A DNA stretch of 64,000 nt from Tuwongella immobilis (GTDB lineage: Bacteria > Planctomycetota > Planctomycetia > Gemmatales > Gemmataceae), in NCBI RefSeq assembly GCF_901538355.1, contig NZ_LR593887.1, forward strand, positions 3,634,920 through 3,698,919. The letters are read 5' to 3'. This document shows positions 1 to 64,000 of the stretch, one piece after another (position 1 is the stretch's first letter; each line of letters starts with the position of its first letter). Below the pieces are notes generated by a model, which did no database searches, was not told the DNA's origin, and was given only the letters and a program-made list of their open reading frames with translations. The position numbers and the translations under genes were made by a program.

Positions 1-13
1 TCCTTGGGGCGAA

Positions 14-1348
14 TCACGGTCCGTTCATGATCGATCCACCGGGTGGTTGGTGCAACCCGGCTTCTCCCGACGGCTCATCGGTTCGGAAACGGAGCCGTCG
101 CTCGCCCGACTGTTGAAGCGATAGTGCCCAAATGGCACGAAACTCTCGATGCAATTGTTCCCAATCGCGGCGAATGTTCACCAATGGAACATTATTGACC
201 CGTTGGAATGCCTCTTCGGCATATCGGCTGACATTTGGAATCAAGGCTGCCGGGGCCGCGTGTGGGATGCGCTGGCGCAGTTGTTCCAAGACCCGCCCCG
301 CTTCCAATCCGGGGAGTTGAAGATTCACCGCTGCCACACGGATTGCCGGAGCAATCGATTCCAGAAGCGGTTCGATACTCTCCCAGTCTGCGCTTGCCCA
401 GACTTGCCAGCCACGACGACTGAGTTCCAGCAAGCATTGTTGGCGCCGCACCTGGTCGGGGTCAATCAGCAATAACCCCAACGCCGATTCACCAGGGTCG
501 ATTCCCTCGCAGCATTCGCCCACATTCCGAGTCGATTCGCGCTCCAAATCGGGACCCAACGCGCACAATTGCCCCACCAGAATTTCGAGCACCCGTTGCA
601 ATTCCGCGGGACTGTCCAAGAGCACTTGCGCGATCGGTGGGGCATCCGGCCCGATTCCCACCGTGATCCCATTGAGTTGGCGAACCACCTGCATCGCCTC
701 GGTATCGTTGGGCGCATCGCCGAAGAAGATCGGATACGCGGATTCGCCCAAATGTCCCAGAATCGTCTGGATGGCAGTCCCTTTGTCCCAGCCGTCCTGC
801 GGGGTGATTTCCAACGCTTGAGACACTTCCCGAGCGCGGAGTGCGGGGAAATCCTGCACGATTCGCAAGACTTCGGCGAGAAACTCCCCCGTTGCATCCT
901 CCGGAATGTGGCGATGATGAATCGCCATGGCAACCGGCTTGCGTTCCAACCACGCCTGGGAAAATCGCTCAATCACCGGCGCCAGCAATTGTTGGAGCCG
1001 ATCCAATTCGCAGCGAAAGGCATCGGCATGCGGATATTCCCAGCGATTGCCATTCAGCCACAGCTCAGCACCCCCCGATCCGGCGAACCAGATCGAGGGG
1101 AGCGCGACTTTCTGCTGGACATCGGCCAACGCGCGACCGCTAATGACCGCGACTTGCACGTTCGGCAGCTCATTGAGCGATGCCAGCAAGTTTCGCATCG
1201 CATCCGAAAGAATCGCCAGACTGGGGTGCGACACAATCGGGGTCAGCGTTCCATCGTAATCAAAGCAGCACGCGATGGGTCGATTTTGCCGAGCAATTGC
1301 CACCAGCGAATCGACCCAATCGGCGAACGGTTGACCATCCACACCCAT
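14..1348 (-). CDS. otsB: Trehalose-6-phosphate phosphatase with C-terminal pseudo-receiver domain
   Basis: Dephosphorylates trehalose 6-phosphate to trehalose in the cytoplasm. The 444-residue protein opens with a HAD phosphatase domain. Visible motifs are DYDGT at residues 30-34 (nucleophile D30, acid/base D32), ISGR at 69-72 and GDAPND at 210-215 for Mg binding. Family members usually end near residue 260. Here a further ~150 residues follow; 288-400 read like a response-regulator fold, but the usual phosphoacceptor Asp is Asn342 in VNLQLPG. The start is ATG at 1348, whose A is the last base of the otsA TAA stop (TAATG), so translation is probably coupled. In-frame upstream codons reaching 1429 lie inside otsA and are less likely. 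Function of the phosphatase domain is secure; the role of the tail is unknown. Confidence 0.9.
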   Translation of the reverse strand: MGVDGQPFADWVDSLVAIARQNRPIACCFDYDGTLTPIVSHPSLAILSDAMRNLLASLNELPNVQVAVISGRALADVQQKVALPSIWFAGSGGAELWLNGNRWEYPHADAFRCELDRLQQLLAPVIERFSQAWLERKPVAMAIHHRHIPEDATGEFLAEVLRIVQDFPALRAREVSQALEITPQDGWDKGTAIQTILGHLGESAYPIFFGDAPNDTEAMQVVRQLNGITVGIGPDAPPIAQVLLDSPAELQRVLEILVGQLCALGPDLERESTRNVGECCEGIDPGESALGLLLIDPDQVRRQQCLLELSRRGWQVWASADWESIEPLLESIAPAIRVAAVNLQLPGLEAGRVLEQLRQRIPHAAPAALIPNVSRYAEEAFQRVNNVPLVNIRRDWEQLHREFRAIWALSLQQSGERRLRFRTDEPSGEAGLHQPPGGSIMNGP

Positions 1349-2919
1349 TAGGACACTCCTTCCGAAGGGCGTCCCGCAGCACTCAAGCTGGGGAACTCGC
1401 CCGACGAGGTCGGATCGTTCCATTCCCAATCCGAGTCCATTTCCAACGGATCATCCACCATCTTGCCGACTTCGGACAGCAGCCGACCGGCCCAACGATA
1501 GATGTTGTTTTCCGAGACGGTTTTGCGCATGCGGCGCATTCGGCGGCGCTGTTCCTCGCTGGGCATCGATAGCGCCTCGTGGAACGCAGTGGCCACTTCT
1601 TGCACATCAAACGGATTGACCAAAATTGCATCGGTCAATTCGCGGGATGCCCCGGTGAAGTTGGAGAGAATCAGCGCCCCCTGCTCATCCGATCGGGCCG
1701 ACACGTATTCTTTGGCAACCAGATTCATGCCATCATGCAGCGAAGTGACAACACACCCAGCGGCCATCCGATACAGCAGCGTAACATCTTTGGGGCCATG
1801 ATGTTCGTTGAGCAAAATCACCGGCTTCCAGCGATCTTTGCCATGCTTCCAATTGATCTGCTCCGCCAATTGGTGAACACTTTCGTTGAGATCACGATAC
1901 GCTGGCAAATGCGTTCGACTTGGGGCACCAATTTGCAGAAAATGGAATTTCCCCTTCCATTCCGGATGCTGATCCAGCAGCCGATCGACCGCATTGAGCC
2001 GTTCCGGAATCCCCTTGGTGTAATCGACGCGATCCACGCCGACGAGAATCGGTAGATCACCCAGCCGATATTTGCGGCGAATCCGGGCCGCGTTCCGTTC
2101 CCAATCGTCGCCCAGATATTCCGCCGCCAAGTCCGGATCGACACTAATCGCATGCGGTCGCACCTGCGTCTCATGCTCATTGCGCGTGACGCTGAACTTT
2201 TCGCGGTCGATGCGGCATTCCACGGTCCGATCGACGGTTTCCAGGAAGTTATTGCAGTGCGATTGAATGTGGAACGACATCAGATCGTTCCCCAGCATTC
2301 CTTCGACAATCTGCTTCGCCCAGGGGCAAACATTGAAAATCTCGGCACTGGGCCAAGGAATGTGCCAAAACTGGGCGACAATCAAATCCGGCCGCGCCTG
2401 TTTGAGCAGACTCGGCAGCAACGCAAAATGATAATCTTGGACGAAGACCAACGCCGGCCCGCCCTGCGCTTCTTCCAGGACCGCCTCGGCAAACTTTTCA
2501 TTCACTTGCCGATAGGTTTCCCAGTGGGCAGGCTCGAACGTTGGGCGACAGTAAACCTGATGGCACAGCGGCCACAGGGTACTATTCGCAAAGCCGTAGT
2601 AATACTGCTCCTCTTCTTCCTTGGTCAACCAAACCCGTCGCAGGGTGTAGCTGGGATCATCCGGCGGAACCCCGACACGCCCCTTGCTATCCGAGACTTC
2701 CAGGTCGGCATCCCCCGAGCCGTGCGCCACCCAGACACCGCCACACGCTCGCATGACGGGATCCAATGCGGTTGTCAAGCCACCAGCGGGACGAATCCAT
2801 TCGATCTCGCCATCGCGATACCGGTGAATGTACGGCTCACGGTTCGCAACAACGATCAACTTCGCTCCCCCGAGTCGAGTCTGGGCCACATGTTCAAGAC
2901 GTGCTTTGGTCCAGGCCAT
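1348..2919 (-). CDS. otsA: Alpha,alpha-trehalose-phosphate synthase (GT20)
   Basis: Joins UDP-glucose and glucose 6-phosphate to make trehalose 6-phosphate, the substrate of the next gene. The 523-residue protein is a standard-length GT20 enzyme. It has the N-terminal VVANREPY segment, the RPAGGLTTAL glycine-rich loop, HDYH-like VQDYHFALLP, FWHIPWP, VDRVDYTKGIPERL and the C-terminal SLHDGMNLVAKEYV block. I chose ATG 2919 because AGAGGAAC sits about 8 bases upstream; the open frame runs back to 3045 but nothing there resembles the family. It is the first gene of an otsA-otsB operon that overlaps by one base. Trehalose synthesis suggests osmotic or desiccation protection. Confidence 0.95.
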   Translation of the reverse strand: MAWTKARLEHVAQTRLGGAKLIVVANREPYIHRYRDGEIEWIRPAGGLTTALDPVMRACGGVWVAHGSGDADLEVSDSKGRVGVPPDDPSYTLRRVWLTKEEEEQYYYGFANSTLWPLCHQVYCRPTFEPAHWETYRQVNEKFAEAVLEEAQGGPALVFVQDYHFALLPSLLKQARPDLIVAQFWHIPWPSAEIFNVCPWAKQIVEGMLGNDLMSFHIQSHCNNFLETVDRTVECRIDREKFSVTRNEHETQVRPHAISVDPDLAAEYLGDDWERNAARIRRKYRLGDLPILVGVDRVDYTKGIPERLNAVDRLLDQHPEWKGKFHFLQIGAPSRTHLPAYRDLNESVHQLAEQINWKHGKDRWKPVILLNEHHGPKDVTLLYRMAAGCVVTSLHDGMNLVAKEYVSARSDEQGALILSNFTGASRELTDAILVNPFDVQEVATAFHEALSMPSEEQRRRMRRMRKTVSENNIYRWAGRLLSEVGKMVDDPLEMDSDWEWNDPTSSGEFPSLSAAGRPSEGVS

Positions 2920-3352
2920 GGATGTTCCTCTGGATGAGTGAAATCGAATCCGTACCGGGTAATCTCCAATCCCCCGTTGGATTCCGGGCATCGAACTTGC
3001 AGCGAGAACCAAAGCAAACCGGGTGCCAAAGCGGCAGCATCGCAACGATCCTCTTCGCAGGATTGGAATTCATGCGAATCCAACTTGGCGATCCGATCAC
3101 GATTGGCGAACCGTTGTAAATCCAGCATGAATCGTCAGTTAGGCTGACGACGTTGGAGTTTGGCTGGTCGTGAAATGAGCGAATCACAGATGCGGAGAAA
3201 TTCCGGTTGTTGGAAAATCCCGGCCAAATGAATTCAATACGACCAACCGACGCGAATCTGTTTGGAAGGTGAACACGCTTCGTCGAATTGTTCAGAACTT
3301 GGACGCCTGTTCGCATTGTGGGCAGATGGCGATCCGCGACTTCGGAGTGACT
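2920..3352. promoter_or_regulatory. Divergent intergenic region otsA / histidine kinase
   Basis: About 430 bases without a convincing gene, lying between the divergent otsA and histidine-kinase starts, so it should hold both promoters. Short open frames here lack ribosome sites and family resemblance. The only structure I can point to is an inverted repeat TCGTCAG-TTAGG-CTGACGA at 3132-3150, which has no T-run and could be an operator. No clear -35/-10 pair was found. Confidence 0.4.
3132..3150. repeat. Inverted repeat, possible operator
   Basis: Perfect 7-base arms TCGTCAG and CTGACGA flank a 5-base loop in the divergent region between otsA and the NtrB-like kinase. No U-rich tail follows on either strand, so a regulator site is more likely than a terminator. 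Chance occurrence is possible. Confidence 0.35.
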
Positions 3353-4849
3353 ATGAACCCTCGGCTGATTACCGGCCTTACCATCCCACTCGCCGTGGTG
3401 AGTGTCTTGTTGCTGATTATCGCCATCGGCTCGGCGCTGTATGTCCGCAGTTTGCAGCAATCGATTTCGCATCTGATGTCGCACCACGTTGCCAGCGTGC
3501 GCGCAGCCCAAGAGTTGGAAATCAGCATTCGGGAAGTTCGCAGTCAGTTCGATCGGTATTTGATTACCGCAGACAAGAAGCATCTGGAGCCCGTGCCACG
3601 ATTGAAGGAACGCATTGAGGCCGCATTACTCGAGGCGGAATCCGCAGCCACCACCAACGCCGAATATGCGTTCATGCGACGGGCACGCGATGGCTGCGAT
3701 GCCTTTTTTCGCGGGTACGAATCGATCATCGCCAATCAACCCCCCGGCGGGTTGTATCCAAATATCATCGACTTGATCGAAACGGTGCGCTTGGGCGAAG
3801 TGCTCGAACCCGCACATGAATATCTTCGCTGGAACGAAGGAATGCTCTCCCGCACCAGCGAAGAAAATCGGGAACTGGTCGAGCGGCTCACGTTGGGCAT
3901 GTTGGGGCTGGGCATTTGCGGCGCCATCGGCGGCATGCTCGCGGGGTGGTTAATCTCGGCGGGCGTGCGGCGTTCGATGCAGCGAACCGAGGAGCGACTG
4001 CGCGACACGGCCGCTCAGCTCGATCAAGCCATCGCGCAACCGCATCCCCCCACCGATTCCACCTTGCAACCCGATTCGGCATTGGAACAGGTCACCGTTT
4101 CGGTTTCCGCCGTGCTGAAGCGATTACGCCAAACGGAACGCGATGCACTGCGTGCCGAGCAACTTGCGTGGGTTGGTCAAATGGCGGCGGGCATTGCCCA
4201 CGAAATTCGCAACCCGCTGATGGCCATCAAAATTCTCGTGCAAGTAGCGGCCGATCGTCGCTCCGGACAACCGCTGCGTGCCCGCGATTTGCAGGTGTTG
4301 GAAGAAGAGATCGTGCGGCTGGAGCAGATTGTCAACGGCTTTCTCGACTTCGCGCGCCCCACTCGACCCGAACTGCGCGAGGTCAATTTGGTCGAACTCG
4401 TGCAAAAATCGATCGAGCGACTCCGACAACGCGCCGAGCTTCACGGCGTGGAAGTGCAGATCGATTCGCCCCCGGAATCGCGTCTGTTGGTGCAAGCCGA
4501 TCCCAATCAACTTCGACAAGTGCTGGTCAACTTGGTCTACAATGCTCTCGATGCTCAACCGCAAGGCGGTACCATTTGCTTGGGGTGGGATTGTTCCTCG
4601 GAATCGATTGAATTGATTGTGGCCGATTCCGGCCCGGGACTTCCCCCCGAACTCGGAGAAATGATCTTTGAACCATTCATTAGCACGAAAGAATCGGGCA
4701 TGGGACTCGGATTGTCGATTTGTCGTCGTATTGTGGAATCGCATGGCGGTCGATTGACGGCGACGAATCGGCCCGAAGGTGGAGCCGAATTTCGGATCTG
4801 CCTGCAACGGGTAACCCATGATTCCCGACTGACTTCCGCTCAACGATAA
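3353..4849 (+). CDS. Membrane sensor histidine kinase (NtrB-like)
   Basis: Autophosphorylating sensor kinase of 498 residues, expected in the inner membrane. TM1 is at about 11-30 and TM2 at about 182-207. The ~150 residues between them are helical and probably a periplasmic four-helix sensor. A HisKA domain follows with H283 in GIAHEIRNPL, then a HATPase domain with NLVYNALDA (N box), ADSGPGLPP (G1) and MGLGLSICRRI (G2). The start is ATG 3353, with GGAG 6 bases upstream; the open frame extends back to 3269 without a ribosome site. It ends 18 bases before the sigma-54 response regulator, so the two are almost certainly cognate partners in one transcript. The signal sensed is unknown. Confidence 0.88.
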   Translation: MNPRLITGLTIPLAVVSVLLLIIAIGSALYVRSLQQSISHLMSHHVASVRAAQELEISIREVRSQFDRYLITADKKHLEPVPRLKERIEAALLEAESAATTNAEYAFMRRARDGCDAFFRGYESIIANQPPGGLYPNIIDLIETVRLGEVLEPAHEYLRWNEGMLSRTSEENRELVERLTLGMLGLGICGAIGGMLAGWLISAGVRRSMQRTEERLRDTAAQLDQAIAQPHPPTDSTLQPDSALEQVTVSVSAVLKRLRQTERDALRAEQLAWVGQMAAGIAHEIRNPLMAIKILVQVAADRRSGQPLRARDLQVLEEEIVRLEQIVNGFLDFARPTRPELREVNLVELVQKSIERLRQRAELHGVEVQIDSPPESRLLVQADPNQLRQVLVNLVYNALDAQPQGGTICLGWDCSSESIELIVADSGPGLPPELGEMIFEPFISTKESGMGLGLSICRRIVESHGGRLTATNRPEGGAEFRICLQRVTHDSRLTSAQR

Positions 4850-4867
4850 TCCCAGCAACCGCCCCCC

Positions 4868-6310
4868 GTGAGAATCGGTATGCCAACGCTGCTCCTGATC
4901 GACGACGAAGCCAATGTGATCTACTCCCTTCAAGCGGGGCTTGAATCCGATGAACTCACGATTATCTCTGCCCGCACCGCGAAACAGGGCTTCCGGCTGG
5001 TCGAGCAGAAACACCCCGATGTTATTCTCATCGATGTCCGACTCCCCGACATGAATGGCCTGGAGGCATTCGAGAAGATCAAAGAGTTGGACCCGCGCAT
5101 TCCCGTGATTGTGATTACCGCGTTTGCCACCACCGAAACCGCAATCGAAGCGATGAAGCGCGGCGCATTCGAGTATCTGCTCAAACCCGTGGACCTGCAT
5201 CAACTTCGGGAAATTGTCACCCGGGCCCTGGAACTGCGTCGCATGCAGAATGTCCCGACCCGATTCGATGAAACCGCTGCGGATGCCGTCCCGGGCGATG
5301 ATGTGATCGTGGGACAATCATTGGTGATGCAGCAAGTCTACAAAGCGATCGGACGGATTGCCTCGCAAGATGTGGCCGTGCTGATTTTGGGAGAATCCGG
5401 GACTGGCAAAGAACTGGTCGCACGGGCGATTTATCAGCATAGCAAACGAACCAAAGAACCCTTTCTGGCGATCAATTGCGCGGCCATCCCCGATTCGCTG
5501 CTGGAAAGCGAACTCTTCGGCCACGAGAAAGGCGCATTCACCGGCGCGGATCGTCAACGGGTGGGGAAATTTGAGCAGGCCAATGGAGGCACGCTGTTCC
5601 TGGACGAAATCGGCGATATGACCCCCACGACCCAGGCGAAAGTGCTGCGATTGCTGCAAGAACAGCAGTTCGAGCGCATCGGTGGGCAGCAACCCATTCG
5701 CACCGATGTGCGAATTATCGCCGCCACCAACCAGGATTTGGAGGCGATGTCCGCCGCGGGGAAATTTCGGCAGGATTTAATCTATCGCCTCAACGGCTAC
5801 ACCATCACCTTGCCGCCGCTGCGGGAGCGCATCGACGATATCCCCTTACTGGTGGAGCACTTCCTGCGCTTGGCCAATATCAAGCTGGAGAAGCATGTCC
5901 ACGCTGTCGCTCCCGAAGCGATGTCGTTATTGACCAAACATCCCTGGCCCGGAAATGTTCGAGAGTTGCAAAATGTCGTGCGCTACGGCGTGATTCAAGC
6001 GGTGGGCGAAATTCTCACGCCCGACGATCTACCCACCTCGGTTCGCGGTCGATCCGATTCGCCGATTGCCCGACCGGCAGAGGAATTACCGCATTGGGTG
6101 AAACGGGTGCGGGAACTGCTCGATTCCGGCGCGGGGGACATTTACCGAACGCTGTTGCATGAGTTTGATGCGGCCGTGTTACAGGAAGTGCTCCGCCATG
6201 TGAACGGCAATCAGGTGCATGCCAGCGAGTTGCTGGGAATCTCCCGGACGACGCTCCGATCCAAACTGGAAAGTCTGGATCACCCGCCAAGTGAACCATC
6301 CGGTCCATAA
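4868..6310 (+). CDS. Sigma-54-dependent response regulator (NtrC family)
   Basis: Transcription activator of 480 residues that works with sigma-54 RNA polymerase. The N-terminal receiver has the acidic DDE pair and the phosphoacceptor Asp in [11 protein letters not shown]. The central AAA+ domain has Walker A GESGTGKE, the sigma-54-contacting GAFTGA loop and Walker [10 protein letters not shown] Fis-type helix-turn-helix closes the protein ([19 protein letters not shown]). A GTG at 4868 and an ATG at 4880 are both possible starts; neither has a strong ribosome site. Most likely phosphorylated by the kinase encoded immediately upstream. Targets would be promoters with GG-N10-GC elements, none of which I could assign in this window. 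Confidence 0.92.
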
Positions 6311-6319
6311 TTTTCGCAA

Positions 6320-6413
6320 TTGCGATCACGCGTGAGGCAATCGCAAACGGATGTTGTCGATTGAAGAAAGCCGCATCCCCGCTTGCACGATTTGGCAACC
6401 GGGGACGCGTGAT
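6320..6413. terminator. Structured convergent intergenic region, possible bidirectional terminator
   Basis: Between the convergent ends of the NtrC-like gene and a DUF1501 gene, several arms can pair. ATCACGCG (6325-6332) pairs with CGCGTGAT (6406-6413). CCCCG (6377-6381) pairs with CGGGG (6400-6404). TTGCGAT (6320-6326) pairs with ATCGCAA (6340-6346), which competes with the first pairing. T-runs are weak, so the terminator call is tentative. Confidence 0.35.
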
Positions 6414-6436
6414 GTAACTCGTTGCTGGCAAAATGG

Positions 6437-7861
6437 TTACGAGCGAATGATTTCGTGAACGACATGCCCCGCAACATCAGTCAGCCGGAAATCGCGCCCG
6501 GCAAACCGGAACGTCAGCCGGGTGTGATCGACCCCCAGGAGGTGCAGCAAGGTCGCGTGCATATCGTGCATGTGGACCTTGTCTTGCACGGCATGATGGC
6601 CAAACTCGTCGGTCTGCCCGAAGCTGAAGCCGGGCTTGACGCCACCACCGGCCAGCCACATCGTGAAGCCGCCCGGGTTGTGATCGCGCCCCGTGCCGTT
6701 CTTTTCGGCATACGGTGTCCGACCAAATTCACCGCCGAACCAAACGAGCGTATCTTCCAACAACCCGCGCGCCTTGAGATCGGTCAACAATCCCGACACG
6801 GGCTGATCGACCGCCTTGGCATGATCCGCATGCTTGGGCAGATTCGAGTGCTGATCCCAAGCCGGGTTGTCGGAGTTATCCCCATACGTGACTTGCACAT
6901 ACCGCACGCCGGATTCCAACAGCCGACGCGCCATCAAGCATTGGCGACCGAACGAATCGGTTGGTTGTGCGCCAATCCCGTACAGCTTCTGAGTCGCCTG
7001 CGATTCCTTGGCCAAATCGAGAATTTCCGGCGCTTTCGTCTGCATCCGGTAAGCCAGTTCATACGACCCGATCACCGCTTCCAACTCGGTATCGTTGGAA
7101 TTCATCCGGAATTGTTCGCGGTTGATCCGATTCAACAATTCGAGCTGCCGCTGCTGGGCATCCACCGATTGCGTTTGATTCGTGATGTTGCGGATATTCG
7201 CGTCTTTTGCCGGAACGCCGGCACGACCAATCGCGGTGCCTTGGAATTTCGTCGGCAGGAACGCATTGCTGAAGTTGCGCGGCCCGCCGTTGCCCATCGA
7301 CGGCAGAATCGTCACGAAACCGGGCAGATCCTGATTCTCGCTCCCCAGCCCGTAGGTGACCCACGATCCGACCGATGGCCGAACCAAATTGATCGAGCCG
7401 GTATGCAAGAACAGCGTGGCCGGCCCGTGTGCCACCCCTTCGGTGTGCATGCCATGCAGGAAACAGAGATCATCCACATGCGTGGCGATCTGCGGGAACA
7501 AATCGGAAACCATCTTCCCGGTTTGCCCGTATGGCCGAAACTTCCACAGCGGCTTCATCACGCGATGTTCCACGACTTTGCCAGTCTTGGCTTTGACGCG
7601 GGCATCATCAAACGACATCATCTTTCCGTCATCGCTCTGCAATCGCGGCTTGTGGTCAAAGCTATCGACATGACTGGGTCCACCTTGCATGAAGATGAAC
7701 AGCACGCGTTTGGCCTTCGCGGGGTGATGCAGCCCGGAGTTGTTCGCCTTCGCAATCGCTTGCGCAGCCAGCAGATCCGTCAACGCCAAATAGCCAAACC
7801 CACATCCGACCGAACGCAGCACATCGCGTCGGCTCAGACTCGGATTCATGGAATGTTGCAT
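6437..7861 (-). CDS. DUF1501 family secreted protein
   Basis: A 474-residue DUF1501 protein, a family resembling the alkaline-phosphatase/sulfatase superfamily and abundant in planctomycetes; no enzyme activity is firmly assigned. The N-terminus has a twin-arginine-like signal (SRRDVLRSVG followed by a hydrophobic stretch). Typical blocks are FIFMQGGPSHVDSFDHKP and WFGGEFGRTPYAEKNGTGRDH. ATG 7861 is chosen because GGAGG lies 7 bases upstream. It starts 26 bases after the stop of the DUF1549/DUF1553 gene on the same strand, the usual pairing in this phylum. This implies a joint extracytoplasmic function, often proposed to be complex-carbohydrate degradation. Confidence 0.9.
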   Translation of the reverse strand: MQHSMNPSLSRRDVLRSVGCGFGYLALTDLLAAQAIAKANNSGLHHPAKAKRVLFIFMQGGPSHVDSFDHKPRLQSDDGKMMSFDDARVKAKTGKVVEHRVMKPLWKFRPYGQTGKMVSDLFPQIATHVDDLCFLHGMHTEGVAHGPATLFLHTGSINLVRPSVGSWVTYGLGSENQDLPGFVTILPSMGNGGPRNFSNAFLPTKFQGTAIGRAGVPAKDANIRNITNQTQSVDAQQRQLELLNRINREQFRMNSNDTELEAVIGSYELAYRMQTKAPEILDLAKESQATQKLYGIGAQPTDSFGRQCLMARRLLESGVRYVQVTYGDNSDNPAWDQHSNLPKHADHAKAVDQPVSGLLTDLKARGLLEDTLVWFGGEFGRTPYAEKNGTGRDHNPGGFTMWLAGGGVKPGFSFGQTDEFGHHAVQDKVHMHDMHATLLHLLGVDHTRLTFRFAGRDFRLTDVAGHVVHEIIRS

Positions 7862-7887
7862 GAGAATTCCTCCGTTTCGAGCGTCAA

Positions 7888-10752
7888 TTAGCGAATGTAC
7901 CGAAAATCGATCGAACTAAATAGCGATTGAAAGACTTGTGCCCAGGCGTGTTCGCGTTCGGATTGCGAGTTGGCTGATCCCACGAACGCGGCAATCAGTT
8001 CCCGTTCGCTCGATCGCGGCAAGCGACTGTAGCACCAGCGATATGCCAAATCGATGCGTTGGAGATCGGACAATTCCGGGAATGCTAGCAATCGTTTGCT
8101 CGCCGCCACGGAAAATTGGTGAACTTCTGGATGATTCATGAAGTACAGCGCTTGCGTGGCAACCGTACTGACATTGCGGCGACCGAGCGATGAATTCGGA
8201 TCCGCAAAGTCAAACACCTCATACAGATCCGGCATGCGATTGCGCAACACGGGTAAGTAAACACTGCGCCGCTTGCTGTCAAATTGCGTGTCCCGTTCGG
8301 AGACGCCTTTCTTCATCAGCGGGCCGCCGATTGTCAGTTCGATTTCGCCTGCCACTTGCAGCATGGCATCGCGGATCGGTTCCGCTTCCAGTCGGCGGCG
8401 ATTCGCCCGACCGAACAGCCGATTTTCCGGATCCACCGCCAGCGCTTGCGGCTTTTGGGCATCGGTCCACGTGCTATCGAGTTGATACGTCCGGCTGAGG
8501 ACAATCTCCCGAATCATCTGTTTGGTTGACCAATTGTGATCGACAAAACGCTTGGCCAAATAATCGAGCAGCTCCGGATGCGAGGGCAATTCGCCGGTGG
8601 TGCCGAACAGATCGACCGTGCGAACGATACCGACTCCGAACAGGTGCTGCCAAATTCGGTTGACCATCACCCGCCCGGTGAGCGGATGCTCCGGCCGAGT
8701 GAGCCATTCTGCCAGAGCCAAGCGTCCGCTTTGATCGCTGGGGATCTTCGGCTGCTTCTGCAACGAGATTGTCGACAAGAACCCGCGCGGCACGATCGGC
8801 CCACGATTGTGATGGTTCCCGCGAATGCAGATGTAGCAATCCTGCATTTTCGGCAATTCCTGCACGGCCATGGCGGTCGGCACGGTCGGTGCGTCGGCTT
8901 GGAGTTTCTTCAGTTCCGCTTCGAGCTTCGGAATCGATGCCTGCGCGGTGGCTACGGAGGCATTCGGCCCCGCGCCCGGCTTGTCAGTCGCCGAGGCGGT
9001 CGGTTTGGCTTGCTCCGATTCAGGAATGAACAACACCGCATCGGCAATCACATGCCCATCGGTATCTTGCGAACTGAGCATGACAAACCACTGATCGCCC
9101 GCCTCAAATCGGAACGTGCCCAACGACACGAAGCGTTCTTCGATGGGCGGTGTCTGCCGCATGTCCACGGGAATGGTCACGTCGCCATCGGCATGAAACA
9201 CGCGAACGGGCACTTTCTTCGCCCGATTGGTGGACGGCACGAACGCGAGTCGAACTTCGTAATTTCCCGTTTTTGGAATATTCGGCACAAATGTGACGGT
9301 TTTCACACCCGGCGAGCCACGATCGTCGTACAAATATCCAGCACCAACAAAGTGATTGCTGAACGTTGACGGCTTCCAACTGCCGATTTTTTTCGCCTGG
9401 GCATCATCGACGACGATGCCGGGGAGCGAAGCAATCGCCATCGGTTTGCGTTCGGCGGCTTTGGAGTTCCCCTTGCCCGCCAGCGCTCGCGCGGCTTTCA
9501 GTTGGTCCTGAACGGCACGGATTTTCCCTTGATGGGCATCGATCTTCGCTTGCAACTCCGCCGACACTGGCAGCGGTCGCTCGACCCATTTCGAGACATT
9601 CTCGTGAATCAGCGTGTGCGTACTTCGCATGATCCCCGCCAGAGCGTAATAATCGCGTGTGGGGATGGGGTCGAACTTATGATCGTGACAGCGTGCGCAA
9701 CCGATTGTCATGCCCATGACGGCTTTGCCGATGGTGTCGATTTGCTCATCGATCACGTCCATTTCCAATGCCGTCTTGTCTTGTCGCTCGTAGTTGGTCG
9801 GCCCCAGCAGCAGGAATCCGGTGGCGATCAATCGATCGCGGCGTTCCTCGGGGGTGGCAGATGGCATCAGGTCGCCAGCGATTTGCTCGGTGAGGAACTG
9901 ATCGTATGGAATATCGCGATTGAATCGATCAATGACATAATCCCGATAGCGCCAAGCGTCTTTGAGCAGCAAGGATCGCCCGCCGCCGCTTGATTCAGCG
10001 AAGCGCGCCAGATCCAGCCAATGGCGTCCCCAGCGTTCGCCGAAATGCGGGCTGGCGAGCAGCCGATCCACAACCCGTTCAAACGCATCGGGTCGGGAAT
10101 CCTTCTCGAAAGCATCGATCTCTTCCGGCGTTGGGGCCATGCCAATCAGATCAAATGTCACCCGACGCAACAAAACCGCTCGATCGGCGTCGCGATTCGG
10201 CTTCAACCCCTTCGCTTCCAACTGGGCGAGAATAAAGGCATCGATCGGCGACCACCCCCAATCGGCCAATTGAGGCTTCGGTGGCGTCACCGATTTCACC
10301 GGCTGAAACGACCAGAGTTTCGACGCAGAAATCGGACCCGACGAGCCGCCAGCCGCTTTACCCGGCTTGCGTGGGTCGGGCAGCCCAATGGAAACCCATT
10401 TCTCGAAATCCTTGACCACTTCCGGGGGCAGCTTTCCCTTGGGTGGCATTTGGATTTCATCAATGGTGTAGCGAATTGCCTGAACAATCAGCGATTCGTC
10501 CGGCTTCCCGACGACGGCACTGGGGCCGGAATCGCCGCCGGTCAGGATCGCCTCGCGGCTATCCAGATACAGGCCGCCTTTTTGCTTGTTCGCGGCTTGG
10601 GAGTGGCAGGAAAGACAGTGCTGGTCCAGCACGGGCCGAATTTTCTTCTCAAAAAAAGCAATGCCTTCTGCATCTGCCGCGAAGGCAGTTGGTGGCAGCA
10701 GAAGGATGCCCATCAGAGCCGAAAATTGGGAGAGATTTCGGATCAGGTGCAT
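7888..10752 (-). CDS. DUF1549/DUF1553 protein with N-terminal cytochrome c and golvesin-like domains
   Basis: A secreted multidomain protein of 954 residues. A signal peptide (MHLIRN to about AFAAD) precedes a planctomycete cytochrome c domain with CLSCH, where heme could attach. DUF1549 follows, with the conserved CARCHDH motif. A middle block (about residues 450-590, e.g. FVGAGYLYDD and HVIADAVLF) resembles the golvesin C-terminal/carbohydrate-binding fold. DUF1553 closes the protein (LFGVGIVRTVDLFGTTGE, RTYQLDS). ATG 10752 is chosen over the TTG at 10770 because it begins the signal peptide. First gene of an operon with DUF1501 downstream. A redox or glycan-related role is inferred from family context only. 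Confidence 0.88.
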   Translation of the reverse strand: MHLIRNLSQFSALMGILLLPPTAFAADAEGIAFFEKKIRPVLDQHCLSCHSQAANKQKGGLYLDSREAILTGGDSGPSAVVGKPDESLIVQAIRYTIDEIQMPPKGKLPPEVVKDFEKWVSIGLPDPRKPGKAAGGSSGPISASKLWSFQPVKSVTPPKPQLADWGWSPIDAFILAQLEAKGLKPNRDADRAVLLRRVTFDLIGMAPTPEEIDAFEKDSRPDAFERVVDRLLASPHFGERWGRHWLDLARFAESSGGGRSLLLKDAWRYRDYVIDRFNRDIPYDQFLTEQIAGDLMPSATPEERRDRLIATGFLLLGPTNYERQDKTALEMDVIDEQIDTIGKAVMGMTIGCARCHDHKFDPIPTRDYYALAGIMRSTHTLIHENVSKWVERPLPVSAELQAKIDAHQGKIRAVQDQLKAARALAGKGNSKAAERKPMAIASLPGIVVDDAQAKKIGSWKPSTFSNHFVGAGYLYDDRGSPGVKTVTFVPNIPKTGNYEVRLAFVPSTNRAKKVPVRVFHADGDVTIPVDMRQTPPIEERFVSLGTFRFEAGDQWFVMLSSQDTDGHVIADAVLFIPESEQAKPTASATDKPGAGPNASVATAQASIPKLEAELKKLQADAPTVPTAMAVQELPKMQDCYICIRGNHHNRGPIVPRGFLSTISLQKQPKIPSDQSGRLALAEWLTRPEHPLTGRVMVNRIWQHLFGVGIVRTVDLFGTTGELPSHPELLDYLAKRFVDHNWSTKQMIREIVLSRTYQLDSTWTDAQKPQALAVDPENRLFGRANRRRLEAEPIRDAMLQVAGEIELTIGGPLMKKGVSERDTQFDSKRRSVYLPVLRNRMPDLYEVFDFADPNSSLGRRNVSTVATQALYFMNHPEVHQFSVAASKRLLAFPELSDLQRIDLAYRWCYSRLPRSSERELIAAFVGSANSQSEREHAWAQVFQSLFSSIDFRYIR

Positions 10753-11018
10753 GGTGGAGGCTCGCTGCAAAATGCATCAATGCCAAGGAATATCTGTTCA
10801 TTAGACTTCATTCGACCGATTTTTGCCAGAGATTTTCTCGAAAACCACATCTTTGCACGGAGTCGCTCGCCGCATTCCGCAGAGTAGAACGAAGCGGGTT
10901 GTCGCCGATTCTTGGATTCGATCGTCGCAATTGCAGTCACTCGAGTTTACACTGCGAGCGCGCTCCACGCGTCAGACGTCTTTCCCGAATTTCGATCGCC
11001 TCTCCAGGAGTTCCCCGC
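10753..11018. promoter_or_regulatory. Divergent intergenic region DUF1549 gene / sulfatase
   Basis: About 266 bases between two divergent starts. It must carry promoters for both genes, but I found no convincing -35/-10 pair. CAGGAG at 11005-11010 is the sulfatase ribosome site. Confidence 0.35.
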
Positions 11019-12485
11019 GTGAGACATTCGCTATTGGCCACCCTCGGGTTCCTCGTATTGCTCGGCAATATCCATGCGGCTGCCCCAGAAAGCCTCATCA
11101 ATCGCAAGCCGAACATTATTTTGATTATGACCGACGATCAGGGGTATGGCGATTTGGCCTGCCATGGAAACCCGATCCTGAAGACTCCCAATCTTGATCA
11201 ACTCCATCGGCAGAGTGTGCGATTCACCGATTTTCATGTCAGCCCCACCTGCGCGCCAACTCGTTCGGCGTTGATGACCGGCCGACACGAATTTTTCAAC
11301 GGGATCACACACACCATTTTCGAGCGGGAACGCTTGCGGTTGGACGCCACGATTTTGCCGCAAATGCTGAAACAACAAGGATATCGGACAGGCATCTTCG
11401 GGAAATGGCATCTGGGTGATGAAGATGCCTATCAGCCGCAAAAACGCGGATTCGATGAAGTCTTCATCCATGGAGCCGGCGGAATCGGTCAAACGTATGC
11501 CGGAAGTTGTGGCGATGCACCCGGAAATCGCTATTTCGATCCCGTGATTCGTAAAAATGGCCAATTTGTAAAAACGTCGGGGTATTGCACCGATGTGTTC
11601 TTCGACGAAATGATTCGCTGGGTCGATTCGCAGCGAAAACAAGGCCCATTCTTTGCGTATGTCACGCCGAATGCCCCGCATGCCCCGCTGGATTGTCCCG
11701 TCGGGTCGGATGAACCGTATCGCGGCAAGGTGCCCAATCCCGTCGCCAAATTCTACGGCATGATCGCCAACATTGACACCAACATGGGCAAACTCATGGC
11801 GAAATTGCGCGAGTGGGAGTTGGAAACCAATACGCTGTTGATCTTTATGACCGACAACGGCACCGCTACTGGATCGCAAGTATTCAACGCTGGCATGCGC
11901 GGTGCCAAAGGCACCCCCTTCACCGGCGGCACCCGTGTCCCTGCGTTTTGGCGCTGGACGGGCACCCTGCCCGCCGGCGTGGATGTCCCCGTCTTGACCT
12001 GTCACTGGGATATTCTGCCGACATTTGTCGAACTCACCGGCCATCAACCCAAACCGGAATGGAAGGCGACGTGGCAAGGTCGATCGCTGGTCCCATTATT
12101 GCAAGATCCGAAGGCGAACTGGCCGGATCGCATCTTCATTTCGCACGTGGGCCGCTGGAAGAATGGCGAAGCCGCGACTGGCCGAGACGTTCAGGCGAGC
12201 ATTCGCAACGCGCGCTGGCAATTGGTGATTCAGAATCCCAAGAAAATCGAACTATTCGATCTCAAGAATGATCCGGGCGAACAACGCAACGTGATGCTGG
12301 AGCATCCCGAGGTTGCCGCCGAACTTCGCGCCGAATTCAATCGCTGGTGGGATGCCGTTCAGCCGAATCTCGTGAACGAATCGGCCAAACCGCCGGCGAT
12401 CAACCCATTCAAAGAAGCGTACTGGCGTCAGTTTGGTGGGCCGGGTCCAAATCAGGTGCCACCGCCACCAGGATTGCTTCGTTGA
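11019..12485 (+). CDS. Secreted Cys-type sulfatase
   Basis: Hydrolyses a sulfate ester, substrate unknown. The 488-residue protein has a signal peptide (residues 1-21). Metal ligands are D39-D40 in MTDDQGYGD. The sulfatase signature CAPTRSA starts at C78, which must be oxidised to formylglycine by a maturase encoded elsewhere. KWHLGD and MTDNG supply further active-site residues. The start is GTG 11019 with CAGGAG 8 bases upstream; the frame is open back to 10443 but that stretch is unrelated to sulfatases. The gene is divergent from the DUF1549/1501 operon, consistent with a shared catabolic role. Its last 34 bases overlap the convergent DUF1415 gene. Confidence 0.93.
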   Translation: MRHSLLATLGFLVLLGNIHAAAPESLINRKPNIILIMTDDQGYGDLACHGNPILKTPNLDQLHRQSVRFTDFHVSPTCAPTRSALMTGRHEFFNGITHTIFERERLRLDATILPQMLKQQGYRTGIFGKWHLGDEDAYQPQKRGFDEVFIHGAGGIGQTYAGSCGDAPGNRYFDPVIRKNGQFVKTSGYCTDVFFDEMIRWVDSQRKQGPFFAYVTPNAPHAPLDCPVGSDEPYRGKVPNPVAKFYGMIANIDTNMGKLMAKLREWELETNTLLIFMTDNGTATGSQVFNAGMRGAKGTPFTGGTRVPAFWRWTGTLPAGVDVPVLTCHWDILPTFVELTGHQPKPEWKATWQGRSLVPLLQDPKANWPDRIFISHVGRWKNGEAATGRDVQASIRNARWQLVIQNPKKIELFDLKNDPGEQRNVMLEHPEVAAELRAEFNRWWDAVQPNLVNESAKPPAINPFKEAYWRQFGGPGPNQVPPPPGLLR

Positions 12486-13048
12486 GCGGCCGCTTGCTCT
12501 CGAATGGCTTTGAGTTTCGCCAACATGGCCTTGCGTCCCACATCGCGCAAGGTCAGTTGGTTGCGTTCGGGAATTTGTTCGAGAAATTCGGGATCGTCCG
12601 ACACTTCGGTAATGCTCACTTCCCGCAGAAAATGCAGCATCGGATACGGCGAGCGATTCGTGTAGTTTTCGACCGAATCCGCTCGCGTGCCAGCAAACTG
12701 ATAATCCGGGTGGAAACTCGCCACCTGAATCACCCCGGCCAATCCCTGTTGCGCGATCAGTTCATCGACAGCACCGAGAAAATCATTGTATTCCAAAAAA
12801 TCCGTCAGCACATTCGGATGAATCAGGATCGACGTTTCGATCCTCTCCCGCGGCGTCTCCGTCAGCAGCGTCAACTCGGCGGCAACCGCTTGAAAGAGCG
12901 TCTCCGGATCGGTTGTCAGCGTCGTTTGGTAGCGAATCGTCTGATCCTGCACCACCTTTCGGGCGAACGGGCAGAGATTCATGCCGATGACGACTGTTTG
13001 AATCCACTGTTGCGTCTCGGCAATCGCTTGCTCGGGCGTGGGTTCCAT
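12452..13048 (-). CDS. DUF1415 family protein
   Basis: A 198-residue cytoplasmic protein matching the DUF1415 family, whose biochemical role is not known. Typical features are the N-terminal TQQWIQTVVIGMNLCPFA with a conserved Cys, then SFHPDYQFAG and a RSPYPMLHFLRE block. ATG 13048 is preceded by AGGAGG at 7 bases, a strong ribosome site, and is preferred to the TTG at 13054. It lies 22 bases after the RND pump stop on the same strand and is probably the last gene of that transcript. Its 3' end overlaps the sulfatase 3' end by 34 bases in antisense. Confidence 0.88.
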   Translation of the reverse strand: MEPTPEQAIAETQQWIQTVVIGMNLCPFARKVVQDQTIRYQTTLTTDPETLFQAVAAELTLLTETPRERIETSILIHPNVLTDFLEYNDFLGAVDELIAQQGLAGVIQVASFHPDYQFAGTRADSVENYTNRSPYPMLHFLREVSITEVSDDPEFLEQIPERNQLTLRDVGRKAMLAKLKAIREQAAAQRSNPGGGGT

Positions 13049-13070
13049 TCGCAAACCTCCTTCCGGGTGG

Positions 13071-16000
13071 TTATCGGGATTCCGGAGTCGATCGATCCGC
13101 CCCGAACCAACTCAGGAAGCGATAGAACACCGGCGTGAGAATGATACCAAACAACGTCACGCCAAGCATCCCACTAAACACGGCCAACCCCAAGGAATGC
13201 CGCATTTCGGCCCCCGCACCCGTCGCAAACACCAACGGCACCACCCCGAAGATGAACGCGAACGAGGTCATCACAATCGGCCGCAATCGCAACTGCGATG
13301 CTTCGACAATCGCCTGATTGACCGGCACGCCGCGATCCTGCATCTGCTTGGCGAATTCCACAATCAGAATCGCATTTTTGCATGCCAGCCCCACCAACAC
13401 CACGAAGCCAATTTGCGTGAAGATCGAGACTTCGATGCCGCCCCACTTCACGCCCAACAGCGAACTGAGCAAACACATGGGCACGACGAGAATGACCGCA
13501 AGTGGCAGCCGCCAGCTTTCGTATTGGGCCGCCAACACCAAAAACACGAACACGACCGCGAGAATGAAAAAGATCATCGCCGTATTTCCAGCCTGATTCT
13601 GGAGAAATGCCAAATCGGTCCACTCCGCCTGCATCGATCGCGGAAGTTCCGAATCGGCAATTTCCGTCAATCGAGCAATCGCTTGAGCCGAACCAACTCC
13701 GCTGGCGGGATTCGCGGTAATCGAGGTTGCCGAATAGAGATTGTAGCGCATCACCATCACCGGCCCGACGGCGTCTCGCACGCTCAAAAACGTGCCAAAA
13801 CGAACCATCTGCCCTTGTTCGTTTCGCACTTGCAGTTGCAGAATATCTTCCACGCGACTGCGAAAGCGCGGATCGGCCTGCACATTCACCTGCCAAGTTC
13901 GCCCGAATTCGTTGAAATTGTTGACATAGTAAGACCCCAGATAGACCTGAAGCGTGCTAAACACTTCGCCCACCGAAACACCCAACACACGACATTTCGT
14001 GCGATCGATATCCAGATACAGCCAGGGCGTATTCGTGCCCGACGAGTTGAATAATCCGGTCAACTCGGGATCGGCCTCCGCTTTCGCCATGATGCGTTGC
14101 GTGACCGCGTCAAGTTCTTCCAACTCGGTGCCGCCACGCGCTTCGACAATCAAATTGAAACCTGCGGTGGTGCCCAAACCATCGACTGGCGGCGCACCAA
14201 AGACGGCGACCGCAGCATCGGCCACTTCCCGATTGCTTTGCTGCTGAATCAACCGCGACACGGCATCTGCACTGCGATCCGGTGAGCGCCGTTGCTCGAA
14301 ATCGTCCAAAATCACGTACATCGATCCGAGATTGGGCGACTTGGCATTGAGAATCAGCGATTGGCCGGAAATTCCGAGCGTATGCTTGACTCCGGGAATC
14401 GCGCGGGTGATCCGTTCGATGGCAGCCATGGCCTGTTCGGTGCGCTCGACTGATGCCGAATCGGGCAATTCGACGTTAACAATCAGATAGCCTTTGTCTT
14501 GTTCGGGAATGAATCCGGTGGGTGTGCGTTGGAATTCCCAATAGGTCATGGCCAAGAGTCCGCCGTAGACCAACATCACCAGTGCCGTCAGTCGCACGCT
14601 AACCCGAACAACTCGGCCGTATCCCACCGTGAGCGCATCGAAAATGCGGTTGAATCCTCGAAAGATCGCCCCCAAGATGCGATTGATCCAGCGGATGGTC
14701 AGCCACCCCAACAGGCCGCCGATGAGCAGGCCCGGCAAGCCATGCCGAACGAAGCCATGCCACATTTCGCTCCCATTCCACATGCCGGTATGGTGATCGG
14801 CATCCGCCTCGCCCCAAACCTTCGGCACCAGCGACCAACTCAACCAGCAGCCCAAAATCGCCAGGCTCCACCACGGCAGTGCTTCTTTGCGATGGCCACC
14901 GTGACCGTCGCCAGTTTTGAAGATCAGCACCGCTCGCGAAGGGGTCATGGTGAGTGCGTTAATCGCCGAGATGATCGTCGACACGGAGACGGTCACCGCA
15001 AATTGGCGGAAGAACTGCCCGGTGATGCCGCCCAGGAAACAGCAGGGAATGAACACGGCACTCAGCACCAGGGTAATCGCCAACACGGGGCCGGTGATTT
15101 CTTCCATGGCTTTGATGGTCGCAGTGCGGGCGTCGAGTCCGGTGGCCATCTGCCGCTCGATATTTTCCAGCACCACAATCGCATCATCGACGACAATCCC
15201 GATCGCCAATACCAATCCAAACAGAGTGAGGTTGTTGAGCGTAAACCCCAACATGGCCATCACGGCAAAGGTTCCGATGAGCGAAACGGGCACATCGATC
15301 ATCGGCAGAATCATTGCCCGCCAATCTTGCAGGAAGAACAGCACCACAATCGCCACCAGAATGACCGCATCGCGCAGGGTGTGAAAGACTTCGTTGACCG
15401 ATTCTTGGATAAATGGCGTGGTATCGTAGACGATTTTGAAATCCAGCCCATCGGGAAATCGCGTGCGCAACTCCTCCATCTTGTCGTAGACGCGCTGGGC
15501 TGTTTCCAGCGCGTTGGAGCCGGGTTGCTGGTAAATCGACAGCGCCACGGACGGGGCACCGTCGAGGGTGCAGGATTGATCGTACTGCTGGGCCCCGCGC
15601 TCGACTCGAGCGACATCGCGCAAGCGGACAATTCCCGTCGATGGGGTCGCGGTCGGGTCGCCTTCGCTCATCAGGGTGGTGTCGCCGAGTGTGCCCGCCG
15701 CTGCTCCGCTGGCTGATGTCGATCCCGATGACTGCAACCCGCTGCTCGCTTCCGATTGGGCAGCCGATCCCTTGATGATAATCTCCGCAAATTCTTGCGG
15801 TTCGACCAATCGCCCCTGGGTATTGATGGTGAGTTGGAATTGCTGGCCGGTGGGCGAGGGGCGTTGCCCGATCTGGCCGGCCGCCACTTGAATGTTCTGC
15901 TGACCGATCGCGGAGACGACATCCATGGCACTCAGATTGAGCGCAGCCATTTTCTGCGGATCGAGCCACGCCCGCAAACTGTAATCGCGTTGCCCAATGT

Positions 16001-16532
16001 AGGAAACGCCCGCCACTCCGGGCAGTCGCCCCAATTCATCGCGCACATCGATGGTTGCATAGTTGCTCAAGAATAGATTATCGTATCGCCCATCCGGGGA
16101 GACGAGATTCACGATCATCAGCGTATTTGGCGACGACTTCTTGACGTTAATTCCTTGATTCTGCACGATCTGCGGCACCACCGGCAGTGCGAGCGCAACC
16201 CGATTCTGCACCAACACTTGGGCAAGATCCGCATCGGTTCCCAGTTTGAAGGTTACCGTCAGCGAATACGAGCCATCATTGGTGCAGCGCGAGGACATAT
16301 ACATCATCCCCTCAACGCCGCTGACTTGCGCTTCGATCGGGGCGGCGACGGTGTCTTGCACGGTAATCGCATTCGCACCGGGATAAACTGCCGTCACTTG
16401 CACCGTGGGCGGCGAGACATCGGGGTATTGCGCCACCGGCAGCGAGAAGACTGCCACTCCCCCTGCAAGCATAATCACCAGCGAAATCACCGTGGCGAAA
16501 ATCGGGCGATCGACAAAGAAACGGGCGATCAT
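13071..16532 (-). CDS. RND efflux pump inner-membrane subunit (AcrB/MexF-like), copy 1
   Basis: Proton-driven exporter of 1153 residues, about 100 longer than AcrB. The N-terminus FFVDRPIFATVISLVIMLAG starts TM1. The proton relay is intact: VDDAIVV in TM4 and GLACKNAILIVEFAK in TM10. Two additions stand out. One is a Ser/Ala/Gly-rich stretch at about 255-300, between IIIKG and IVRLRDVARVERG. The other is ~85 extra residues at about 539-624 between TM6 and TM7, with two hydrophobic segments. The start overlaps the upstream pump stop by 4 bases (ATGA). Substrates are unknown; the pairing suggests a heteromeric or two-pump system sharing one adaptor. Confidence 0.93.
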   Translation of the reverse strand: MIARFFVDRPIFATVISLVIMLAGGVAVFSLPVAQYPDVSPPTVQVTAVYPGANAITVQDTVAAPIEAQVSGVEGMMYMSSRCTNDGSYSLTVTFKLGTDADLAQVLVQNRVALALPVVPQIVQNQGINVKKSSPNTLMIVNLVSPDGRYDNLFLSNYATIDVRDELGRLPGVAGVSYIGQRDYSLRAWLDPQKMAALNLSAMDVVSAIGQQNIQVAAGQIGQRPSPTGQQFQLTINTQGRLVEPQEFAEIIIKGSAAQSEASSGLQSSGSTSASGAAAGTLGDTTLMSEGDPTATPSTGIVRLRDVARVERGAQQYDQSCTLDGAPSVALSIYQQPGSNALETAQRVYDKMEELRTRFPDGLDFKIVYDTTPFIQESVNEVFHTLRDAVILVAIVVLFFLQDWRAMILPMIDVPVSLIGTFAVMAMLGFTLNNLTLFGLVLAIGIVVDDAIVVLENIERQMATGLDARTATIKAMEEITGPVLAITLVLSAVFIPCCFLGGITGQFFRQFAVTVSVSTIISAINALTMTPSRAVLIFKTGDGHGGHRKEALPWWSLAILGCWLSWSLVPKVWGEADADHHTGMWNGSEMWHGFVRHGLPGLLIGGLLGWLTIRWINRILGAIFRGFNRIFDALTVGYGRVVRVSVRLTALVMLVYGGLLAMTYWEFQRTPTGFIPEQDKGYLIVNVELPDSASVERTEQAMAAIERITRAIPGVKHTLGISGQSLILNAKSPNLGSMYVILDDFEQRRSPDRSADAVSRLIQQQSNREVADAAVAVFGAPPVDGLGTTAGFNLIVEARGGTELEELDAVTQRIMAKAEADPELTGLFNSSGTNTPWLYLDIDRTKCRVLGVSVGEVFSTLQVYLGSYYVNNFNEFGRTWQVNVQADPRFRSRVEDILQLQVRNEQGQMVRFGTFLSVRDAVGPVMVMRYNLYSATSITANPASGVGSAQAIARLTEIADSELPRSMQAEWTDLAFLQNQAGNTAMIFFILAVVFVFLVLAAQYESWRLPLAVILVVPMCLLSSLLGVKWGGIEVSIFTQIGFVVLVGLACKNAILIVEFAKQMQDRGVPVNQAIVEASQLRLRPIVMTSFAFIFGVVPLVFATGAGAEMRHSLGLAVFSGMLGVTLFGIILTPVFYRFLSWFGADRSTPESR

Positions 16533-19500
16533 GGCTGCGATCCTCCGGGAGTTTCCCCGTCGATGGAAGGGTTGGCAGGAGACTCCGCAGGCGGCATCGG
16601 CTGGCGATCACGATCCATCGCCAATGGCGCATCCCCACGAATGGAATGGCTCCGACGCGACTGGCGCACCAGACGAAGTTGCCGGGCCACGGCCACCCCG
16701 ATGGCGGCGATGGTGGCTCCAATCGGGACGGCGACCAGCGGATATCCGGTGCCCAACTTCGACACCGCGAAACCAAATAACCCACCGCAAATGCTGCCGA
16801 TGGTGTACGACAGAATGGCTTGGAATCGCGGCCAACGGAATCGAAACGGTTCGGTCAGCCGCTGAATGGCATCGTAGAACGACGGCGTGAGTAGGATTCC
16901 AAACAACGTCACGCCGAGCATGCCGCTAAAAACCGCAGTCCCCAACGAGCGACGCATTTCTGCCCCCGCCCCGGATGCGACGACGAGCGGAAATGTGCCG
17001 AAGATAAACGCGAATGAGGTCATCAGAATGGGCCGCAACCGCTGCCGAGCCGCCTCCAGCGTTGCCTCGGTTCGCCCCATCCCTTGATCCTGCAAATGCT
17101 TGGCGAATTCGACGATGAGAATCGAATTCTTGCACGCCAATCCGACCAGCACCACCAGCCCAATCTGCACGAAAATGTTGACATCTCGTCCCGACCATTG
17201 CACCCCCACCACCGAGCACAACAGGCACAACGGCACCACCAGAATCACCGCCAGCGGCAGCGCCCAACTTTCGTACAAACCCGCTAATGCCAAGAACACA
17301 CTCACCACCGCAAGCAGGAAGACGAAAATCGCCGTATCTCCCGCTTGAATCTGCTGATAGAACAAATCGGTCCATTCGATATTCATGGTGCGTGGCAGGG
17401 TTTCCGCCGCGAGTCGATCCACCGCCGCGATTGCATCGCTATTGCTGAATCCCGCCGCGACATTCCCGCTAATCACCGCCGAATGGTGCAAGTTATACCG
17501 CGTCGCGGTCACAGGTCCGCCGATCTCGCGGATGCGCACCAATGTGCTCAGCGGCACCATTTCCCCGTCCCGGTTGCGGACCTGAAATTGCCCCACATCC
17601 TGAATGTCACTGCGAAAGGCCCCTTCGGCCTGCACCGTCACCTGCCAAATTCGCCCTAAGTCGTTGTAGCTATTGACATACGACGACCCCAGAAACATAT
17701 TCAAAGTTTGATGAATGTCCGAGACCGGCACCCCGAGCGCGGCCGCCTTGGTGCGATCCACCTCCAGGAACAGTTGCGGCGCATTCGAACGATACTGCGA
17801 ACTCGCATTCGCCACTTGCGGCAGTTCCGTGAGCCGTTCGACAAACGGATCCAGTTGTGCCTGCAAGACTTCGTTGGGCATCCCCGCCCGATCTTGCAGA
17901 ATCAGCTTAAATCCACCGGCCAAGCCCAATCCCGGAATCGGCGACGTGGCGAACACGGTCACTTGCGCCTCGGGGACTTCTTTGGCCCAGCGTGCCCGCA
18001 TTTTGGCCATGATGGCCGTGTGTCGCAACGCGGGTGATTGCCGCTCCGCAAACGGCTTCAACACCACGAACATCGATGCGAAATTCGGACTATTCGCTTG
18101 CAGCAAAAACGAAATGCCGACATTCGAGACCGCGTGCGCCACACCCGGCGTTTCCATGGCAATCTGCTGAATTTTCAGCGTCGCCTCCTCAGTCCGCTCC
18201 AGCGAGGCCGAATCGGGTAGCTGCACATTGACAATCAATCGCCCCTGATCTTGTTGGGGAATAAAGCCTTGCGGTGCCGAGCGAAACACCTCAATGGTGG
18301 TCGCCAACAGCACGCCATACAGGATCAACGGCACCATGCGCACGCGCAACAACTGACGGATGATCCACCCGTACCAGTTCGATCCGATTCCGAAAATTCG
18401 ATTGAACAGCCAAAAGAACCAGCCGAGCGTCAGCCACAAGATCCAGCCAAGCAGATCGCGTTTCTGGGAGCGCGGTCGCAACAGCAACGCCGACAGCGCG
18501 GGAGATAATGTCAGCGCACTCACCGTGGAAATCACGGTCGAAGCCGCGATGGTGATGGCAAATTGCTGAAAAAATTGCCCCGTGATCCCCGGAATGAACG
18601 CACAGGGAATGAACACCGCACACAAAACCACCCCAACGGCGAGAATCGGCCCGGTGACTTCTTCCATCGCCCGACTGGTCGCCTCGCGTGCCGATAATCC
18701 GCGATCCATCCAGCGCTCGACATTTTCGACCACCACAATCGCATCATCCACGACAATGCCGATTGCCAACACGAGGCCAAAGAGCGAGATATTGTTGAGG
18801 CTGTACCCCAAGAGGGCCATAATGGCGAAGGTGCCGATGATGGCGACAGGAACCGCAATCAGCGGAATCATGGCCGCACGCCAACTTTGCAGAAACACGA
18901 GCACCACGACCGCGACCAATGCCAACGCTTCAAATAACGTCTTGACCACATCGTTGACCGAATCCCGCACGAACGTCGAGGTATCGTAGCCAATGCGATA
19001 TTCGACGGAATCCGGGAATCGCTTCGCCAATTCGTCCATCTTGGCTTTGACTGCGCTGGCCACATCCAAGGCGTTGGAGCCAGGCAATTGGTACAACCCC
19101 AGTCCGACCGTGGGCTGCCCATCGAAATACGAAATGGTGTTGTAATTCTGCGAGCCAATTTCGATTCGTGCGACATCCTTGAGACGTACCGTGGGCGTGT
19201 TGACACTCGGAATCAGCCCGAGATCGCGCGATTGCAGGCTGTTGGCCCCTGCTGCGCCGCCGATCATTTCGCTTCCGGTAATCGTCGCAGCAATCCCCGA
19301 CGCTGCGCCACCGCTGGGCATGCCAGATCCGACTGCGGACATTGCCTCGGAATTCGCAGCACTGGTAGCAAGACTTCGCGACGGCGCAGTGGGATTGGAA
19401 AGCGGATTCGCACTCGGCGATGCGGTGACATTCTCACCAGAAAGCGGTGTCGCGGGATTGGCCAACGGCGGAGGCGACGGCATCGATTCGATCGGCGTCG

Positions 19501-20362
19501 GTCGGCCGCTTCCGCGCGTGGGAATCGAGCGACCAGCGGGGATTGGATTCGGCCGTTCAACGACCAATCCCGTCGGTCCCAACATGGTCGGCGGCGTCCC
19601 AATTTTCAGCACGATTTCGCCAAACTGATCGGGATCGCTCAATCGTCCCAGGGTGCTTAAGGGCAAATCAAAGGCTTGGCCGTTGGCAATGGGCGGTTGT
19701 CCGATTCGGCCTGCGGGGGCATCGATATTTTGACTGCGAATCGCCGCCGCGACATCGAGCGCAGTCAAATTTCGCGCTGCCAATTTCTGCGGATCCAACC
19801 AGATCCGCATGCTGTAATCCCGTTGCCCGAAGACGTTAATGTCCGAGATGCCATCGACACGAAGCAATTCATCCCGAACCGCGATTGTGGCAAAATTGCT
19901 GAGATACTTATCGTCATACCGGCCATCGGTGGAAATGAAATTGACAATCATCAGCATATCCGGCGTTCGCTTGCGAATGCGGATTCCCTGATTTTGCACG
20001 GCCGTGGGCAATTGCGGCATCGCCAGCGCCACGCGATTTTGCACCATCACCAACGCGGTTTTAATGTCCGTACCAATTTCAAACGTCACCGTCAGCGAAT
20101 AACTGCCATCGTTCCCCGATTGCGAGGACATGTAGATCATCCCCGGCACCCCGTTGACATATTGTTCGATCGGGGCACCAACGGAATTGGCCACTTCGCG
20201 GGCGCTGGCTCCGGGATAACTAATCGAGATCGAAACGCCGGGCGGGGTGATGGCGGGATATTGCGATACCGGCAAAAAGATCAGGGCAATCAGGCCGATC
20301 AGCGTCACCACGATCGAAAGCACCGTCGCAAAGATCGGCCGTCGAATGAAAAACTCGCTCAT
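16529..20362 (-). CDS. RND efflux pump inner-membrane subunit (AcrB-like), copy 2
   Basis: A 1277-residue RND transporter, much longer than AcrB (about 1050). TM1 starts at FFIRRPIFATVLSIVVTLIG. Relay residues are present in VDDAIVVVENVERW and GLACKNSILIVEFAKH. Residues about 255-389 form a Pro/Ser/Ala/Gly-rich insertion in the porter/docking region, exactly where copy 1 has its shorter insertion. A C-terminal extension after TM12 carries two further hydrophobic segments and a polar tail. It begins 9 bases after the adaptor gene stop and overlaps copy 1 by 4 bases, so all are translated from one message. No frameshift is evident; the insertion is in frame and composition fits neighbouring coding DNA. 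Confidence 0.93.
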   Translation of the reverse strand: MSEFFIRRPIFATVLSIVVTLIGLIALIFLPVSQYPAITPPGVSISISYPGASAREVANSVGAPIEQYVNGVPGMIYMSSQSGNDGSYSLTVTFEIGTDIKTALVMVQNRVALAMPQLPTAVQNQGIRIRKRTPDMLMIVNFISTDGRYDDKYLSNFATIAVRDELLRVDGISDINVFGQRDYSMRIWLDPQKLAARNLTALDVAAAIRSQNIDAPAGRIGQPPIANGQAFDLPLSTLGRLSDPDQFGEIVLKIGTPPTMLGPTGLVVERPNPIPAGRSIPTRGSGRPTPIESMPSPPPLANPATPLSGENVTASPSANPLSNPTAPSRSLATSAANSEAMSAVGSGMPSGGAASGIAATITGSEMIGGAAGANSLQSRDLGLIPSVNTPTVRLKDVARIEIGSQNYNTISYFDGQPTVGLGLYQLPGSNALDVASAVKAKMDELAKRFPDSVEYRIGYDTSTFVRDSVNDVVKTLFEALALVAVVVLVFLQSWRAAMIPLIAVPVAIIGTFAIMALLGYSLNNISLFGLVLAIGIVVDDAIVVVENVERWMDRGLSAREATSRAMEEVTGPILAVGVVLCAVFIPCAFIPGITGQFFQQFAITIAASTVISTVSALTLSPALSALLLRPRSQKRDLLGWILWLTLGWFFWLFNRIFGIGSNWYGWIIRQLLRVRMVPLILYGVLLATTIEVFRSAPQGFIPQQDQGRLIVNVQLPDSASLERTEEATLKIQQIAMETPGVAHAVSNVGISFLLQANSPNFASMFVVLKPFAERQSPALRHTAIMAKMRARWAKEVPEAQVTVFATSPIPGLGLAGGFKLILQDRAGMPNEVLQAQLDPFVERLTELPQVANASSQYRSNAPQLFLEVDRTKAAALGVPVSDIHQTLNMFLGSSYVNSYNDLGRIWQVTVQAEGAFRSDIQDVGQFQVRNRDGEMVPLSTLVRIREIGGPVTATRYNLHHSAVISGNVAAGFSNSDAIAAVDRLAAETLPRTMNIEWTDLFYQQIQAGDTAIFVFLLAVVSVFLALAGLYESWALPLAVILVVPLCLLCSVVGVQWSGRDVNIFVQIGLVVLVGLACKNSILIVEFAKHLQDQGMGRTEATLEAARQRLRPILMTSFAFIFGTFPLVVASGAGAEMRRSLGTAVFSGMLGVTLFGILLTPSFYDAIQRLTEPFRFRWPRFQAILSYTIGSICGGLFGFAVSKLGTGYPLVAVPIGATIAAIGVAVARQLRLVRQSRRSHSIRGDAPLAMDRDRQPMPPAESPANPSIDGETPGGSQP

Positions 20363-20371
20363 GGCCCAACC

Positions 20372-21658
20372 TCACGACTTCGCGGCGTTCGGCGTTTTGG
20401 CTTGGGCACCTTCAACCGGGATCGGCTCGCCAGTTTTGATGGTTGGCATGCGCATTTCTTGACGCTCGACGCGCAGTTTCGGTCGCAATTGCTGCAACGC
20501 CCCCACCGCGACCCACTCATCGGCGTCCAGCCCTTCTTCGATCACCCGCAATCCATCTTCTTGCAATGCCCCCACCTTCACGCGGCGATATTGCACCTGA
20601 TTCTCCGCATCGATCACATACACATATTTCAATCCCTGATCCGATCCGATCGCGCGATCGATCACCAGCACCGCGGAAGCTGGCTCGCCGATCGGCAGGC
20701 GGATGCGGGTGAACATCCCCGGTGTCAACCACCACACCCCGTCCCGCAATTGCCGATTCGCAAAGACGCCACGCACGGCAATGGTCCCCGTGGACGGATT
20801 GACCTGGTTGTTGATGAAGTTGATCTTTCCTTCATGCGGAAAGCCCGTTTCACCTTCCAACCCCATGCGAACAGGAAGTTCCTGCAGCCAACTTTCGATC
20901 GAGCCGGTTCCGGGCTTCCCCGATTGAAACGAGCCGGTCAGCCGATGATACGTCCGCTCATCCAGATCGAAGTAGACGTACATCGGATTCATCGACACGA
21001 CGGTTGTCAGCAGCGTTTGATCCTGCGTCACCAAGTTGCCCAGCGTGTAGAAATACCGGCTGATTCGCCCACTAATTGGCGAGCGAATTTTGGTGAATTC
21101 CAGATTCAGCTTCGCGGTCTGCACCGTCGATTGCGCCATCTTGATGCGGGCATTCGCTTCTTCGACTTGGGCCACATCTTGATCGAGTTGTTGCTGACTG
21201 ACGGCCCCACCCAACGAGCGATCCCGTTCCAGGGTCTTCGTCGCTAATTTCCATTGGGCGGTATAGACATCGACTTGGCTTTGCGCCTCGTCCAGAATCG
21301 CCTGATACGGTCGCGGGTCAATCTCGAACAGCAAATCCCCCGCGTTCACTTCCGAGCCTTCCTGGAACGGCATTTTCGTCAAATACCCGGTCACTCGCGC
21401 GCGAATGCTCACCGCTTGCACCGCATCGGTTCGCCCGGTGTATTCCACCGTCTCGGTCACCACACGCGACACGGGTTTGGCAATCGGCACCACCAATGTG
21501 TCGGCCTGCTTCTGCGGTGGCTCTTTCGAGGGACGCTGACAGCCCGAGATGCTGCCCAAACCACCCATCATCGCTAGCATCCCCGCGAAGACTACCCATC
21601 GGCATTCCAGATTGCGGAACCGACGCGGGCCCGCGATTCGATCGCATCGGTTGTTCAT
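20372..21658 (-). CDS. RND periplasmic adaptor lipoprotein (membrane fusion protein)
   Basis: Links the RND pumps to an outer-membrane channel. The 428-residue protein has a lipoprotein signal with lipobox SISGC (Cys40). The barrel-sandwich/lipoyl half is VSIRARVTGYLTKMPFQEG. A coiled-coil hairpin is predicted at about 115-170 (LEEAQ/QVDVYTAQ to VEEANARIKMAQ), followed by the second lipoyl half KIRSPISGRISRY and a beta-barrel. The first gene of the adaptor-RND-RND-DUF1415 run. No TolC-like outer-membrane factor lies nearby, so it presumably recruits one encoded elsewhere. Confidence 0.92.
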   Translation of the reverse strand: MNNRCDRIAGPRRFRNLECRWVVFAGMLAMMGGLGSISGCQRPSKEPPQKQADTLVVPIAKPVSRVVTETVEYTGRTDAVQAVSIRARVTGYLTKMPFQEGSEVNAGDLLFEIDPRPYQAILDEAQSQVDVYTAQWKLATKTLERDRSLGGAVSQQQLDQDVAQVEEANARIKMAQSTVQTAKLNLEFTKIRSPISGRISRYFYTLGNLVTQDQTLLTTVVSMNPMYVYFDLDERTYHRLTGSFQSGKPGTGSIESWLQELPVRMGLEGETGFPHEGKINFINNQVNPSTGTIAVRGVFANRQLRDGVWWLTPGMFTRIRLPIGEPASAVLVIDRAIGSDQGLKYVYVIDAENQVQYRRVKVGALQEDGLRVIEEGLDADEWVAVGALQQLRPKLRVERQEMRMPTIKTGEPIPVEGAQAKTPNAAKS

Positions 21659-21751
21659 GGCTTGGTCCCACTCCCCTTCATCGGTCCCGCTCGAGTTCCC
21701 ACGATCGTCACAATCTCATCCATAATGTTAGCGTGCAAACGGCTTCTCAAT

Positions 21752-21767
21752 CGAGAAAAATTTCTCG
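21752..21767. promoter_or_regulatory. Palindrome upstream of the RND operon
   Basis: Arms CGAGAAA and TTTCTCG are separated by AA, 94 bases upstream of the adaptor start. A run of six T follows on the plus strand. No plus-strand gene ends here, so a terminator is unlikely for either neighbour; an operator for the efflux operon is the better guess. Confidence 0.4.
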
Positions 21768-21779
21768 TTTTTTCGCCGC

Positions 21780-22649
21780 TCACGGCGTCGGAGTTCCGGT
21801 CATCCCACGTGATTTCAAGCATCGCTCGAAAAATTCGACGATCGGTTTGGGATCGGTCAACCCGTGGGGATGATGATCTTGGCCCGGCTTCACGATCCGT
21901 TCCACGGGGCCGCGAAGCTGCTGATACCGCTGGTAAACCACCTCGGAATTCTCCAAATGCGGCACCACACGATCCGCATCCCCGTACACCAGCAGCAGCG
22001 GAATCCCGGCCTCGGCCAACGGCTTCAGTTGATCCACCGGATTGATTTTGGCTCGAATCGCTTCCTGATCGTTGGCAAATTGATAGGCCTTGAGCAGATT
22101 TTGCCATTCGGCTGCCGAGCCATTTCCGGTGCCAAGTCCCTTCACCTTCCCGCCGGGCCAACTCTTCGTGTCACACACGCCGTTATCGAGATAGACCGCC
22201 AAGGTGCGATTCGGATGCCGCGCCGCCCACGCCATGCAATACAACGCACCGCGACTCAACCCGATGAATCCCGGTTTCGGATGCAGCTTGGAATCCCGCA
22301 CCAGAACCTCATAGACCGTTTCCCACGATTTCATCGCAGTCGGCGACCCAAACTGATTCGGTGCCGCAACATAGACCAGATGCCACCCCGCCTTCACGAG
22401 CGCCACATCCGCATTGGCAAACGCACCGAAGAACTCCCCCCGCCACACCCAGGGCCGCCCCGGAAGCGGTTTCGCCGGCTCGACCACGATCACCGAAATT
22501 CCCGAAATTTGCAGATCGGTTCGGCTCAATCCTTGCCAATCACTTTTCTTCCCGTGGAACGGTTTGGGCTCCGCACCGGAATCGGCCCGCAGATCCGCCA
22601 TCCCCGAAGCACCAAGCAACAGCACCACGCCCAACGCGATTGCACGCAT
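21780..22649 (-). CDS. Secreted alpha/beta hydrolase
   Basis: A 289-residue exported hydrolase of unknown substrate. The N-terminus MRAIALGVVLLLGASGMADLRA is a signal peptide. The nucleophile elbow is GLSRG with Ser132. The likely acid Asp is in VYGDADRVVPH and the likely His is in QDHHPHGLTDP. Together these form a plausible triad. The fold and length suit small esterases or peptidase-like hydrolases found in planctomycetes. It stands alone on the minus strand, with a 121-base gap to the RND adaptor. Confidence 0.82.
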   Translation of the reverse strand: MRAIALGVVLLLGASGMADLRADSGAEPKPFHGKKSDWQGLSRTDLQISGISVIVVEPAKPLPGRPWVWRGEFFGAFANADVALVKAGWHLVYVAAPNQFGSPTAMKSWETVYEVLVRDSKLHPKPGFIGLSRGALYCMAWAARHPNRTLAVYLDNGVCDTKSWPGGKVKGLGTGNGSAAEWQNLLKAYQFANDQEAIRAKINPVDQLKPLAEAGIPLLLVYGDADRVVPHLENSEVVYQRYQQLRGPVERIVKPGQDHHPHGLTDPKPIVEFFERCLKSRGMTGTPTP

Positions 22650-22816
22650 TTGATTTCGCTCCCTGGATGGAGTTCACGCTTGCCAATGGTTGATCAATTG
22701 GCGTAGTCTACCGGAGATTCTCCCTCGAATCGAAGAAATCCTGAATTGTTCGAACCGCATTGGGGCCACGGGATTCATTCGATTCTGGACAATTCCCCCA
22801 CAAGAGGTCCGCTTCC

Positions 22817-23290
22817 ATGCGAGAATTCCGCTGCCTGCTGGCTCTGGCGTCGTTGAGTTGGGGATTGGTCCCAGTCGCTATCGCACAAGCGCCCGCATCC
22901 GCCGAGCGTCCCCCCGCATCTGCGGCATCGCAAGTGCAATCCGCGCTCGATGCGTTGAATGCCGCTTTTGAGCGTGGCGATGTCAAAGCCGTTGCCGCCC
23001 GCATGACTCCCGAACACTTGGCGATTACGTCGTACTATCCCAAACCGCTCCCCCGCGAGGAACAGATCCGCTCACTCGCCGACCACCAACTCAGCCAATA
23101 TCGCACCAGCGAACTCTCGCTCCAACCCTTGTCACCCGATTCCATGCTCGTCACCTTTCGCGTCACCATGAAAGGGACTTATCGCGGAAAACCAGTGCCG
23201 GAAACGAGTTTCGCATCGGCAATCTGGGTCCGCCGCCAGGGCCAATGGCTGGAACACTTCTACCAAGAAACCCCCATTCCTGCGAAATAA
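22817..23290 (+). CDS. Secreted SnoaL/DUF4440-like small protein
   Basis: A 157-residue protein with a 24-residue signal peptide ending VAIAQ. The mature part (e.g. ALDALNAAFERGDVKAVAARMTPEH and the final ASAIWVRRQGQWLEHFYQE) has the pattern of the NTF2-like/DUF4440 alpha+beta barrel, often a ligand-binding or enzyme fold without fixed function. ATG 22817 is chosen because GAGG lies about 9 bases upstream and the signal starts there; the frame opens earlier at 22760. Neighbours give no functional clue. Confidence 0.72.
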   Translation: MREFRCLLALASLSWGLVPVAIAQAPASAERPPASAASQVQSALDALNAAFERGDVKAVAARMTPEHLAITSYYPKPLPREEQIRSLADHQLSQYRTSELSLQPLSPDSMLVTFRVTMKGTYRGKPVPETSFASAIWVRRQGQWLEHFYQETPIPAK

Positions 23291-23298
23291 CCGCTCCG

Positions 23299-23318
23299 GA
23301 TTCCGTGATTCGGAATCA
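23299..23318. repeat. Palindromic intergenic element (copy A)
   Basis: GATTCCG at 23299-23305 and CGGAATC at 23311-23317 flank a TGATT loop just after the SnoaL-like stop codon. The 18-base string TTCCGTGATTCGGAATCA (23301-23318) recurs exactly, inverted, at 54670-54687, also just downstream of a plus-strand gene. It could help transcription end, though no T-run follows. Confidence 0.4.
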
Positions 23319-23453
23319 CAGCTCGACCGGTTCGCAGTCCAATTCGCCCCACGCCAAGCGATTTTGCCCGAGAATTCGTTTGGCGATTGGCATTCGGATG
23401 GGGTACAGTTCCATGGAACGAAATCTCTCCCACCACCGCGTCAGGATCTCGCC

Positions 23454-25055
23454 ATGCGATCGAGTCTTGCCTTGGTCTTGTTGGTGCTGTCCGGATCAAT
23501 CGCATTCGCCGATTCACTCTCCGAACAGATCGACCGGATCATTCGCCAGCAAGCGGGAATGGTGCCCATCAGCCCCCCTGCGGATGATGACGAATTCTTG
23601 CGACGGGTGACGCTCGATTTCGCCGGGCGCATTCCGACCGAGCGCGAGATTCGTGCGTTTCGTGCCGACCGCGATCCGAACAAGCGACCGCGCACTATCG
23701 ACGCCCTCACCCAAGGGCCGGAATACGCCAAACAAATGGCATCGTGGATGCACCAGATGTGGATGGAGCGATTAGGCGATCATCCCGCGTGGCAACTCTA
23801 TTTGCAGCAAGCGTTTGCGACCAATCGCCCCTGGCGAACCATGGCCGCGGAGATGCTGCGCGGGCAATCGTCGAACGCGACAGATGTCGGGGCCGTGTTC
23901 TTTCTCGCCAAACGGTTGGAAAATTACGGCCAAGTGCCAGTCGATCACTCGGCACTCACCCGCGACATTGGGCGATTGTTTCTCGGCGTCGACTTACGCT
24001 GCGCGGAATGTCACGACCATCTCACGATTCCCGATTACAAGCAGGATGATTTCGTCGGACTCGCTGCCTTCACCCGCAATGCCGCCCTGCTCGACGCCAA
24101 ACAACCGAGCATCCGCGAAAAACCGTTGACGGAAAAACTCGAATTCGCATCCGTATTCACGAAAGTGCGCAAACAATCCGGCCCACGAATCCCCGGCCGG
24201 AGCGAACTGACCATCCCCGCGCAACCGAAGGGGAGCGAATTTCGCATCCCGCCCGATGCCAAGGCAAAAACTCCCGGCACTTTGCGATTCTCGCCGTTGG
24301 AACAGCTTTCTGTCGAAATCACCGCCGCCGATCATCGCCAATTCGCCCGGAATTTCGTCAATCGGCTCTGGTTTGCCTTGCTGGGGCATGGCTTGGTGCA
24401 TCCGTTGGATTTGCATCATCGCGGAAATCCGCCATCGCATCCGCAAGTGCTGGAGCGGCTGACGGATGCGTTTCTGGCCAGCGGAACCGACATCCGCGAA
24501 CTCGCCCGGATCATCGCGCGAACCGACGCCTATCAACGCTCGAGTATTCTGCCCAACGGAATCACGCAAGCGGCTCCCGAGGATCGATTCGTGACGGCAT
24601 TGGAAAAGCGACTGTCTGCCGAGCAACTCTTCGCCAGTGTGTTGCGGGCGACCGGCGAATGGGACCGATTCCACACCCCGGAAATGGCGACGGAACGTAC
24701 CGCGCTGTTGGCACGATTTCAGAAAGCCTTTGCCAATCAACCGCGGGAGCCGGAAGAATCCCCCGAACCCTCACTTCGCGCGGCGTTGTTCCTGTCCAAC
24801 GATCCAAAATTCCTCGATCTGCTCACCCCACGACCGGGAAATCTCGTCGCTCGACTCGCGGCCATCGCTCCCGAATCGCCCGCGGAGTTGGCCGAACTGG
24901 CGTTCTTGAACGTGCTGAGCCGATCGCCCGACTCCCAAGAGCAAGCTTTGGTGCGGCAATCACTGCCGAGTGGCCCCGCCGATGTCCGCCTGAAGGCGAT
25001 TCAGCGACTCGTCTGGTCGCTGCTGACATCGACCGAATTTTCGGTGAATCATTGA
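23454..25055 (+). CDS. DUF1549/DUF1553 secreted protein (short form)
   Basis: A 533-residue member of the planctomycete DUF1549/DUF1553 family, much shorter than the 954- and 839-residue copies in this window because it lacks the leading cytochrome or Big-like region. The signal peptide ends near IAFADS. The DUF1549 core has RVTLDFAGRIPTEREIRAF and the conserved CAECHDH. The DUF1553 half has FVNRLWFALLGHGLVHPLD and IARTDAYQRS. ATG 23454 is chosen because it begins the signal and AGGA precedes it. First gene of a three-gene operon with DUF1501 (31 bases on) and a WD40 protein. Function is inferred only from the family's association with extracytoplasmic carbohydrate use. Confidence 0.87.
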   Translation: MRSSLALVLLVLSGSIAFADSLSEQIDRIIRQQAGMVPISPPADDDEFLRRVTLDFAGRIPTEREIRAFRADRDPNKRPRTIDALTQGPEYAKQMASWMHQMWMERLGDHPAWQLYLQQAFATNRPWRTMAAEMLRGQSSNATDVGAVFFLAKRLENYGQVPVDHSALTRDIGRLFLGVDLRCAECHDHLTIPDYKQDDFVGLAAFTRNAALLDAKQPSIREKPLTEKLEFASVFTKVRKQSGPRIPGRSELTIPAQPKGSEFRIPPDAKAKTPGTLRFSPLEQLSVEITAADHRQFARNFVNRLWFALLGHGLVHPLDLHHRGNPPSHPQVLERLTDAFLASGTDIRELARIIARTDAYQRSSILPNGITQAAPEDRFVTALEKRLSAEQLFASVLRATGEWDRFHTPEMATERTALLARFQKAFANQPREPEESPEPSLRAALFLSNDPKFLDLLTPRPGNLVARLAAIAPESPAELAELAFLNVLSRSPDSQEQALVRQSLPSGPADVRLKAIQRLVWSLLTSTEFSVNH

Positions 25056-25086
25056 GCATCTCGGAATCACGCGGAGAGGCACGCCG

Positions 25087-26385
25087 ATGGATGCGACCAA
25101 TCACTGTATTCCGACCGAGCATCGACTCTCGCGGCGACAATGGCTGTGCGGGGCCGGCGGATTGTTTCTCGGGGCAGGCTCGCTTGCAACACATGCGACA
25201 CAAACCGCGATGGCAGAAGCACTTCGGAAACAATCCAAGCAAGTGCTGTTTATCTGGCTGGATGGTGGAATCAGTCAGTTGGAAAGTTGGGACCCCAAAC
25301 CGAACACCCGATTCGGCGGGCCGTTTCGGGCGATTCCCACCTCGGTGCCCGGAATTCACATCAGCGAGTTGCTTCCGCATACCGCCAAGCAGATGCACCA
25401 TCTCGCGTTAATCCGGTCGTTGTCCACCCAAGACAACGCCCATTCGTCGGGTGTCGATCGGATCCAGCGCGGTGATCCCAAAAATCGCGGCGTGACCTAT
25501 CCCTTCTTTGGATCGGCCGTCGCCAAGCTCCTCGGTCCCGGTGACTCCGGATTGCCGCCGTATCTGTGGATCAAACCAATGAACGGTGGTTTCATCCCCA
25601 AAGATGCGGGATTTCTCGGGCCGCAGTATGGTGCCCTGGCCTTGGGCGATGGCAAACCACCGGAAAATTTGTTCCGACCCGATGCGCTCTCCGCATCCGA
25701 AGACGCTCAACGCAATCAGCTTCGCCAAGCGTGGGATCGCCGTTATGCCGCGCGACGGCGTCCGGGCACGGCGGATGCGACCTCGCACGTCTTCGAGATG
25801 GCCGCACAATTGCAGAAACATCAACACATCTTCGACCCATCCACCACGACCCAACGCGACCGCGACCGTTATGGTCCATCCGACCTCGGGCGGCATCTGC
25901 TGATCGCACGCCGCATGATCGAAGCGGGGATCACCTTCGTCAAAGTCACCTCATACGGTTGGGATTCGCACGGCGATCACTTCAATGGGCAGCTCTCGTT
26001 GATGTCGAAATTCGATCAGGGATTCTCGGCATTGGTCGAAGATCTTGCCGAGCGTTCGATGCTCGATTCGGTGCTGGTGATCGTCCTTTCGGAATTCGGT
26101 CGAACGCCCCGAATCAACGGGCACATCGGTCGCGATCATTGGCCCGAGGCGTGGTCGATGGCGATGACCGGCCCACGCATTCAGCGCGGCGTGGCGATTG
26201 GCAAAACCAACCCCGAAGGCACCTGGGTCACCAGCGACGAACACGATATCGGCCACTTGTTCCATACGTGGTTCGCATCGCTCGGAATCGATTCGCAGGA
26301 AACCAGTTACGACAATGGTGGTCAGCCGCTCCCGATTGCCCACGAAGATTGCATCCCGATTTCCGAAGTGATGGTTTCGCCCTGA
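25087..26385 (+). CDS. DUF1501 family secreted protein
   Basis: A 432-residue DUF1501 protein with a twin-arginine-like leader (LSRRQWLCGAGGLFLG). Family blocks include LFIWLDGGISQLESWDPKP, IHISELLPHTAKQMHHLALIRS and VIVLSEFGRTPRINGHIGRDH. A GGAGAGG ribosome site precedes ATG 25087. It pairs with the upstream DUF1549/DUF1553 gene as in the 6-11 kb operon. Its TGA stop touches the next reading frame as TGATG, so the WD40 gene may be translationally coupled. Likely exported folded; activity unknown. Confidence 0.9.
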   Translation: MDATNHCIPTEHRLSRRQWLCGAGGLFLGAGSLATHATQTAMAEALRKQSKQVLFIWLDGGISQLESWDPKPNTRFGGPFRAIPTSVPGIHISELLPHTAKQMHHLALIRSLSTQDNAHSSGVDRIQRGDPKNRGVTYPFFGSAVAKLLGPGDSGLPPYLWIKPMNGGFIPKDAGFLGPQYGALALGDGKPPENLFRPDALSASEDAQRNQLRQAWDRRYAARRRPGTADATSHVFEMAAQLQKHQHIFDPSTTTQRDRDRYGPSDLGRHLLIARRMIEAGITFVKVTSYGWDSHGDHFNGQLSLMSKFDQGFSALVEDLAERSMLDSVLVIVLSEFGRTPRINGHIGRDHWPEAWSMAMTGPRIQRGVAIGKTNPEGTWVTSDEHDIGHLFHTWFASLGIDSQETSYDNGGQPLPIAHEDCIPISEVMVSP

Positions 26386-26408
26386 TGGGCCTTGTGGGAG
26401 ACGCATCC

Positions 26409-27479
26409 ATGCCGTTGGATTCATCCGCCTGGTTGAAGCAGCATCCCCCGAAAGCATTGGCCACACTCACGCAGCCGGAACCGTTTTGGTGCCTGCGGGC
26501 GCATCCCTCGGAACAGTGGTTGCTGGCGGGTGGCGGGATCGGTCAATTGCATCGCATTCAAGCCGATGGCGATTCGTGGAAAGTGGCCAGCTCGGTGTCG
26601 GTGCATTCGGGTTGGGTGCCCGCGATTGCCTTTCATCCGAACGGGGAACTGGTCGTCACTGCGGATACCTGGGGGAAACTGCGTTGCTCGCGGGTGGCCG
26701 ATTTGGCAGGCAAACCGAGTTGGGAGCATCCCCACGCCCATGCAGGCTGGATTCGCCAGCTTGCCATTTCGCCAAATGGAACAATCCTCGCATCGCTCGG
26801 TCAGGATCAGATGATCCATCTGTGGGACATTCCAACGGGCAAGCCGACGCATTCCTTCCGCTTCACGGAAACGGATGGATTCTCACTCGCGTTCCATCCC
26901 AAGCAAGGCAGTCTGATCACCGGCGATCTGCACGGGTTCGTCTGCGAATGGGATCCGAAGACCGGCAAAGCGATCCGCCGCATGCAACTGCCGGACTTTT
27001 ACAAATTGGACCGAATTCAAGACGTTGGCGGCATTCGTTGTCTGCGCTTCGCACCGGATGGAAATACGATTCTGGCCGCCGGTTGCAAACCGACAACCGG
27101 TGGGTTTGTGCAAGGCTCGTCGCTGTTGGTCTGGCTCGATTCGCAACGCTGGCAGGTGCTTACCACCATCGATTCGGCCAATCCCAACGATGGCTTCATC
27201 ACCGACTTGGCCTGGCATGACGCGGGGTTCTGGTTAAGTTGCAGCAGTGGCCAGCCCGGTCAGGGGAAATTGGCCCTGTATCCGGAGCGTGGTGGCCCGT
27301 CGTTTTGGAATGCGCCGGCTCCCAACTCGCACGGATTGGTCTGGCTTGCACGTTCGCAACGTGTCGTCGTCAGTCAAACCAATACCGGCAGCAACGGCAA
27401 CGGTCGTCCGAAAACGGCCAATCAGGAATATCCAAGCAATTTTTCACCATTGGGCCAATGGCGATTCGGCTCGGCATGA
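26409..27479 (+). CDS. WD40-repeat beta-propeller protein
   Basis: A 356-residue protein built of WD40 repeats, probably a six- or seven-bladed propeller used as a binding platform. Repeat ends are visible as AFHPNGELVVTADTWGKL, ISPNGTILASLGQDQMIHLWD, FHPKQGSLITGDLHGFVCEWD and FAPDGNTILAAGC. No signal peptide is seen. ATG 26409 has GGGAG 8 bases upstream; an in-frame ATG at 26385 overlaps the DUF1501 stop (TGATG) and is an alternative, adding 8 residues. Third gene of the DUF1549-DUF1501-WD40 operon. A cytoplasmic location would be odd given two exported partners, so the true start and localisation deserve care. Confidence 0.85.
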   Translation: MPLDSSAWLKQHPPKALATLTQPEPFWCLRAHPSEQWLLAGGGIGQLHRIQADGDSWKVASSVSVHSGWVPAIAFHPNGELVVTADTWGKLRCSRVADLAGKPSWEHPHAHAGWIRQLAISPNGTILASLGQDQMIHLWDIPTGKPTHSFRFTETDGFSLAFHPKQGSLITGDLHGFVCEWDPKTGKAIRRMQLPDFYKLDRIQDVGGIRCLRFAPDGNTILAAGCKPTTGGFVQGSSLLVWLDSQRWQVLTTIDSANPNDGFITDLAWHDAGFWLSCSSGQPGQGKLALYPERGGPSFWNAPAPNSHGLVWLARSQRVVVSQTNTGSNGNGRPKTANQEYPSNFSPLGQWRFGSA

Positions 27480-27543
27480 GCCGTTCGCCAGTTCCGTCTG
27501 GCCCATGGTGCCGATGGCTGAGAATCTCTTGGCAAGCGGTGCG

Positions 27544-27756
27544 TCACACCAATGCTGCAGGGGTGGCATTGGTGGTTTGCGGGGCAATTTCCGCCTCATC
27601 GCGACGGAGTTGGCTGATTTCTTCTCGATCGACGCGAACTTCGGGCGGTGCCTGAATTCCGATGCGAACTTTATCACCCTGTACGGAGATGACGGTTAAC
27701 GTGATGTGATTGTCAATGACAATCTTCTGACCTTTTTGGCGTGTGAGGACGAGCAT
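27544..27756 (-). CDS. csrA: Carbon storage regulator CsrA
   Basis: RNA-binding post-transcriptional regulator of 70 residues that dimerises and binds GGA motifs near ribosome sites. The N-terminal MLVLTRQKGQKIVID carries L4 and R6; RIGIQAPPEVRVDREEI carries the second RNA-contact Arg. ATG 27756 has a strong GGAGGGAG site; the frame opens upstream to 27795 without family resemblance. It converges with the WD40 gene, 64 bases apart. No flagellar genes or FliW are visible nearby. A candidate promoter lies about 100 bases upstream. Confidence 0.93.
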   Translation of the reverse strand: MLVLTRQKGQKIVIDNHITLTVISVQGDKVRIGIQAPPEVRVDREEISQLRRDEAEIAPQTTNATPAALV

Positions 27757-27854
27757 CGATTCTCCCTCCTGGAGTTCGATCGGTAGGGGATTCACGGAGT
27801 GAAGGACTAGATCCTGCTAGTTCGATGATGCACATGCACTCAGTGAATACTCAA

Positions 27855-27883
27855 ATTGAATCGCCTTGACAAAAATCGGTCAA
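27855..27883 (-). promoter_or_regulatory. Candidate csrA promoter
   Basis: On the minus strand, TTGACC (complement of 27878-27883) and TTCAAT (complement of 27855-27860) are spaced by 17 bases, giving an expected start about 90 bases before csrA. The -35 lies in an inverted repeat, TTGAC at 27866-27870 and GTCAA at 27879-27883. The -10 matches consensus at four of six positions. Confidence 0.35.
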
Positions 27884-27962
27884 GAGGATCTGGCAGGAAA
27901 AACGGAAAAATTTACCGATTTTCGGGCGATTTCGGGGCAATTCGTCCATGGATTCGCTGATT

Positions 27963-30344
27963 TTATTCGCTTTCCTCGCTCCGAATCCGCGGCAAAACGA
28001 TCTCAAATCGGGTGCCAACCCCTTCTTGACTGGTGCAACGAATTTCCCCTTGGTGCTGTTTCACGATGCCGGAAACAATCGCCAGTCCCAGGCCGGTCCC
28101 CTTCCCGCTTGGTTTGGTGGTGAAGAACGGCTCAAAGATTTTGGCCCGCGTTGCCTCGCTCATTCCCGTGCCCGTGTCTTCGACCACGACTTTCACCCAA
28201 TCTCGTGGGGCTTCCCGGGAAGGAATTCCGTCAGTCGGAATGGATTCGTTGCGAGTCTGAATGCGGATGGTCCCCCCTTTGGGCATGGCATCGCGTGCGT
28301 TCAGACAGAGGTTGAGCACCACCTGGGCAATCTGCATTCCATCGGCTTCGATGATGCCCAAATTCTCGTCCAAGTCCAATTCAAAGCGAATTGTTTTCCG
28401 GAGCACCCGCTCCAACAGGAACACCACCTCACGAATTCGCGGGTTGATCACCACGGGTTCGACGCAAATGGGCACCCGCCGCGCGAGCCCTAACAAAATT
28501 TTGGTGAGCGTGGTGCCAAGCTCGGTGGCGATTTTCGCCGCGGTGATCGATCGATGCCACGCGGTTGGGACATCGTCCAGAATCAGCTCGCCCAGTTCGC
28601 CTTGGATGACCGTGAGCAGATTGCCGAAATCGTGGGCCAATCCGCTGGCCAATTCGCCAATGGCCTCCATCTTCTGGGCCTGTTTCAACTGTTCCTGCAA
28701 TCGTCGTTCGGCCGTGACATCGCGTGCATGCACCACAATTGCCGCGACGATTGGCTCCCGCAGACGATTCCGAATCGACACTTCCCAGATGCGAAAATCA
28801 TCGATCCCCCGCGACAGATTCACATGAATCGTCTGTTGAATTCCCGGTTGAGTGCGGAGTGTGCCCCAAAGTTCAAACCATTCCGCTGGTTTTTCCAACG
28901 GGACGGTTTCGCTCCAGCGTCGGCCCAATTGCGCGAATCCGGGCAATCCCACCAACAACTCCGTGGATTCGCTCGCATATTGGATCAATCCATCGGCATC
29001 GCACAGCCAGATTCCATCGGAATTCCCTTGAACCAACGCCCGGAATCGCTCTTCACTCCGTTGTCGGATTCGTGCCGCCTCCACCCGTTCGGTGATGTCG
29101 GTTGCGGAAACGACCATGCCAATGAGTTCTTGCTCGCGATGAAGCGGGACAAAGCTGGCCGAGAGTGTGAGTCGATGGTTGCCGCGCAGCAGCGCCAACT
29201 CCACCCGCGTGACGGTTTTGCCCAGGCCAATCACTTGCCGCGCAATCATCTCCATTGGCCCCCCCGCCGGATGCTCAGCGGAGGGTGCCCAGGGAAGATC
29301 GCGCCAATTCTGCTGGGTTAGCTGCACCCGTGGAATCCCGAAAAGCTGCTCCGCCGCTGGATTCGCCAGCGACACGCGCCAATCGCGATCGACAATCATG
29401 ACCACATCGGCCACCGATTCAAAGATGCGGCGCAATCGCTCTTGGCTGGCCCGCAGCGCTTCATCGGCCCGATAGCGATTCGACCAATCTTGGAAGGTGA
29501 GAATGACTTCCGTCACCTCGCCACGATCGCCCAAAATCGTGGCCACGTTCCAGGCAATATCCACAATTCGGCCATCGGGGCGGATCAACTGCGCTTCGTA
29601 CCCATATTGCGTCGGGTGCGAATCCTCCAACACCGCAAGCAGTTGCGGCGATTGGGAATCGGTGACCCGATCCCGCAACGCCAATTGATTCCAATTGAGT
29701 CCCAGGAGTTGTTCGCGGGGCTGCCCCAGGATCGATTCCGCCTCGGTATTGCAATCGGTGATCGCGCCGCGTGGATCGAGCAGCAAAATTCCGTTGGGGT
29801 TGGTCTCGAAGACTCGCCGCAAGCGATTCTCTCGTTCCCGAATTTCTAACTGCTCGCGCTTGGCCTGCGTAATTTCGGCAGTGATCCCGACGAGCGATTC
29901 CGGAATGCCATCCTTGCGGCGGATCATCTCAATGCGATCTTGAAACCAACGAAAACCACCGGAATCATCGATTACCCGATATTCCAACTCCATCTGCACG
30001 CGCTCGGAAAGCATTGCCCGCTCAAGCGTATGCCGAATCCATACACGATCTTCGGTGGGAATCTGATGATAGCGCCAATGCACCTGTTCTGATTCCGCCG
30101 CCGTGAAAGCGGGGAGCATTTGTCGCATGCGTGGCGAGACAAATTCGTACTTCCACGACCAAGTCAAATCGGGATTGTCGGCATGCGATGGATCGCAAAG
30201 AACCGACATCGCCCACATTCCGACGGGTAGATTGGTTAACAGCGGATGCAATCGCTCGGGATGGTTGCCATCCGAGGAGTGGTCGGTCGAATTCGCCGCG
30301 TGAGGGGAGAAAAGCGGCGAATCCTCCGAGGAGAGATTTCGCAT
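27963..30344 (-). CDS. Multi-PAS orphan histidine kinase
   Basis: A 793-residue sensor kinase without obvious transmembrane segments, so probably cytoplasmic. Four PAS/PAC modules can be followed: about 30-165, 170-290, 295-410 and 415-545. Each ends in a PAC-like block such as [15 protein letters not shown] or [14 protein letters not shown]. The HisKA domain has [16 protein letters not shown] with the phospho-His, and the HATPase domain has [22 protein letters not shown] and [15 protein letters not shown]. No receiver domain is attached and no response regulator is adjacent. GAGG lies 4 bases before the ATG at 30344. Likely senses redox, ligand or metabolic state via PAS, but the ligand cannot be told. 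Confidence 0.88.
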
Positions 30345-30510
30345 ATCACCTCATCCAAATGATTCATCGAAAATCATTGGCTCATCCAAGATGCTCAAAC
30401 AACCATCTCGAATTATGAAAATTGTATCTCGATTTCTCCTTCGAGACGAATCTTTTCTGGCAGGAACAGAATTTTTTCCAAAACTTTGTCGGACTCATTC
30501 CACCGATCGA
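30345..30510. promoter_or_regulatory. AT-rich region upstream of the PAS kinase
   Basis: An AT-rich gap between two minus-strand genes. It holds a direct repeat CTCATCCAA (about 30350 and 30381) and an inverted repeat ATGATT/AATCAT (30359-30364 and 30372-30377), placed where a promoter for the kinase gene should be. No confident -35/-10 pair. Confidence 0.3.
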
Positions 30511-30942
30511 TCATTTTTTGAGCGGAGTCACGGAATAGACCCGCTCCCCCTTCTCCGTGGGTTGGAGTTTCACCATCACGGGCCGCCCGGCTTTATACAA
30601 GGCTATCCCGCTGCCAAACTTCTTGGACGGTTCGCCCTTGGTGGTGTAGGTAATCGTCTTTTCATCCAGTTGAAAATCCGTCTCTTCTTCGTCCACTTCC
30701 AGCGTCAACACCTTGGTTTTCGCAACATATTTGGAGAACTTCCCGGTGATCGACTTCAGGTTTTTCGGCTCCTCCGGCGATTCCGATTCGGATTCCGGCA
30801 TGGTGGGTGAATTCTTGGCCTTGGCATCCGCTTTGTCCTTCTTCATCTGCTTTTTGGGTTCCATCTTGGGCGTCGGCTCTTGCGACAATCCCAACCCAGC
30901 CATGCTCGCACCCAACACGACAACCAACAGCATTCGAATCAT
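30511..30942 (-). CDS. Small secreted hypothetical protein
   Basis: A 143-residue exported protein of unknown function. The leader MIRMLLVVVLGASMAGLGLSQ is a signal peptide. The next ~45 residues are Lys/Glu/Pro/Ser rich and look disordered. The C-terminal ~85 residues (SITGKFSKYVAKTKVLTLEV to the end) look beta-rich. ATG 30942 begins the signal; the frame opens from 30978. I recognise no family. It lies 56 bases downstream of a DUF429 gene on the same strand. Confidence 0.65.
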   Translation of the reverse strand: MIRMLLVVVLGASMAGLGLSQEPTPKMEPKKQMKKDKADAKAKNSPTMPESESESPEEPKNLKSITGKFSKYVAKTKVLTLEVDEEETDFQLDEKTITYTTKGEPSKKFGSGIALYKAGRPVMVKLQPTEKGERVYSVTPLKK

Positions 30943-30998
30943 GATTCGCTCGCAACGGAAAACGAGGAGATGGTCCAAAATCCCGCCCGATTATCAAA

Positions 30999-31811
30999 TC
31001 ATGCCAATCGTTGGTCAAGCAAAAGATCCCAGATGAATCCTTCGATTCGGATTCGTCGCCCCTCCCAATCGGAATCTCGGGCCGGTTCGCCCCATGCCCG
31101 CGCCTGGCCCAGTGGTGCCAACTGCCCCATTCGTGCCAACAACCCCATCGCGGGTAATGCCGCCACCCATGCCTGCAGATCATCGTGCTGACAGCGATGG
31201 ATTTGCACGGACTGGATCCCCAATCGCGCTTGCAACCGTTGTCGCGCATCCGCCAAATCCTGAGGCCCCACTTTCGCATGCCCGGCCAATGGAGCCAACC
31301 CGCACGATCGCCAAACCGCCGTCGGGAACACTTCCATCAAGCCGGTTTGCCGACCGGATCCGTCCCGTGGTGGAATCGCCATGGGATCATTGATGAGCGC
31401 CACGCGACCCGAATCGAGCAACCCATCCACCACGGCAATGCAGAATTCCACCCACCCACGATAATTCGCAGGATAGACTTTTCCCGGTGGCCCCGTCTTC
31501 CCCGGCGTCTTCAGGGCATATTCGCTCGCACGGCCGACACCTGGCCGCTCCCCCGCTTGCGGATCTCGCCACGCAATCGGACCATCCATCGCAATGGCAT
31601 CGATCTGATGGTGGTCGATCTGCTCCAACAACCAAGCTACCATCGCAGCAACGGTCATCGGCGTGTGGGGCCAATCGTCCCGCCCCAACTGCACCTGGAC
31701 GTTGGCCCACTCCGCCGAATCGGTGCAGGTCAGCAAGGCCACGCCATTGGTCGACCAATTCCGACTCGCAATATCCAACCCAAGCACCCGAAGCGGCTGC
31801 GAATTCGCCAT
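30999..31811 (-). CDS. DUF429 family RNase H-like protein
   Basis: A 270-residue DUF429 protein, a family predicted to have an RNase H-like nuclease fold. The N-terminal VLGLDIASRNWSTNGVAL has the first acidic residue. IDAIAMDGPIAWRDP has a second conserved Asp, and GLMEVFPTAVWRS is the typical EVFP-type block. GGAG sits 8 bases before ATG 31811. It is divergent from the Rad52-like gene across 126 bases. A nucleic-acid role is predicted for the family, not shown here. Confidence 0.78.
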   Translation of the reverse strand: MANSQPLRVLGLDIASRNWSTNGVALLTCTDSAEWANVQVQLGRDDWPHTPMTVAAMVAWLLEQIDHHQIDAIAMDGPIAWRDPQAGERPGVGRASEYALKTPGKTGPPGKVYPANYRGWVEFCIAVVDGLLDSGRVALINDPMAIPPRDGSGRQTGLMEVFPTAVWRSCGLAPLAGHAKVGPQDLADARQRLQARLGIQSVQIHRCQHDDLQAWVAALPAMGLLARMGQLAPLGQARAWGEPARDSDWEGRRIRIEGFIWDLLLDQRLA

Positions 31812-31870
31812 TGGCTCAGCTCCACATTCGGAAAAAAATCCACGAATCGGAAAATTTTTCGCAACTCACC

Positions 31871-31900
31871 TGTACATCCACACCGATACTGGCTTATATT
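31871..31900 (+). promoter_or_regulatory. Candidate promoter of the Rad52-like gene
   Basis: TGTACA (31871-31876) and TATATT (31895-31900) are spaced by 18 bases, about 40 bases upstream of the Rad52-like start, in an AT-rich stretch shared with the divergent DUF429 gene. Each hexamer matches consensus at four or five positions. Confidence 0.35.
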
Positions 31901-31937
31901 ACACCTATACAGAAAACCACATAGCGGAGTGCACCCC

Positions 31938-32915
31938 ATGCCGGCAACCTTGAAGAAAGCTGTCAAGAATTCGATGGGATCGTTGGCTGCACAACCGACA
32001 ACATCCCCCACTCACAACCCCACTCAACCCATGGTTTCCACAACGGGGATTGAGCCGCAACCCACGCATCCGGTCGATGTTTCGCACATCACCCGAGCGC
32101 TGGCCCAACCATTTGAGTTGTCGGAAGTGAAATTCAAGCCGCAAACGGTCAAGAATAACCGGGCGCTGGCATTGGCGTACATTGACGCTCGTGTGATTCA
32201 AGATCGATTGGACGAAGTTCTCGGTGTCGAAAATTGGCAAGACGATTACCAATTGCTGCCTGATGGCTCGGTTCTCTGCCGGTTGCGGCTCAAACTGGGC
32301 CCGCGATGGATTACCAAGATGGATGTTGGTTCGCCCAGCGAACAATCCGACAGCGGCGATCGTCTCAAAGCAGCGTTTTCCGATGCCCTCAAACGGGCGG
32401 CGGTGAAATTCGGGATCGGTCGCTATTTGTATCGTCTGCCGGCGTTATGGTGCGATTACGACCCGGTGAAGAAAACCTTCACCAATCTCCCCAAATTGCC
32501 GGCATTTGCGATGCCGACACCCATGCCCCAACCCGTGGCGACGAATACCTTTGCGGCTCCGGCTCCGGCACCAACAGCGGCTGCGGTTTCCGTGGCGCCG
32601 CGGTCGGATTCTCCGACCGGCAGCACTCCGCCCCGCGCCAACCCGGCCAATCGACCGACCACCGGTTTGGAACTCCAACGGCGATTGCGAGAACGGGATG
32701 AGGAATATTCTCGGGATGGTCGCTGCAATGTTGGGGCGTTGCTCGCTCATGTGACGCAGGCCGGAATTCGCGCGGGATATAGTGCGGATCTCACGACCTG
32801 GAACCAAGAAGCGATCGACTTGGCCATTGAGGAAACGCGGAAATTCCGTGATTCGCACCCCGCGTCCAAACCGGGTAATCCGGTCAGCCCGAAAGACCCA
32901 CGTTCCGCTGCGTAA
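31938..32915 (+). CDS. Rad52/Rad22-like single-strand annealing protein
   Basis: A 325-residue protein whose residues about 45-185 match the Rad52/Rad22 core, which anneals single-stranded DNA during recombinational repair. Diagnostic stretches are ALAYIDARVIQDRLDEVLG, NWQDDYQ and AFSDALKRAAVKFGIGRYLY. The first ~45 residues are Thr/Pro rich, and a Pro/Ala-rich linker (about 190-245) precedes a C-terminal helical tail. ATG 31938 has GCGGAG 8 bases upstream; earlier in-frame codons reach 31185 but lie antisense to DUF429. No recombinase, exonuclease or phage gene is adjacent, unlike phage annealing cassettes. Confidence 0.82.
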   Translation: MPATLKKAVKNSMGSLAAQPTTSPTHNPTQPMVSTTGIEPQPTHPVDVSHITRALAQPFELSEVKFKPQTVKNNRALALAYIDARVIQDRLDEVLGVENWQDDYQLLPDGSVLCRLRLKLGPRWITKMDVGSPSEQSDSGDRLKAAFSDALKRAAVKFGIGRYLYRLPALWCDYDPVKKTFTNLPKLPAFAMPTPMPQPVATNTFAAPAPAPTAAAVSVAPRSDSPTGSTPPRANPANRPTTGLELQRRLRERDEEYSRDGRCNVGALLAHVTQAGIRAGYSADLTTWNQEAIDLAIEETRKFRDSHPASKPGNPVSPKDPRSAA

Positions 32916-32961
32916 AATTCCGGACTGGTGACTGGCAGCATCCGCGACACTGCGTTACGAT

Positions 32962-32984
32962 GGCCCCATCCTGGCTATGGGGCC
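32962..32984 (+). other. Hairpin between the Rad52-like and oxidoreductase genes
   Basis: Perfect 8-base arms GGCCCCAT and ATGGGGCC flank a 7-base loop, ending 10 bases before the AAGGAG ribosome site of the next gene. No T-run follows. It could be a weak terminator for the Rad52-like gene or a leader hairpin for the oxidoreductase. Confidence 0.45.
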
Positions 32985-33008
32985 GATCTCACCAAGGAGC
33001 ACGTTCGC

Positions 33009-34301
33009 ATGTCGAACACATTATCCCGCCGTCACTTTCTCCAACAATCCCTCGCCCTGGGTGTTGGCAGTCTTGCAGTTGGGGCGATGCCGTCGATCGC
33101 TCGTTCCGCCAACGAAAAATTACACGTTGGTGTGATTGGCTGCGCGGGCCAAGGGCAGTACAACTGGACGAATATCGCCGCCTCAGGTGCGGAAATTGTC
33201 GCGGTTTGCGATGTCGATCAACCGCGTTTGGGAGCGATCACCAAAGCCCATCCCAAAGCGGCGATTTTTGAAGATTTCCGCAAATTGCTCGATCAAAAGG
33301 GCATTGATGCGGTCGTGGTTTCGACCCCCGACCACACCCATGCCATCGCAACAGTCGCGGCACTGAATTCCGGTCGTCACGTCTATTGCGAAAAGCCGTT
33401 GACCCATAACGTGTTTGAAGCCCGTGTGGTGGCTGAAACTGCCAAGAAAACTGGCAAAGTCACGCAAATGGGCACGCAAATCCATGCGGGCGACAATTAT
33501 CGTCGAGTTGTGGAAATCATCCAAAGCGGCGCAATTGGCGACGTTACCGAAGTGCATGTGATGTCCGGCAAATCGTGGGGCGGTGGCGACCGACCCAAAG
33601 ACACGCCGCCGGTCCCGAAAGGGTTGAATTTCGATTTGTGGCTGGGACCGGCTCCCACCCGCCCGTATCACCCCATTTATGTGCCGTTCAACTGGCGGGC
33701 ATTCTGGGACTTCGGCGGCGGTACGCTCGCGGATATGGCATGCCACCATATGGATCTGCCGTTCTGGGCGTTGAAACTGCGTCACCCGACGAAGATCACC
33801 GCTGAAGGGCCGGCTGCCCATCCGGAAACCGCAGCCAAATCGCTGATCGTCACCTACGAATATGCCGCCCGCGACAAAATGCCGCCGGTCAAACTGATGT
33901 GGTACGATGGTGGCAATCGCCCGAAAGTGCTGACCGAAAACAAGATTTCCTGGGGCGATGGCTCGGTATTCGTCGGCACCAAGGGGATGCTTCTGGCGGA
34001 CTACGGCAGTTACAAATTGCTCCCGGAAAAAGATTTCGACGGATTCACCCCGCCGAAGCCGACCATTCCCCGTTCGATCGGCCATCACCGGGAATTCGTC
34101 GAGGCTTGCAAGACCGGCGGCCCCACGACTTGCAACTTTGATTACTCTGGCGCGTTGACGGAAGCCGTTCTGCTGGGCAATGTTGCGTTCCGTGTGGGGA
34201 AACCAATCGAATGGGACGCGGTGAATCTGAAGGCCAAGGGATTGCCCGAAGCCGACGCCTTCCTGCGACGCGAATACCGCGCGGGTTGGAAACTCGGCTG
34301 A
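33009..34301 (+). CDS. Gfo/Idh/MocA oxidoreductase with Tat signal
   Basis: NAD(P)-dependent sugar oxidoreductase-like protein of 430 residues, probably exported by the Tat pathway (LSRRHFLQQSLALGVGSLAVG). The Rossmann part has HVGVIGCAGQGQ and CEKPLTHNVFEA, including the family Lys of EKP. The C-terminal half has DFGGGTLADMACHHMDLPFW, with likely catalytic His residues. AAGGAG precedes ATG 33009 by 9 bases. The substrate is unknown; exported members of this family are numerous in planctomycetes and often accompany glycan genes. Followed by a clear intrinsic terminator. Confidence 0.9.
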   Translation: MSNTLSRRHFLQQSLALGVGSLAVGAMPSIARSANEKLHVGVIGCAGQGQYNWTNIAASGAEIVAVCDVDQPRLGAITKAHPKAAIFEDFRKLLDQKGIDAVVVSTPDHTHAIATVAALNSGRHVYCEKPLTHNVFEARVVAETAKKTGKVTQMGTQIHAGDNYRRVVEIIQSGAIGDVTEVHVMSGKSWGGGDRPKDTPPVPKGLNFDLWLGPAPTRPYHPIYVPFNWRAFWDFGGGTLADMACHHMDLPFWALKLRHPTKITAEGPAAHPETAAKSLIVTYEYAARDKMPPVKLMWYDGGNRPKVLTENKISWGDGSVFVGTKGMLLADYGSYKLLPEKDFDGFTPPKPTIPRSIGHHREFVEACKTGGPTTCNFDYSGALTEAVLLGNVAFRVGKPIEWDAVNLKAKGLPEADAFLRREYRAGWKLG

Positions 34302-34335
34302 TCCGCTGAAACCCGCCTCATCGCGGAAATTCTCC

Positions 34336-34380
34336 CCCGTTATGGTCCGAATTCGTTCGGATCGTAACGGGTTTCTTGTG
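34336..34380 (+). terminator. Intrinsic terminator after the oxidoreductase gene
   Basis: CCCGTTA (34336-34342) pairs with TAACGGG (34365-34371). Inside it TCCGAA pairs with TTCGGA around a TTCG tetraloop. TTTCTTGTG follows. The site is 35 bases after the stop codon, a classic intrinsic terminator. Confidence 0.75.
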
Positions 34381-34404
34381 GCGGGTTCCGTTTCTTCCTA
34401 TAAT
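34376..34404 (+). promoter_or_regulatory. Sigma-70-like promoter of the PurF-type gene
   Basis: TTGTGG (34376-34381) and a perfect TATAAT (34399-34404) are separated by 17 bases. Transcription would start near 34411, about 67 bases before the ATG at 34478. The -35 overlaps the tail of the preceding terminator. Confidence 0.6.
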
Positions 34405-34477
34405 CCACACAGGGGCGAATTCTCACCGCATCGCTGGGGATTTGGCGCGATGCTTCCCGACAGCAGGCAACTCTAGC

Positions 34478-36079
34478 ATGGCCGAACTGTTTCATGAATG
34501 TGGAATCGCAGCAATCTATCACCTCATGGGTAACGCGGTCTCTCCGCTGACCCCACAAGGGCCGGGCCAAGTCACCCGACTCATGCCACGAATGCTGCTG
34601 GACCTGCAAAATCGTGGACAACTCGCCGCTGGGATGAGTTCGTTCAACCCCGACCGCGACGAAATCCTGGATACCTACAAACAAGTAGGCACCGTCATTG
34701 AAGCGTTTCGGCTGAACCATCCCGGCAAAGCCGAAGCGATCATGAAGGAATATTCGGGCAACGCCGCCATCGGCCACGTCCGCTACGCCACCTGCGGACC
34801 CAACACCCGACAATATGCCCAACCGTTTGAACGTCGCCACGGTTGCAAATGGAAATGGTTCAGTTTCGGATTCAACGGGCATTTGGCCAATCTCGACGAA
34901 CTTCGCAAAGCCATTCTCTCGCTCAACGGCTACCACCTCACCAAGAAAAACGATACCGAAGTGATGATGCACTTTATTGCACACGCGCTTCGGGGCGATC
35001 ATCCGCCCGACTTGGTCCAGGTATTCACCGAATTGGCCCAGAAATTTGACGGGGCGTATAACCTTGTCTTTCTGAATGGCATGGGCGATATGGTTGTGCT
35101 CCGCGATCCAAAGGGATTGCACCCGCTCTGTGTGGCGCAAGAAGGGCCGCTGTTCGCCGCTGCGAGCGAGAGCGTGGCGCTGCAAAATCTGGGATTCCGC
35201 GAAGTTCGATCGATGGAACCCGGCGAACTGATTCTCATTCAAGATGGCAAGATCACCTCGCACCGCTTCGCACCCAAACAACAATCCGCACACTGTTTCT
35301 TCGAGTGGATTTACTTTGCCAATGTCGCCAGCACATTGGACGAACGAAGCGTCTATCTGTCGCGCTCGGCATTGGGGCTGGAGTTGGCCCAACAGGAACG
35401 CGACCTCGGGAAAGTGCCCATCGACGCGGATACGATCGTTGTCCCGGTGCCAGACACCGGCAAAGCCGCCGCCGATGCCATGGCTCACGCCCTAGGATTG
35501 CCGTCTGTCGAAGGGTTGATGCGCAATCGCTATGTCGGTCGAACCTTCATCGAAGGCACGAATCGGCTCGATCGCGTTCGACTCAAATACACACCGCTGC
35601 GCGAAGTGCTGCAAGGCAAACGCGTCTTGCTCATTGAGGATACGATTGTTCGCAGTACGACACTGAAATCGTTGCTGCATCACATTCGGGAGCGCGGCGG
35701 AGCCAAGGAAATTCACGTTCGAGTGGCCTGCCCGCCGATTATCGCACCATGCTTTTATGGCATCGATATGTCAACCGTCTCGGAATTGTTCGCGCCACAA
35801 TTCATGAAGACGAACCGGCTGACCGTTGCCGAGCAAGAAGCGATGGCCCGCGAACTGAAAGCCGATAGTCTGTTCTATCTGCCGGTCGAAGCGGTGGCCC
35901 GGTGCATCGATTTGCCGCAGGAACGGCTGTGCCGAGCGTGCATCACCGGCGAATATCCCACCCCCGTGGGTCAACAGTTATACCAAGTGGAACTGGCTCG
36001 CACAAAAGCCGCCGCCGCGGCCGCCGCAGCTGCAGCCAGTGAGCCGAAGCCGCCGGTTGTCTGTGGCGCGGGTTCGTAA
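34478..36079 (+). CDS. purF: PurF-type amidophosphoribosyltransferase
   Basis: Transfers glutamine amide to PRPP to form phosphoribosylamine, the first committed step of purine synthesis. The 533-residue protein begins [13 protein letters not shown], so a 7-residue propeptide must be removed to expose the catalytic Cys8. The amidotransferase half has [20 protein letters not shown] and NDTEVMM. The phosphoribosyl half has [12 protein letters not shown] and the PRPP loop [12 protein letters not shown], differing from the usual DDSIVRGTT but keeping the acidic pair. An Ala-rich tail (ten consecutive Ala) ends the protein. ATG 34478 is chosen from the family N-terminus; its ribosome site is weak. 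A paralogue with another donor is possible. Confidence 0.82.
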
Positions 36080-36146
36080 CGCATCGGGTCGTTGACGTCA
36101 CGAAAGGTCAACCGTCCGTCGATTGTCACACTGCAAAGGAGTGCCC

Positions 36147-36953
36147 ATGTCGGAGCAGCCCCCGGAACCGAAGAACCTCCCCGGAATTTTGCCGGATGGC
36201 GAGGGGGTGTTCACGGCCTATGAGATTCACGATCCCTGGGATATGCCGCTGGTGACGGCGCCGATCGATCGCACCTGGATGGAAGAAGCCCATCAACGGC
36301 ATCCGTACCGCTGTTTGCCGTTGGTGATGGCCAATCAATCCGGGTGGATGCTGCTTTCGCCCTGCACCTTTCGGGTGTTCTGGTACGGCGGCATGCTGAT
36401 GACCGACCTGGAAGTGGAATTCGTGAACGGCGTCAAAGATCCGCGCATCACCAGCCACTTTGGCAATGCCGTGCTGACCTTTTCGATGCCGTACCTGTTC
36501 CGAACACCGCCGGGAATCAATCTCTGGGTGAAGGGACCGTCGAATTGGATCAAAGACGGAATTCAACCGCTGGAAGGGATCGTCGAATCCGATTGGTCGG
36601 CGGCAACCTTCACCATGAACTGGAAGATGACACGACCAAACACTTGGATCACCTTCGAGCAAGGCGAACCGTTCTGCATGCTTGTGCCGGTTCCACGCGG
36701 ATTGGCGGAAAGCTTTCAGACGCAATCGGTTCCGTTGGCGGCCAATACCGATCTTCACGAGCAATACAAACGCTGGGAAGCCGGTCGAAGCCGATTCTTG
36801 GAAGGACTATCCAAGCACGAAGAGGCGATCGTCAAACAGGGATGGCAGAAAGAATATTTTCAGGGAAAGATGGGGTCTGGTGGTCGATTTGACCAGCACC
36901 AGACCCATTTGAGCCTCAAACCATTCACGCGCAAAAAGCCGAATGCCGGATGA
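36147..36953 (+). CDS. DUF6065 family protein
   Basis: A 268-residue soluble protein resembling the DUF6065 family, function unknown. Typical stretches are CLPLVMANQSGWMLLSPC, NAVLTFSMPYLFRTPPGINL and WIKDGIQPLEGIVE. The length suits the family. ATG 36147 has AAGGAG 6 bases upstream; the frame opens at 36123. No signal peptide. It follows purF by 67 bases on the same strand and converges on the DUF3501 gene with only 5 bases between the stop codons. Confidence 0.72.
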   Translation: MSEQPPEPKNLPGILPDGEGVFTAYEIHDPWDMPLVTAPIDRTWMEEAHQRHPYRCLPLVMANQSGWMLLSPCTFRVFWYGGMLMTDLEVEFVNGVKDPRITSHFGNAVLTFSMPYLFRTPPGINLWVKGPSNWIKDGIQPLEGIVESDWSAATFTMNWKMTRPNTWITFEQGEPFCMLVPVPRGLAESFQTQSVPLAANTDLHEQYKRWEAGRSRFLEGLSKHEEAIVKQGWQKEYFQGKMGSGGRFDQHQTHLSLKPFTRKKPNAG

Positions 36954-36958
36954 TCGAC

Positions 36959-37564
36959 TCACGCCGCGTCCCGGTCGGAGAGACTGAGATCGTCATATAA
37001 ACTTTGACGAATCTCGTCACTCAACGGGGCACTGCGATGTTGATAATTCCCCATGGCGACATCCAGAAACACCCCACGACGGGCATCCCGAAGGGCCTGT
37101 CGCTCGGGGTGATTCATTGGAAATTCCAGCCAGTGTGCCGTGCCAACGGAGAGATCCCCGTTGCGATGCGTGACCAATCGCGCGGGAATCTCATGCGTCT
37201 CGATCACCAAGCGCAACGCCCCATCTGCCAGCGCTCGCCATTGTCGCAGAAAATCGATCATCGCCGCCGATTCCGGGACGGTGAGCAGCAATGCCGCTTG
37301 CAGCCGATTTCGACGAGGGAGCAATTGGTTATACCAATTGAGTTCCTGTTCGATTTGCTCCGGTTGGTCGATGCGAGTGACACGGAGCATTTCTTGCACG
37401 CGATACCAAAGCGTCTGCCGATTCTCGAAAATCACCGTCACTTGCGGCCCCACCCGAATTCGCCGATAGCGATCGAGATAGCGCAAATGCGCTGCCAAAA
37501 AATCGGCCCGTTGGGGGAGATATTCCTCCAAGGGAAGCAGATCTTCTAAGGTAAGTGCGTGCAT
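36959..37564 (-). CDS. DUF3501 family protein
   Basis: A 201-residue cytoplasmic protein matching DUF3501, function unknown. The N-terminal LTLEDLLPLEEYLPQRADFLAAH, then RRIRVGPQVTVIFENRQTLWYRVQEMLR, is the family hallmark. The C-terminal half has PARLVTHRNGDLSVGTAHWLEF. GAGGGAG lies 5 bases before the ATG. In other bacteria DUF3501 genes often neighbour iron-sulfur or rubrerythrin-type genes; none is seen here. It starts 19 bases after the chalcone-isomerase-like stop, suggesting one transcript. Confidence 0.82.
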   Translation of the reverse strand: MHALTLEDLLPLEEYLPQRADFLAAHLRYLDRYRRIRVGPQVTVIFENRQTLWYRVQEMLRVTRIDQPEQIEQELNWYNQLLPRRNRLQAALLLTVPESAAMIDFLRQWRALADGALRLVIETHEIPARLVTHRNGDLSVGTAHWLEFPMNHPERQALRDARRGVFLDVAMGNYQHRSAPLSDEIRQSLYDDLSLSDRDAA

Positions 37565-37583
37565 AAGACTCCCTCGAAATCGC

Positions 37584-38186
37584 TTACAGCCGCGAGATCA
37601 ATCCCGACTTGATGCTATCGGTAAGCGGTTTGTCGCCGAGGTAGATTTCCCAGACGGCCTTGGCAAACGCGGGTTCGGCGATCATTTTCTGATCCCGATT
37701 GCCGACATTGATGTGCAATCCCTGCTTGGGAATGTGGGTCAGAATGATGCCATCGCCCTTCTTCACAGTGATCTTCGAGAAGAATGCGATGAGTTGGCCG
37801 ATGGAATCGGCATAAGCCCCGTCGCCATGGGCATCCTTAAACGCGGTACGGAATCCATCCGCGAGCGATTCCCCTTCGAGGTCGCGTTCCATGACGATGA
37901 ACAACCACTTGGTGACATCGGCGGCCACGAGATCGGCAGCGGTGCGAACTTTGGTGCCTTCCGGAATGTAACTGGCGATTCCGTAGACGTTTACGATCAA
38001 CTTCCGACGAAGTGCCGTCCCCGTGAGCACCATATTGACGGTGCCGCCTTGAGTGGGGAATGCAATGGTGCTGGGATAGCGAATGGCGGAGCCGGGAACA
38101 GCAACCGTTTCAGCCGCTGCGGCACGAACAACGGAGGCTCCCAACCAACTGGTCAGGAGGCAGCCAAGCATGGTTCGTCGATTCAT
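37584..38186 (-). CDS. Secreted chalcone-isomerase-fold protein
   Basis: A 200-residue protein with an N-terminal signal (MNRRTMLGCLLTSWLGASVVRAAAAE) and a domain like bacterial chalcone-isomerase-like proteins. Markers are NMVLTGTALRRKLIVNVYGIASYIPEG and KPLTDSIKSGLISRL. In bacteria such proteins generally lack flavonoid cyclisation and may bind fatty acids or other lipids. AAGGGA precedes the ATG by 8 bases. A 114-base gap separates it from phoB, so co-transcription with the phosphate genes is uncertain; DUF3501 follows closely. Confidence 0.8.
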   Translation of the reverse strand: MNRRTMLGCLLTSWLGASVVRAAAAETVAVPGSAIRYPSTIAFPTQGGTVNMVLTGTALRRKLIVNVYGIASYIPEGTKVRTAADLVAADVTKWLFIVMERDLEGESLADGFRTAFKDAHGDGAYADSIGQLIAFFSKITVKKGDGIILTHIPKQGLHINVGNRDQKMIAEPAFAKAVWEIYLGDKPLTDSIKSGLISRL

Positions 38187-38208
38187 CGGATATTCCCTTT
38201 GTCCTCAT

Positions 38209-38223
38209 GGTTCGGGGCGAACC
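38209..38223. repeat. Small inverted repeat upstream of the chalcone-isomerase-like gene
   Basis: GGTTCG and CGAACC flank GGG, 22 bases upstream of the chalcone-isomerase-like start and downstream of phoB. It may be an operator or leader hairpin. A weak pairing ATTCT/AGAAT near 38282-38297 could end phoB transcription. Confidence 0.3.
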
Positions 38224-38300
38224 AAAAGCGACCTGGGAATACCCGAGATTGCGACGAGAAACAAGGCAAACTCGTGCGGCATTCTTGTTCGAGAATCGAA

Positions 38301-39023
38301 TCAAGAGCTTGCTTCGCTGGTTTCCAGATGCGATTCGCGGAATCGATAGCCCACTCCGCGAACGGTTTCGATCAGATCCGAGGGGCCACCGGCGGATTGC
38401 AACTTTTTCCGCAGCGTTTTGACATGCACGTCGATCGTTCGTTCCAGCACGATCGAGCCTTCACCAATGGCGGCATCCATGAGTTGGTGACGCGAAAACG
38501 CACGCCCCGGTTGGCGCAGCAGCACTTCCAGCAGTCGGAATTCGGTAGGCGTCAGGTCGAGAACCGCACCTTCGATCATGGCGCGATGCCGAACCCGATC
38601 GATGCGAACGCCGAGATGTTCGATATGCTCGTTCCCATCGGAATTTCCATCAATGCGTCGCAACAGGGCTTTGACCCGTTGCAGAAGAATTTTCGTGGAA
38701 AACGGTTTGGTAACGTAATCATCCGCGCCCATATGGAAGCCGACCACTTGATCGGTTTCCTCGGCACGGGCAGTGATCATCACGATCGGCATATCGCGGG
38801 TGCGTTCGCCGGCGCGGAGTTCGCGGCAAACATCCAGTCCGCTCATTCCAGGGAGCATCAGATCGAGGAGGACCGCATCTGGCAGCATGGTCTGCGCCTT
38901 GCGAAGTCCTTCCACGCCATCATGAGCGACCAGGGTTTCATAGCCTTCGCGGTTGAAATACCACGTCAGCGATTGAATCAGGCCACGCTCATCTTCAATG
39001 ATCAAAATTCGCGGTTGAGCCAT
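38301..39023 (-). CDS. phoB: Phosphate response regulator PhoB (OmpR family)
   Basis: DNA-binding response regulator of 240 residues. The receiver has IIEDE at the N-terminus and the phosphoacceptor Asp in LLDLMLPGMSG. The C-terminal winged helix has LTPTEFRLLEVLLRQPG, VDVHVKTLRKKL and RGVGYRF. Placed 9 bases after phoU in the phosphate operon and presumably phosphorylated by the phoR kinase encoded upstream. I could not find a confident Pho box in front of pstS. Confidence 0.92.
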   Translation of the reverse strand: MAQPRILIIEDERGLIQSLTWYFNREGYETLVAHDGVEGLRKAQTMLPDAVLLDLMLPGMSGLDVCRELRAGERTRDMPIVMITARAEETDQVVGFHMGADDYVTKPFSTKILLQRVKALLRRIDGNSDGNEHIEHLGVRIDRVRHRAMIEGAVLDLTPTEFRLLEVLLRQPGRAFSRHQLMDAAIGEGSIVLERTIDVHVKTLRKKLQSAGGPSDLIETVRGVGYRFRESHLETSEASS

Positions 39024-39032
39024 GGGAGAGTC

Positions 39033-39704
39033 TCACTCGGGCTCGACCGTCACTGGGCGGTGACGGACCAATTCCCCTTCCACCAGATAGACCACATCTT
39101 CCGCAATGTTCGTCGCGTGATCGGCAATCCGTTCCAAGTGTCGGGTGGCGGAAAACAGCGAGATTCCGGCTTCGACAATCTCAGGATTGGTCTTCATTTT
39201 GACGATCAGTTCTTGGATGATTTCCGCGTTATAGCGATCCACTTCATCATCCAATCGAATCACGCGCCGCGCTTGACGGCTATCGAGATTCACAAAGGCA
39301 TCCAGGCTTTGCCGCACCATGCCCGTGGTGAGATCGGTCATACGATGGAGTTTATCGGGCATGATGTCGAATTCGCTGGGGGACAACGCCAGAGTCCGCT
39401 CCGCAATATCGACCGCCAGATCCCCCATCCGCTCCAAATCGGTGTTAATCATAAACACCGATGCAATGCGTCGCAGATCCGAGGCGACAGGTTGGTGAAG
39501 TGCCAGAATTTTCAGGCATTCTTCGTACACTTCGTTTTCCAACGAATCGACTGCGTGATCGTTATTGATCACCTCTTGGGCGAGGAGCGGGTCGCGTTTT
39601 TCCAGCGACTGAAGCGACTTATAAATCGCTTCCTCGACCATCGAAGCCAACGTCAGGATTTGACGTTGCAGTTGTTCTAAGTCGCGTTCCAGATGCTTCG
39701 ACAT
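39033..39704 (-). CDS. phoU: Phosphate uptake regulator PhoU
   Basis: A 223-residue all-helical protein made of two three-helix repeats. Each carries the metal-binding acidic pattern (MGDLAVDIAERTLAL and HLERIADHATNIAEDVVYLV). It restrains the PhoR kinase when phosphate is plentiful and modulates the Pst transporter. It lies between pstB (42 bases upstream) and phoB (9 bases downstream) on the same strand, matching its function. Confidence 0.95.
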   Translation of the reverse strand: MSKHLERDLEQLQRQILTLASMVEEAIYKSLQSLEKRDPLLAQEVINNDHAVDSLENEVYEECLKILALHQPVASDLRRIASVFMINTDLERMGDLAVDIAERTLALSPSEFDIMPDKLHRMTDLTTGMVRQSLDAFVNLDSRQARRVIRLDDEVDRYNAEIIQELIVKMKTNPEIVEAGISLFSATRHLERIADHATNIAEDVVYLVEGELVRHRPVTVEPE

Positions 39705-39746
39705 GGCCGATATTCCCCAAGCTGGTACGCCAGATTGACCTCACGA

Positions 39747-40574
39747 TCAACCAAACCGCCCGGTGATGTAGTCTTCCGTTTGCTTTTGATGCGGTGTCGT
39801 GAAAATCTGTTCGGTTGGTCCGAACTCAATGAGTTGGCCTTGGAAGAAAAAGGCCGTCGCATCCGACACGCGCGCCGCCTGTTGCATATTATGCGTGACG
39901 ATGACGATGGTGTACTGCTTCTTCAACTCAAAGATCAAATCTTCGATCTGTGCCGTGGATGCCGGATCGAGCGCGGAGGCTGGTTCGTCCATCAGCAGCA
40001 CTTCAGGGGCCGTCGCCAACGCACGCGCAATACAGAGTCGCTGCTGCTGACCGCCCGACAATTCCAAGGCCGAATGATTCAACCGATCCTTGACTTCGTT
40101 CCAGAGAGCGGCCTGTTTCAGGCACTTCTCAACCAGGAAATCGAGACGGGCCTTATCCCGCACACCCGACATTCGCGGGCCATAGATCACATTCTCGTAG
40201 ATCGATTTGGGGAATGGGTTCGACTTTTGAAAGACCATCCCGACTCGGCGTCGCAAATCGACCAAGTTGGCGTTGTTGCTGTAAATGTCTGCGCCATCGA
40301 GGCGGATCGTGCCAGTAAGGCGGGTGCCTTCGATCAGATCATTCATGCGGTTCAAGAGTCGAAGGAATGTCGACTTGCCGCAGCCGGATGGGCCAATGAA
40401 TGCGGCCACCGAGCGATCGCGAATTTCGAGAGAAATGTTGAATAAGGCTTGTTTGGTGCCGTACCAGAAATCAACCGAATCCACCGAGACTTTGGTACTC
40501 GCTTCGCTCAGGTTTGTAACCCCGCGACCCGTGACGGAACGCTGGTTGATAATTTCCGAGTAAAGTCGTGACAC
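39747..40574 (-). CDS. pstB: Phosphate ABC transporter ATPase PstB
   Basis: ATPase driving Pst phosphate uptake. Walker [10 protein letters not shown], signature [15 protein letters not shown], Walker [13 protein letters not shown] and the H-loop [11 protein letters not shown] are all present. The C-terminal [21 protein letters not shown] is typical of PstB. The start is uncertain: GTG 40574 with GGAAAGG about 8 bases upstream is my choice (275 residues), TTG 40604 is the alternative, and the conserved domain begins near SVDFWYG. Unusually, phoR lies between this gene and the permease gene. Confidence 0.93.
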
Positions 40575-40670
40575 GAGACACACCTTTCCGGCAACGAGGC
40601 CCAAACCATCGGCTCTCTAAAATGGGTTATACCGCACTCAGATGAAGATTGCGAGAAGTCCGTGTGTAGA

Positions 40671-42065
40671 TCACGCTTCCCTTGCTTTTGGTAAGAGAAT
40701 TGTAAAGGTTGTGCCGTGCCCCAGGGAGCTGGTGGCCCGAATGCTGCCGTTGAGCACCTGCACCAGATGCTTCACGATCGCCAACCCCAACCCAGTCCCC
40801 CCCACTTCGCGGGAACGGCCTTTATCCACGCGATAGAATCGCTCGAAAATCCGCGGCAGATCCCGTTCGGGAATCCCAATTCCCGTATCTGATACTTCAA
40901 ACCCGAATTGATTCTCCCCCTCGGGCCAGCAACGAATTCGAACTTGGCCCTGTTCGGGGGTATACTTCACCGCATTATCGACAAGATTATCCAGAATCTG
41001 GCTCAATGCTTCCTCGTCGGCCCAAACCAACACATCATCCGGTGATTCCAGCGCAGAGAAATCCGCAATCAGCGATTGGTGCTTGACTTCGGCTCGCGGT
41101 CGATGGCGATCCAGACAATCTTCGATCGTGGCAATCAGCGGAATCGCTTCCAACTCCAACTCAGGGTTGCCCGATTCGATCTTGGCCAAACTAAGCAGAT
41201 CCAGAATCAACGCATATAACCGGTCGCCCTGCTCCGAGATTTGGATCAGGAATTCGGCCCGTGATTGTTCGTCCTCGGCTGCGCCGTCGAGGAGCGTTTC
41301 CACACAGGCTTTGATGACCGAAAGCGGCGTCTTGAGTTCGTGCGAGACGTTGGCGACGAATTCCTGGCGAAGTCGCTCCAATTGCCGCAACTTCGTTGTA
41401 TCGTGAAGCACCAGGATGGTCCCTGGCGATGGGCCATCCGGCAGTTGCGCGACGTAGATCGCCAAACTTTTGACCCCGCGACCGATCCAATCAATCTCTT
41501 CGCGGTGCGGTTGTTCCGTTTGCCCCGCTCGATTCAGCACTTCATGAATCGCCCGGTGGCGGACCACCTCCCAAAACTTCCGTCCGATGGCATCCTGAAT
41601 GTTGAATTCCAGAAACCAACCCGCACGTTCGTTGGCGAACAGAATCCGCTGATCGTGTCCGAACGCAACCACCCCTTCCACCATCCCGCCCAGAATCGTG
41701 CGCAGTTGCTGGCGATCCTGTTCCAGTTGGGCGAACTGTTGAGCCAATTCCTCGCTCATCTCGTTGAATGCGCGAGCAAGCGATTGATTCTCCCCCATTC
41801 CGCCCAGATGAATCTTGAAGCCGTAATCCCCTTCGGAGATTCGTTTTGCGCCGGTGGTGAGGTCTTGAATCGGCCCGGCAAAGTTCCGAGTGACCACCAA
41901 CAGCGGGATCGCTGAAAGCAGCAGCACCACGGCCGAGACAATGACCATATCGCGGGCAAAATCGATCATGCCGATGTTGCTGGATCGATAGATCACCACG
42001 AGCGTGAACAAGATGCCCACGCCGAGGATCACCGAATAGACCGAGGCAAACAATCGCCAGAACAT
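40671..42065 (-). CDS. phoR: Phosphate sensor histidine kinase PhoR
   Basis: Membrane kinase of 464 residues. Two N-terminal TM segments (about 6-25 and 40-60) enclose a very short periplasmic loop, as in PhoR proteins that sense through the transporter. HAMP (VTRNFAGPIQDLTTGAKRISEG) and PAS (LRTILGGMVEGVVAFGHDQRI) precede HisKA with SHELKTPLSVIK and HATPase with NLVDNAVKYTP, VSDTGIGIPE and [17 protein letters not shown] 42065 has AGG 7 bases upstream; a GTG at 42071 is the alternative. It sits between pstCA and pstB, 36 bases after the former. Confidence 0.92.
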   Translation of the reverse strand: MFWRLFASVYSVILGVGILFTLVVIYRSSNIGMIDFARDMVIVSAVVLLLSAIPLLVVTRNFAGPIQDLTTGAKRISEGDYGFKIHLGGMGENQSLARAFNEMSEELAQQFAQLEQDRQQLRTILGGMVEGVVAFGHDQRILFANERAGWFLEFNIQDAIGRKFWEVVRHRAIHEVLNRAGQTEQPHREEIDWIGRGVKSLAIYVAQLPDGPSPGTILVLHDTTKLRQLERLRQEFVANVSHELKTPLSVIKACVETLLDGAAEDEQSRAEFLIQISEQGDRLYALILDLLSLAKIESGNPELELEAIPLIATIEDCLDRHRPRAEVKHQSLIADFSALESPDDVLVWADEEALSQILDNLVDNAVKYTPEQGQVRIRCWPEGENQFGFEVSDTGIGIPERDLPRIFERFYRVDKGRSREVGGTGLGLAIVKHLVQVLNGSIRATSSLGHGTTFTILLPKAREA

Positions 42066-42101
42066 GGGCACCTATTTCCGAATTGGGGCCGGATCGATCG
42101 G

Positions 42102-43988
42102 TTAGTCGGCTCGGCTTGCCGCCACCACGCGCTGGCCGGCGATTAAGCGAATCCCCACATTGAGCACCATAATGACCGCCACCAACACCAATGCGGCAGC
42201 CCACGCTTGCGATTCCCAATCGGGAATCCCTGACTTCGAATAATCATAGATATACTTGGGCAACGTCGGGGTGCGGTCGATCGGCGAGCGCGGCCAAAAC
42301 AGACTGCCATACGCGGTGAGCAACAGCGGTGCCGTCTCGCCGGCGATGCGGCCGATCGCCAAGAAGATGCCGGTGATAATGGCCGGGAGAGCCGCTGGCA
42401 GCGTGACAAACAGCACCGTCTGCCATTGGCTGGCACCGAGTGCGTAGCTGGCGTGCCGCATCGGCAACGGCACCAGTCGCAACGCTTCCTCGGTCGCTCG
42501 CACCACAATCGGAATCATCATCACGCCCAGAGCAAACGACCCGGCAATCCCGGAGAAGCTCCCAGTCGTCACCACCAATAAGGCATACGCAAAGATTCCA
42601 ATGATAATCGATGGCACGCCCCCGAGCAGTTCCGTCACGAATCGCACGATCGCGGTAACCCGTGAGGCCCGATACTCCGCCAGGTAGATGGCCACCAACA
42701 CACCGAATGGAACCGCCCCGAGAGTGGCCAACGCCACCACCATAAAACTCCCCGCAAAGGCATGCGACAGACCGCTGTTGGGATCGCCCGGCGACTGCGG
42801 CAAGCCGGTGAAGAACGCCCAACTCAATCCGCCCACGCCCCGATAGACGATGTAGCCAAGAATCATGAACAGCGGCGTCAGCGTGACCAGAACCGAGCCA
42901 CCCAGCACGCGAGTCATCCAACGATCGACGCCTTCGGCCCGCTTTTGTCGGGCCAGCAGATCCGCTTCGTTGAGGGGCGGTTCGACTTGATCGCTCGTAT
43001 CGCTGACCGAAACGCGCGGAGATCGGATGGTGCGCGGCTTCGACGTGCTGCGATAGATTAACGTTCGAGCGATGATATTCACCGCGATCGTCACCAGAAA
43101 CAGCAGCAAGCCCAAGCCGACCAGCGCAGCGCGATGTTGTGTGTCGGTCGTTTCATTGAGTTGGTTGGCAATCACCGATGCGATGGAATCGCCGAGGCCG
43201 AAAATCGGCTTGAGCAAGTCATGAGCGGACTGCGGGAGTGCCGGAATGGCGGCTCGGTTGCCGACAAGCATGGTGACGGCCATGGTTTCGCCCAGTGCTC
43301 GCCCCAAGGCCAAGAAACAGGCGGCGATGATCCCTGGTCGCGCAAACGGAAGCACGCTGGTCCAAATCATCTGCCAGCGAGTTGCCCCAAGTGCCAACGC
43401 ACCATCGCGTTGCGACCGAGGCACGGCTCGGCAAACATCGAAGGTGATGGCGGTGATGTACGGCACAATCATGATCGACAAAATCACGGATGCCGATGCG
43501 ATGCCCGCCCCACCCGTGTTATCCATGCCCAGCAGGTTGGCCACCCATTGCACGGCGGGAGCCAAGAAGAACAACCCCCAGAAGCCGTAGACCACGGACG
43601 GAATGGCCGCGAGCAACTCGACCAAGAAGGCTGCCACGCGACGGACGCGCGGCGAGGCAATTTCTGCCAGATAAGCAGCGGTCCCGATTCCGAGAGGCAC
43701 CGCGATCAACATCGCCAAGAATGATGTGATGAGCGTGCCGTAAATGTACGCCAACGCCCCGAACTTTTTGTTTTTGACGTCAAAGGATTCGAGCGTGAAA
43801 AAGTCGCTCAGTCCGGTCGATAGCACAGGCCACGATTGCCAGATCAGCACCAACACAATCAGGCCAGCCAGCAGAATGATGCTGGATCCCGCCAGTCGGC
43901 AGAGCCACAGAAACAAACGATCCGCTTGTGCCGAGCGCGAGGGGGTCGGTTCCGGGGTCGCAGCGGCAGGAACGGGTGCAGACGCCAT
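42102..43988 (-). CDS. Fused PstC-PstA phosphate permease
   Basis: Both Pst membrane subunits are in one 628-residue chain. Residues about 30-315 are PstC-like (LIWQSWPVLSTGLSDFF, AIPSVVYGFWGLFFLAP, RSQRDGALALGATRWQ). A polar linker follows at about 316-356 and contains EADLLARQKRAEG. Residues about 357-628 are PstA-like (ELLGGVPSIIIGIFAYAL, PMRHASYALGASQWQTV, GRIAGETAPLLLTAYGS). Each half has its EAA-type loop that contacts PstB and about six TM segments. An N-terminal Pro/Ala-rich tail precedes TM1. ATG 43988 is preceded by GAGAGG. There is no stop or frameshift at the junction, so this is a genuine fusion. Confidence 0.93.
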   Translation of the reverse strand: MASAPVPAAATPEPTPSRSAQADRLFLWLCRLAGSSIILLAGLIVLVLIWQSWPVLSTGLSDFFTLESFDVKNKKFGALAYIYGTLITSFLAMLIAVPLGIGTAAYLAEIASPRVRRVAAFLVELLAAIPSVVYGFWGLFFLAPAVQWVANLLGMDNTGGAGIASASVILSIMIVPYITAITFDVCRAVPRSQRDGALALGATRWQMIWTSVLPFARPGIIAACFLALGRALGETMAVTMLVGNRAAIPALPQSAHDLLKPIFGLGDSIASVIANQLNETTDTQHRAALVGLGLLLFLVTIAVNIIARTLIYRSTSKPRTIRSPRVSVSDTSDQVEPPLNEADLLARQKRAEGVDRWMTRVLGGSVLVTLTPLFMILGYIVYRGVGGLSWAFFTGLPQSPGDPNSGLSHAFAGSFMVVALATLGAVPFGVLVAIYLAEYRASRVTAIVRFVTELLGGVPSIIIGIFAYALLVVTTGSFSGIAGSFALGVMMIPIVVRATEEALRLVPLPMRHASYALGASQWQTVLFVTLPAALPAIITGIFLAIGRIAGETAPLLLTAYGSLFWPRSPIDRTPTLPKYIYDYSKSGIPDWESQAWAAALVLVAVIMVLNVGIRLIAGQRVVAASRAD

Positions 43989-44022
43989 GCAATCGCCTCT
44001 CAGGAAAGGAGGATTGGTCTGT

Positions 44023-45147
44023 TCAATCAATCCACTTGACTTGCTCGCTCAGTCGCTTTTGAATCAACTCGCAGAGTGATCGCGGCAACGGAGCATACCC
44101 CAGTTCTTGCGCGGCACGCTGTCCGGGCCCGTCGAAAGTCGTCGCCCACTTCAGGAACGCAATCATCGCTTCACCCGATTGCCGAGGCTGATCGGTGAAA
44201 AACACGCACCAGTTGGTGCCGACGATTGGGTACGAGTTGGCACCCGGCGAATTAATCAGCGAATAGCGCAAATCGGGGTTGGTTTGCAGAATGGTTGACA
44301 GCTTGGCATCGGCGGCGGCAGAGACCGTATCCAAATTCGCCTGCAGGAAGATGCGCTGATTCAGTGGCAGATCGTTCTTCGATTTTTTCCGTTCGGCGGC
44401 ATTCGCTTTCACGGAATCGGCAATCTCGACCGCCCCATAGGTAAGGTTATTCTGCCGGGCGTACATCAGTTCGGCATACCCCAGGGCGTATTCGGATCGA
44501 CCGACGTAGCCGGCCACACCGGAGTTGTCGCGCTGCCCCACGCCGCGACGCCACTTGATCGTCGTGCCAGCGCCGGGACCGTTTTCCTTGTCGCCCCAAG
44601 TTGCATTCGATTTGCTGAGGAATTCCGTGAAAATCGCCGTGGTACCGGAGCTATCCGATCGGAACGCGACGGCGATTTTGCGATCTGGCAACGCAACTTC
44701 GGGATTCAGTCGTTGTAGATCCGGATGATTCCAGGATTCGATTTCGCCCAGGTAAATTCGCGCCAGCACATCGCCGGTAAACCGCAACGGTTGCTTGGCT
44801 TCGGGGACGTTGTAGATGGGGACCACGCCGCCCATCACCAGCGGAATATGCAGAATCTCGCGGCCGGATTCTCGAAATTTGTCCAGTTGGTCATTCTTGA
44901 TGAAGGCATCGGTGCAGCCGAACTGAATCGTCCGGGCGAGCATTTGCGAGACACCGTTGCCCGACCCGGCTGAGGTGTAATCAATTTCGGTTTGGAACTC
45001 CTTGGCGTACAAGCGAGTCCATTTCAGCATTGCCGGGTAAACGAACGATGCTCCACCACCATTGATTCGGATCGCATCGCTACAGCCGCTGGCAGCCAGC
45101 AGCAGCAGCCCGATCATCAGAGAGCGCATCCGCAACATATCCACCAT
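44023..45147 (-). CDS. pstS: Phosphate-binding lipoprotein PstS
   Basis: Periplasmic phosphate receptor of 374 residues. The leader MIGLLLLAASGC ends in a lipobox with Cys22. Phosphate-site motifs are GGGASFVYPAMLKW, DYTSAGSGNGVSQM and AFRSDSSGTTAIFTEF; FGCTDAFI replaces the common FGASDAPL block. ATG 45147 is taken, but ATGs at 45138 and 45129 are also possible. Located 34 bases upstream of the fused permease gene. The upstream 94-base gap shows a TTTCATGAAA palindrome at 45230-45239 but no clear Pho box. Confidence 0.93.
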   Translation of the reverse strand: MVDMLRMRSLMIGLLLLAASGCSDAIRINGGGASFVYPAMLKWTRLYAKEFQTEIDYTSAGSGNGVSQMLARTIQFGCTDAFIKNDQLDKFRESGREILHIPLVMGGVVPIYNVPEAKQPLRFTGDVLARIYLGEIESWNHPDLQRLNPEVALPDRKIAVAFRSDSSGTTAIFTEFLSKSNATWGDKENGPGAGTTIKWRRGVGQRDNSGVAGYVGRSEYALGYAELMYARQNNLTYGAVEIADSVKANAAERKKSKNDLPLNQRIFLQANLDTVSAAADAKLSTILQTNPDLRYSLINSPGANSYPIVGTNWCVFFTDQPRQSGEAMIAFLKWATTFDGPGQRAAQELGYAPLPRSLCELIQKRLSEQVKWID

Positions 45148-45241
45148 CTCGGATCGAAGCGAGGAGGTTCAAGTATGGCGTCAGTGTAGTTGCGGGGTGC
45201 CGCGATGCACAGGAAGGCCGGCAAGTAGATTTCATGAAACT

Positions 45242-46402
45242 TCACTTTTGAGCCGGGCTGGAAGGCGCAGGCGGAAGCGGCGGTGGGTCGATGGTCGCGC
45301 GCGATTGATCTCCATCCGAACGCAGCTCAATGACAAAGCCAGCCCGGAAAACTTGCTGATTCTTGCCAAATCGCAGCTTGCCTGTCACACCTTCCAACGC
45401 TTCGGCCTTCAGCAACTGCTCGCGCAGCACTCCGTATTGGCTCGATTTCTTCTGATGGACCAGATCGGTCCAAATTTTCAGCGATTCCAAATGCAGCCAG
45501 TCCTGCGGGGAAATCGAACGAATCGCCTGTTTGTTGACCGCTTCCAGGAGTTGAGTGGCCACCGTCGTGGTTGGTGTCACCGGCACCGCCGAGAGACAGA
45601 ACAGCGTCACCGGGAAATCGCGGAATTGCGACCGCCAACTGGCGGATTCGGCATCCTCCCCCACGAAGAATACCGAAAGGTTCCCGCGTTTCTCTTTGGG
45701 GAATTCCTCGCGCAGTTTCGTCAACATGGAGGTATCTCCGACAATCACCACGAGTGATTGCTCGGGGACGGCTTGCATTCGCGCCATTCGGGTCGTCGTC
45801 GGAGCATCGGAGGGCAGCACTTCCCAGGCGATGGACGAATCCAACAACCCGCGTTCGAGCGTGTCCCAGATCGGTTGATGATGCGGGTTCGCATCGCGCA
45901 ACAGCAATGCTCGATTGGGCTTGAGGCGATCCCGCAGATCGAGAGCGATCATCCGCCCGCGCTCGATGGGGGCGATGCCGAGATGGAACCGATTCAACGG
46001 CGGCACCGGGCCGGAACTTCCCGCGGCGGTTAGCAACAGAATCGGTTCGGTCGTGTCGCCGATGCGAATTTTTTCTGCCTGCATCGCGGTATCGCCACCG
46101 AAGATCATGGCGACGCGATTGACGGCACTGAGCCGACTGGTCTGCCCAGAGAAGGTATCCAACGACGCATCCACTTGTGCATGAATGACTTGCAGCCGAT
46201 GCCCCGGGATCACCGGTTCAGCGGCTGCATTGGTTTGCTCGACGAATTGACGCACCAGTTCGATCGATTCCCGCGATCGTTCAGCGGGGGTGAGTTGCCC
46301 CACCCAGAGCGGTTCCAATCGGGTTGTGCGTTGGCAGCCGCTTTGCAGCAGAACCACGCCGACCAGTACCACCAAACGATTGAGCCACCGCTTAGACACC
46401 AT
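45242..46402 (-). CDS. Periplasmic-binding-protein-like (type I) lipoprotein
   Basis: A 386-residue exported lipoprotein with lipobox LLQSGC (Cys23). The mature part has the two-lobed pattern of type I binding proteins (branched-chain amino-acid receptor family): ILLLTAAGSSGPVPPLNRFHLGIAPIERG and LVVIVGDTSMLTKLREEFP. The C-terminal part ends KAEALEGVTGKLRFGKNQQVFRAGFVIEL, typical of the family's closing strand. ATG 46402 has GGAG 6 bases upstream; the frame opens at 46531. It is 94 bases upstream of pstS on the same strand, with no permease of its own nearby. The ligand is unknown; an accessory sensor in the phosphate operon is possible. Confidence 0.75.
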   Translation of the reverse strand: MVSKRWLNRLVVLVGVVLLQSGCQRTTRLEPLWVGQLTPAERSRESIELVRQFVEQTNAAAEPVIPGHRLQVIHAQVDASLDTFSGQTSRLSAVNRVAMIFGGDTAMQAEKIRIGDTTEPILLLTAAGSSGPVPPLNRFHLGIAPIERGRMIALDLRDRLKPNRALLLRDANPHHQPIWDTLERGLLDSSIAWEVLPSDAPTTTRMARMQAVPEQSLVVIVGDTSMLTKLREEFPKEKRGNLSVFFVGEDAESASWRSQFRDFPVTLFCLSAVPVTPTTTVATQLLEAVNKQAIRSISPQDWLHLESLKIWTDLVHQKKSSQYGVLREQLLKAEALEGVTGKLRFGKNQQVFRAGFVIELRSDGDQSRATIDPPPLPPAPSSPAQK

Positions 46403-46488
46403 CGAATTCTCCAACTGCGTTCCCGACATTCGCCAGAGATATTGTAGGAGCCTGCTGGCGAATGGCCGAACGCAGCCGAAATTCCGCA

Positions 46489-49008
46489 TCAATGGCGGAA
46501 CAAAAATTCGCGGGTATTCAACAGCGCCCACATGACATCTTCCCAGGCTTTGCGTTTATCCGTGGCCTTGGAGATGTGCGCCAACGCAGCGGATTTCTCG
46601 CCGACGTTCGGAAGTCGAGACAGGGCCGACAGATACAGCTCATCCAAAATTGCCGAATCCCCCAGCTTCGCCGCGATGGCTTTGCCGATGCGATTTTCCG
46701 GATTTCGGATTTTTTCGTTAATCGTCGGGCCGTTAATCAGTTGCAACGCCTGGGCCAAATTGCTGTCGGACTCACGCTCGCATTCGCAAGCGAGTTCCCG
46801 AGCGGGTTGGCCGAACGTCTTCAAGAACGGATGATTGACTTCACCATCCGGCAGTTGGATCGCGCGAGTCCCATTGGGCAGCCCGGCAAACTTCTCCCGA
46901 ATTCCGGTGACGTCTCCCAAAGCGTCCAACAATTGTTCGGCGCTCAGCAATTTCGTCACGGCGTGCGAGAAATACTTCGAATCGTCCTGATTGGTCGCGT
47001 TGGTCTCAGCAGACAACTGATAGGTGCGGGAAAGCATAATCGTGCGAATGATCTGCTTCATATCGAACCCCTTGGCCACGAAATCGGCGGCCAGAGCGTT
47101 GAGCAGATCATCATTGCTCGAAGGATTGGAGTCGCGGAAATCATCGACCGGATCCACGATGCCTCGCCCCAGCAGATGGAACCAGATTCGGTTGACGACC
47201 GATTTCGCAAAAAACGGGTTGCGGCCACTGGCGAGCCAATCGGCGAGCACTTCCCGGCGATCGGTTGTGGGAGCAATCGCGGGGATTTCCGCCCCGAGGA
47301 ATTTGGGGGCCATCACTTTGCCGGTTCGCGGCTGGGTCACTTCCCCGGCTCGATCCGTAAACACCACTTCAGAAAGGACTTCGGCGGGCGTCTTGCCCGG
47401 AACCGTCTGATCTTTCTTTTGTCGCACCCGAGCAAACCACGCCGCCATGCTGTAATAATCGTCTTGCGTCCAACGCTCGAACGGGTGATTATGACACTTC
47501 GCACATTGCATGCGAATGCCAAAGAACAACTGCGCCGTCGTCTCCGCGAGATTCTGCGGGTCGCGGGCGATGCGATAGAAATTCGCCGGCGGATTCGCAA
47601 ACGTACTGCCGTTGGAGGTCAGCATCTCACGGACCATTCGGTCAAACGGCGTATTACTGGCAAGATGATCCCGCAGCCACGATTGAAACCCCAGCGCGCC
47701 CTTGAGTTGGATCGCTTTCCGGCTGGAACGCAGCACATCGCTCCACTTGAGCGTCCAGAAATCGGCATATTCGGGCCGCGCCAGCAGCGCATCGATCAGT
47801 TTTTCACGCTTGTTCGGCGACGCATCTGCAAGAAACGCTTGAACTTCCGTCGGTGTCGGCAACATGCCGCACAGATCCAGCGTCGCTCGACGAATGAATT
47901 CCGAGTCGCTGCACAAATCGCTCGGCAGAATATTCATCTGTCGCAATTTCGCAAACACATGCTGATCGACGTAGTTGACCTGCGGCGGATTCGACCAGGC
48001 GAACCCTTCCTTGGGTTCCAGATACATCAATCGCACGGCGACCAATTCTTCCAAATATCGGCAGAGAATCGCGACTTCACCAGATTGGGAAAATTGGACC
48101 AATCCATTGGCGTTCACATCGCCAACGGCGGCATCGCTGGTAGAGAAGTTGCACAAGCGGGTTACATCGCGCGTTGTGCCATCGCTAAACGTCGCCCGCA
48201 CCGAGAGTTGCTGCCAGCGACTGGGGGCATGCAGAATCCGCGTTCCAGGAGTCACATCCAGTTTCACGACCTTGGGCAGCGTGGTGGGATCATCCGGCGA
48301 CCCTTCGCCCAGCCAGCGTTCGATCACTTCCACTGCCAGCGATTCGGCCCCGAATCGGGCTCCACCTTCGTGAGGGATCTTGCCCATGCCTTTCTGCAGC
48401 AGCAGACTGGCCATGGGATTCAAGCGATCGGTCCGCCGTCCGAGGATATCGCGGGTGAGTTGGAGATAATCCGCTGCGGGGTCGAATCCACGCAAAGAAA
48501 GTTTGAAGCCGTTCTTGCCGCTGGGGGTGCCATGGCATGCGCCCATGTTGCAGCCGCCGAAATTCAACGCGGCAATGACATCATGTCGGAACGAAATCGG
48601 TCGCACGTTCTCAATCGCTTCTACACGAATGGACGCCTGAGCGGTCTTGCCCGCCGCTTCGATTCGCAGGGTGGTGGTTCCGTTTTGCATCGGTCGCAGC
48701 CAGCCATCTTGTACCCGCACCAGTTGGGGGTGCTCAATCTTCCAGGTGACCACATGGGTCAAATCGCGCACCGATTGATCGGCATAGGTGCCGGTAATCA
48801 GCACTTGCTCGGTCGCACGGGCACCCGAGAGCACGATGGATTCGGGGAAAATCTGAATGGCCACCGGAGTGCCAATAATTGCAGCACGTTCTGCTGGATC
48901 GGTAGGCACACCCGCCGAAGCAGTTTGACTCAACACGAGACTCACCACCAAACCGGCGAGCCACGTTGAGAGGTGAGCAACCGGGGAAAACCGCGAACGA
49001 TGGAACAT
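46489..49008 (-). CDS. DUF1549/DUF1553 protein with N-terminal Big-like domain
   Basis: A secreted 839-residue planctomycete family protein. The signal peptide ends near QTASAG. Residues about 50-130 form an Ig-like Big domain (SIVLSGARATEQVLITGTYADQSVRDLT). A CNMGACHG motif follows, then a second Big-like block (VRATFSDGTTRDVTRLCNF), then DUF1549 with CAKCHNHPFERW and DUF1553 with VVNRIWFHLLGRGIVDPVDD and RTYQLSAETN. GGAGG precedes the ATG by 10 bases. Unlike the two other copies in this window, no DUF1501 gene is adjacent. The role is unknown; cysteine-histidine motifs suggest metal or heme binding. Confidence 0.88.
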   Translation of the reverse strand: MFHRSRFSPVAHLSTWLAGLVVSLVLSQTASAGVPTDPAERAAIIGTPVAIQIFPESIVLSGARATEQVLITGTYADQSVRDLTHVVTWKIEHPQLVRVQDGWLRPMQNGTTTLRIEAAGKTAQASIRVEAIENVRPISFRHDVIAALNFGGCNMGACHGTPSGKNGFKLSLRGFDPAADYLQLTRDILGRRTDRLNPMASLLLQKGMGKIPHEGGARFGAESLAVEVIERWLGEGSPDDPTTLPKVVKLDVTPGTRILHAPSRWQQLSVRATFSDGTTRDVTRLCNFSTSDAAVGDVNANGLVQFSQSGEVAILCRYLEELVAVRLMYLEPKEGFAWSNPPQVNYVDQHVFAKLRQMNILPSDLCSDSEFIRRATLDLCGMLPTPTEVQAFLADASPNKREKLIDALLARPEYADFWTLKWSDVLRSSRKAIQLKGALGFQSWLRDHLASNTPFDRMVREMLTSNGSTFANPPANFYRIARDPQNLAETTAQLFFGIRMQCAKCHNHPFERWTQDDYYSMAAWFARVRQKKDQTVPGKTPAEVLSEVVFTDRAGEVTQPRTGKVMAPKFLGAEIPAIAPTTDRREVLADWLASGRNPFFAKSVVNRIWFHLLGRGIVDPVDDFRDSNPSSNDDLLNALAADFVAKGFDMKQIIRTIMLSRTYQLSAETNATNQDDSKYFSHAVTKLLSAEQLLDALGDVTGIREKFAGLPNGTRAIQLPDGEVNHPFLKTFGQPARELACECERESDSNLAQALQLINGPTINEKIRNPENRIGKAIAAKLGDSAILDELYLSALSRLPNVGEKSAALAHISKATDKRKAWEDVMWALLNTREFLFRH

Positions 49009-49498
49009 GAGGATCGAACCTCCGGTCTCGGAGCGGGCAGAACAAAAGGCGGGGTGCGAGGATTCTGCCCAGGAATGGGACTGCTATAGTCGCACATCAA
49101 CCCCCACTGTAATCGTTTGCAGACAGGATTGCATGCGGAATTTTGAATTTTTCCGTTTCGCGGTCGATTCCATGGCCGGTTTCTCGATTTCAAGTCGGTG
49201 TCTGCCATGGCGGGTCGATGCCGACTCCCCTTCAATTCCGCTGCGGTGAATGGACTTTCGTCCCAGACATGATTTTATTCGTGGAACGATGTTTCCTGAT
49301 TCTGCTTGATTTCGGGCAATTTGTGTCCTTAAATCAGTTCAGGGTGATGATCCGGCCGAAGGTAACCGTCGTCGGCACGAACATCCCTTGTGAATTCTGA
49401 GGAAATCGAGCCGCGGTGTCGCTTGGCATCAAAGTTGCCTGATTGATCAGAATTGCATTCTGCGGAAACGAATCTCCCCACATTCGTGAGCGACCGCC
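49009..49498. promoter_or_regulatory. Divergent intergenic region before the Ser/Thr kinase gene
   Basis: About 490 bases between two divergent genes. Open frames here are short and have no ribosome site or family resemblance. A small palindrome CTGATTGATCAG (about 49439-49450) lies ~50 bases before the kinase ATG. I see no RNA gene or mobile element; the length alone suggests regulatory content. Confidence 0.35.
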
Positions 49499-50848
49499 AT
49501 GACCGCCAGTACCACTATCGACCGAGCAACCTTTCTGGATTGCCTCCAACAGAGTCGATTGTTAACGGCCGATCAGTGGGGGCGCGCGAAACAATTGAGC
49601 GCACAATCCGCCCGGCAATTGGCCGATGCTCTCATTCAGCTTGGATGGATTACGCGCTATCAAGCCGAACGACTCCTGCACGGCAAAACCAACGGTTTCT
49701 TTTTGGAACAATACCGCATTCTCGAACCGCTCGGCAAGGGTGGCATGGGCCGCGTCTTCCGAGCGCGACATGAGACCATGCGGCGCATCGTGGCGCTCAA
49801 AATTGTCAGCTCCGAACTCACCAGAACCAAACACGCCCGACAAGTCTTTGAACGGGAGGTCCAAGCGAGTGCCCAGTTGACGCATCCGAATTTGGTCACG
49901 GCATTTGATGCGAATCAACTCGAAGGCCGTTGTTATCTGGTCATGGAATATATCGATGGCCTGACATTGCAAAAATGGGTCGATCGCAATGGGCCGATGA
50001 GCGTTCGCCATGCCTTGGAAGTCGTTCGACAAGCAGCGACGGGACTGGGGTTTGCGCATCGGCACGGCATGGTGCATCGAGACATCAAGCCCGCGAACCT
50101 GATCCTGCATCAAGTCGTGACCGGAATTCCACGGACACCCGATTTCCCCTATTTGGTGAAGATTCTTGACTTCGGGTTGGCCCGCTTCGCGCAACATGCC
50201 GGGAGTGACCCCTCACAGGTTGGCGAACATTCGATTGTCATTGGCGCAGGGGGGCTCGTCGGCACGCCGGACTTCATGGCCCCGGAGCAGGCCCGCGATA
50301 TTCATTCCGCAGATGCCCGATCCGATTTGTATAGTTTGGGTGGGGTGCTCTATTTCTTGCTCACCGGGAAGTATCCCTACCCAGGTGGAACAGCCGTCGA
50401 GAAATTAGTTCGTTCGAGCACCGAAGATCCAACGCCGATTCGGCAATTGCGCTCGGATCTCCCAGCCGAAGTGGCAGAACTCGCCCATCGCATGCTGCAA
50501 CGTCAACCGGAACATCGGTTTGCGACAGCAGAAGCGGTCATCGAAGCGATCGATGCACTGATGGCGAAGCTGATGCCCGACCCCACGATTCCGTTTGAGG
50601 TGCATGCCAGCCACACGGATACCGCCCGCAACCCCGTGACCGCGATTCAACCCCGCGAGGTCTCCCCCGCCGCATCTCCCTGGGCGGAATTGGATGAAAC
50701 CATCGAGGCGGATCTGCCCGGCGTCGTTGGCCTCACGACCCGCATCCTCTCCGTGCCATCCCCCTGGTGGGTGACTTGGATGCCAGCGATGATGCTGACG
50801 GCTGTGGGGGTGATTGTGGCGATCGTCGCCTGGCTGCTCCTGCGATAA
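49499..50848 (+). CDS. Membrane-anchored Ser/Thr protein kinase
   Basis: Hanks-type kinase of 449 residues. The first ~65 residues (FLDCLQQSRLLTADQWGRA and QLGWITRYQAERLLHGKT) are the N-terminal extension common to planctomycete kinases. The catalytic domain has GKGGMGRVF, Lys101 in VALKIV, HRDIKPANL with Asp195, DFGLARF and the APE-like GTPDFMAPEQARD. After a linker of ~80 residues a single TM helix (about 423-446) ends the protein, leaving almost nothing outside. There is no extracellular sensor, so the activating input is probably cytoplasmic. Targets are unknown. Confidence 0.9.
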   Translation: MTASTTIDRATFLDCLQQSRLLTADQWGRAKQLSAQSARQLADALIQLGWITRYQAERLLHGKTNGFFLEQYRILEPLGKGGMGRVFRARHETMRRIVALKIVSSELTRTKHARQVFEREVQASAQLTHPNLVTAFDANQLEGRCYLVMEYIDGLTLQKWVDRNGPMSVRHALEVVRQAATGLGFAHRHGMVHRDIKPANLILHQVVTGIPRTPDFPYLVKILDFGLARFAQHAGSDPSQVGEHSIVIGAGGLVGTPDFMAPEQARDIHSADARSDLYSLGGVLYFLLTGKYPYPGGTAVEKLVRSSTEDPTPIRQLRSDLPAEVAELAHRMLQRQPEHRFATAEAVIEAIDALMAKLMPDPTIPFEVHASHTDTARNPVTAIQPREVSPAASPWAELDETIEADLPGVVGLTTRILSVPSPWWVTWMPAMMLTAVGVIVAIVAWLLLR

Positions 50849-50937
50849 ATCAGATCGAAATGCAAACCGCCGTTGGGGTTCGAGAACGAATCCCAACGGG
50901 CGATGCAAAATCGAATTTCACGCGTCTATCGATCCGA

Positions 50938-51945
50938 TCAAACCGGAACCAGCACTTCCAAGACGGTCATTTTGCCATTCGGAACGATGGTCGCATTCCC
51001 CATGGTCGCGGGCAGCATGACGATATCGCCCGCCGAAATGATTTCGGTGGAGAAATCGCTATGCAATTCGCCCTGCCCTTCGATGGGGACGATCACTCGG
51101 CATTCGTCGGGCACACCCACGGTCATTTCTTCCGACAGCGTGAGCCGATTCAAGCCGAAGTAACGATCCCGAATCAAGGCTTCGACGCGATTCGGTGAAT
51201 GGGAATGAACGACCGGCACGCGCGGAGCGGTTGGCCCTTGCGAGAAATCGGTGCAGAGCAGCGATTCTTCGATATGCAGTGCGCGGGGCTTGCCAGTCCG
51301 ATGATCGACGCGATTCCAATCATACAATCGATAGGTCAAATCGCTCGTCTGTTGAACTTCGAACAGCATCAGATTGGCACCAATGGCATGCACGGTGCCT
51401 GCGGGCAGATGCACGCAATCGCCCTTCACCGGATTGAAGGAGTGCAACGTCTCATCCAGAATGCCTTTGCGAAGTGCAGATTCAAACTGAGCGCGATCAA
51501 CCCCCGACTTCAGCCCGGCATACAGGAGCGAGTCCTCCTCGCTTTCCAGAATGACCCAGGCTTCGGTTTTGCCCAGGCTCACATCCCCGGGTCGGGGCGG
51601 CGCCAGCATATTCGCTTGTTCGTCGTTCGGATGCACTTGGACGGAAAGCGGTTGGAGCGTGTCGAGAAACTTGAGCAAGAGCGGAAATCGTCCATTGGCG
51701 GAACGACATTTCCCGAGAATCGCCTGCGGAGCAATGGTCATGAGTTGTCGCAAGGTACGACCGGCATAGGTGCCATTGATGACCTTGCTGCAATTTTCGC
51801 CTTGATCGCTGAGAACCCAGGTTTCGCCGATCGGTTCGGCCGAGGTGCGAGGCCGCCCATGGAAATCGAACAGACGATAGCCACCCCAGACCGCAGATTT
51901 GAACAGCGGTTCGAAGCGCAACGGTCCGAATCGATCAATGGCCAT
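50938..51945 (-). CDS. manA: Mannose-6-phosphate isomerase (type I)
   Basis: Interconverts fructose 6-phosphate and mannose 6-phosphate, feeding GDP-mannose synthesis or mannose use. The 335-residue zinc cupin has PLSVQVHPNDEQA, GKTEAWVIL and VHLPAGTVHAIG, supplying Gln, His, Glu and His metal ligands, and ends in a second cupin strand set. The length matches the short Bacillus-type enzyme. GGGAGGAG precedes the ATG at 51945. It is divergent from the aroE-like gene. Confidence 0.93.
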   Translation of the reverse strand: MAIDRFGPLRFEPLFKSAVWGGYRLFDFHGRPRTSAEPIGETWVLSDQGENCSKVINGTYAGRTLRQLMTIAPQAILGKCRSANGRFPLLLKFLDTLQPLSVQVHPNDEQANMLAPPRPGDVSLGKTEAWVILESEEDSLLYAGLKSGVDRAQFESALRKGILDETLHSFNPVKGDCVHLPAGTVHAIGANLMLFEVQQTSDLTYRLYDWNRVDHRTGKPRALHIEESLLCTDFSQGPTAPRVPVVHSHSPNRVEALIRDRYFGLNRLTLSEEMTVGVPDECRVIVPIEGQGELHSDFSTEIISAGDIVMLPATMGNATIVPNGKMTVLEVLVPV

Positions 51946-52089
51946 GGTCCCACTCCTCCCTGCCGATCACCCGTACGATGAGCAGATTCCCAGTTTCGTC
52001 TGGCGAATTGCCAGTCCGAGTGCGATGTACTACCTTAGCTCTCGCAAAGTTTCCTCCCGAACTTCCGGGCTTCAGCCAAGGAATCCCTC

Positions 52090-52947
52090 ATGCCGACCAC
52101 CCGCTCGTTCCAATCGGAGTTATGTTCCCTATTCGGCTATCCGGTCGCCGAAAATCCAACCCAAGTGATGATCGAGGCCGCTTTTCGCGATCTCGGCTTG
52201 GACTGGCGGTATCTTACCATCGAAGTCCAACCAAATCACCTGGAGAATGCCGTCCGTGGATTTCGGGCCATGGGCTTCCGTGGGGGTAACTGCACGTTAC
52301 CGCACAAGGTCGCGGTGATTCCGTTTTTGGACGAACTCACCCCGGCAGCCCGCGATATCGGCGCGGTCAACTGCATTATGGCTCACGAAAATCGTCTCAT
52401 CGGCGAAAATACCGACGGAAAAGGATTTCTGCAATCCGTACAAGCGATCGACACCCCAACCGACAAACGAGTTACACTGCTTGGTGCGGGAGGCGCAGCG
52501 CGAGCCATCGCCGTCGAGCTACTCCGGGCGAGAGTCGGGCATCTGACGCTGGTCAATCGCTCTGTCGAACGGGGGCAAGCCTTGGCCGAACATTTGAATC
52601 GATTATTCCCGAATCGGGTTACGCTCGAATCCTGGAACGGTGATTATCCCATCCCGGCGGATTGCCAATGGCTCATCAATTCGACATCCATCGGATTGTT
52701 CCCCAATGTCAGCGAGCGCGTGCCGGTGGTGCGGGACAGTTTTCGACCGGATCTGCTGGTGTGCGATGTGATCCCGAACCCGCCGATGACCGCATTTTTG
52801 ACCGAAGCGACCGCTGCGGGGTGTCGCACGTTGGACGGTTTGGGCATGCTCGTGAATCAAGGCGTGATTGGAATCAAATGCTGGACGGGGCGCGATGCCA
52901 ATCCGGAAGTGATGCGAGCAGCGTTAGAACGTGTTTTTTCCGAATGA
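52090..52947 (+). CDS. aroE: Shikimate dehydrogenase family protein
   Basis: NADP-dependent reduction of 3-dehydroshikimate is the family reaction. The 285-residue protein keeps catalytic Lys73 in NCTLPHK and Asp in GENTDGKGF, the nucleotide loop LLGAGGAARA with NRS after beta2, and the C-terminal MLVNQGVIGIKCWTG. The usual shikimate-binding Ser-x-Ser (HSxSP) is replaced by ENPTQ after FGYPVA, so an AroE-like paralogue acting on a related substrate is possible. AGGAATC sits before ATG 52090. It is preceded by a 144-base divergent gap containing CTGGC-GAATT-GCCAG (52000-52014). No other aromatic-pathway gene is near. Confidence 0.82.
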   Translation: MPTTRSFQSELCSLFGYPVAENPTQVMIEAAFRDLGLDWRYLTIEVQPNHLENAVRGFRAMGFRGGNCTLPHKVAVIPFLDELTPAARDIGAVNCIMAHENRLIGENTDGKGFLQSVQAIDTPTDKRVTLLGAGGAARAIAVELLRARVGHLTLVNRSVERGQALAEHLNRLFPNRVTLESWNGDYPIPADCQWLINSTSIGLFPNVSERVPVVRDSFRPDLLVCDVIPNPPMTAFLTEATAAGCRTLDGLGMLVNQGVIGIKCWTGRDANPEVMRAALERVFSE

Positions 52948-53036
52948 ACTTTGCATTTCCCTGACACATTTCTTGCCCACGCGGGGTAATCCTACCAGGA
53001 ATGCAGGTGGATCCTGCGGTTTATCTGGAGACGTTC

Positions 53037-54632
53037 ATGCGAATGAAGTGGCTGGCGATGGTGGCGTGCGTTCTCTCCTTCGGTAGCGGAGTCCGCGCCG
53101 AAGACAGCACCCAACCAACCGTGTTGGTCAAGATCAACTCCTTGGATCAGTGGATCAACAAGGCGAAGTATTTTGCTCAACTGGCCGATCAAGGCGATCA
53201 AGTCGAGCAATTCGAAGGGTTGATTCAGGCATTCAAGACCGAAAAAGGGATCTACGGCATCGACACCAGCCGCCCCATCGGTTTCGCGGCAAGCATCTCG
53301 GAAAATCCGACCGAAAGCCCGATTCTCGTCATGCTTCCCGTTGCGGATGAAGAATCCGTACTCGGCCTGCTGAAGCAATTTCGGCTGGAAGCCAAAAAGA
53401 ATGACGATGGCACGTATGTGCTGAGCATTCCGAATGTGCCGGTGGGAGTCTATTTCACCTTCGCACAAAAGTACCTGGTTGTGACCGCCCTGGAAGCCGG
53501 CAATCTGAGCGCCAAGAAACTGCCGGATATCGCCAAGCTGCTGGCTCTGCGTCCGCAAGATGCCATCAGCATGTCGCTGTTCATGGACCGCATCCCCGAT
53601 TCGATGATCGATCTGGTGATCGGACAACTCGAAGCCCGCGTTCCAGAAGAACCCGAAGGCGCGACCGAAGCCCAACGAAAGCTCAATAAGAAGATCCAAG
53701 AATACGGCCTGGCGGGCTTGAAACAGTTGCTCAGCGAAGGCAAAGAACTGACCGGAATCGTTTCGGTCGACGAAAAGACCGGCCTGATTGGACTCGAAGG
53801 CAGCTTCAGCGGTCGCCCGGGAACGAAGTTGGCCGAAGCCATCGCCGGCGCGAAATCGAGCGTCAGCAAGGTTGCTGGCAAATTTGTAGACATGAAGGCC
53901 TCGGCCAAGTCGATGACCTCCATGGCATTGCCCTCGAGCCTGCTGCCGGATCTTGGCAAAGTCGTGGATGAAGGCTTGGAACAACTGCTGAGCAGCTCCA
54001 CCGACCCCGGCTTGGAAATTGTCGCCCCGGTGTTGAAAGCGCTGGTTCCGACCATCAAAGCGGGTGTGATTGACAGCGGTTCCGCACTCACGATCGCGCC
54101 GGGCTCCAGCCAAGCGACGGCCATTTTCGCCGTCGGTGTGAAAGGCGGCAAGAACATTGAAAGCAAGATCAAAGCCGCCGTCGCTCAACTGCCGGAACAA
54201 CTGCAAAGCCGATTCAAGCTCGATTCGGGCAAGATTGGCTCGCTCAATCTGCACACGATCAGCACCGAAGGCGCGGATGCCGAATTCGCGGCCATGTTCG
54301 GCGATGGCCCGGTGACCCTGGGCGTGACCGATTCGATGATCGTGGTCGGAATTGGACCGGATGTCAAAACGCAATTGGGACTGTTCGAGAAATCGCCCGC
54401 CAAGGCGGTTGGCCTCTCGACCTCGTCGCTTCCGATCGACGGTTTCCTCGAAATCGCGGCCTCTCAAAGCAGCGATCCGGGCATGAAAGCCCGAGCAAAG
54501 GAACTGAAAGGGACGAAGTTGCCCAAGGGCGATCTCATGCAAGCCACGCTTGTCAGCGATGGGACTTCGCTGTCGGTGAAGTTCTTCGTCAACGGGTTTA
54601 TCGCAAAGCTCGGCACCACGTCATCGAAGTGA
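53037..54632 (+). CDS. Large secreted hypothetical protein
   Basis: A 531-residue exported protein of unknown function. The signal peptide MRMKWLAMVACVLSFGSGVRAED has a good cleavage site. The rest is an alpha/beta mixture with Lys/Glu/Ala-rich helices. Two halves look similar in layout, each with FA-KYLVVTA or VTDSMIVVGIG-like hydrophobic strands and a LPSSLLPD/LPIDGFLEIA block, suggesting an internal duplication. There is no Cys and no recognised motif. GGAG lies 6 bases before ATG 53037; the frame opens at 53001. Probably a planctomycete-restricted periplasmic protein. Confidence 0.75.
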   Translation: MRMKWLAMVACVLSFGSGVRAEDSTQPTVLVKINSLDQWINKAKYFAQLADQGDQVEQFEGLIQAFKTEKGIYGIDTSRPIGFAASISENPTESPILVMLPVADEESVLGLLKQFRLEAKKNDDGTYVLSIPNVPVGVYFTFAQKYLVVTALEAGNLSAKKLPDIAKLLALRPQDAISMSLFMDRIPDSMIDLVIGQLEARVPEEPEGATEAQRKLNKKIQEYGLAGLKQLLSEGKELTGIVSVDEKTGLIGLEGSFSGRPGTKLAEAIAGAKSSVSKVAGKFVDMKASAKSMTSMALPSSLLPDLGKVVDEGLEQLLSSSTDPGLEIVAPVLKALVPTIKAGVIDSGSALTIAPGSSQATAIFAVGVKGGKNIESKIKAAVAQLPEQLQSRFKLDSGKIGSLNLHTISTEGADAEFAAMFGDGPVTLGVTDSMIVVGIGPDVKTQLGLFEKSPAKAVGLSTSSLPIDGFLEIAASQSSDPGMKARAKELKGTKLPKGDLMQATLVSDGTSLSVKFFVNGFIAKLGTTSSK

Positions 54633-54669
54633 GCGTCACCCATTTCGACGGCCCCATCAGCTCGGCGAA

Positions 54670-54687
54670 TGATTCCGAATCACGGAA
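54670..54687. repeat. Palindromic intergenic element (copy B, inverted)
   Basis: An 18-base string, read on the minus strand as TTCCGTGATTCGGAATCA, is identical to copy A at 23301-23318. Both copies lie 11-40 bases after a plus-strand stop codon. Confidence 0.4.
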
Positions 54688-54737
54688 CTTTTCGCCGGGT
54701 TGATGGATCTCGAACGCGGTACACGATCAACGCAATC

Positions 54738-54772
54738 GGCCCCTGCATGAGAACCAATCGCATGCAGGGGCC
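54738..54772. terminator. Strong hairpin between convergent genes
   Basis: Perfect 12-base arms GGCCCCTGCATG (54738-54749) and CATGCAGGGGCC (54761-54772) flank an 11-base loop, between the ends of the secreted-protein gene and the rmlA-like gene. ATTTCG follows on the plus strand. Placement suggests a bidirectional transcription stop despite the weak T-run. Confidence 0.65.
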
Positions 54773-54807
54773 ATTTCGTGGATCGCGAGTGATCGTGCCC
54801 AGACAGC

Positions 54808-55539
54808 TCAATCGAACGATGGCGGTTGATCGCGAACCAGTTGATTGGCGTAATCCAGCGAATCGAGCGTCCCGGCGTCGGTCCAGTAGCCATCCAGCAC
54901 AGCGCTGCCCAGCCGACCTTGACGCAGGTAGTGATTGTTCACATCGGTGATTTCCAATTCGCCCCGCGCGCTCGGCTTGAGGGTTTTAATCACCTGGAAG
55001 ACATCCGGCGGGTAAATGTAGATCCCCACCACGGCGAAATCGCTCTTGGGCTTGGCCGGCTTTTCTTCGATGCTCAGCACGCGATCGCCGTCTAATTCCG
55101 CGACCCCGTATCGGCCCGGATCGGGCACTTGTTTGATGCCAATGAAGGCATCATTGGGCCGCTGATTGGCGATCTCCAGAATCGGTCGCAGCGAGGCCTG
55201 GAAGATGTTATCGCCCAGAATGACCACCGCCCGCGCTCCATGGCAGAATAATTCCGCCAGCCCGAGCGCTTGGGCAATCCCCCCTGCCTCGTCTTGCACG
55301 CGATAAGTCAGCGAGCAGCCATACGAGCCACCGGAGCCGAGGAGTTCGACGAAATCCCCCATGTGCTCCGTGCCGGAAACCAGCAGCACATCGCGGATTC
55401 CTGCCCCCACCAGCTTCTTGAGCGGGTGATACACCATCGGATACGGGCCAACTGGCAGCAAGTGCTTGTTGGTCACTTTGGTCAGTTCGCCCAGGCGAGT
55501 CCCTTTCCCGCCCGCCAGCACGACGCCGCGCGTTTCCAT
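54808..55539 (-). CDS. Glucose-1-phosphate thymidylyltransferase-like nucleotidyltransferase
   Basis: Activates a sugar 1-phosphate to an NDP-sugar, probably dTDP-glucose given its partner. The 243-residue protein has VVLAGGKGTRLGELT with the pyrophosphorylase signature, LLPVGPYPMVYHPL, VVILGDNIF with the metal-binding Asp, GVAELDGD, SIEEKPAKPKS and WTDAGTLDSL. It is about 45 residues shorter than RmlA of enteric bacteria because the C-terminal allosteric region is missing. It starts 31 bases after rmlB. Genes rmlC and rmlD are not in the window, so the end product may not be rhamnose. Confidence 0.87.
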   Translation of the reverse strand: METRGVVLAGGKGTRLGELTKVTNKHLLPVGPYPMVYHPLKKLVGAGIRDVLLVSGTEHMGDFVELLGSGGSYGCSLTYRVQDEAGGIAQALGLAELFCHGARAVVILGDNIFQASLRPILEIANQRPNDAFIGIKQVPDPGRYGVAELDGDRVLSIEEKPAKPKSDFAVVGIYIYPPDVFQVIKTLKPSARGELEITDVNNHYLRQGRLGSAVLDGYWTDAGTLDSLDYANQLVRDQPPSFD

Positions 55540-55570
55540 CGTCTCGGCTCCTTGTTCGGATCAGAATCCT

Positions 55571-56587
55571 TTAGCCAGCCCGACGACCGTACTGGCGCTC
55601 GTAGTAATTGCGATATTCCCCGGAGCGGATCGTCTCCACCCAGGCCGTGTTGGCTTGATACCAGGCAATGGTATCGCGCAGACCGTCTTCAAATGTCCAG
55701 CGTTGGGTCCAACCCAATTCTTGTTCGATCTTCGAGCAGTCAATCGCGTAGCGGCGATCATGCCCGGGTCGATCCGCGACATACCGAATCAGCGATTTCG
55801 GCTTGCCCAGCAGATCCAGCAGTGTGTGCGTCAATTCCAGGTTCGTTTTTTCGCAACGACCGCCGAGATTGTAGACCTCGCCAACGCGCCCCTTGCGCCA
55901 GACCAATTCCACCCCAGCGTTGTGATCCAGCACATGGATCCAATCGCGGATCTGCAATCCATCGCCGTAGACCGGCACGGATTCATCACGCATCAGATTG
56001 CTGATGAACAGCGGAATCAATTTTTCCGGGAATTGATACGGGCCGTAATTATTCGAGCATCGGGTGATGATCACCGGCGTGCCAAAGGTGTGGTGGTACG
56101 CCATGGCCAGCATATCCGAGGCCGCTTTGCTCGCGGAATAGGGCGAATTCGGGTGCAGTGGCGTCTCTTCGGTGAACAATCCGGTCGGTCCCAGACTGCC
56201 GTAGACTTCATCCGTCGAGACATGGACGTATCGGGAGATGTGGAATTCTCGCACCGCATCGAGCAAAATCTGCGTCCCCATCACATTCGTGCGAATGAAG
56301 GGGCCGGAGTCTTGGATGCTGCGATCGACGTGACTTTCGGCGGCGAAATGGATGACGCTATCCACATTTTGCGCCAACGCGGCACGCACGGCATCGCGGT
56401 TGGTGATATCGCCATGAATGAACTGGTATCGGGGATTCTTGGCGACATCTTCCAGATTGGCCAGATTCCCCGCATAGGTCAGGGCATCAAAGTTGATGAC
56501 CGACACCGATTCATCGCCAGCGAGCAGTTGCCGAATGAAATTGCTGCCGATGAATCCGCAACCGCCCGTGACTAGCACCCGCGACAT
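55571..56587 (-). CDS. rmlB: dTDP-glucose 4,6-dehydratase
   Basis: Converts dTDP-glucose to dTDP-4-keto-6-deoxyglucose. The 338-residue extended short-chain dehydrogenase has GGCGFIGSNFI for NAD, DALTYAGN, the catalytic TDEVYGS and the YSASK motif in SPYSASKAASDM, then NNYGPYQFPEKLIP and the substrate block GDGLQIRDWIHV. ATG 56587 has AAGGAAAG upstream; the frame opens at 56632. Transcribed with the following nucleotidyltransferase gene for cell-surface polysaccharide sugars. Confidence 0.95.
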   Translation of the reverse strand: MSRVLVTGGCGFIGSNFIRQLLAGDESVSVINFDALTYAGNLANLEDVAKNPRYQFIHGDITNRDAVRAALAQNVDSVIHFAAESHVDRSIQDSGPFIRTNVMGTQILLDAVREFHISRYVHVSTDEVYGSLGPTGLFTEETPLHPNSPYSASKAASDMLAMAYHHTFGTPVIITRCSNNYGPYQFPEKLIPLFISNLMRDESVPVYGDGLQIRDWIHVLDHNAGVELVWRKGRVGEVYNLGGRCEKTNLELTHTLLDLLGKPKSLIRYVADRPGHDRRYAIDCSKIEQELGWTQRWTFEDGLRDTIAWYQANTAWVETIRSGEYRNYYERQYGRRAG

Positions 56588-56722
56588 GGCTTTCCTTTCG
56601 CCCGAGTGGCATCCGTGTCGACGGCGGCGCATCCGCCGCCATGCGGTCTCTCCGCACGAAGCGGACGATACGCCGACACTGCCTCGGAGTCAAGGGCGAC
56701 CTGGATCGCCAGCCCTGTCAAG

Positions 56723-57901
56723 TTACCCCATCATCGCCGATTGACGCCGATCCCCACCTTGCAACCACTTTTGAATCTTCGCCAGGGTCTCAGGCCATTC
56801 ATCCGCCAATCGTTGCGCCACGAACGCATCGAACAGCAGATCGACCGATTCCGTCAAATGGCGAATCTGGGTGGCGCGTTCTTCGAGCGCGACTCGCGCA
56901 TCGGATTCCTCGATCGGCGGCATTTTGGCCGAACCAATCGCCAAAGTCTCCGCATGCAAGGTGAATTCATACTGCTCGTTATGCCGCACCAGCGTCAGCC
57001 CGGCCTTGCGTGGCATCTTACCGGATTGCACTGCTTTCTTCGCTTCGGGCAGTCGCGTTGGGCCTTCGCAGGTGATCGTCTCGTGCCCGGTCATCGCGCG
57101 GGGGCACTCCAGCACCAGCGTGCGCGCCATCATCACCACGGCCTCGGTGCCATCGCTCAACGGAATGGCATCGCCTTCGACTTCCAGCGTGTACCACAGC
57201 CACAACAGAAATTCGTTGCCCAAGAAATCGCGGCTGGTCTCATCCAATACCCAGGCCACATCTTGCGGCGAAATGCCCGGCACAAACACCGATGGCGAGG
57301 CATCATCCACACTGCGGGTCTGCTCGCGCACTTCGGACATGCGATAGGCTTGACGGCCGGCTGTGATCGCTTCGAAGCCGACGCCGAAGGTTTGTTGCCA
57401 AAGTGTCAACAATCGATCGACTTGGGCCAACGAGGTGACACCGAATAGCAGTTCGTTACTGAGTCGATCCCAGACCACGGGAATCAACTTTCGTTTGAGA
57501 TATCGACCATCGCGGGCCTCATCTTCGAGTCGTTCGCGGGCGGATTCTCGGGCTTCACGCTTCTGTTTGGCGCTGGCGTGGCCGCTGGGATTATTGGCCG
57601 ACAATGCTTGTAAATCGATGGCGTAGTACGCTTTCAGCAAATCGCTGGGCAACTTTTGCTGATCAATTCGCATAGCGATATGGAGCATGTCGTTGATGAT
57701 ATTTTTGGCGAGGTCGAACTTCACATCCAAGATGTGATCGCCCGCCGACCAGCCGATTTCAATGCCATCGGATGAGGCGATTCGTTGTCGTCCGGCTTGA
57801 TTGGCGGCAAGTTGATCGAGATGTTCTTCCCCGAACATCATCGGGGGCTGCCCGTGGAGTCGATAGCGAGCAAAGGTGACACGTCCGGAAAAAAATCCCA
57901 T
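56723..57901 (-). CDS. RdgC-like protein
   Basis: A 392-residue cytoplasmic protein that I match, with moderate confidence, to the RdgC family. RdgC is a ring-forming DNA-binding protein linked to recombination in proteobacteria. Resemblance lies in the N-terminal MGFFSGRVTFARYRL strand, the charged helix about 110-135 (KQKREARESARERLEDEARDG), LIPVVWDRLSNELLFGVTS and the conserved LLTLWQQTFGVGFEAI block, and the C-terminal MTGHETI-like region. It is longer than the ~300-residue RdgC of E. coli. The ATG at 57901 is followed directly by the family-like first strand. A 62-residue protein gene lies 115 bases upstream on the same strand. Confidence 0.55.
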   Translation of the reverse strand: MGFFSGRVTFARYRLHGQPPMMFGEEHLDQLAANQAGRQRIASSDGIEIGWSAGDHILDVKFDLAKNIINDMLHIAMRIDQQKLPSDLLKAYYAIDLQALSANNPSGHASAKQKREARESARERLEDEARDGRYLKRKLIPVVWDRLSNELLFGVTSLAQVDRLLTLWQQTFGVGFEAITAGRQAYRMSEVREQTRSVDDASPSVFVPGISPQDVAWVLDETSRDFLGNEFLLWLWYTLEVEGDAIPLSDGTEAVVMMARTLVLECPRAMTGHETITCEGPTRLPEAKKAVQSGKMPRKAGLTLVRHNEQYEFTLHAETLAIGSAKMPPIEESDARVALEERATQIRHLTESVDLLFDAFVAQRLADEWPETLAKIQKWLQGGDRRQSAMMG

Positions 57902-58016
57902 GGCAAGCCTCCTGCGGGTTGGCCACTTGCATCGGTATCAATGCAAGACGCGAAGCGGGGCATCCCGTCCCCACTTCGCGCCACAAGATCAACATCCTCG
58001 GGTGTCCGTCGTCGGG

Positions 58017-58205
58017 TCACTCGGTAGAAGTGGAATCCTCTCGGCATGCGTCGAGACGTTCCTGATCCTTGCGGCTCATTTCCTCCAGGATAATCGGATG
58101 CCAGTCGCCCGCACGATCAGACTGCGCGACATAATTCTCCCGCGCCCAACGCCGCAAACGCAATTCTTCGATAAAATCCACCGTTTCTACCAGCACACGC
58201 GACAT
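58017..58205 (-). CDS. Small hypothetical protein (62 residues)
   Basis: Sequence begins MSRVLVETVDFIEELRLRRW and ends with an acidic/charged tail. It looks like a compact helical protein with a WARENYVAQ and DWHPIILEEMSRKDQ segment. ATG 58205 has GGGAG 6 bases upstream, the main reason to accept so short a frame; the frame opens at 58247. I recognise no family. It precedes the RdgC-like gene on the same strand and may be co-transcribed. Confidence 0.62.
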   Translation of the reverse strand: MSRVLVETVDFIEELRLRRWARENYVAQSDRAGDWHPIILEEMSRKDQERLDACREDSTSTE

Positions 58206-58345
58206 ATTTCTCCCTTTCCGAGAAAATCGATTCAAGTCACTCGGCAATCCGCTGCCGACGATTTATCGGCTTGCAGAATGTTGACAAGCCGATTTTTCTC
58301 GGAATTCACCAATCGCTCTTGACAACTCGCTCGGCACATTCGTGA

Positions 58346-60424
58346 TTATCGAACCATCCACTTGACCATTTCACCCGGCGAAATGACCGCCGAATCGAGT
58401 CGCAGCGACGCTGGTTTGCCGCTCCACTCGTACATTTTTGGTAGGAGTCGTTCATCGATTCCGCCTTGGTGATTGCCGATCAGCAATTCGCCCGGCGCAC
58501 ACAACGCCAACACGCTGGTCATGCCACCGAATCGGAGCGCGCCGGGGAGCATCATCGGATCGTCGGTTTTGGTGATCTTTTCGAATTGGAATCCAGCCAG
58601 ATCCACCGCCGTGCGATCGACTGGATCCCGACTCACCGATTTGGCCAGCGCTGCGGCCACTCCCGAACGACCGATTCCAATCAAATTGACCGATTTGGTT
58701 CCCGGCAGTTTGTGGGCAATATGAATCGTTGCCAGCAAATCGCGGACATGCTCCGACAGCAGCGGTCGATTGTACCCGAAGGTATACCCCGCGAACTGCG
58801 GATCGACCGTGCGCTTCCCGGTGATTCGCGCTCCACCAACGCCAAGCGGATCGATCGCAATCACGGTCGCCTTGGCATTTAACAGCGCGATGACGGCGGG
58901 TGACAGATTTTCGCCTTCATACAGCCCCATTTTCCCACGCGGGTCGGCCCAGATCACCACGCGACCGTCCGTTTCTTTGCCGCGAATAATCATCGTCGGA
59001 ATATCGATATTCGCGCCTTTGCGAAGAATCGTGCCGGCTTGAATGCGTTCGCCAGCACGCCCCTCCAGTTCATCTTCCGCAACGAACAAGGCTTCGCCCG
59101 AAGTCGAATCGCCAACCATCACTTGGAATGCAGCCCCGATCACGCGACGGAATTCGGGCACGGATGCCACATCGTTCGGCAGCAATTTTGCGAGCGATGC
59201 CTGGTCGCGTGTCGTGAGAGTTTCCCGCAGTTGAGCGGCATTTTTGGCATCGGCAGGCACGGGATGCTTGGCATCGAACACCGACAATTCTTTGGGCGGA
59301 ATCGGCTCGAACGGCTGCTCCGCAACCGGGCCGGACTTCCCAAGCAGATGTTGATTCATCCAGGCGTACATCCGTTCGCGGGAAACCTGGTTGTAATTAT
59401 GCTCGAATTCGGGGTAGCACTTCGCATCCACCTTCGCTTCCGCACCATAGAGTCGATAGAGCGACTTGAGTTCCGGCAGCCCCTTCTTCTCAATGTCGAT
59501 CGTCCAATCGTTGGCTCCGGTCATGCCAAGCGGCTTCGGTGCGAACATCCCGGCAATTTCGACGTTCCCCGTATCCACCCGCAGGTACGAGCAATTTTCA
59601 CAAATGCAGCCCCCTTGCATCGCGGTGGAAACCATGACCGCCGGAAACGCCACACTGGGCCGATCATCGAGCGCCCCCAGCATGAAGGTCTGCGTCCCCC
59701 CGCCCGATGCCCCCGTCACGCCGATTTTCTCCGGATTCACCATCGGCAAACTGACCAGGAAATCAAGTGCCCGGATCGTATTCCAGGTTTGCAATCCCAT
59801 GAAATTCTGCAATCGCAATTCCGCTTGCGCATCCACGAATCCGGCCCGGTGGGGAATCAACTGGCTATCGGCGTACCCGACCATGTCGTAGTGGAACACC
59901 ACGCACCCCATGCGGGCCAACTGCGCACACCGGGCTTGGAGCGGATAGCGTGCCCCGGCCATGGTCTTTTCCGCTCCTTTGGCGATCTGCGCTTTGGCGG
60001 CTGTCTCCCCGGCATCGAAGAATCGCCCATTCGCCCAGTGACCATGCGGACAAAGCACCCCCGGCAGCTTTTCCCCCGACTTATGCGTCGGCACATACAG
60101 ATTTCCCGTGACATAGTGCCCCGGAAGACTGGCGAAATAGACTTTCTGCACGATATAGCCATCGCGAACGATGTCGCCATGAATCACCGGCTTCAACGGC
60201 GTCTTCTCCGGCATCGGCCAAAGATTCTGCGACACCAAGAGTTGCGTGCGCAGTTGTTCCCGTCGTTGATCCCAGGAATTTTTCGTTAGCGGCGGCGAGA
60301 ACGGAAAATAATCGTTGAGCGTTTTCAGATTGCCCCGACGGGTATCGCTCAGCTTCGGCTCGTCGGCAACCGCCCACGAAGCCAGTCCTGCGAGGATCAC
60401 CACGGGTATCCATCGTGCATTCAT
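58346..60424 (-). CDS. Secreted two-domain acetyl-xylan-esterase-like hydrolase
   Basis: A 692-residue exported alpha/beta hydrolase. The signal peptide ends WAVADE. The first domain (about 30-350) resembles acetyl-xylan esterase/dienelactone-hydrolase-like proteins, with PGVLCPHGHW, VVFHYDMVGYADS and the nucleophile GASGGG, Ser240; FEHNYNQVSRERMYAWM may supply the His. A second hydrolase-like domain (about 420-690) has AIDPLGVGGA and GIGRSG at 583-588, where Gly585 occupies the nucleophile place, so it is probably inactive. Divergent from the DUF1080 gene, fitting a glycan-processing locus. The substrate is unknown. Confidence 0.83.
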   Translation of the reverse strand: MNARWIPVVILAGLASWAVADEPKLSDTRRGNLKTLNDYFPFSPPLTKNSWDQRREQLRTQLLVSQNLWPMPEKTPLKPVIHGDIVRDGYIVQKVYFASLPGHYVTGNLYVPTHKSGEKLPGVLCPHGHWANGRFFDAGETAAKAQIAKGAEKTMAGARYPLQARCAQLARMGCVVFHYDMVGYADSQLIPHRAGFVDAQAELRLQNFMGLQTWNTIRALDFLVSLPMVNPEKIGVTGASGGGTQTFMLGALDDRPSVAFPAVMVSTAMQGGCICENCSYLRVDTGNVEIAGMFAPKPLGMTGANDWTIDIEKKGLPELKSLYRLYGAEAKVDAKCYPEFEHNYNQVSRERMYAWMNQHLLGKSGPVAEQPFEPIPPKELSVFDAKHPVPADAKNAAQLRETLTTRDQASLAKLLPNDVASVPEFRRVIGAAFQVMVGDSTSGEALFVAEDELEGRAGERIQAGTILRKGANIDIPTMIIRGKETDGRVVIWADPRGKMGLYEGENLSPAVIALLNAKATVIAIDPLGVGGARITGKRTVDPQFAGYTFGYNRPLLSEHVRDLLATIHIAHKLPGTKSVNLIGIGRSGVAAALAKSVSRDPVDRTAVDLAGFQFEKITKTDDPMMLPGALRFGGMTSVLALCAPGELLIGNHQGGIDERLLPKMYEWSGKPASLRLDSAVISPGEMVKWMVR

Positions 60425-60623
60425 CGGAAGATTCCATCGGTTGGGAAAATTGTCATCGTCGGAGAAGGACCAGCCTAATCCGACGAATGCATGTCGTCAA
60501 ACGAATCGTCGGCAGAATCGTGGACAAGAATTCCAAACTCCGTCCGTGACGATGCGCGGGTTTTCCGGTACGTTGCGGACAGTGAATCATGGCGTTCTCT
60601 CCCTGACAACGTAGGAATCTGGA
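60425..60623. promoter_or_regulatory. Divergent intergenic region esterase / DUF1080
   Basis: About 200 bases between divergent secreted-enzyme genes, which could share control. No clear promoter hexamers or operator found. Confidence 0.3.
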
Positions 60624-61565
60624 ATGTCTCGACATTCGCATCTGTTGGCCCTGCTCGCACTCCCGCTGCTTCTGGCGGCCAACACCCCGCAACCGTTGCA
60701 ATTGCTCGACGGCGAATCGACCTTCGGCTGGACTGTTAGCGGCACCGCATCGCTCGCATCCGGAAAATTGGTTCTCGGCCCAGGAAAGGCCGTCGCTCAG
60801 CACGATATCCGCCTGCCCAAGGGCGAAATCGTGCTGGTCTATTCGCTGCCCCGAGGCACCGCCACCGCCGATCAACAACCCCTGAAAGTCGGCGACCAAT
60901 TGACGCAATCTTGGGCATTTGCAGGCGGAAAACTTCGCCTCACAACCGGCGAAGATAGCCAACTCAGCATTCATTCGTTGACCTACACCCCCATCGCGGG
61001 CCAATCGTTATTCGATGGCAAATCACTCGCCGGCTGGACGGTGTTCCCGGATCGCAAATCGAAATTCACGGTCACACCCGAAGGCTGGCTGAATGTCATC
61101 GATGGGCCAGGCGACCTGCAAACCGTCGGGCAATGGGACGATTTTCTGTTTCAAACGGAATGCATCAGCAACGGGCAATGGTTGAATAGCGGCATCTTCT
61201 TCCGGGCGATTCCGGGACAATATCAGCAAGGCTACGAGGCTCAGATTCGCAATCAGTGGGTCGGGAACGATCGCAGCAAGCCGTTCGATTTTGGCACGGG
61301 GGCGATTTATCGACGGCAACCAGCCCGCAAGGTTGTCTCCACGGACAAGGAATGGTTCACGCTGACCATCGTGGCGGATGGAAATCACATCGCCACCTGG
61401 GTGAACGGCATCCAAGTCGCGGACTTTACCGATTCCCGGGCGACGGCGGCGAATGCTCGACAAGGGTCGAAAACCACGGCGGGGATTCTCAGCATTCAAG
61501 GCCATGATCCGACGACGGATCTGAGCTTCCGCAATCTGCGCGTCGTGCCGCTGAACGAAAAATAA
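60624..61565 (+). CDS. DUF1080 (3-keto-disaccharide hydrolase family) secreted protein
   Basis: A 313-residue exported protein. The signal peptide ends near LLAANT. The C-terminal ~185 residues are the DUF1080 domain, a concanavalin-like jelly roll, beginning QSLFDGKSLAGWTVF and continuing with LNSGIFFRAIPGQYQQGYEAQI and FTLTIVADGNHIATWVNG. The family includes 3-keto-disaccharide hydrolases. Residues about 25-125 hold a second, weaker copy of the opening motif (LLDGESTFGWTVSG). It is near Gfo/Idh/MocA and esterase genes, which suits stepwise sugar oxidation and cleavage. Confidence 0.87.
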   Translation: MSRHSHLLALLALPLLLAANTPQPLQLLDGESTFGWTVSGTASLASGKLVLGPGKAVAQHDIRLPKGEIVLVYSLPRGTATADQQPLKVGDQLTQSWAFAGGKLRLTTGEDSQLSIHSLTYTPIAGQSLFDGKSLAGWTVFPDRKSKFTVTPEGWLNVIDGPGDLQTVGQWDDFLFQTECISNGQWLNSGIFFRAIPGQYQQGYEAQIRNQWVGNDRSKPFDFGTGAIYRRQPARKVVSTDKEWFTLTIVADGNHIATWVNGIQVADFTDSRATAANARQGSKTTAGILSIQGHDPTTDLSFRNLRVVPLNEK

Positions 61566-61656
61566 TCGCGGATGGATCCCGAAACGAACCGATCCGCAGT
61601 CAACGGAAAAAATCCCGTGACTGCGGATCGTTCGCATTTCCAGATGCCGAAATCGC

Positions 61657-63282
61657 TTACGCGAGTTCGCCATCCTTTTCCGGGACGGAGTCAAAATTCT
61701 TCGGATCGAACCAGCCTTCTTGGAATTCGATGCGTTGTTTGCGCTTCATGGCCAGATTCGCCGTGAATGCGATGATCGCATCGGCCATGGCGACTTTACC
61801 CGGGCATCGCGTGATTCGCCGGTCACTGCTCATGCCGTCGTTCCAACGACGGATGCAATAGGCAAAATCTTCCATTTCTTCCTTGTAACCGCGGCTGATC
61901 GGGCCCGCTGCCGCCGTCGCTGCTCCGCCACCGCTGGAACCCGCCGCCGCAGTCGGAGCCGCGGGGCCCCAGGTGCTGCTCGATTCCAAGGCGGGCTTGT
62001 TGCTGGCTTGGGTGGTCACGCTGACATTGGTGCTTCGCGGTGCGCCGCCCCCCTTGGCAGTCGGGTTGCGTTCCATGTACAGCATCGCACTTTGTTCGGC
62101 TTCCACCACCAGCGTGCCACGCGAGCCCATGACGCATTCGCCATACGCTTCGAAGCCGTTGGTGCTGATCGAGCTGTACGAGACAACCACCACGTCGTTC
62201 TTGTCGTTGGCGTAGTTCTTGCCCGGGAATTCGAAGGTCAGGAAGATATGATCGTCGATATCGCGATCGTTCTTGCCCGGTCCGAAGAACAGCCGCCCGC
62301 CGTAGCCAGTGACCGCAATCGGATGCACCTTGCCCAAGAAGATCGAGCAGGCATCCAATTGGTGCGACCCGAGTTCGGCCATCAGACCACCACCCGTCGC
62401 TCGGTTGAGGCGCCAGCGGATCAGTTGTTCGACATCGTCATACCCATACTTCTTGACGGAGTCCTTGAGGGCATCGTAGTCCATCTTGAAGACGGGCTGA
62501 TACCAGCCATCGCGGATCTGTGGTTGCTGCACTCCAGCGGCCAATTCCGGGGCACCGGCTTCGGGCGACCACGGCCAGGTGAAGTTGCGATGCCACAAAG
62601 CGCGGATGTGCTTGACATCGCCCAACACGCCGGAATTCATGACTTCGACCGCATGCGCGTAGAGCATGCTGTAGTGCCGTTGATGGCCGATGGTGAGGAT
62701 TCGATCGACCTTCGGATCTTCGGCGGTGCGGATCATGTCTTTGCACTGCGTGATGGTGCGGGCCATCAGCTTTTCGCAAAGCACATGCTTGCCGGCCTTC
62801 ATGCAGGCAATCGCAACGGGTGCATGCAGGTGCAACGGCAACGCGATCACCACGGCTTCCAGGTCTTTTTCCTTTTCGAGCATTTCTTCCCAACTGGTGT
62901 AGAAATGCTTTTCGCCGATATTCTTGGCGTAATCCGCGCCGTAGACTTTGGCGAACCCCTTGCGGAGCGGCACCTTCGGATCGCCGTTGAGAATCCGCGT
63001 CTTGTTGTACGGTCGAATATCGCAAGCCGCGACGAATTGGATGTAGTCGGGGTTGTGTTCGCCGAGCAACACCCCACCTTCGTCGCCGCAGCCGATGAGG
63101 GCTGCCTTGACGGGCTTGCCCTTGATGCTTTCGTAGCCGAAGTAGGTGGCCGCCGCGACCGGGACAACGCCCGCGGCCGCTGCCATGCTCTTCATAAACC
63201 CGCGGCGTGTCAGCCCATCGGTCACTTCCAGAAAGTTGGCCTTGCCCAATTCTTTCTGTTCCGCCGTCATGTCTAGTGCCAT
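61657..63282 (-). CDS. Gfo/Idh/MocA oxidoreductase with Tat signal, long form
   Basis: A 541-residue NAD(P)-dependent sugar oxidoreductase-like protein. A ~30-residue charged N-terminus leads to a Tat motif (LTRRGFMKSMAAAAGVV), so export is likely. The Rossmann part has ALIGCGDEGG. The conserved EKP is CEKLMARTI here, keeping Lys but not Pro. GGLMAELGSHQLDA supplies the expected catalytic region. An Ala/Gly/Ser/Pro-rich insertion (about 445-475) breaks the C-terminal domain. ATG 63282 has AGGAGA 8 bases upstream. It follows the DoxX-like gene by 60 bases on the same strand and converges with DUF1080. Confidence 0.88.
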   Translation of the reverse strand: MALDMTAEQKELGKANFLEVTDGLTRRGFMKSMAAAAGVVPVAAATYFGYESIKGKPVKAALIGCGDEGGVLLGEHNPDYIQFVAACDIRPYNKTRILNGDPKVPLRKGFAKVYGADYAKNIGEKHFYTSWEEMLEKEKDLEAVVIALPLHLHAPVAIACMKAGKHVLCEKLMARTITQCKDMIRTAEDPKVDRILTIGHQRHYSMLYAHAVEVMNSGVLGDVKHIRALWHRNFTWPWSPEAGAPELAAGVQQPQIRDGWYQPVFKMDYDALKDSVKKYGYDDVEQLIRWRLNRATGGGLMAELGSHQLDACSIFLGKVHPIAVTGYGGRLFFGPGKNDRDIDDHIFLTFEFPGKNYANDKNDVVVVSYSSISTNGFEAYGECVMGSRGTLVVEAEQSAMLYMERNPTAKGGGAPRSTNVSVTTQASNKPALESSSTWGPAAPTAAAGSSGGGAATAAAGPISRGYKEEMEDFAYCIRRWNDGMSSDRRITRCPGKVAMADAIIAFTANLAMKRKQRIEFQEGWFDPKNFDSVPEKDGELA

Positions 63283-63342
63283 ACCCGATTCTCCTGAATG
63301 TCCCAAGTCATCTCGAAAGCGAAACCGAATCGAATCCCGGCA

Positions 63343-64000
63343 TCAGGCCTTCTTGGGAGCCTTCACCGCGGGGGTTGCCGCCGCATCTTTCGACTTGCCG
63401 CCGAAGGTGCTTCGCAAGCAATCCACCACCAACCCATCCAACCCAAACCAGCGGCCGCTGGGCACGGTGGCAATTACCATCAATGCCAGCATTTCGACCA
63501 CATTCTTGTTCACAAAGACGTAATTGCCTTCGCTGTTCGGCGGCGAGGGCAGCCAGGGAAGCGCCGGAACCGCCAAGTAGGTCAGGAACAAGAAGCCCGC
63601 GCAACCAATTGCCGAAATCCGCGTCATGAAGCCGATCAACAGGCAGGCTCCCATGATCGTCAGACTCCAGCGCACCAGCCAATCGTTCCATTCCAAGAAA
63701 CTCGACTTTTCTGCAGCTTTCACTTGGGCTTCGGTATGGCTGGGCTTCAACAGCGATTCCAAGCGATCAACATATTTCTTCGAGGCGGAATCGAGTTCGT
63801 CCAGCAACTCGGATCGTGCCTTCGTCAATTCCGGGGCGGCGGGTTGATTCGCAGCCACCAGTTTGGCATAGGCGTCAATCTTCTTGGTCATCACCGTTTC
63901 GGGCAGCGGAGTTCCCGAGTACGGGTGCAGGTCCAACAGTTTTCGCACCAATTGCAGCTTGGCTTGCGACGTTTCGCCATCAACCGATTCAATCATCGCT
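63343..64000 (-). CDS. DoxX-like membrane protein, 5' end outside window
   Basis: The C-terminal ~219 residues of a protein cut by the window edge; the ATG at 63996 is unlikely to be the true start. The first ~95 residues seen are helical and charged, followed by DoxX-type membrane helices (WSLTIMGACLLIGFMTRISAIGCAGFLFLTYLAV) and the VNKNVVEMLALMVIATVPSGRWFGLD block. Members often accompany sugar oxidoreductases in planctomycetes, as here with the Gfo/Idh/MocA gene 60 bases downstream. Function is uncertain; possible electron-transfer partner. Confidence 0.75.
   Translation of the reverse strand, partial: AMIESVDGETSQAKLQLVRKLLDLHPYSGTPLPETVMTKKIDAYAKLVAANQPAAPELTKARSELLDELDSASKKYVDRLESLLKPSHTEAQVKAAEKSSFLEWNDWLVRWSLTIMGACLLIGFMTRISAIGCAGFLFLTYLAVPALPWLPSPPNSEGNYVFVNKNVVEMLALMVIATVPSGRWFGLDGLVVDCLRSTFGGKSKDAAATPAVKAPKKA

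Follow-up and report, generated by a model that had tools for sequence, protein, structure and literature searches.

The window, a stretch of 64,000 nucleotides of the Tuwongella immobilis genome, carries on its minus strand (13071-21658) a gene for a periplasmic adaptor followed by genes for two RND permeases. The adaptor (21658..20372, minus strand; 428 aa) is MexE/OqxA-like and scores 248 bits against TIGR01730 (cut-off 94.9). The upstream permease, copy 2 (hereafter U; 20362..16529, minus strand; 1277 aa), and the downstream permease, copy 1 (hereafter D; 16532..13071, minus strand; 1153 aa), are encoded in the same operon by open frames that overlap by 4 bp. Both match PF00873 and score above the cut-offs of the NCBIfam HAE-1 family RND_permease_1 (NF000282; 1295.6 bits for U and 1286.8 bits for D, cut-off 1250) and of TIGR00915 (1084.2 and 1085.6 bits, cut-off 940), and all five proton-relay residues (D407, D408, K940, R971, and T978) are present in each. 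Judged by its sequence, the locus represents an HAE-1 efflux operon with one adaptor and two permeases, for which drug:proton antiport is presumed. No outer-membrane factor gene is encoded beside the operon; several TolC-type outer-membrane factors are found at other loci of the same genome, some adjoining other RND genes. An Rfam scan of the operon returned no match, and scans for promoters and terminators gave scores that did not exceed those of shuffled sequences.

The window permeases share a common fold, the proton-relay residues, a docking domain, and a MexE/OqxA-type adaptor with the MexF/OqxB/BpeF/AdeG group of HAE-1 pumps (NF000282), and their best PDB matches are BpeF (7wlv), OqxB (7cz9), and AdeG (8yr0). 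They differ from this group in that two paralogous permeases are combined with a single adaptor and no adjoining outer-membrane factor gene. In this respect, the operon resembles MdtABC and MuxABC, in which one adaptor gene precedes two tandem paralogous permeases that stem from an ancient duplication, with MdtB2C1 as the heterotrimer (PMC7015380). The window likewise has one adaptor and two tandem permeases, an arrangement conserved in its relatives, but neither permease is a member of the Mdt families themselves, with 458.8 (U) and 428.5 bits (D) against MdtB (NF007798, cut-off 1584) and 507.5 and 489 bits against MdtC (NF007905, cut-off 1774).

Low-complexity inserts at DN beta-hairpin 1

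Both permeases contain a low-complexity insert, located at 19597..19196 (minus strand; aa about 256-389) in U and at 15767..15642 (minus strand; aa about 256-297) in D. An E-INS-i alignment with E. coli AcrB places both inserts at AcrB 255/256, where they add 131 residues to U and 40 to D relative to AcrB. The initial annotation had reported about 135 and 45 extra residues at one shared site near the docking domain that faces adaptor and channel; the extra residues in both copies are confirmed, and the site can now be sharpened to the turn of DN beta-hairpin 1. Alignment of the window permeases to solved RND pumps with phmmer left gaps at closely similar positions (query 254/392 against PDB chain 256/263 for U, query 255/296 against chain 256/257 for D), and none of the solved RND sequences among the matches listed, including those of the MexF/OqxB/BpeF/AdeG group, carries an insert there. 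In AcrB, the equivalent of the insert site is the turn NQDG 254-257, which is the tip of DN beta-hairpin 1 according to the alignment, the structural model, and a paper that assigns D256 and G257 to the docking domain (PMC4303003). The window inserts thus occupy the tip of the counterpart of hairpin 1 in AcrAB-TolC, while the pseudo-symmetric DC hairpin 2 (AADG 793-796) is of unaltered length and without insert.

The share of Ser, Thr, Gly, Ala, Pro, and Asn reaches 62-82% in sequence windows within the U insert, compared to at most 55% in all other windows of the protein. Overall, the inserts contain 20% Gly, 15% Ser, 14.5% Ala, 13% Thr, and 10% Pro, no Cys and almost no aromatic residues, and are poor in hydrophobic and charged residues. 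The earlier description of these segments as repeats was a misnomer, since no tandem repeat was detected in either the U or the D insert, and a slippage origin was rejected for this reason.

AlphaFold2 models were built from alignments of the window proteins and their relatives. In these models, U 258-387 and D 257-299 have pLDDT values mostly below 45, i.e., are predicted to be disordered, and the flanking strands are modelled confidently on either side (U 251-253 and 391-393, D 252-254 and 301-303). Outside the insert, the U model folds as an HAE-1 permease with the RND fold, including porter and docking domains, and Foldseek matched it to BpeF, OqxB, and AdeG with target TM-scores of about 0.92-0.93 (0.92 for BpeF 7wlv, the best PDB match). 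As modelled, the tip of DN beta-hairpin 1 in both permeases is replaced by an intrinsically disordered loop rich in Ser, Thr, Gly, Ala, and Pro, and searches of the literature found no description of these hairpin inserts.

A second type of insert was observed elsewhere in these proteins. Window D (aa about 545-610) and many other D-type permeases (L098, L101, L109, L110, L126, and others) have 61-83 additional residues in the cytoplasmic linker between TM6 and TM7, at AcrB 511. Two hydrophobic segments of this insert form extra helices in the AlphaFold2 model (554-572 and 587 onward). On this model, the linker insert may supply D with two transmembrane helices beyond the usual RND set. A linker insert of 70-78 residues, otherwise typical of D, is also present in one sub-clade of U (L105, L116, L124, L076, L086, L061, and L077), which looks like gene conversion between tandem neighbours or a secondary gain. 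At the same linker site, window U includes a 24-bp imperfect tandem repeat (18407-18452) encoding LGWILWLT/LGWFFWLF. Finally, some Gemmataceae D permeases (L091, L089, L090, and L171-L173) have 12-17 extra residues directly after VRLRDV (AcrB about 266-267), an extension that window D lacks.

Distribution and history of the inserts

We evaluated the distribution of the inserts across 61 Gemmataceae genomes, a further 61 genomes of the order, and named genome contigs, using an alignment of about 140 RND proteins, AcrB included, and a tree computed without the insert columns. In planctomycete tandem pairs, the U genes and the D genes formed two paralogue clades with mirrored branching, which indicates an old tandem duplication passed down as a pair. 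At least three types of tandem pairs were recognized, and the window pair belongs to type A. Among type A pairs, U carries 101-197 additional residues in 19 proteins of Gemmataceae type (18 and the window), and D carries 24-57 in 20 of the 20 proteins sampled. The additions are limited to 6-10 residues in both permeases of type B pairs and are about zero in both permeases of type C pairs, and the other 98 aligned RND rows, including AcrB, have at most 21 extra residues at the site. The position itself, AcrB 255/256, is the same in every insert-bearing protein, so that a four-residue turn in AcrB corresponds to 24-197 residues, predicted to be disordered, in type A pairs. One U gene (L092; G032 C4, minus strand) is frameshifted within its insert and represents either a pseudogene or an assembly error.

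Since types B and C have no long insert in either paralogue, the U and D expansions took place after the duplication and in parallel. On this phylogenetic evidence, U and D are ancient paralogues and the inserts are later than their split, in agreement with the separate expansion in each copy proposed by the initial annotation. Conceivably, a small initial insert was passed between neighbours by gene conversion, although the ends of the U and D inserts are unlike in sequence.

Rooting with type B places the origin of long U inserts at the base of type A U. Five U proteins of Isosphaeraceae type, with only six additional residues, are nested inside this clade, and a tree forcing all long U inserts into one group was rejected (AU p = 0.0011, L092 left out). 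From this topology, the insert was lost in the nested Isosphaeraceae-type branch, and the persistence of these U proteins after the loss indicates that the insert is not essential to the pump. Relatives lacking any insertion had been named as potential counter-evidence to a functional insert; this objection applies in part, to these five U proteins, whereas the other 19 U and all 20 D keep theirs.

Outside the family, we surveyed PF00873 matches in one genome for each of 30 planctomycete families, including the window's own. None of the matches listed in the 29 other families was split at the insert site, which is evidence of rarity rather than proof of absence, as the survey is limited to the matches listed and small inserts may leave a match unsplit. 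One apparently split match in another family (G097) was caused by a truncated contig end and contains no insert.

Selective constraint on the inserts

Across Gemmataceae, the inserts keep their position but for the most part not their sequence, as the initial annotation had anticipated and the alignments bear out. Insert length spans a twofold range between genera, and the insert of window U is 27% identical to that of its G001 relative in the aligned portion, compared to 68% identity elsewhere in the protein. Between congeneric species, however, U inserts measure 176/176/177 and 120/122 aa, so that the random variation between strains raised as an objection was not observed, and the D inserts of close species are similarly stable (47/48/48, 35/35, and 50/50 aa). 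The sequence of the inserts, too, is retained between close species.

The ratio of non-synonymous to synonymous substitution rates (dN/dS), estimated with NG86, which assumes a simple mutation model and is open to possible bias from codon composition, was 0.16-0.24 in U inserts against 0.05-0.08 in the remainder of the U protein, and 0.02-0.12 in D inserts. Non-synonymous changes were below the neutral expectation in two U pairs (p = 2e-7 and 8e-14) and three D pairs (p = 3e-6, 3e-5, and 8e-8), and substitutions were concentrated at third positions in every species pair. Taken together, the stable length and the selection against amino acid changes indicate that the inserts are not neutral junk, and such purifying selection makes a function plausible, which upholds this part of the initial proposal.

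Conservation is unevenly distributed along the U insert. Its last 30 residues are similar across the clade (z 11.7 relative to within-insert shuffles) and contain the C-terminal motif GGxVGxxxLxGGxLxxGPxP (core VGxxxLxGGxL), which occurs in window U in a diverged form (aa about 365-389), IGGAAGANSLQSRDLGLIPSVNTP. Across genera, the middle of the insert shows only modest similarity, and conservation of the N-terminal end across the clade was not significant (z 1.3), with a PPxLxPxG sequence at this end common to the window's closest relatives.

Possible roles of the crown loops

Direct contact between AcrB and TolC is a debated matter. The adaptor beta-barrel contacts DN hairpin 1 and DC hairpin 2 of the permease, gripping "in a pincer-like fashion" (PMC6975555), and the docking domain is the only part of the permease that the barrel touches (PMC5404916). 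According to PMC4446572, which cites Tamura 2005 and Weeks 2014, AcrB hairpins cross-link to TolC, and deletion of the hairpins leads to loss of TolC. In addition, D256N and G257V in AcrB act as suppressors of a trimerisation-defective mutant (PMC4303003). In AcrB, hairpin 1 lies in the grip of the adaptor barrel and opposite TolC, and for this reason the pump crown is the most likely place of action of the loops. There, they would tune the capture or release of the adaptor and the outer-membrane channel, and we tentatively favor such tuning of docking as the most likely role. In a variant of this mechanism, the contact would be made by the conserved C-terminal 25 residues of the U insert, with the variable middle as a flexible tether. 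On the adaptor side, the barrel loop facing the hairpin is extended by 6 to 38 residues in some insert-bearing operons (L092, L059, L094, L030, and L029), with the longest, Pro/Ala-rich extension (+38) in L092, but co-extension of this loop with the inserts was not significant (one-sided p = 0.055, uncorrected for phylogeny).

A weaker but still serious candidate is that the hairpin tip, a solvent-exposed turn, simply accepts any hydrophilic low-complexity sequence, selection acting only for solubility and reading frame and not for a specific task. This would fit the generic linker composition of the inserts, the fast divergence of their middle, the loss in one subclade, and the low-complexity C-terminal tails of other RND proteins of the same genome (L005 and L028). 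It is harder to reconcile with dN/dS values well below 1 in all pairs tested, with the conserved C-terminal motif of U, with the retention of the D insert in the entire sample, and with the lack of such internal inserts in other RND proteins of the same genomes, and we regard it as somewhat unlikely.

The difference in loop length between U and D would distinguish the two protomer types if the trimer is a mixed one. An elaborate form of this idea, which we consider unlikely, is a two-permease RND pump in which disordered crown loops of unequal length tag the protomers and would either control how the adaptor or the channel is engaged or gate the exit duct; intrinsic disorder at the docking hairpin would then regulate a tripartite pump.

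Alternatively, three disordered chains per trimer might occupy the exit funnel, where they would serve as a filter or valve on the substrates heading for the channel. Polymer scaling gives a disordered chain of 131 residues a radius of gyration of about 35 Å. This is comparable with the funnel opening at the crown, about 30 Å (PMC4403515), above which the loops would lie, and the scarcity of hydrophobic and charged residues would suit such a role. Nothing in the data, however, favors chains pointing inward over chains pointing outward between adaptor protomers, and loop length differs twofold between genera, which makes a gate of this kind doubtful.

The initial annotation had suggested bridging of the unusual planctomycete periplasm, which would mean that the loops span an unusually wide gap between pump and channel. 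The insert does face the channel, and its contour length would be enough, but insert-free pairs coexist with type A pairs in the same genomes, and thus within the same envelope: G001 encodes L088 (129 residues in U/24 in D) and L112 (0/0), G009 encodes L089 (127/41) and L126 (0/0), and G020 encodes L105 and the insert-free L044. Moreover, no split match was listed in the 29 other planctomycete families, the adaptor alpha-hairpin is of ordinary length and not longer than that of AcrA, and a loop without fixed structure makes a poor spacer; bridging is therefore very improbable, and this part of the functional proposal is poorly supported. Finally, the frameshifted L092 could be cited for an artefact, be it a frameshift, an assembly error, or a mis-called ORF. 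This is refuted for practical purposes by the relatives, as many independent genomes, some of them finished, have an open frame with the insert at the same site, and by substitutions biased to third positions.

The insert-bearing pair type is a previously undescribed form of HAE-1 pump, whose function we infer, and a further case of an ancient two-permease operon beyond MdtBC and MuxBC. An RND permease touches adaptor and channel at few points, and the tip of DN beta-hairpin 1 is among them; a lineage in which this tip is replaced by up to 197 residues of predicted disorder, kept under selection in two paralogues and lost in one U branch, represents a natural experiment on the hairpin's task.
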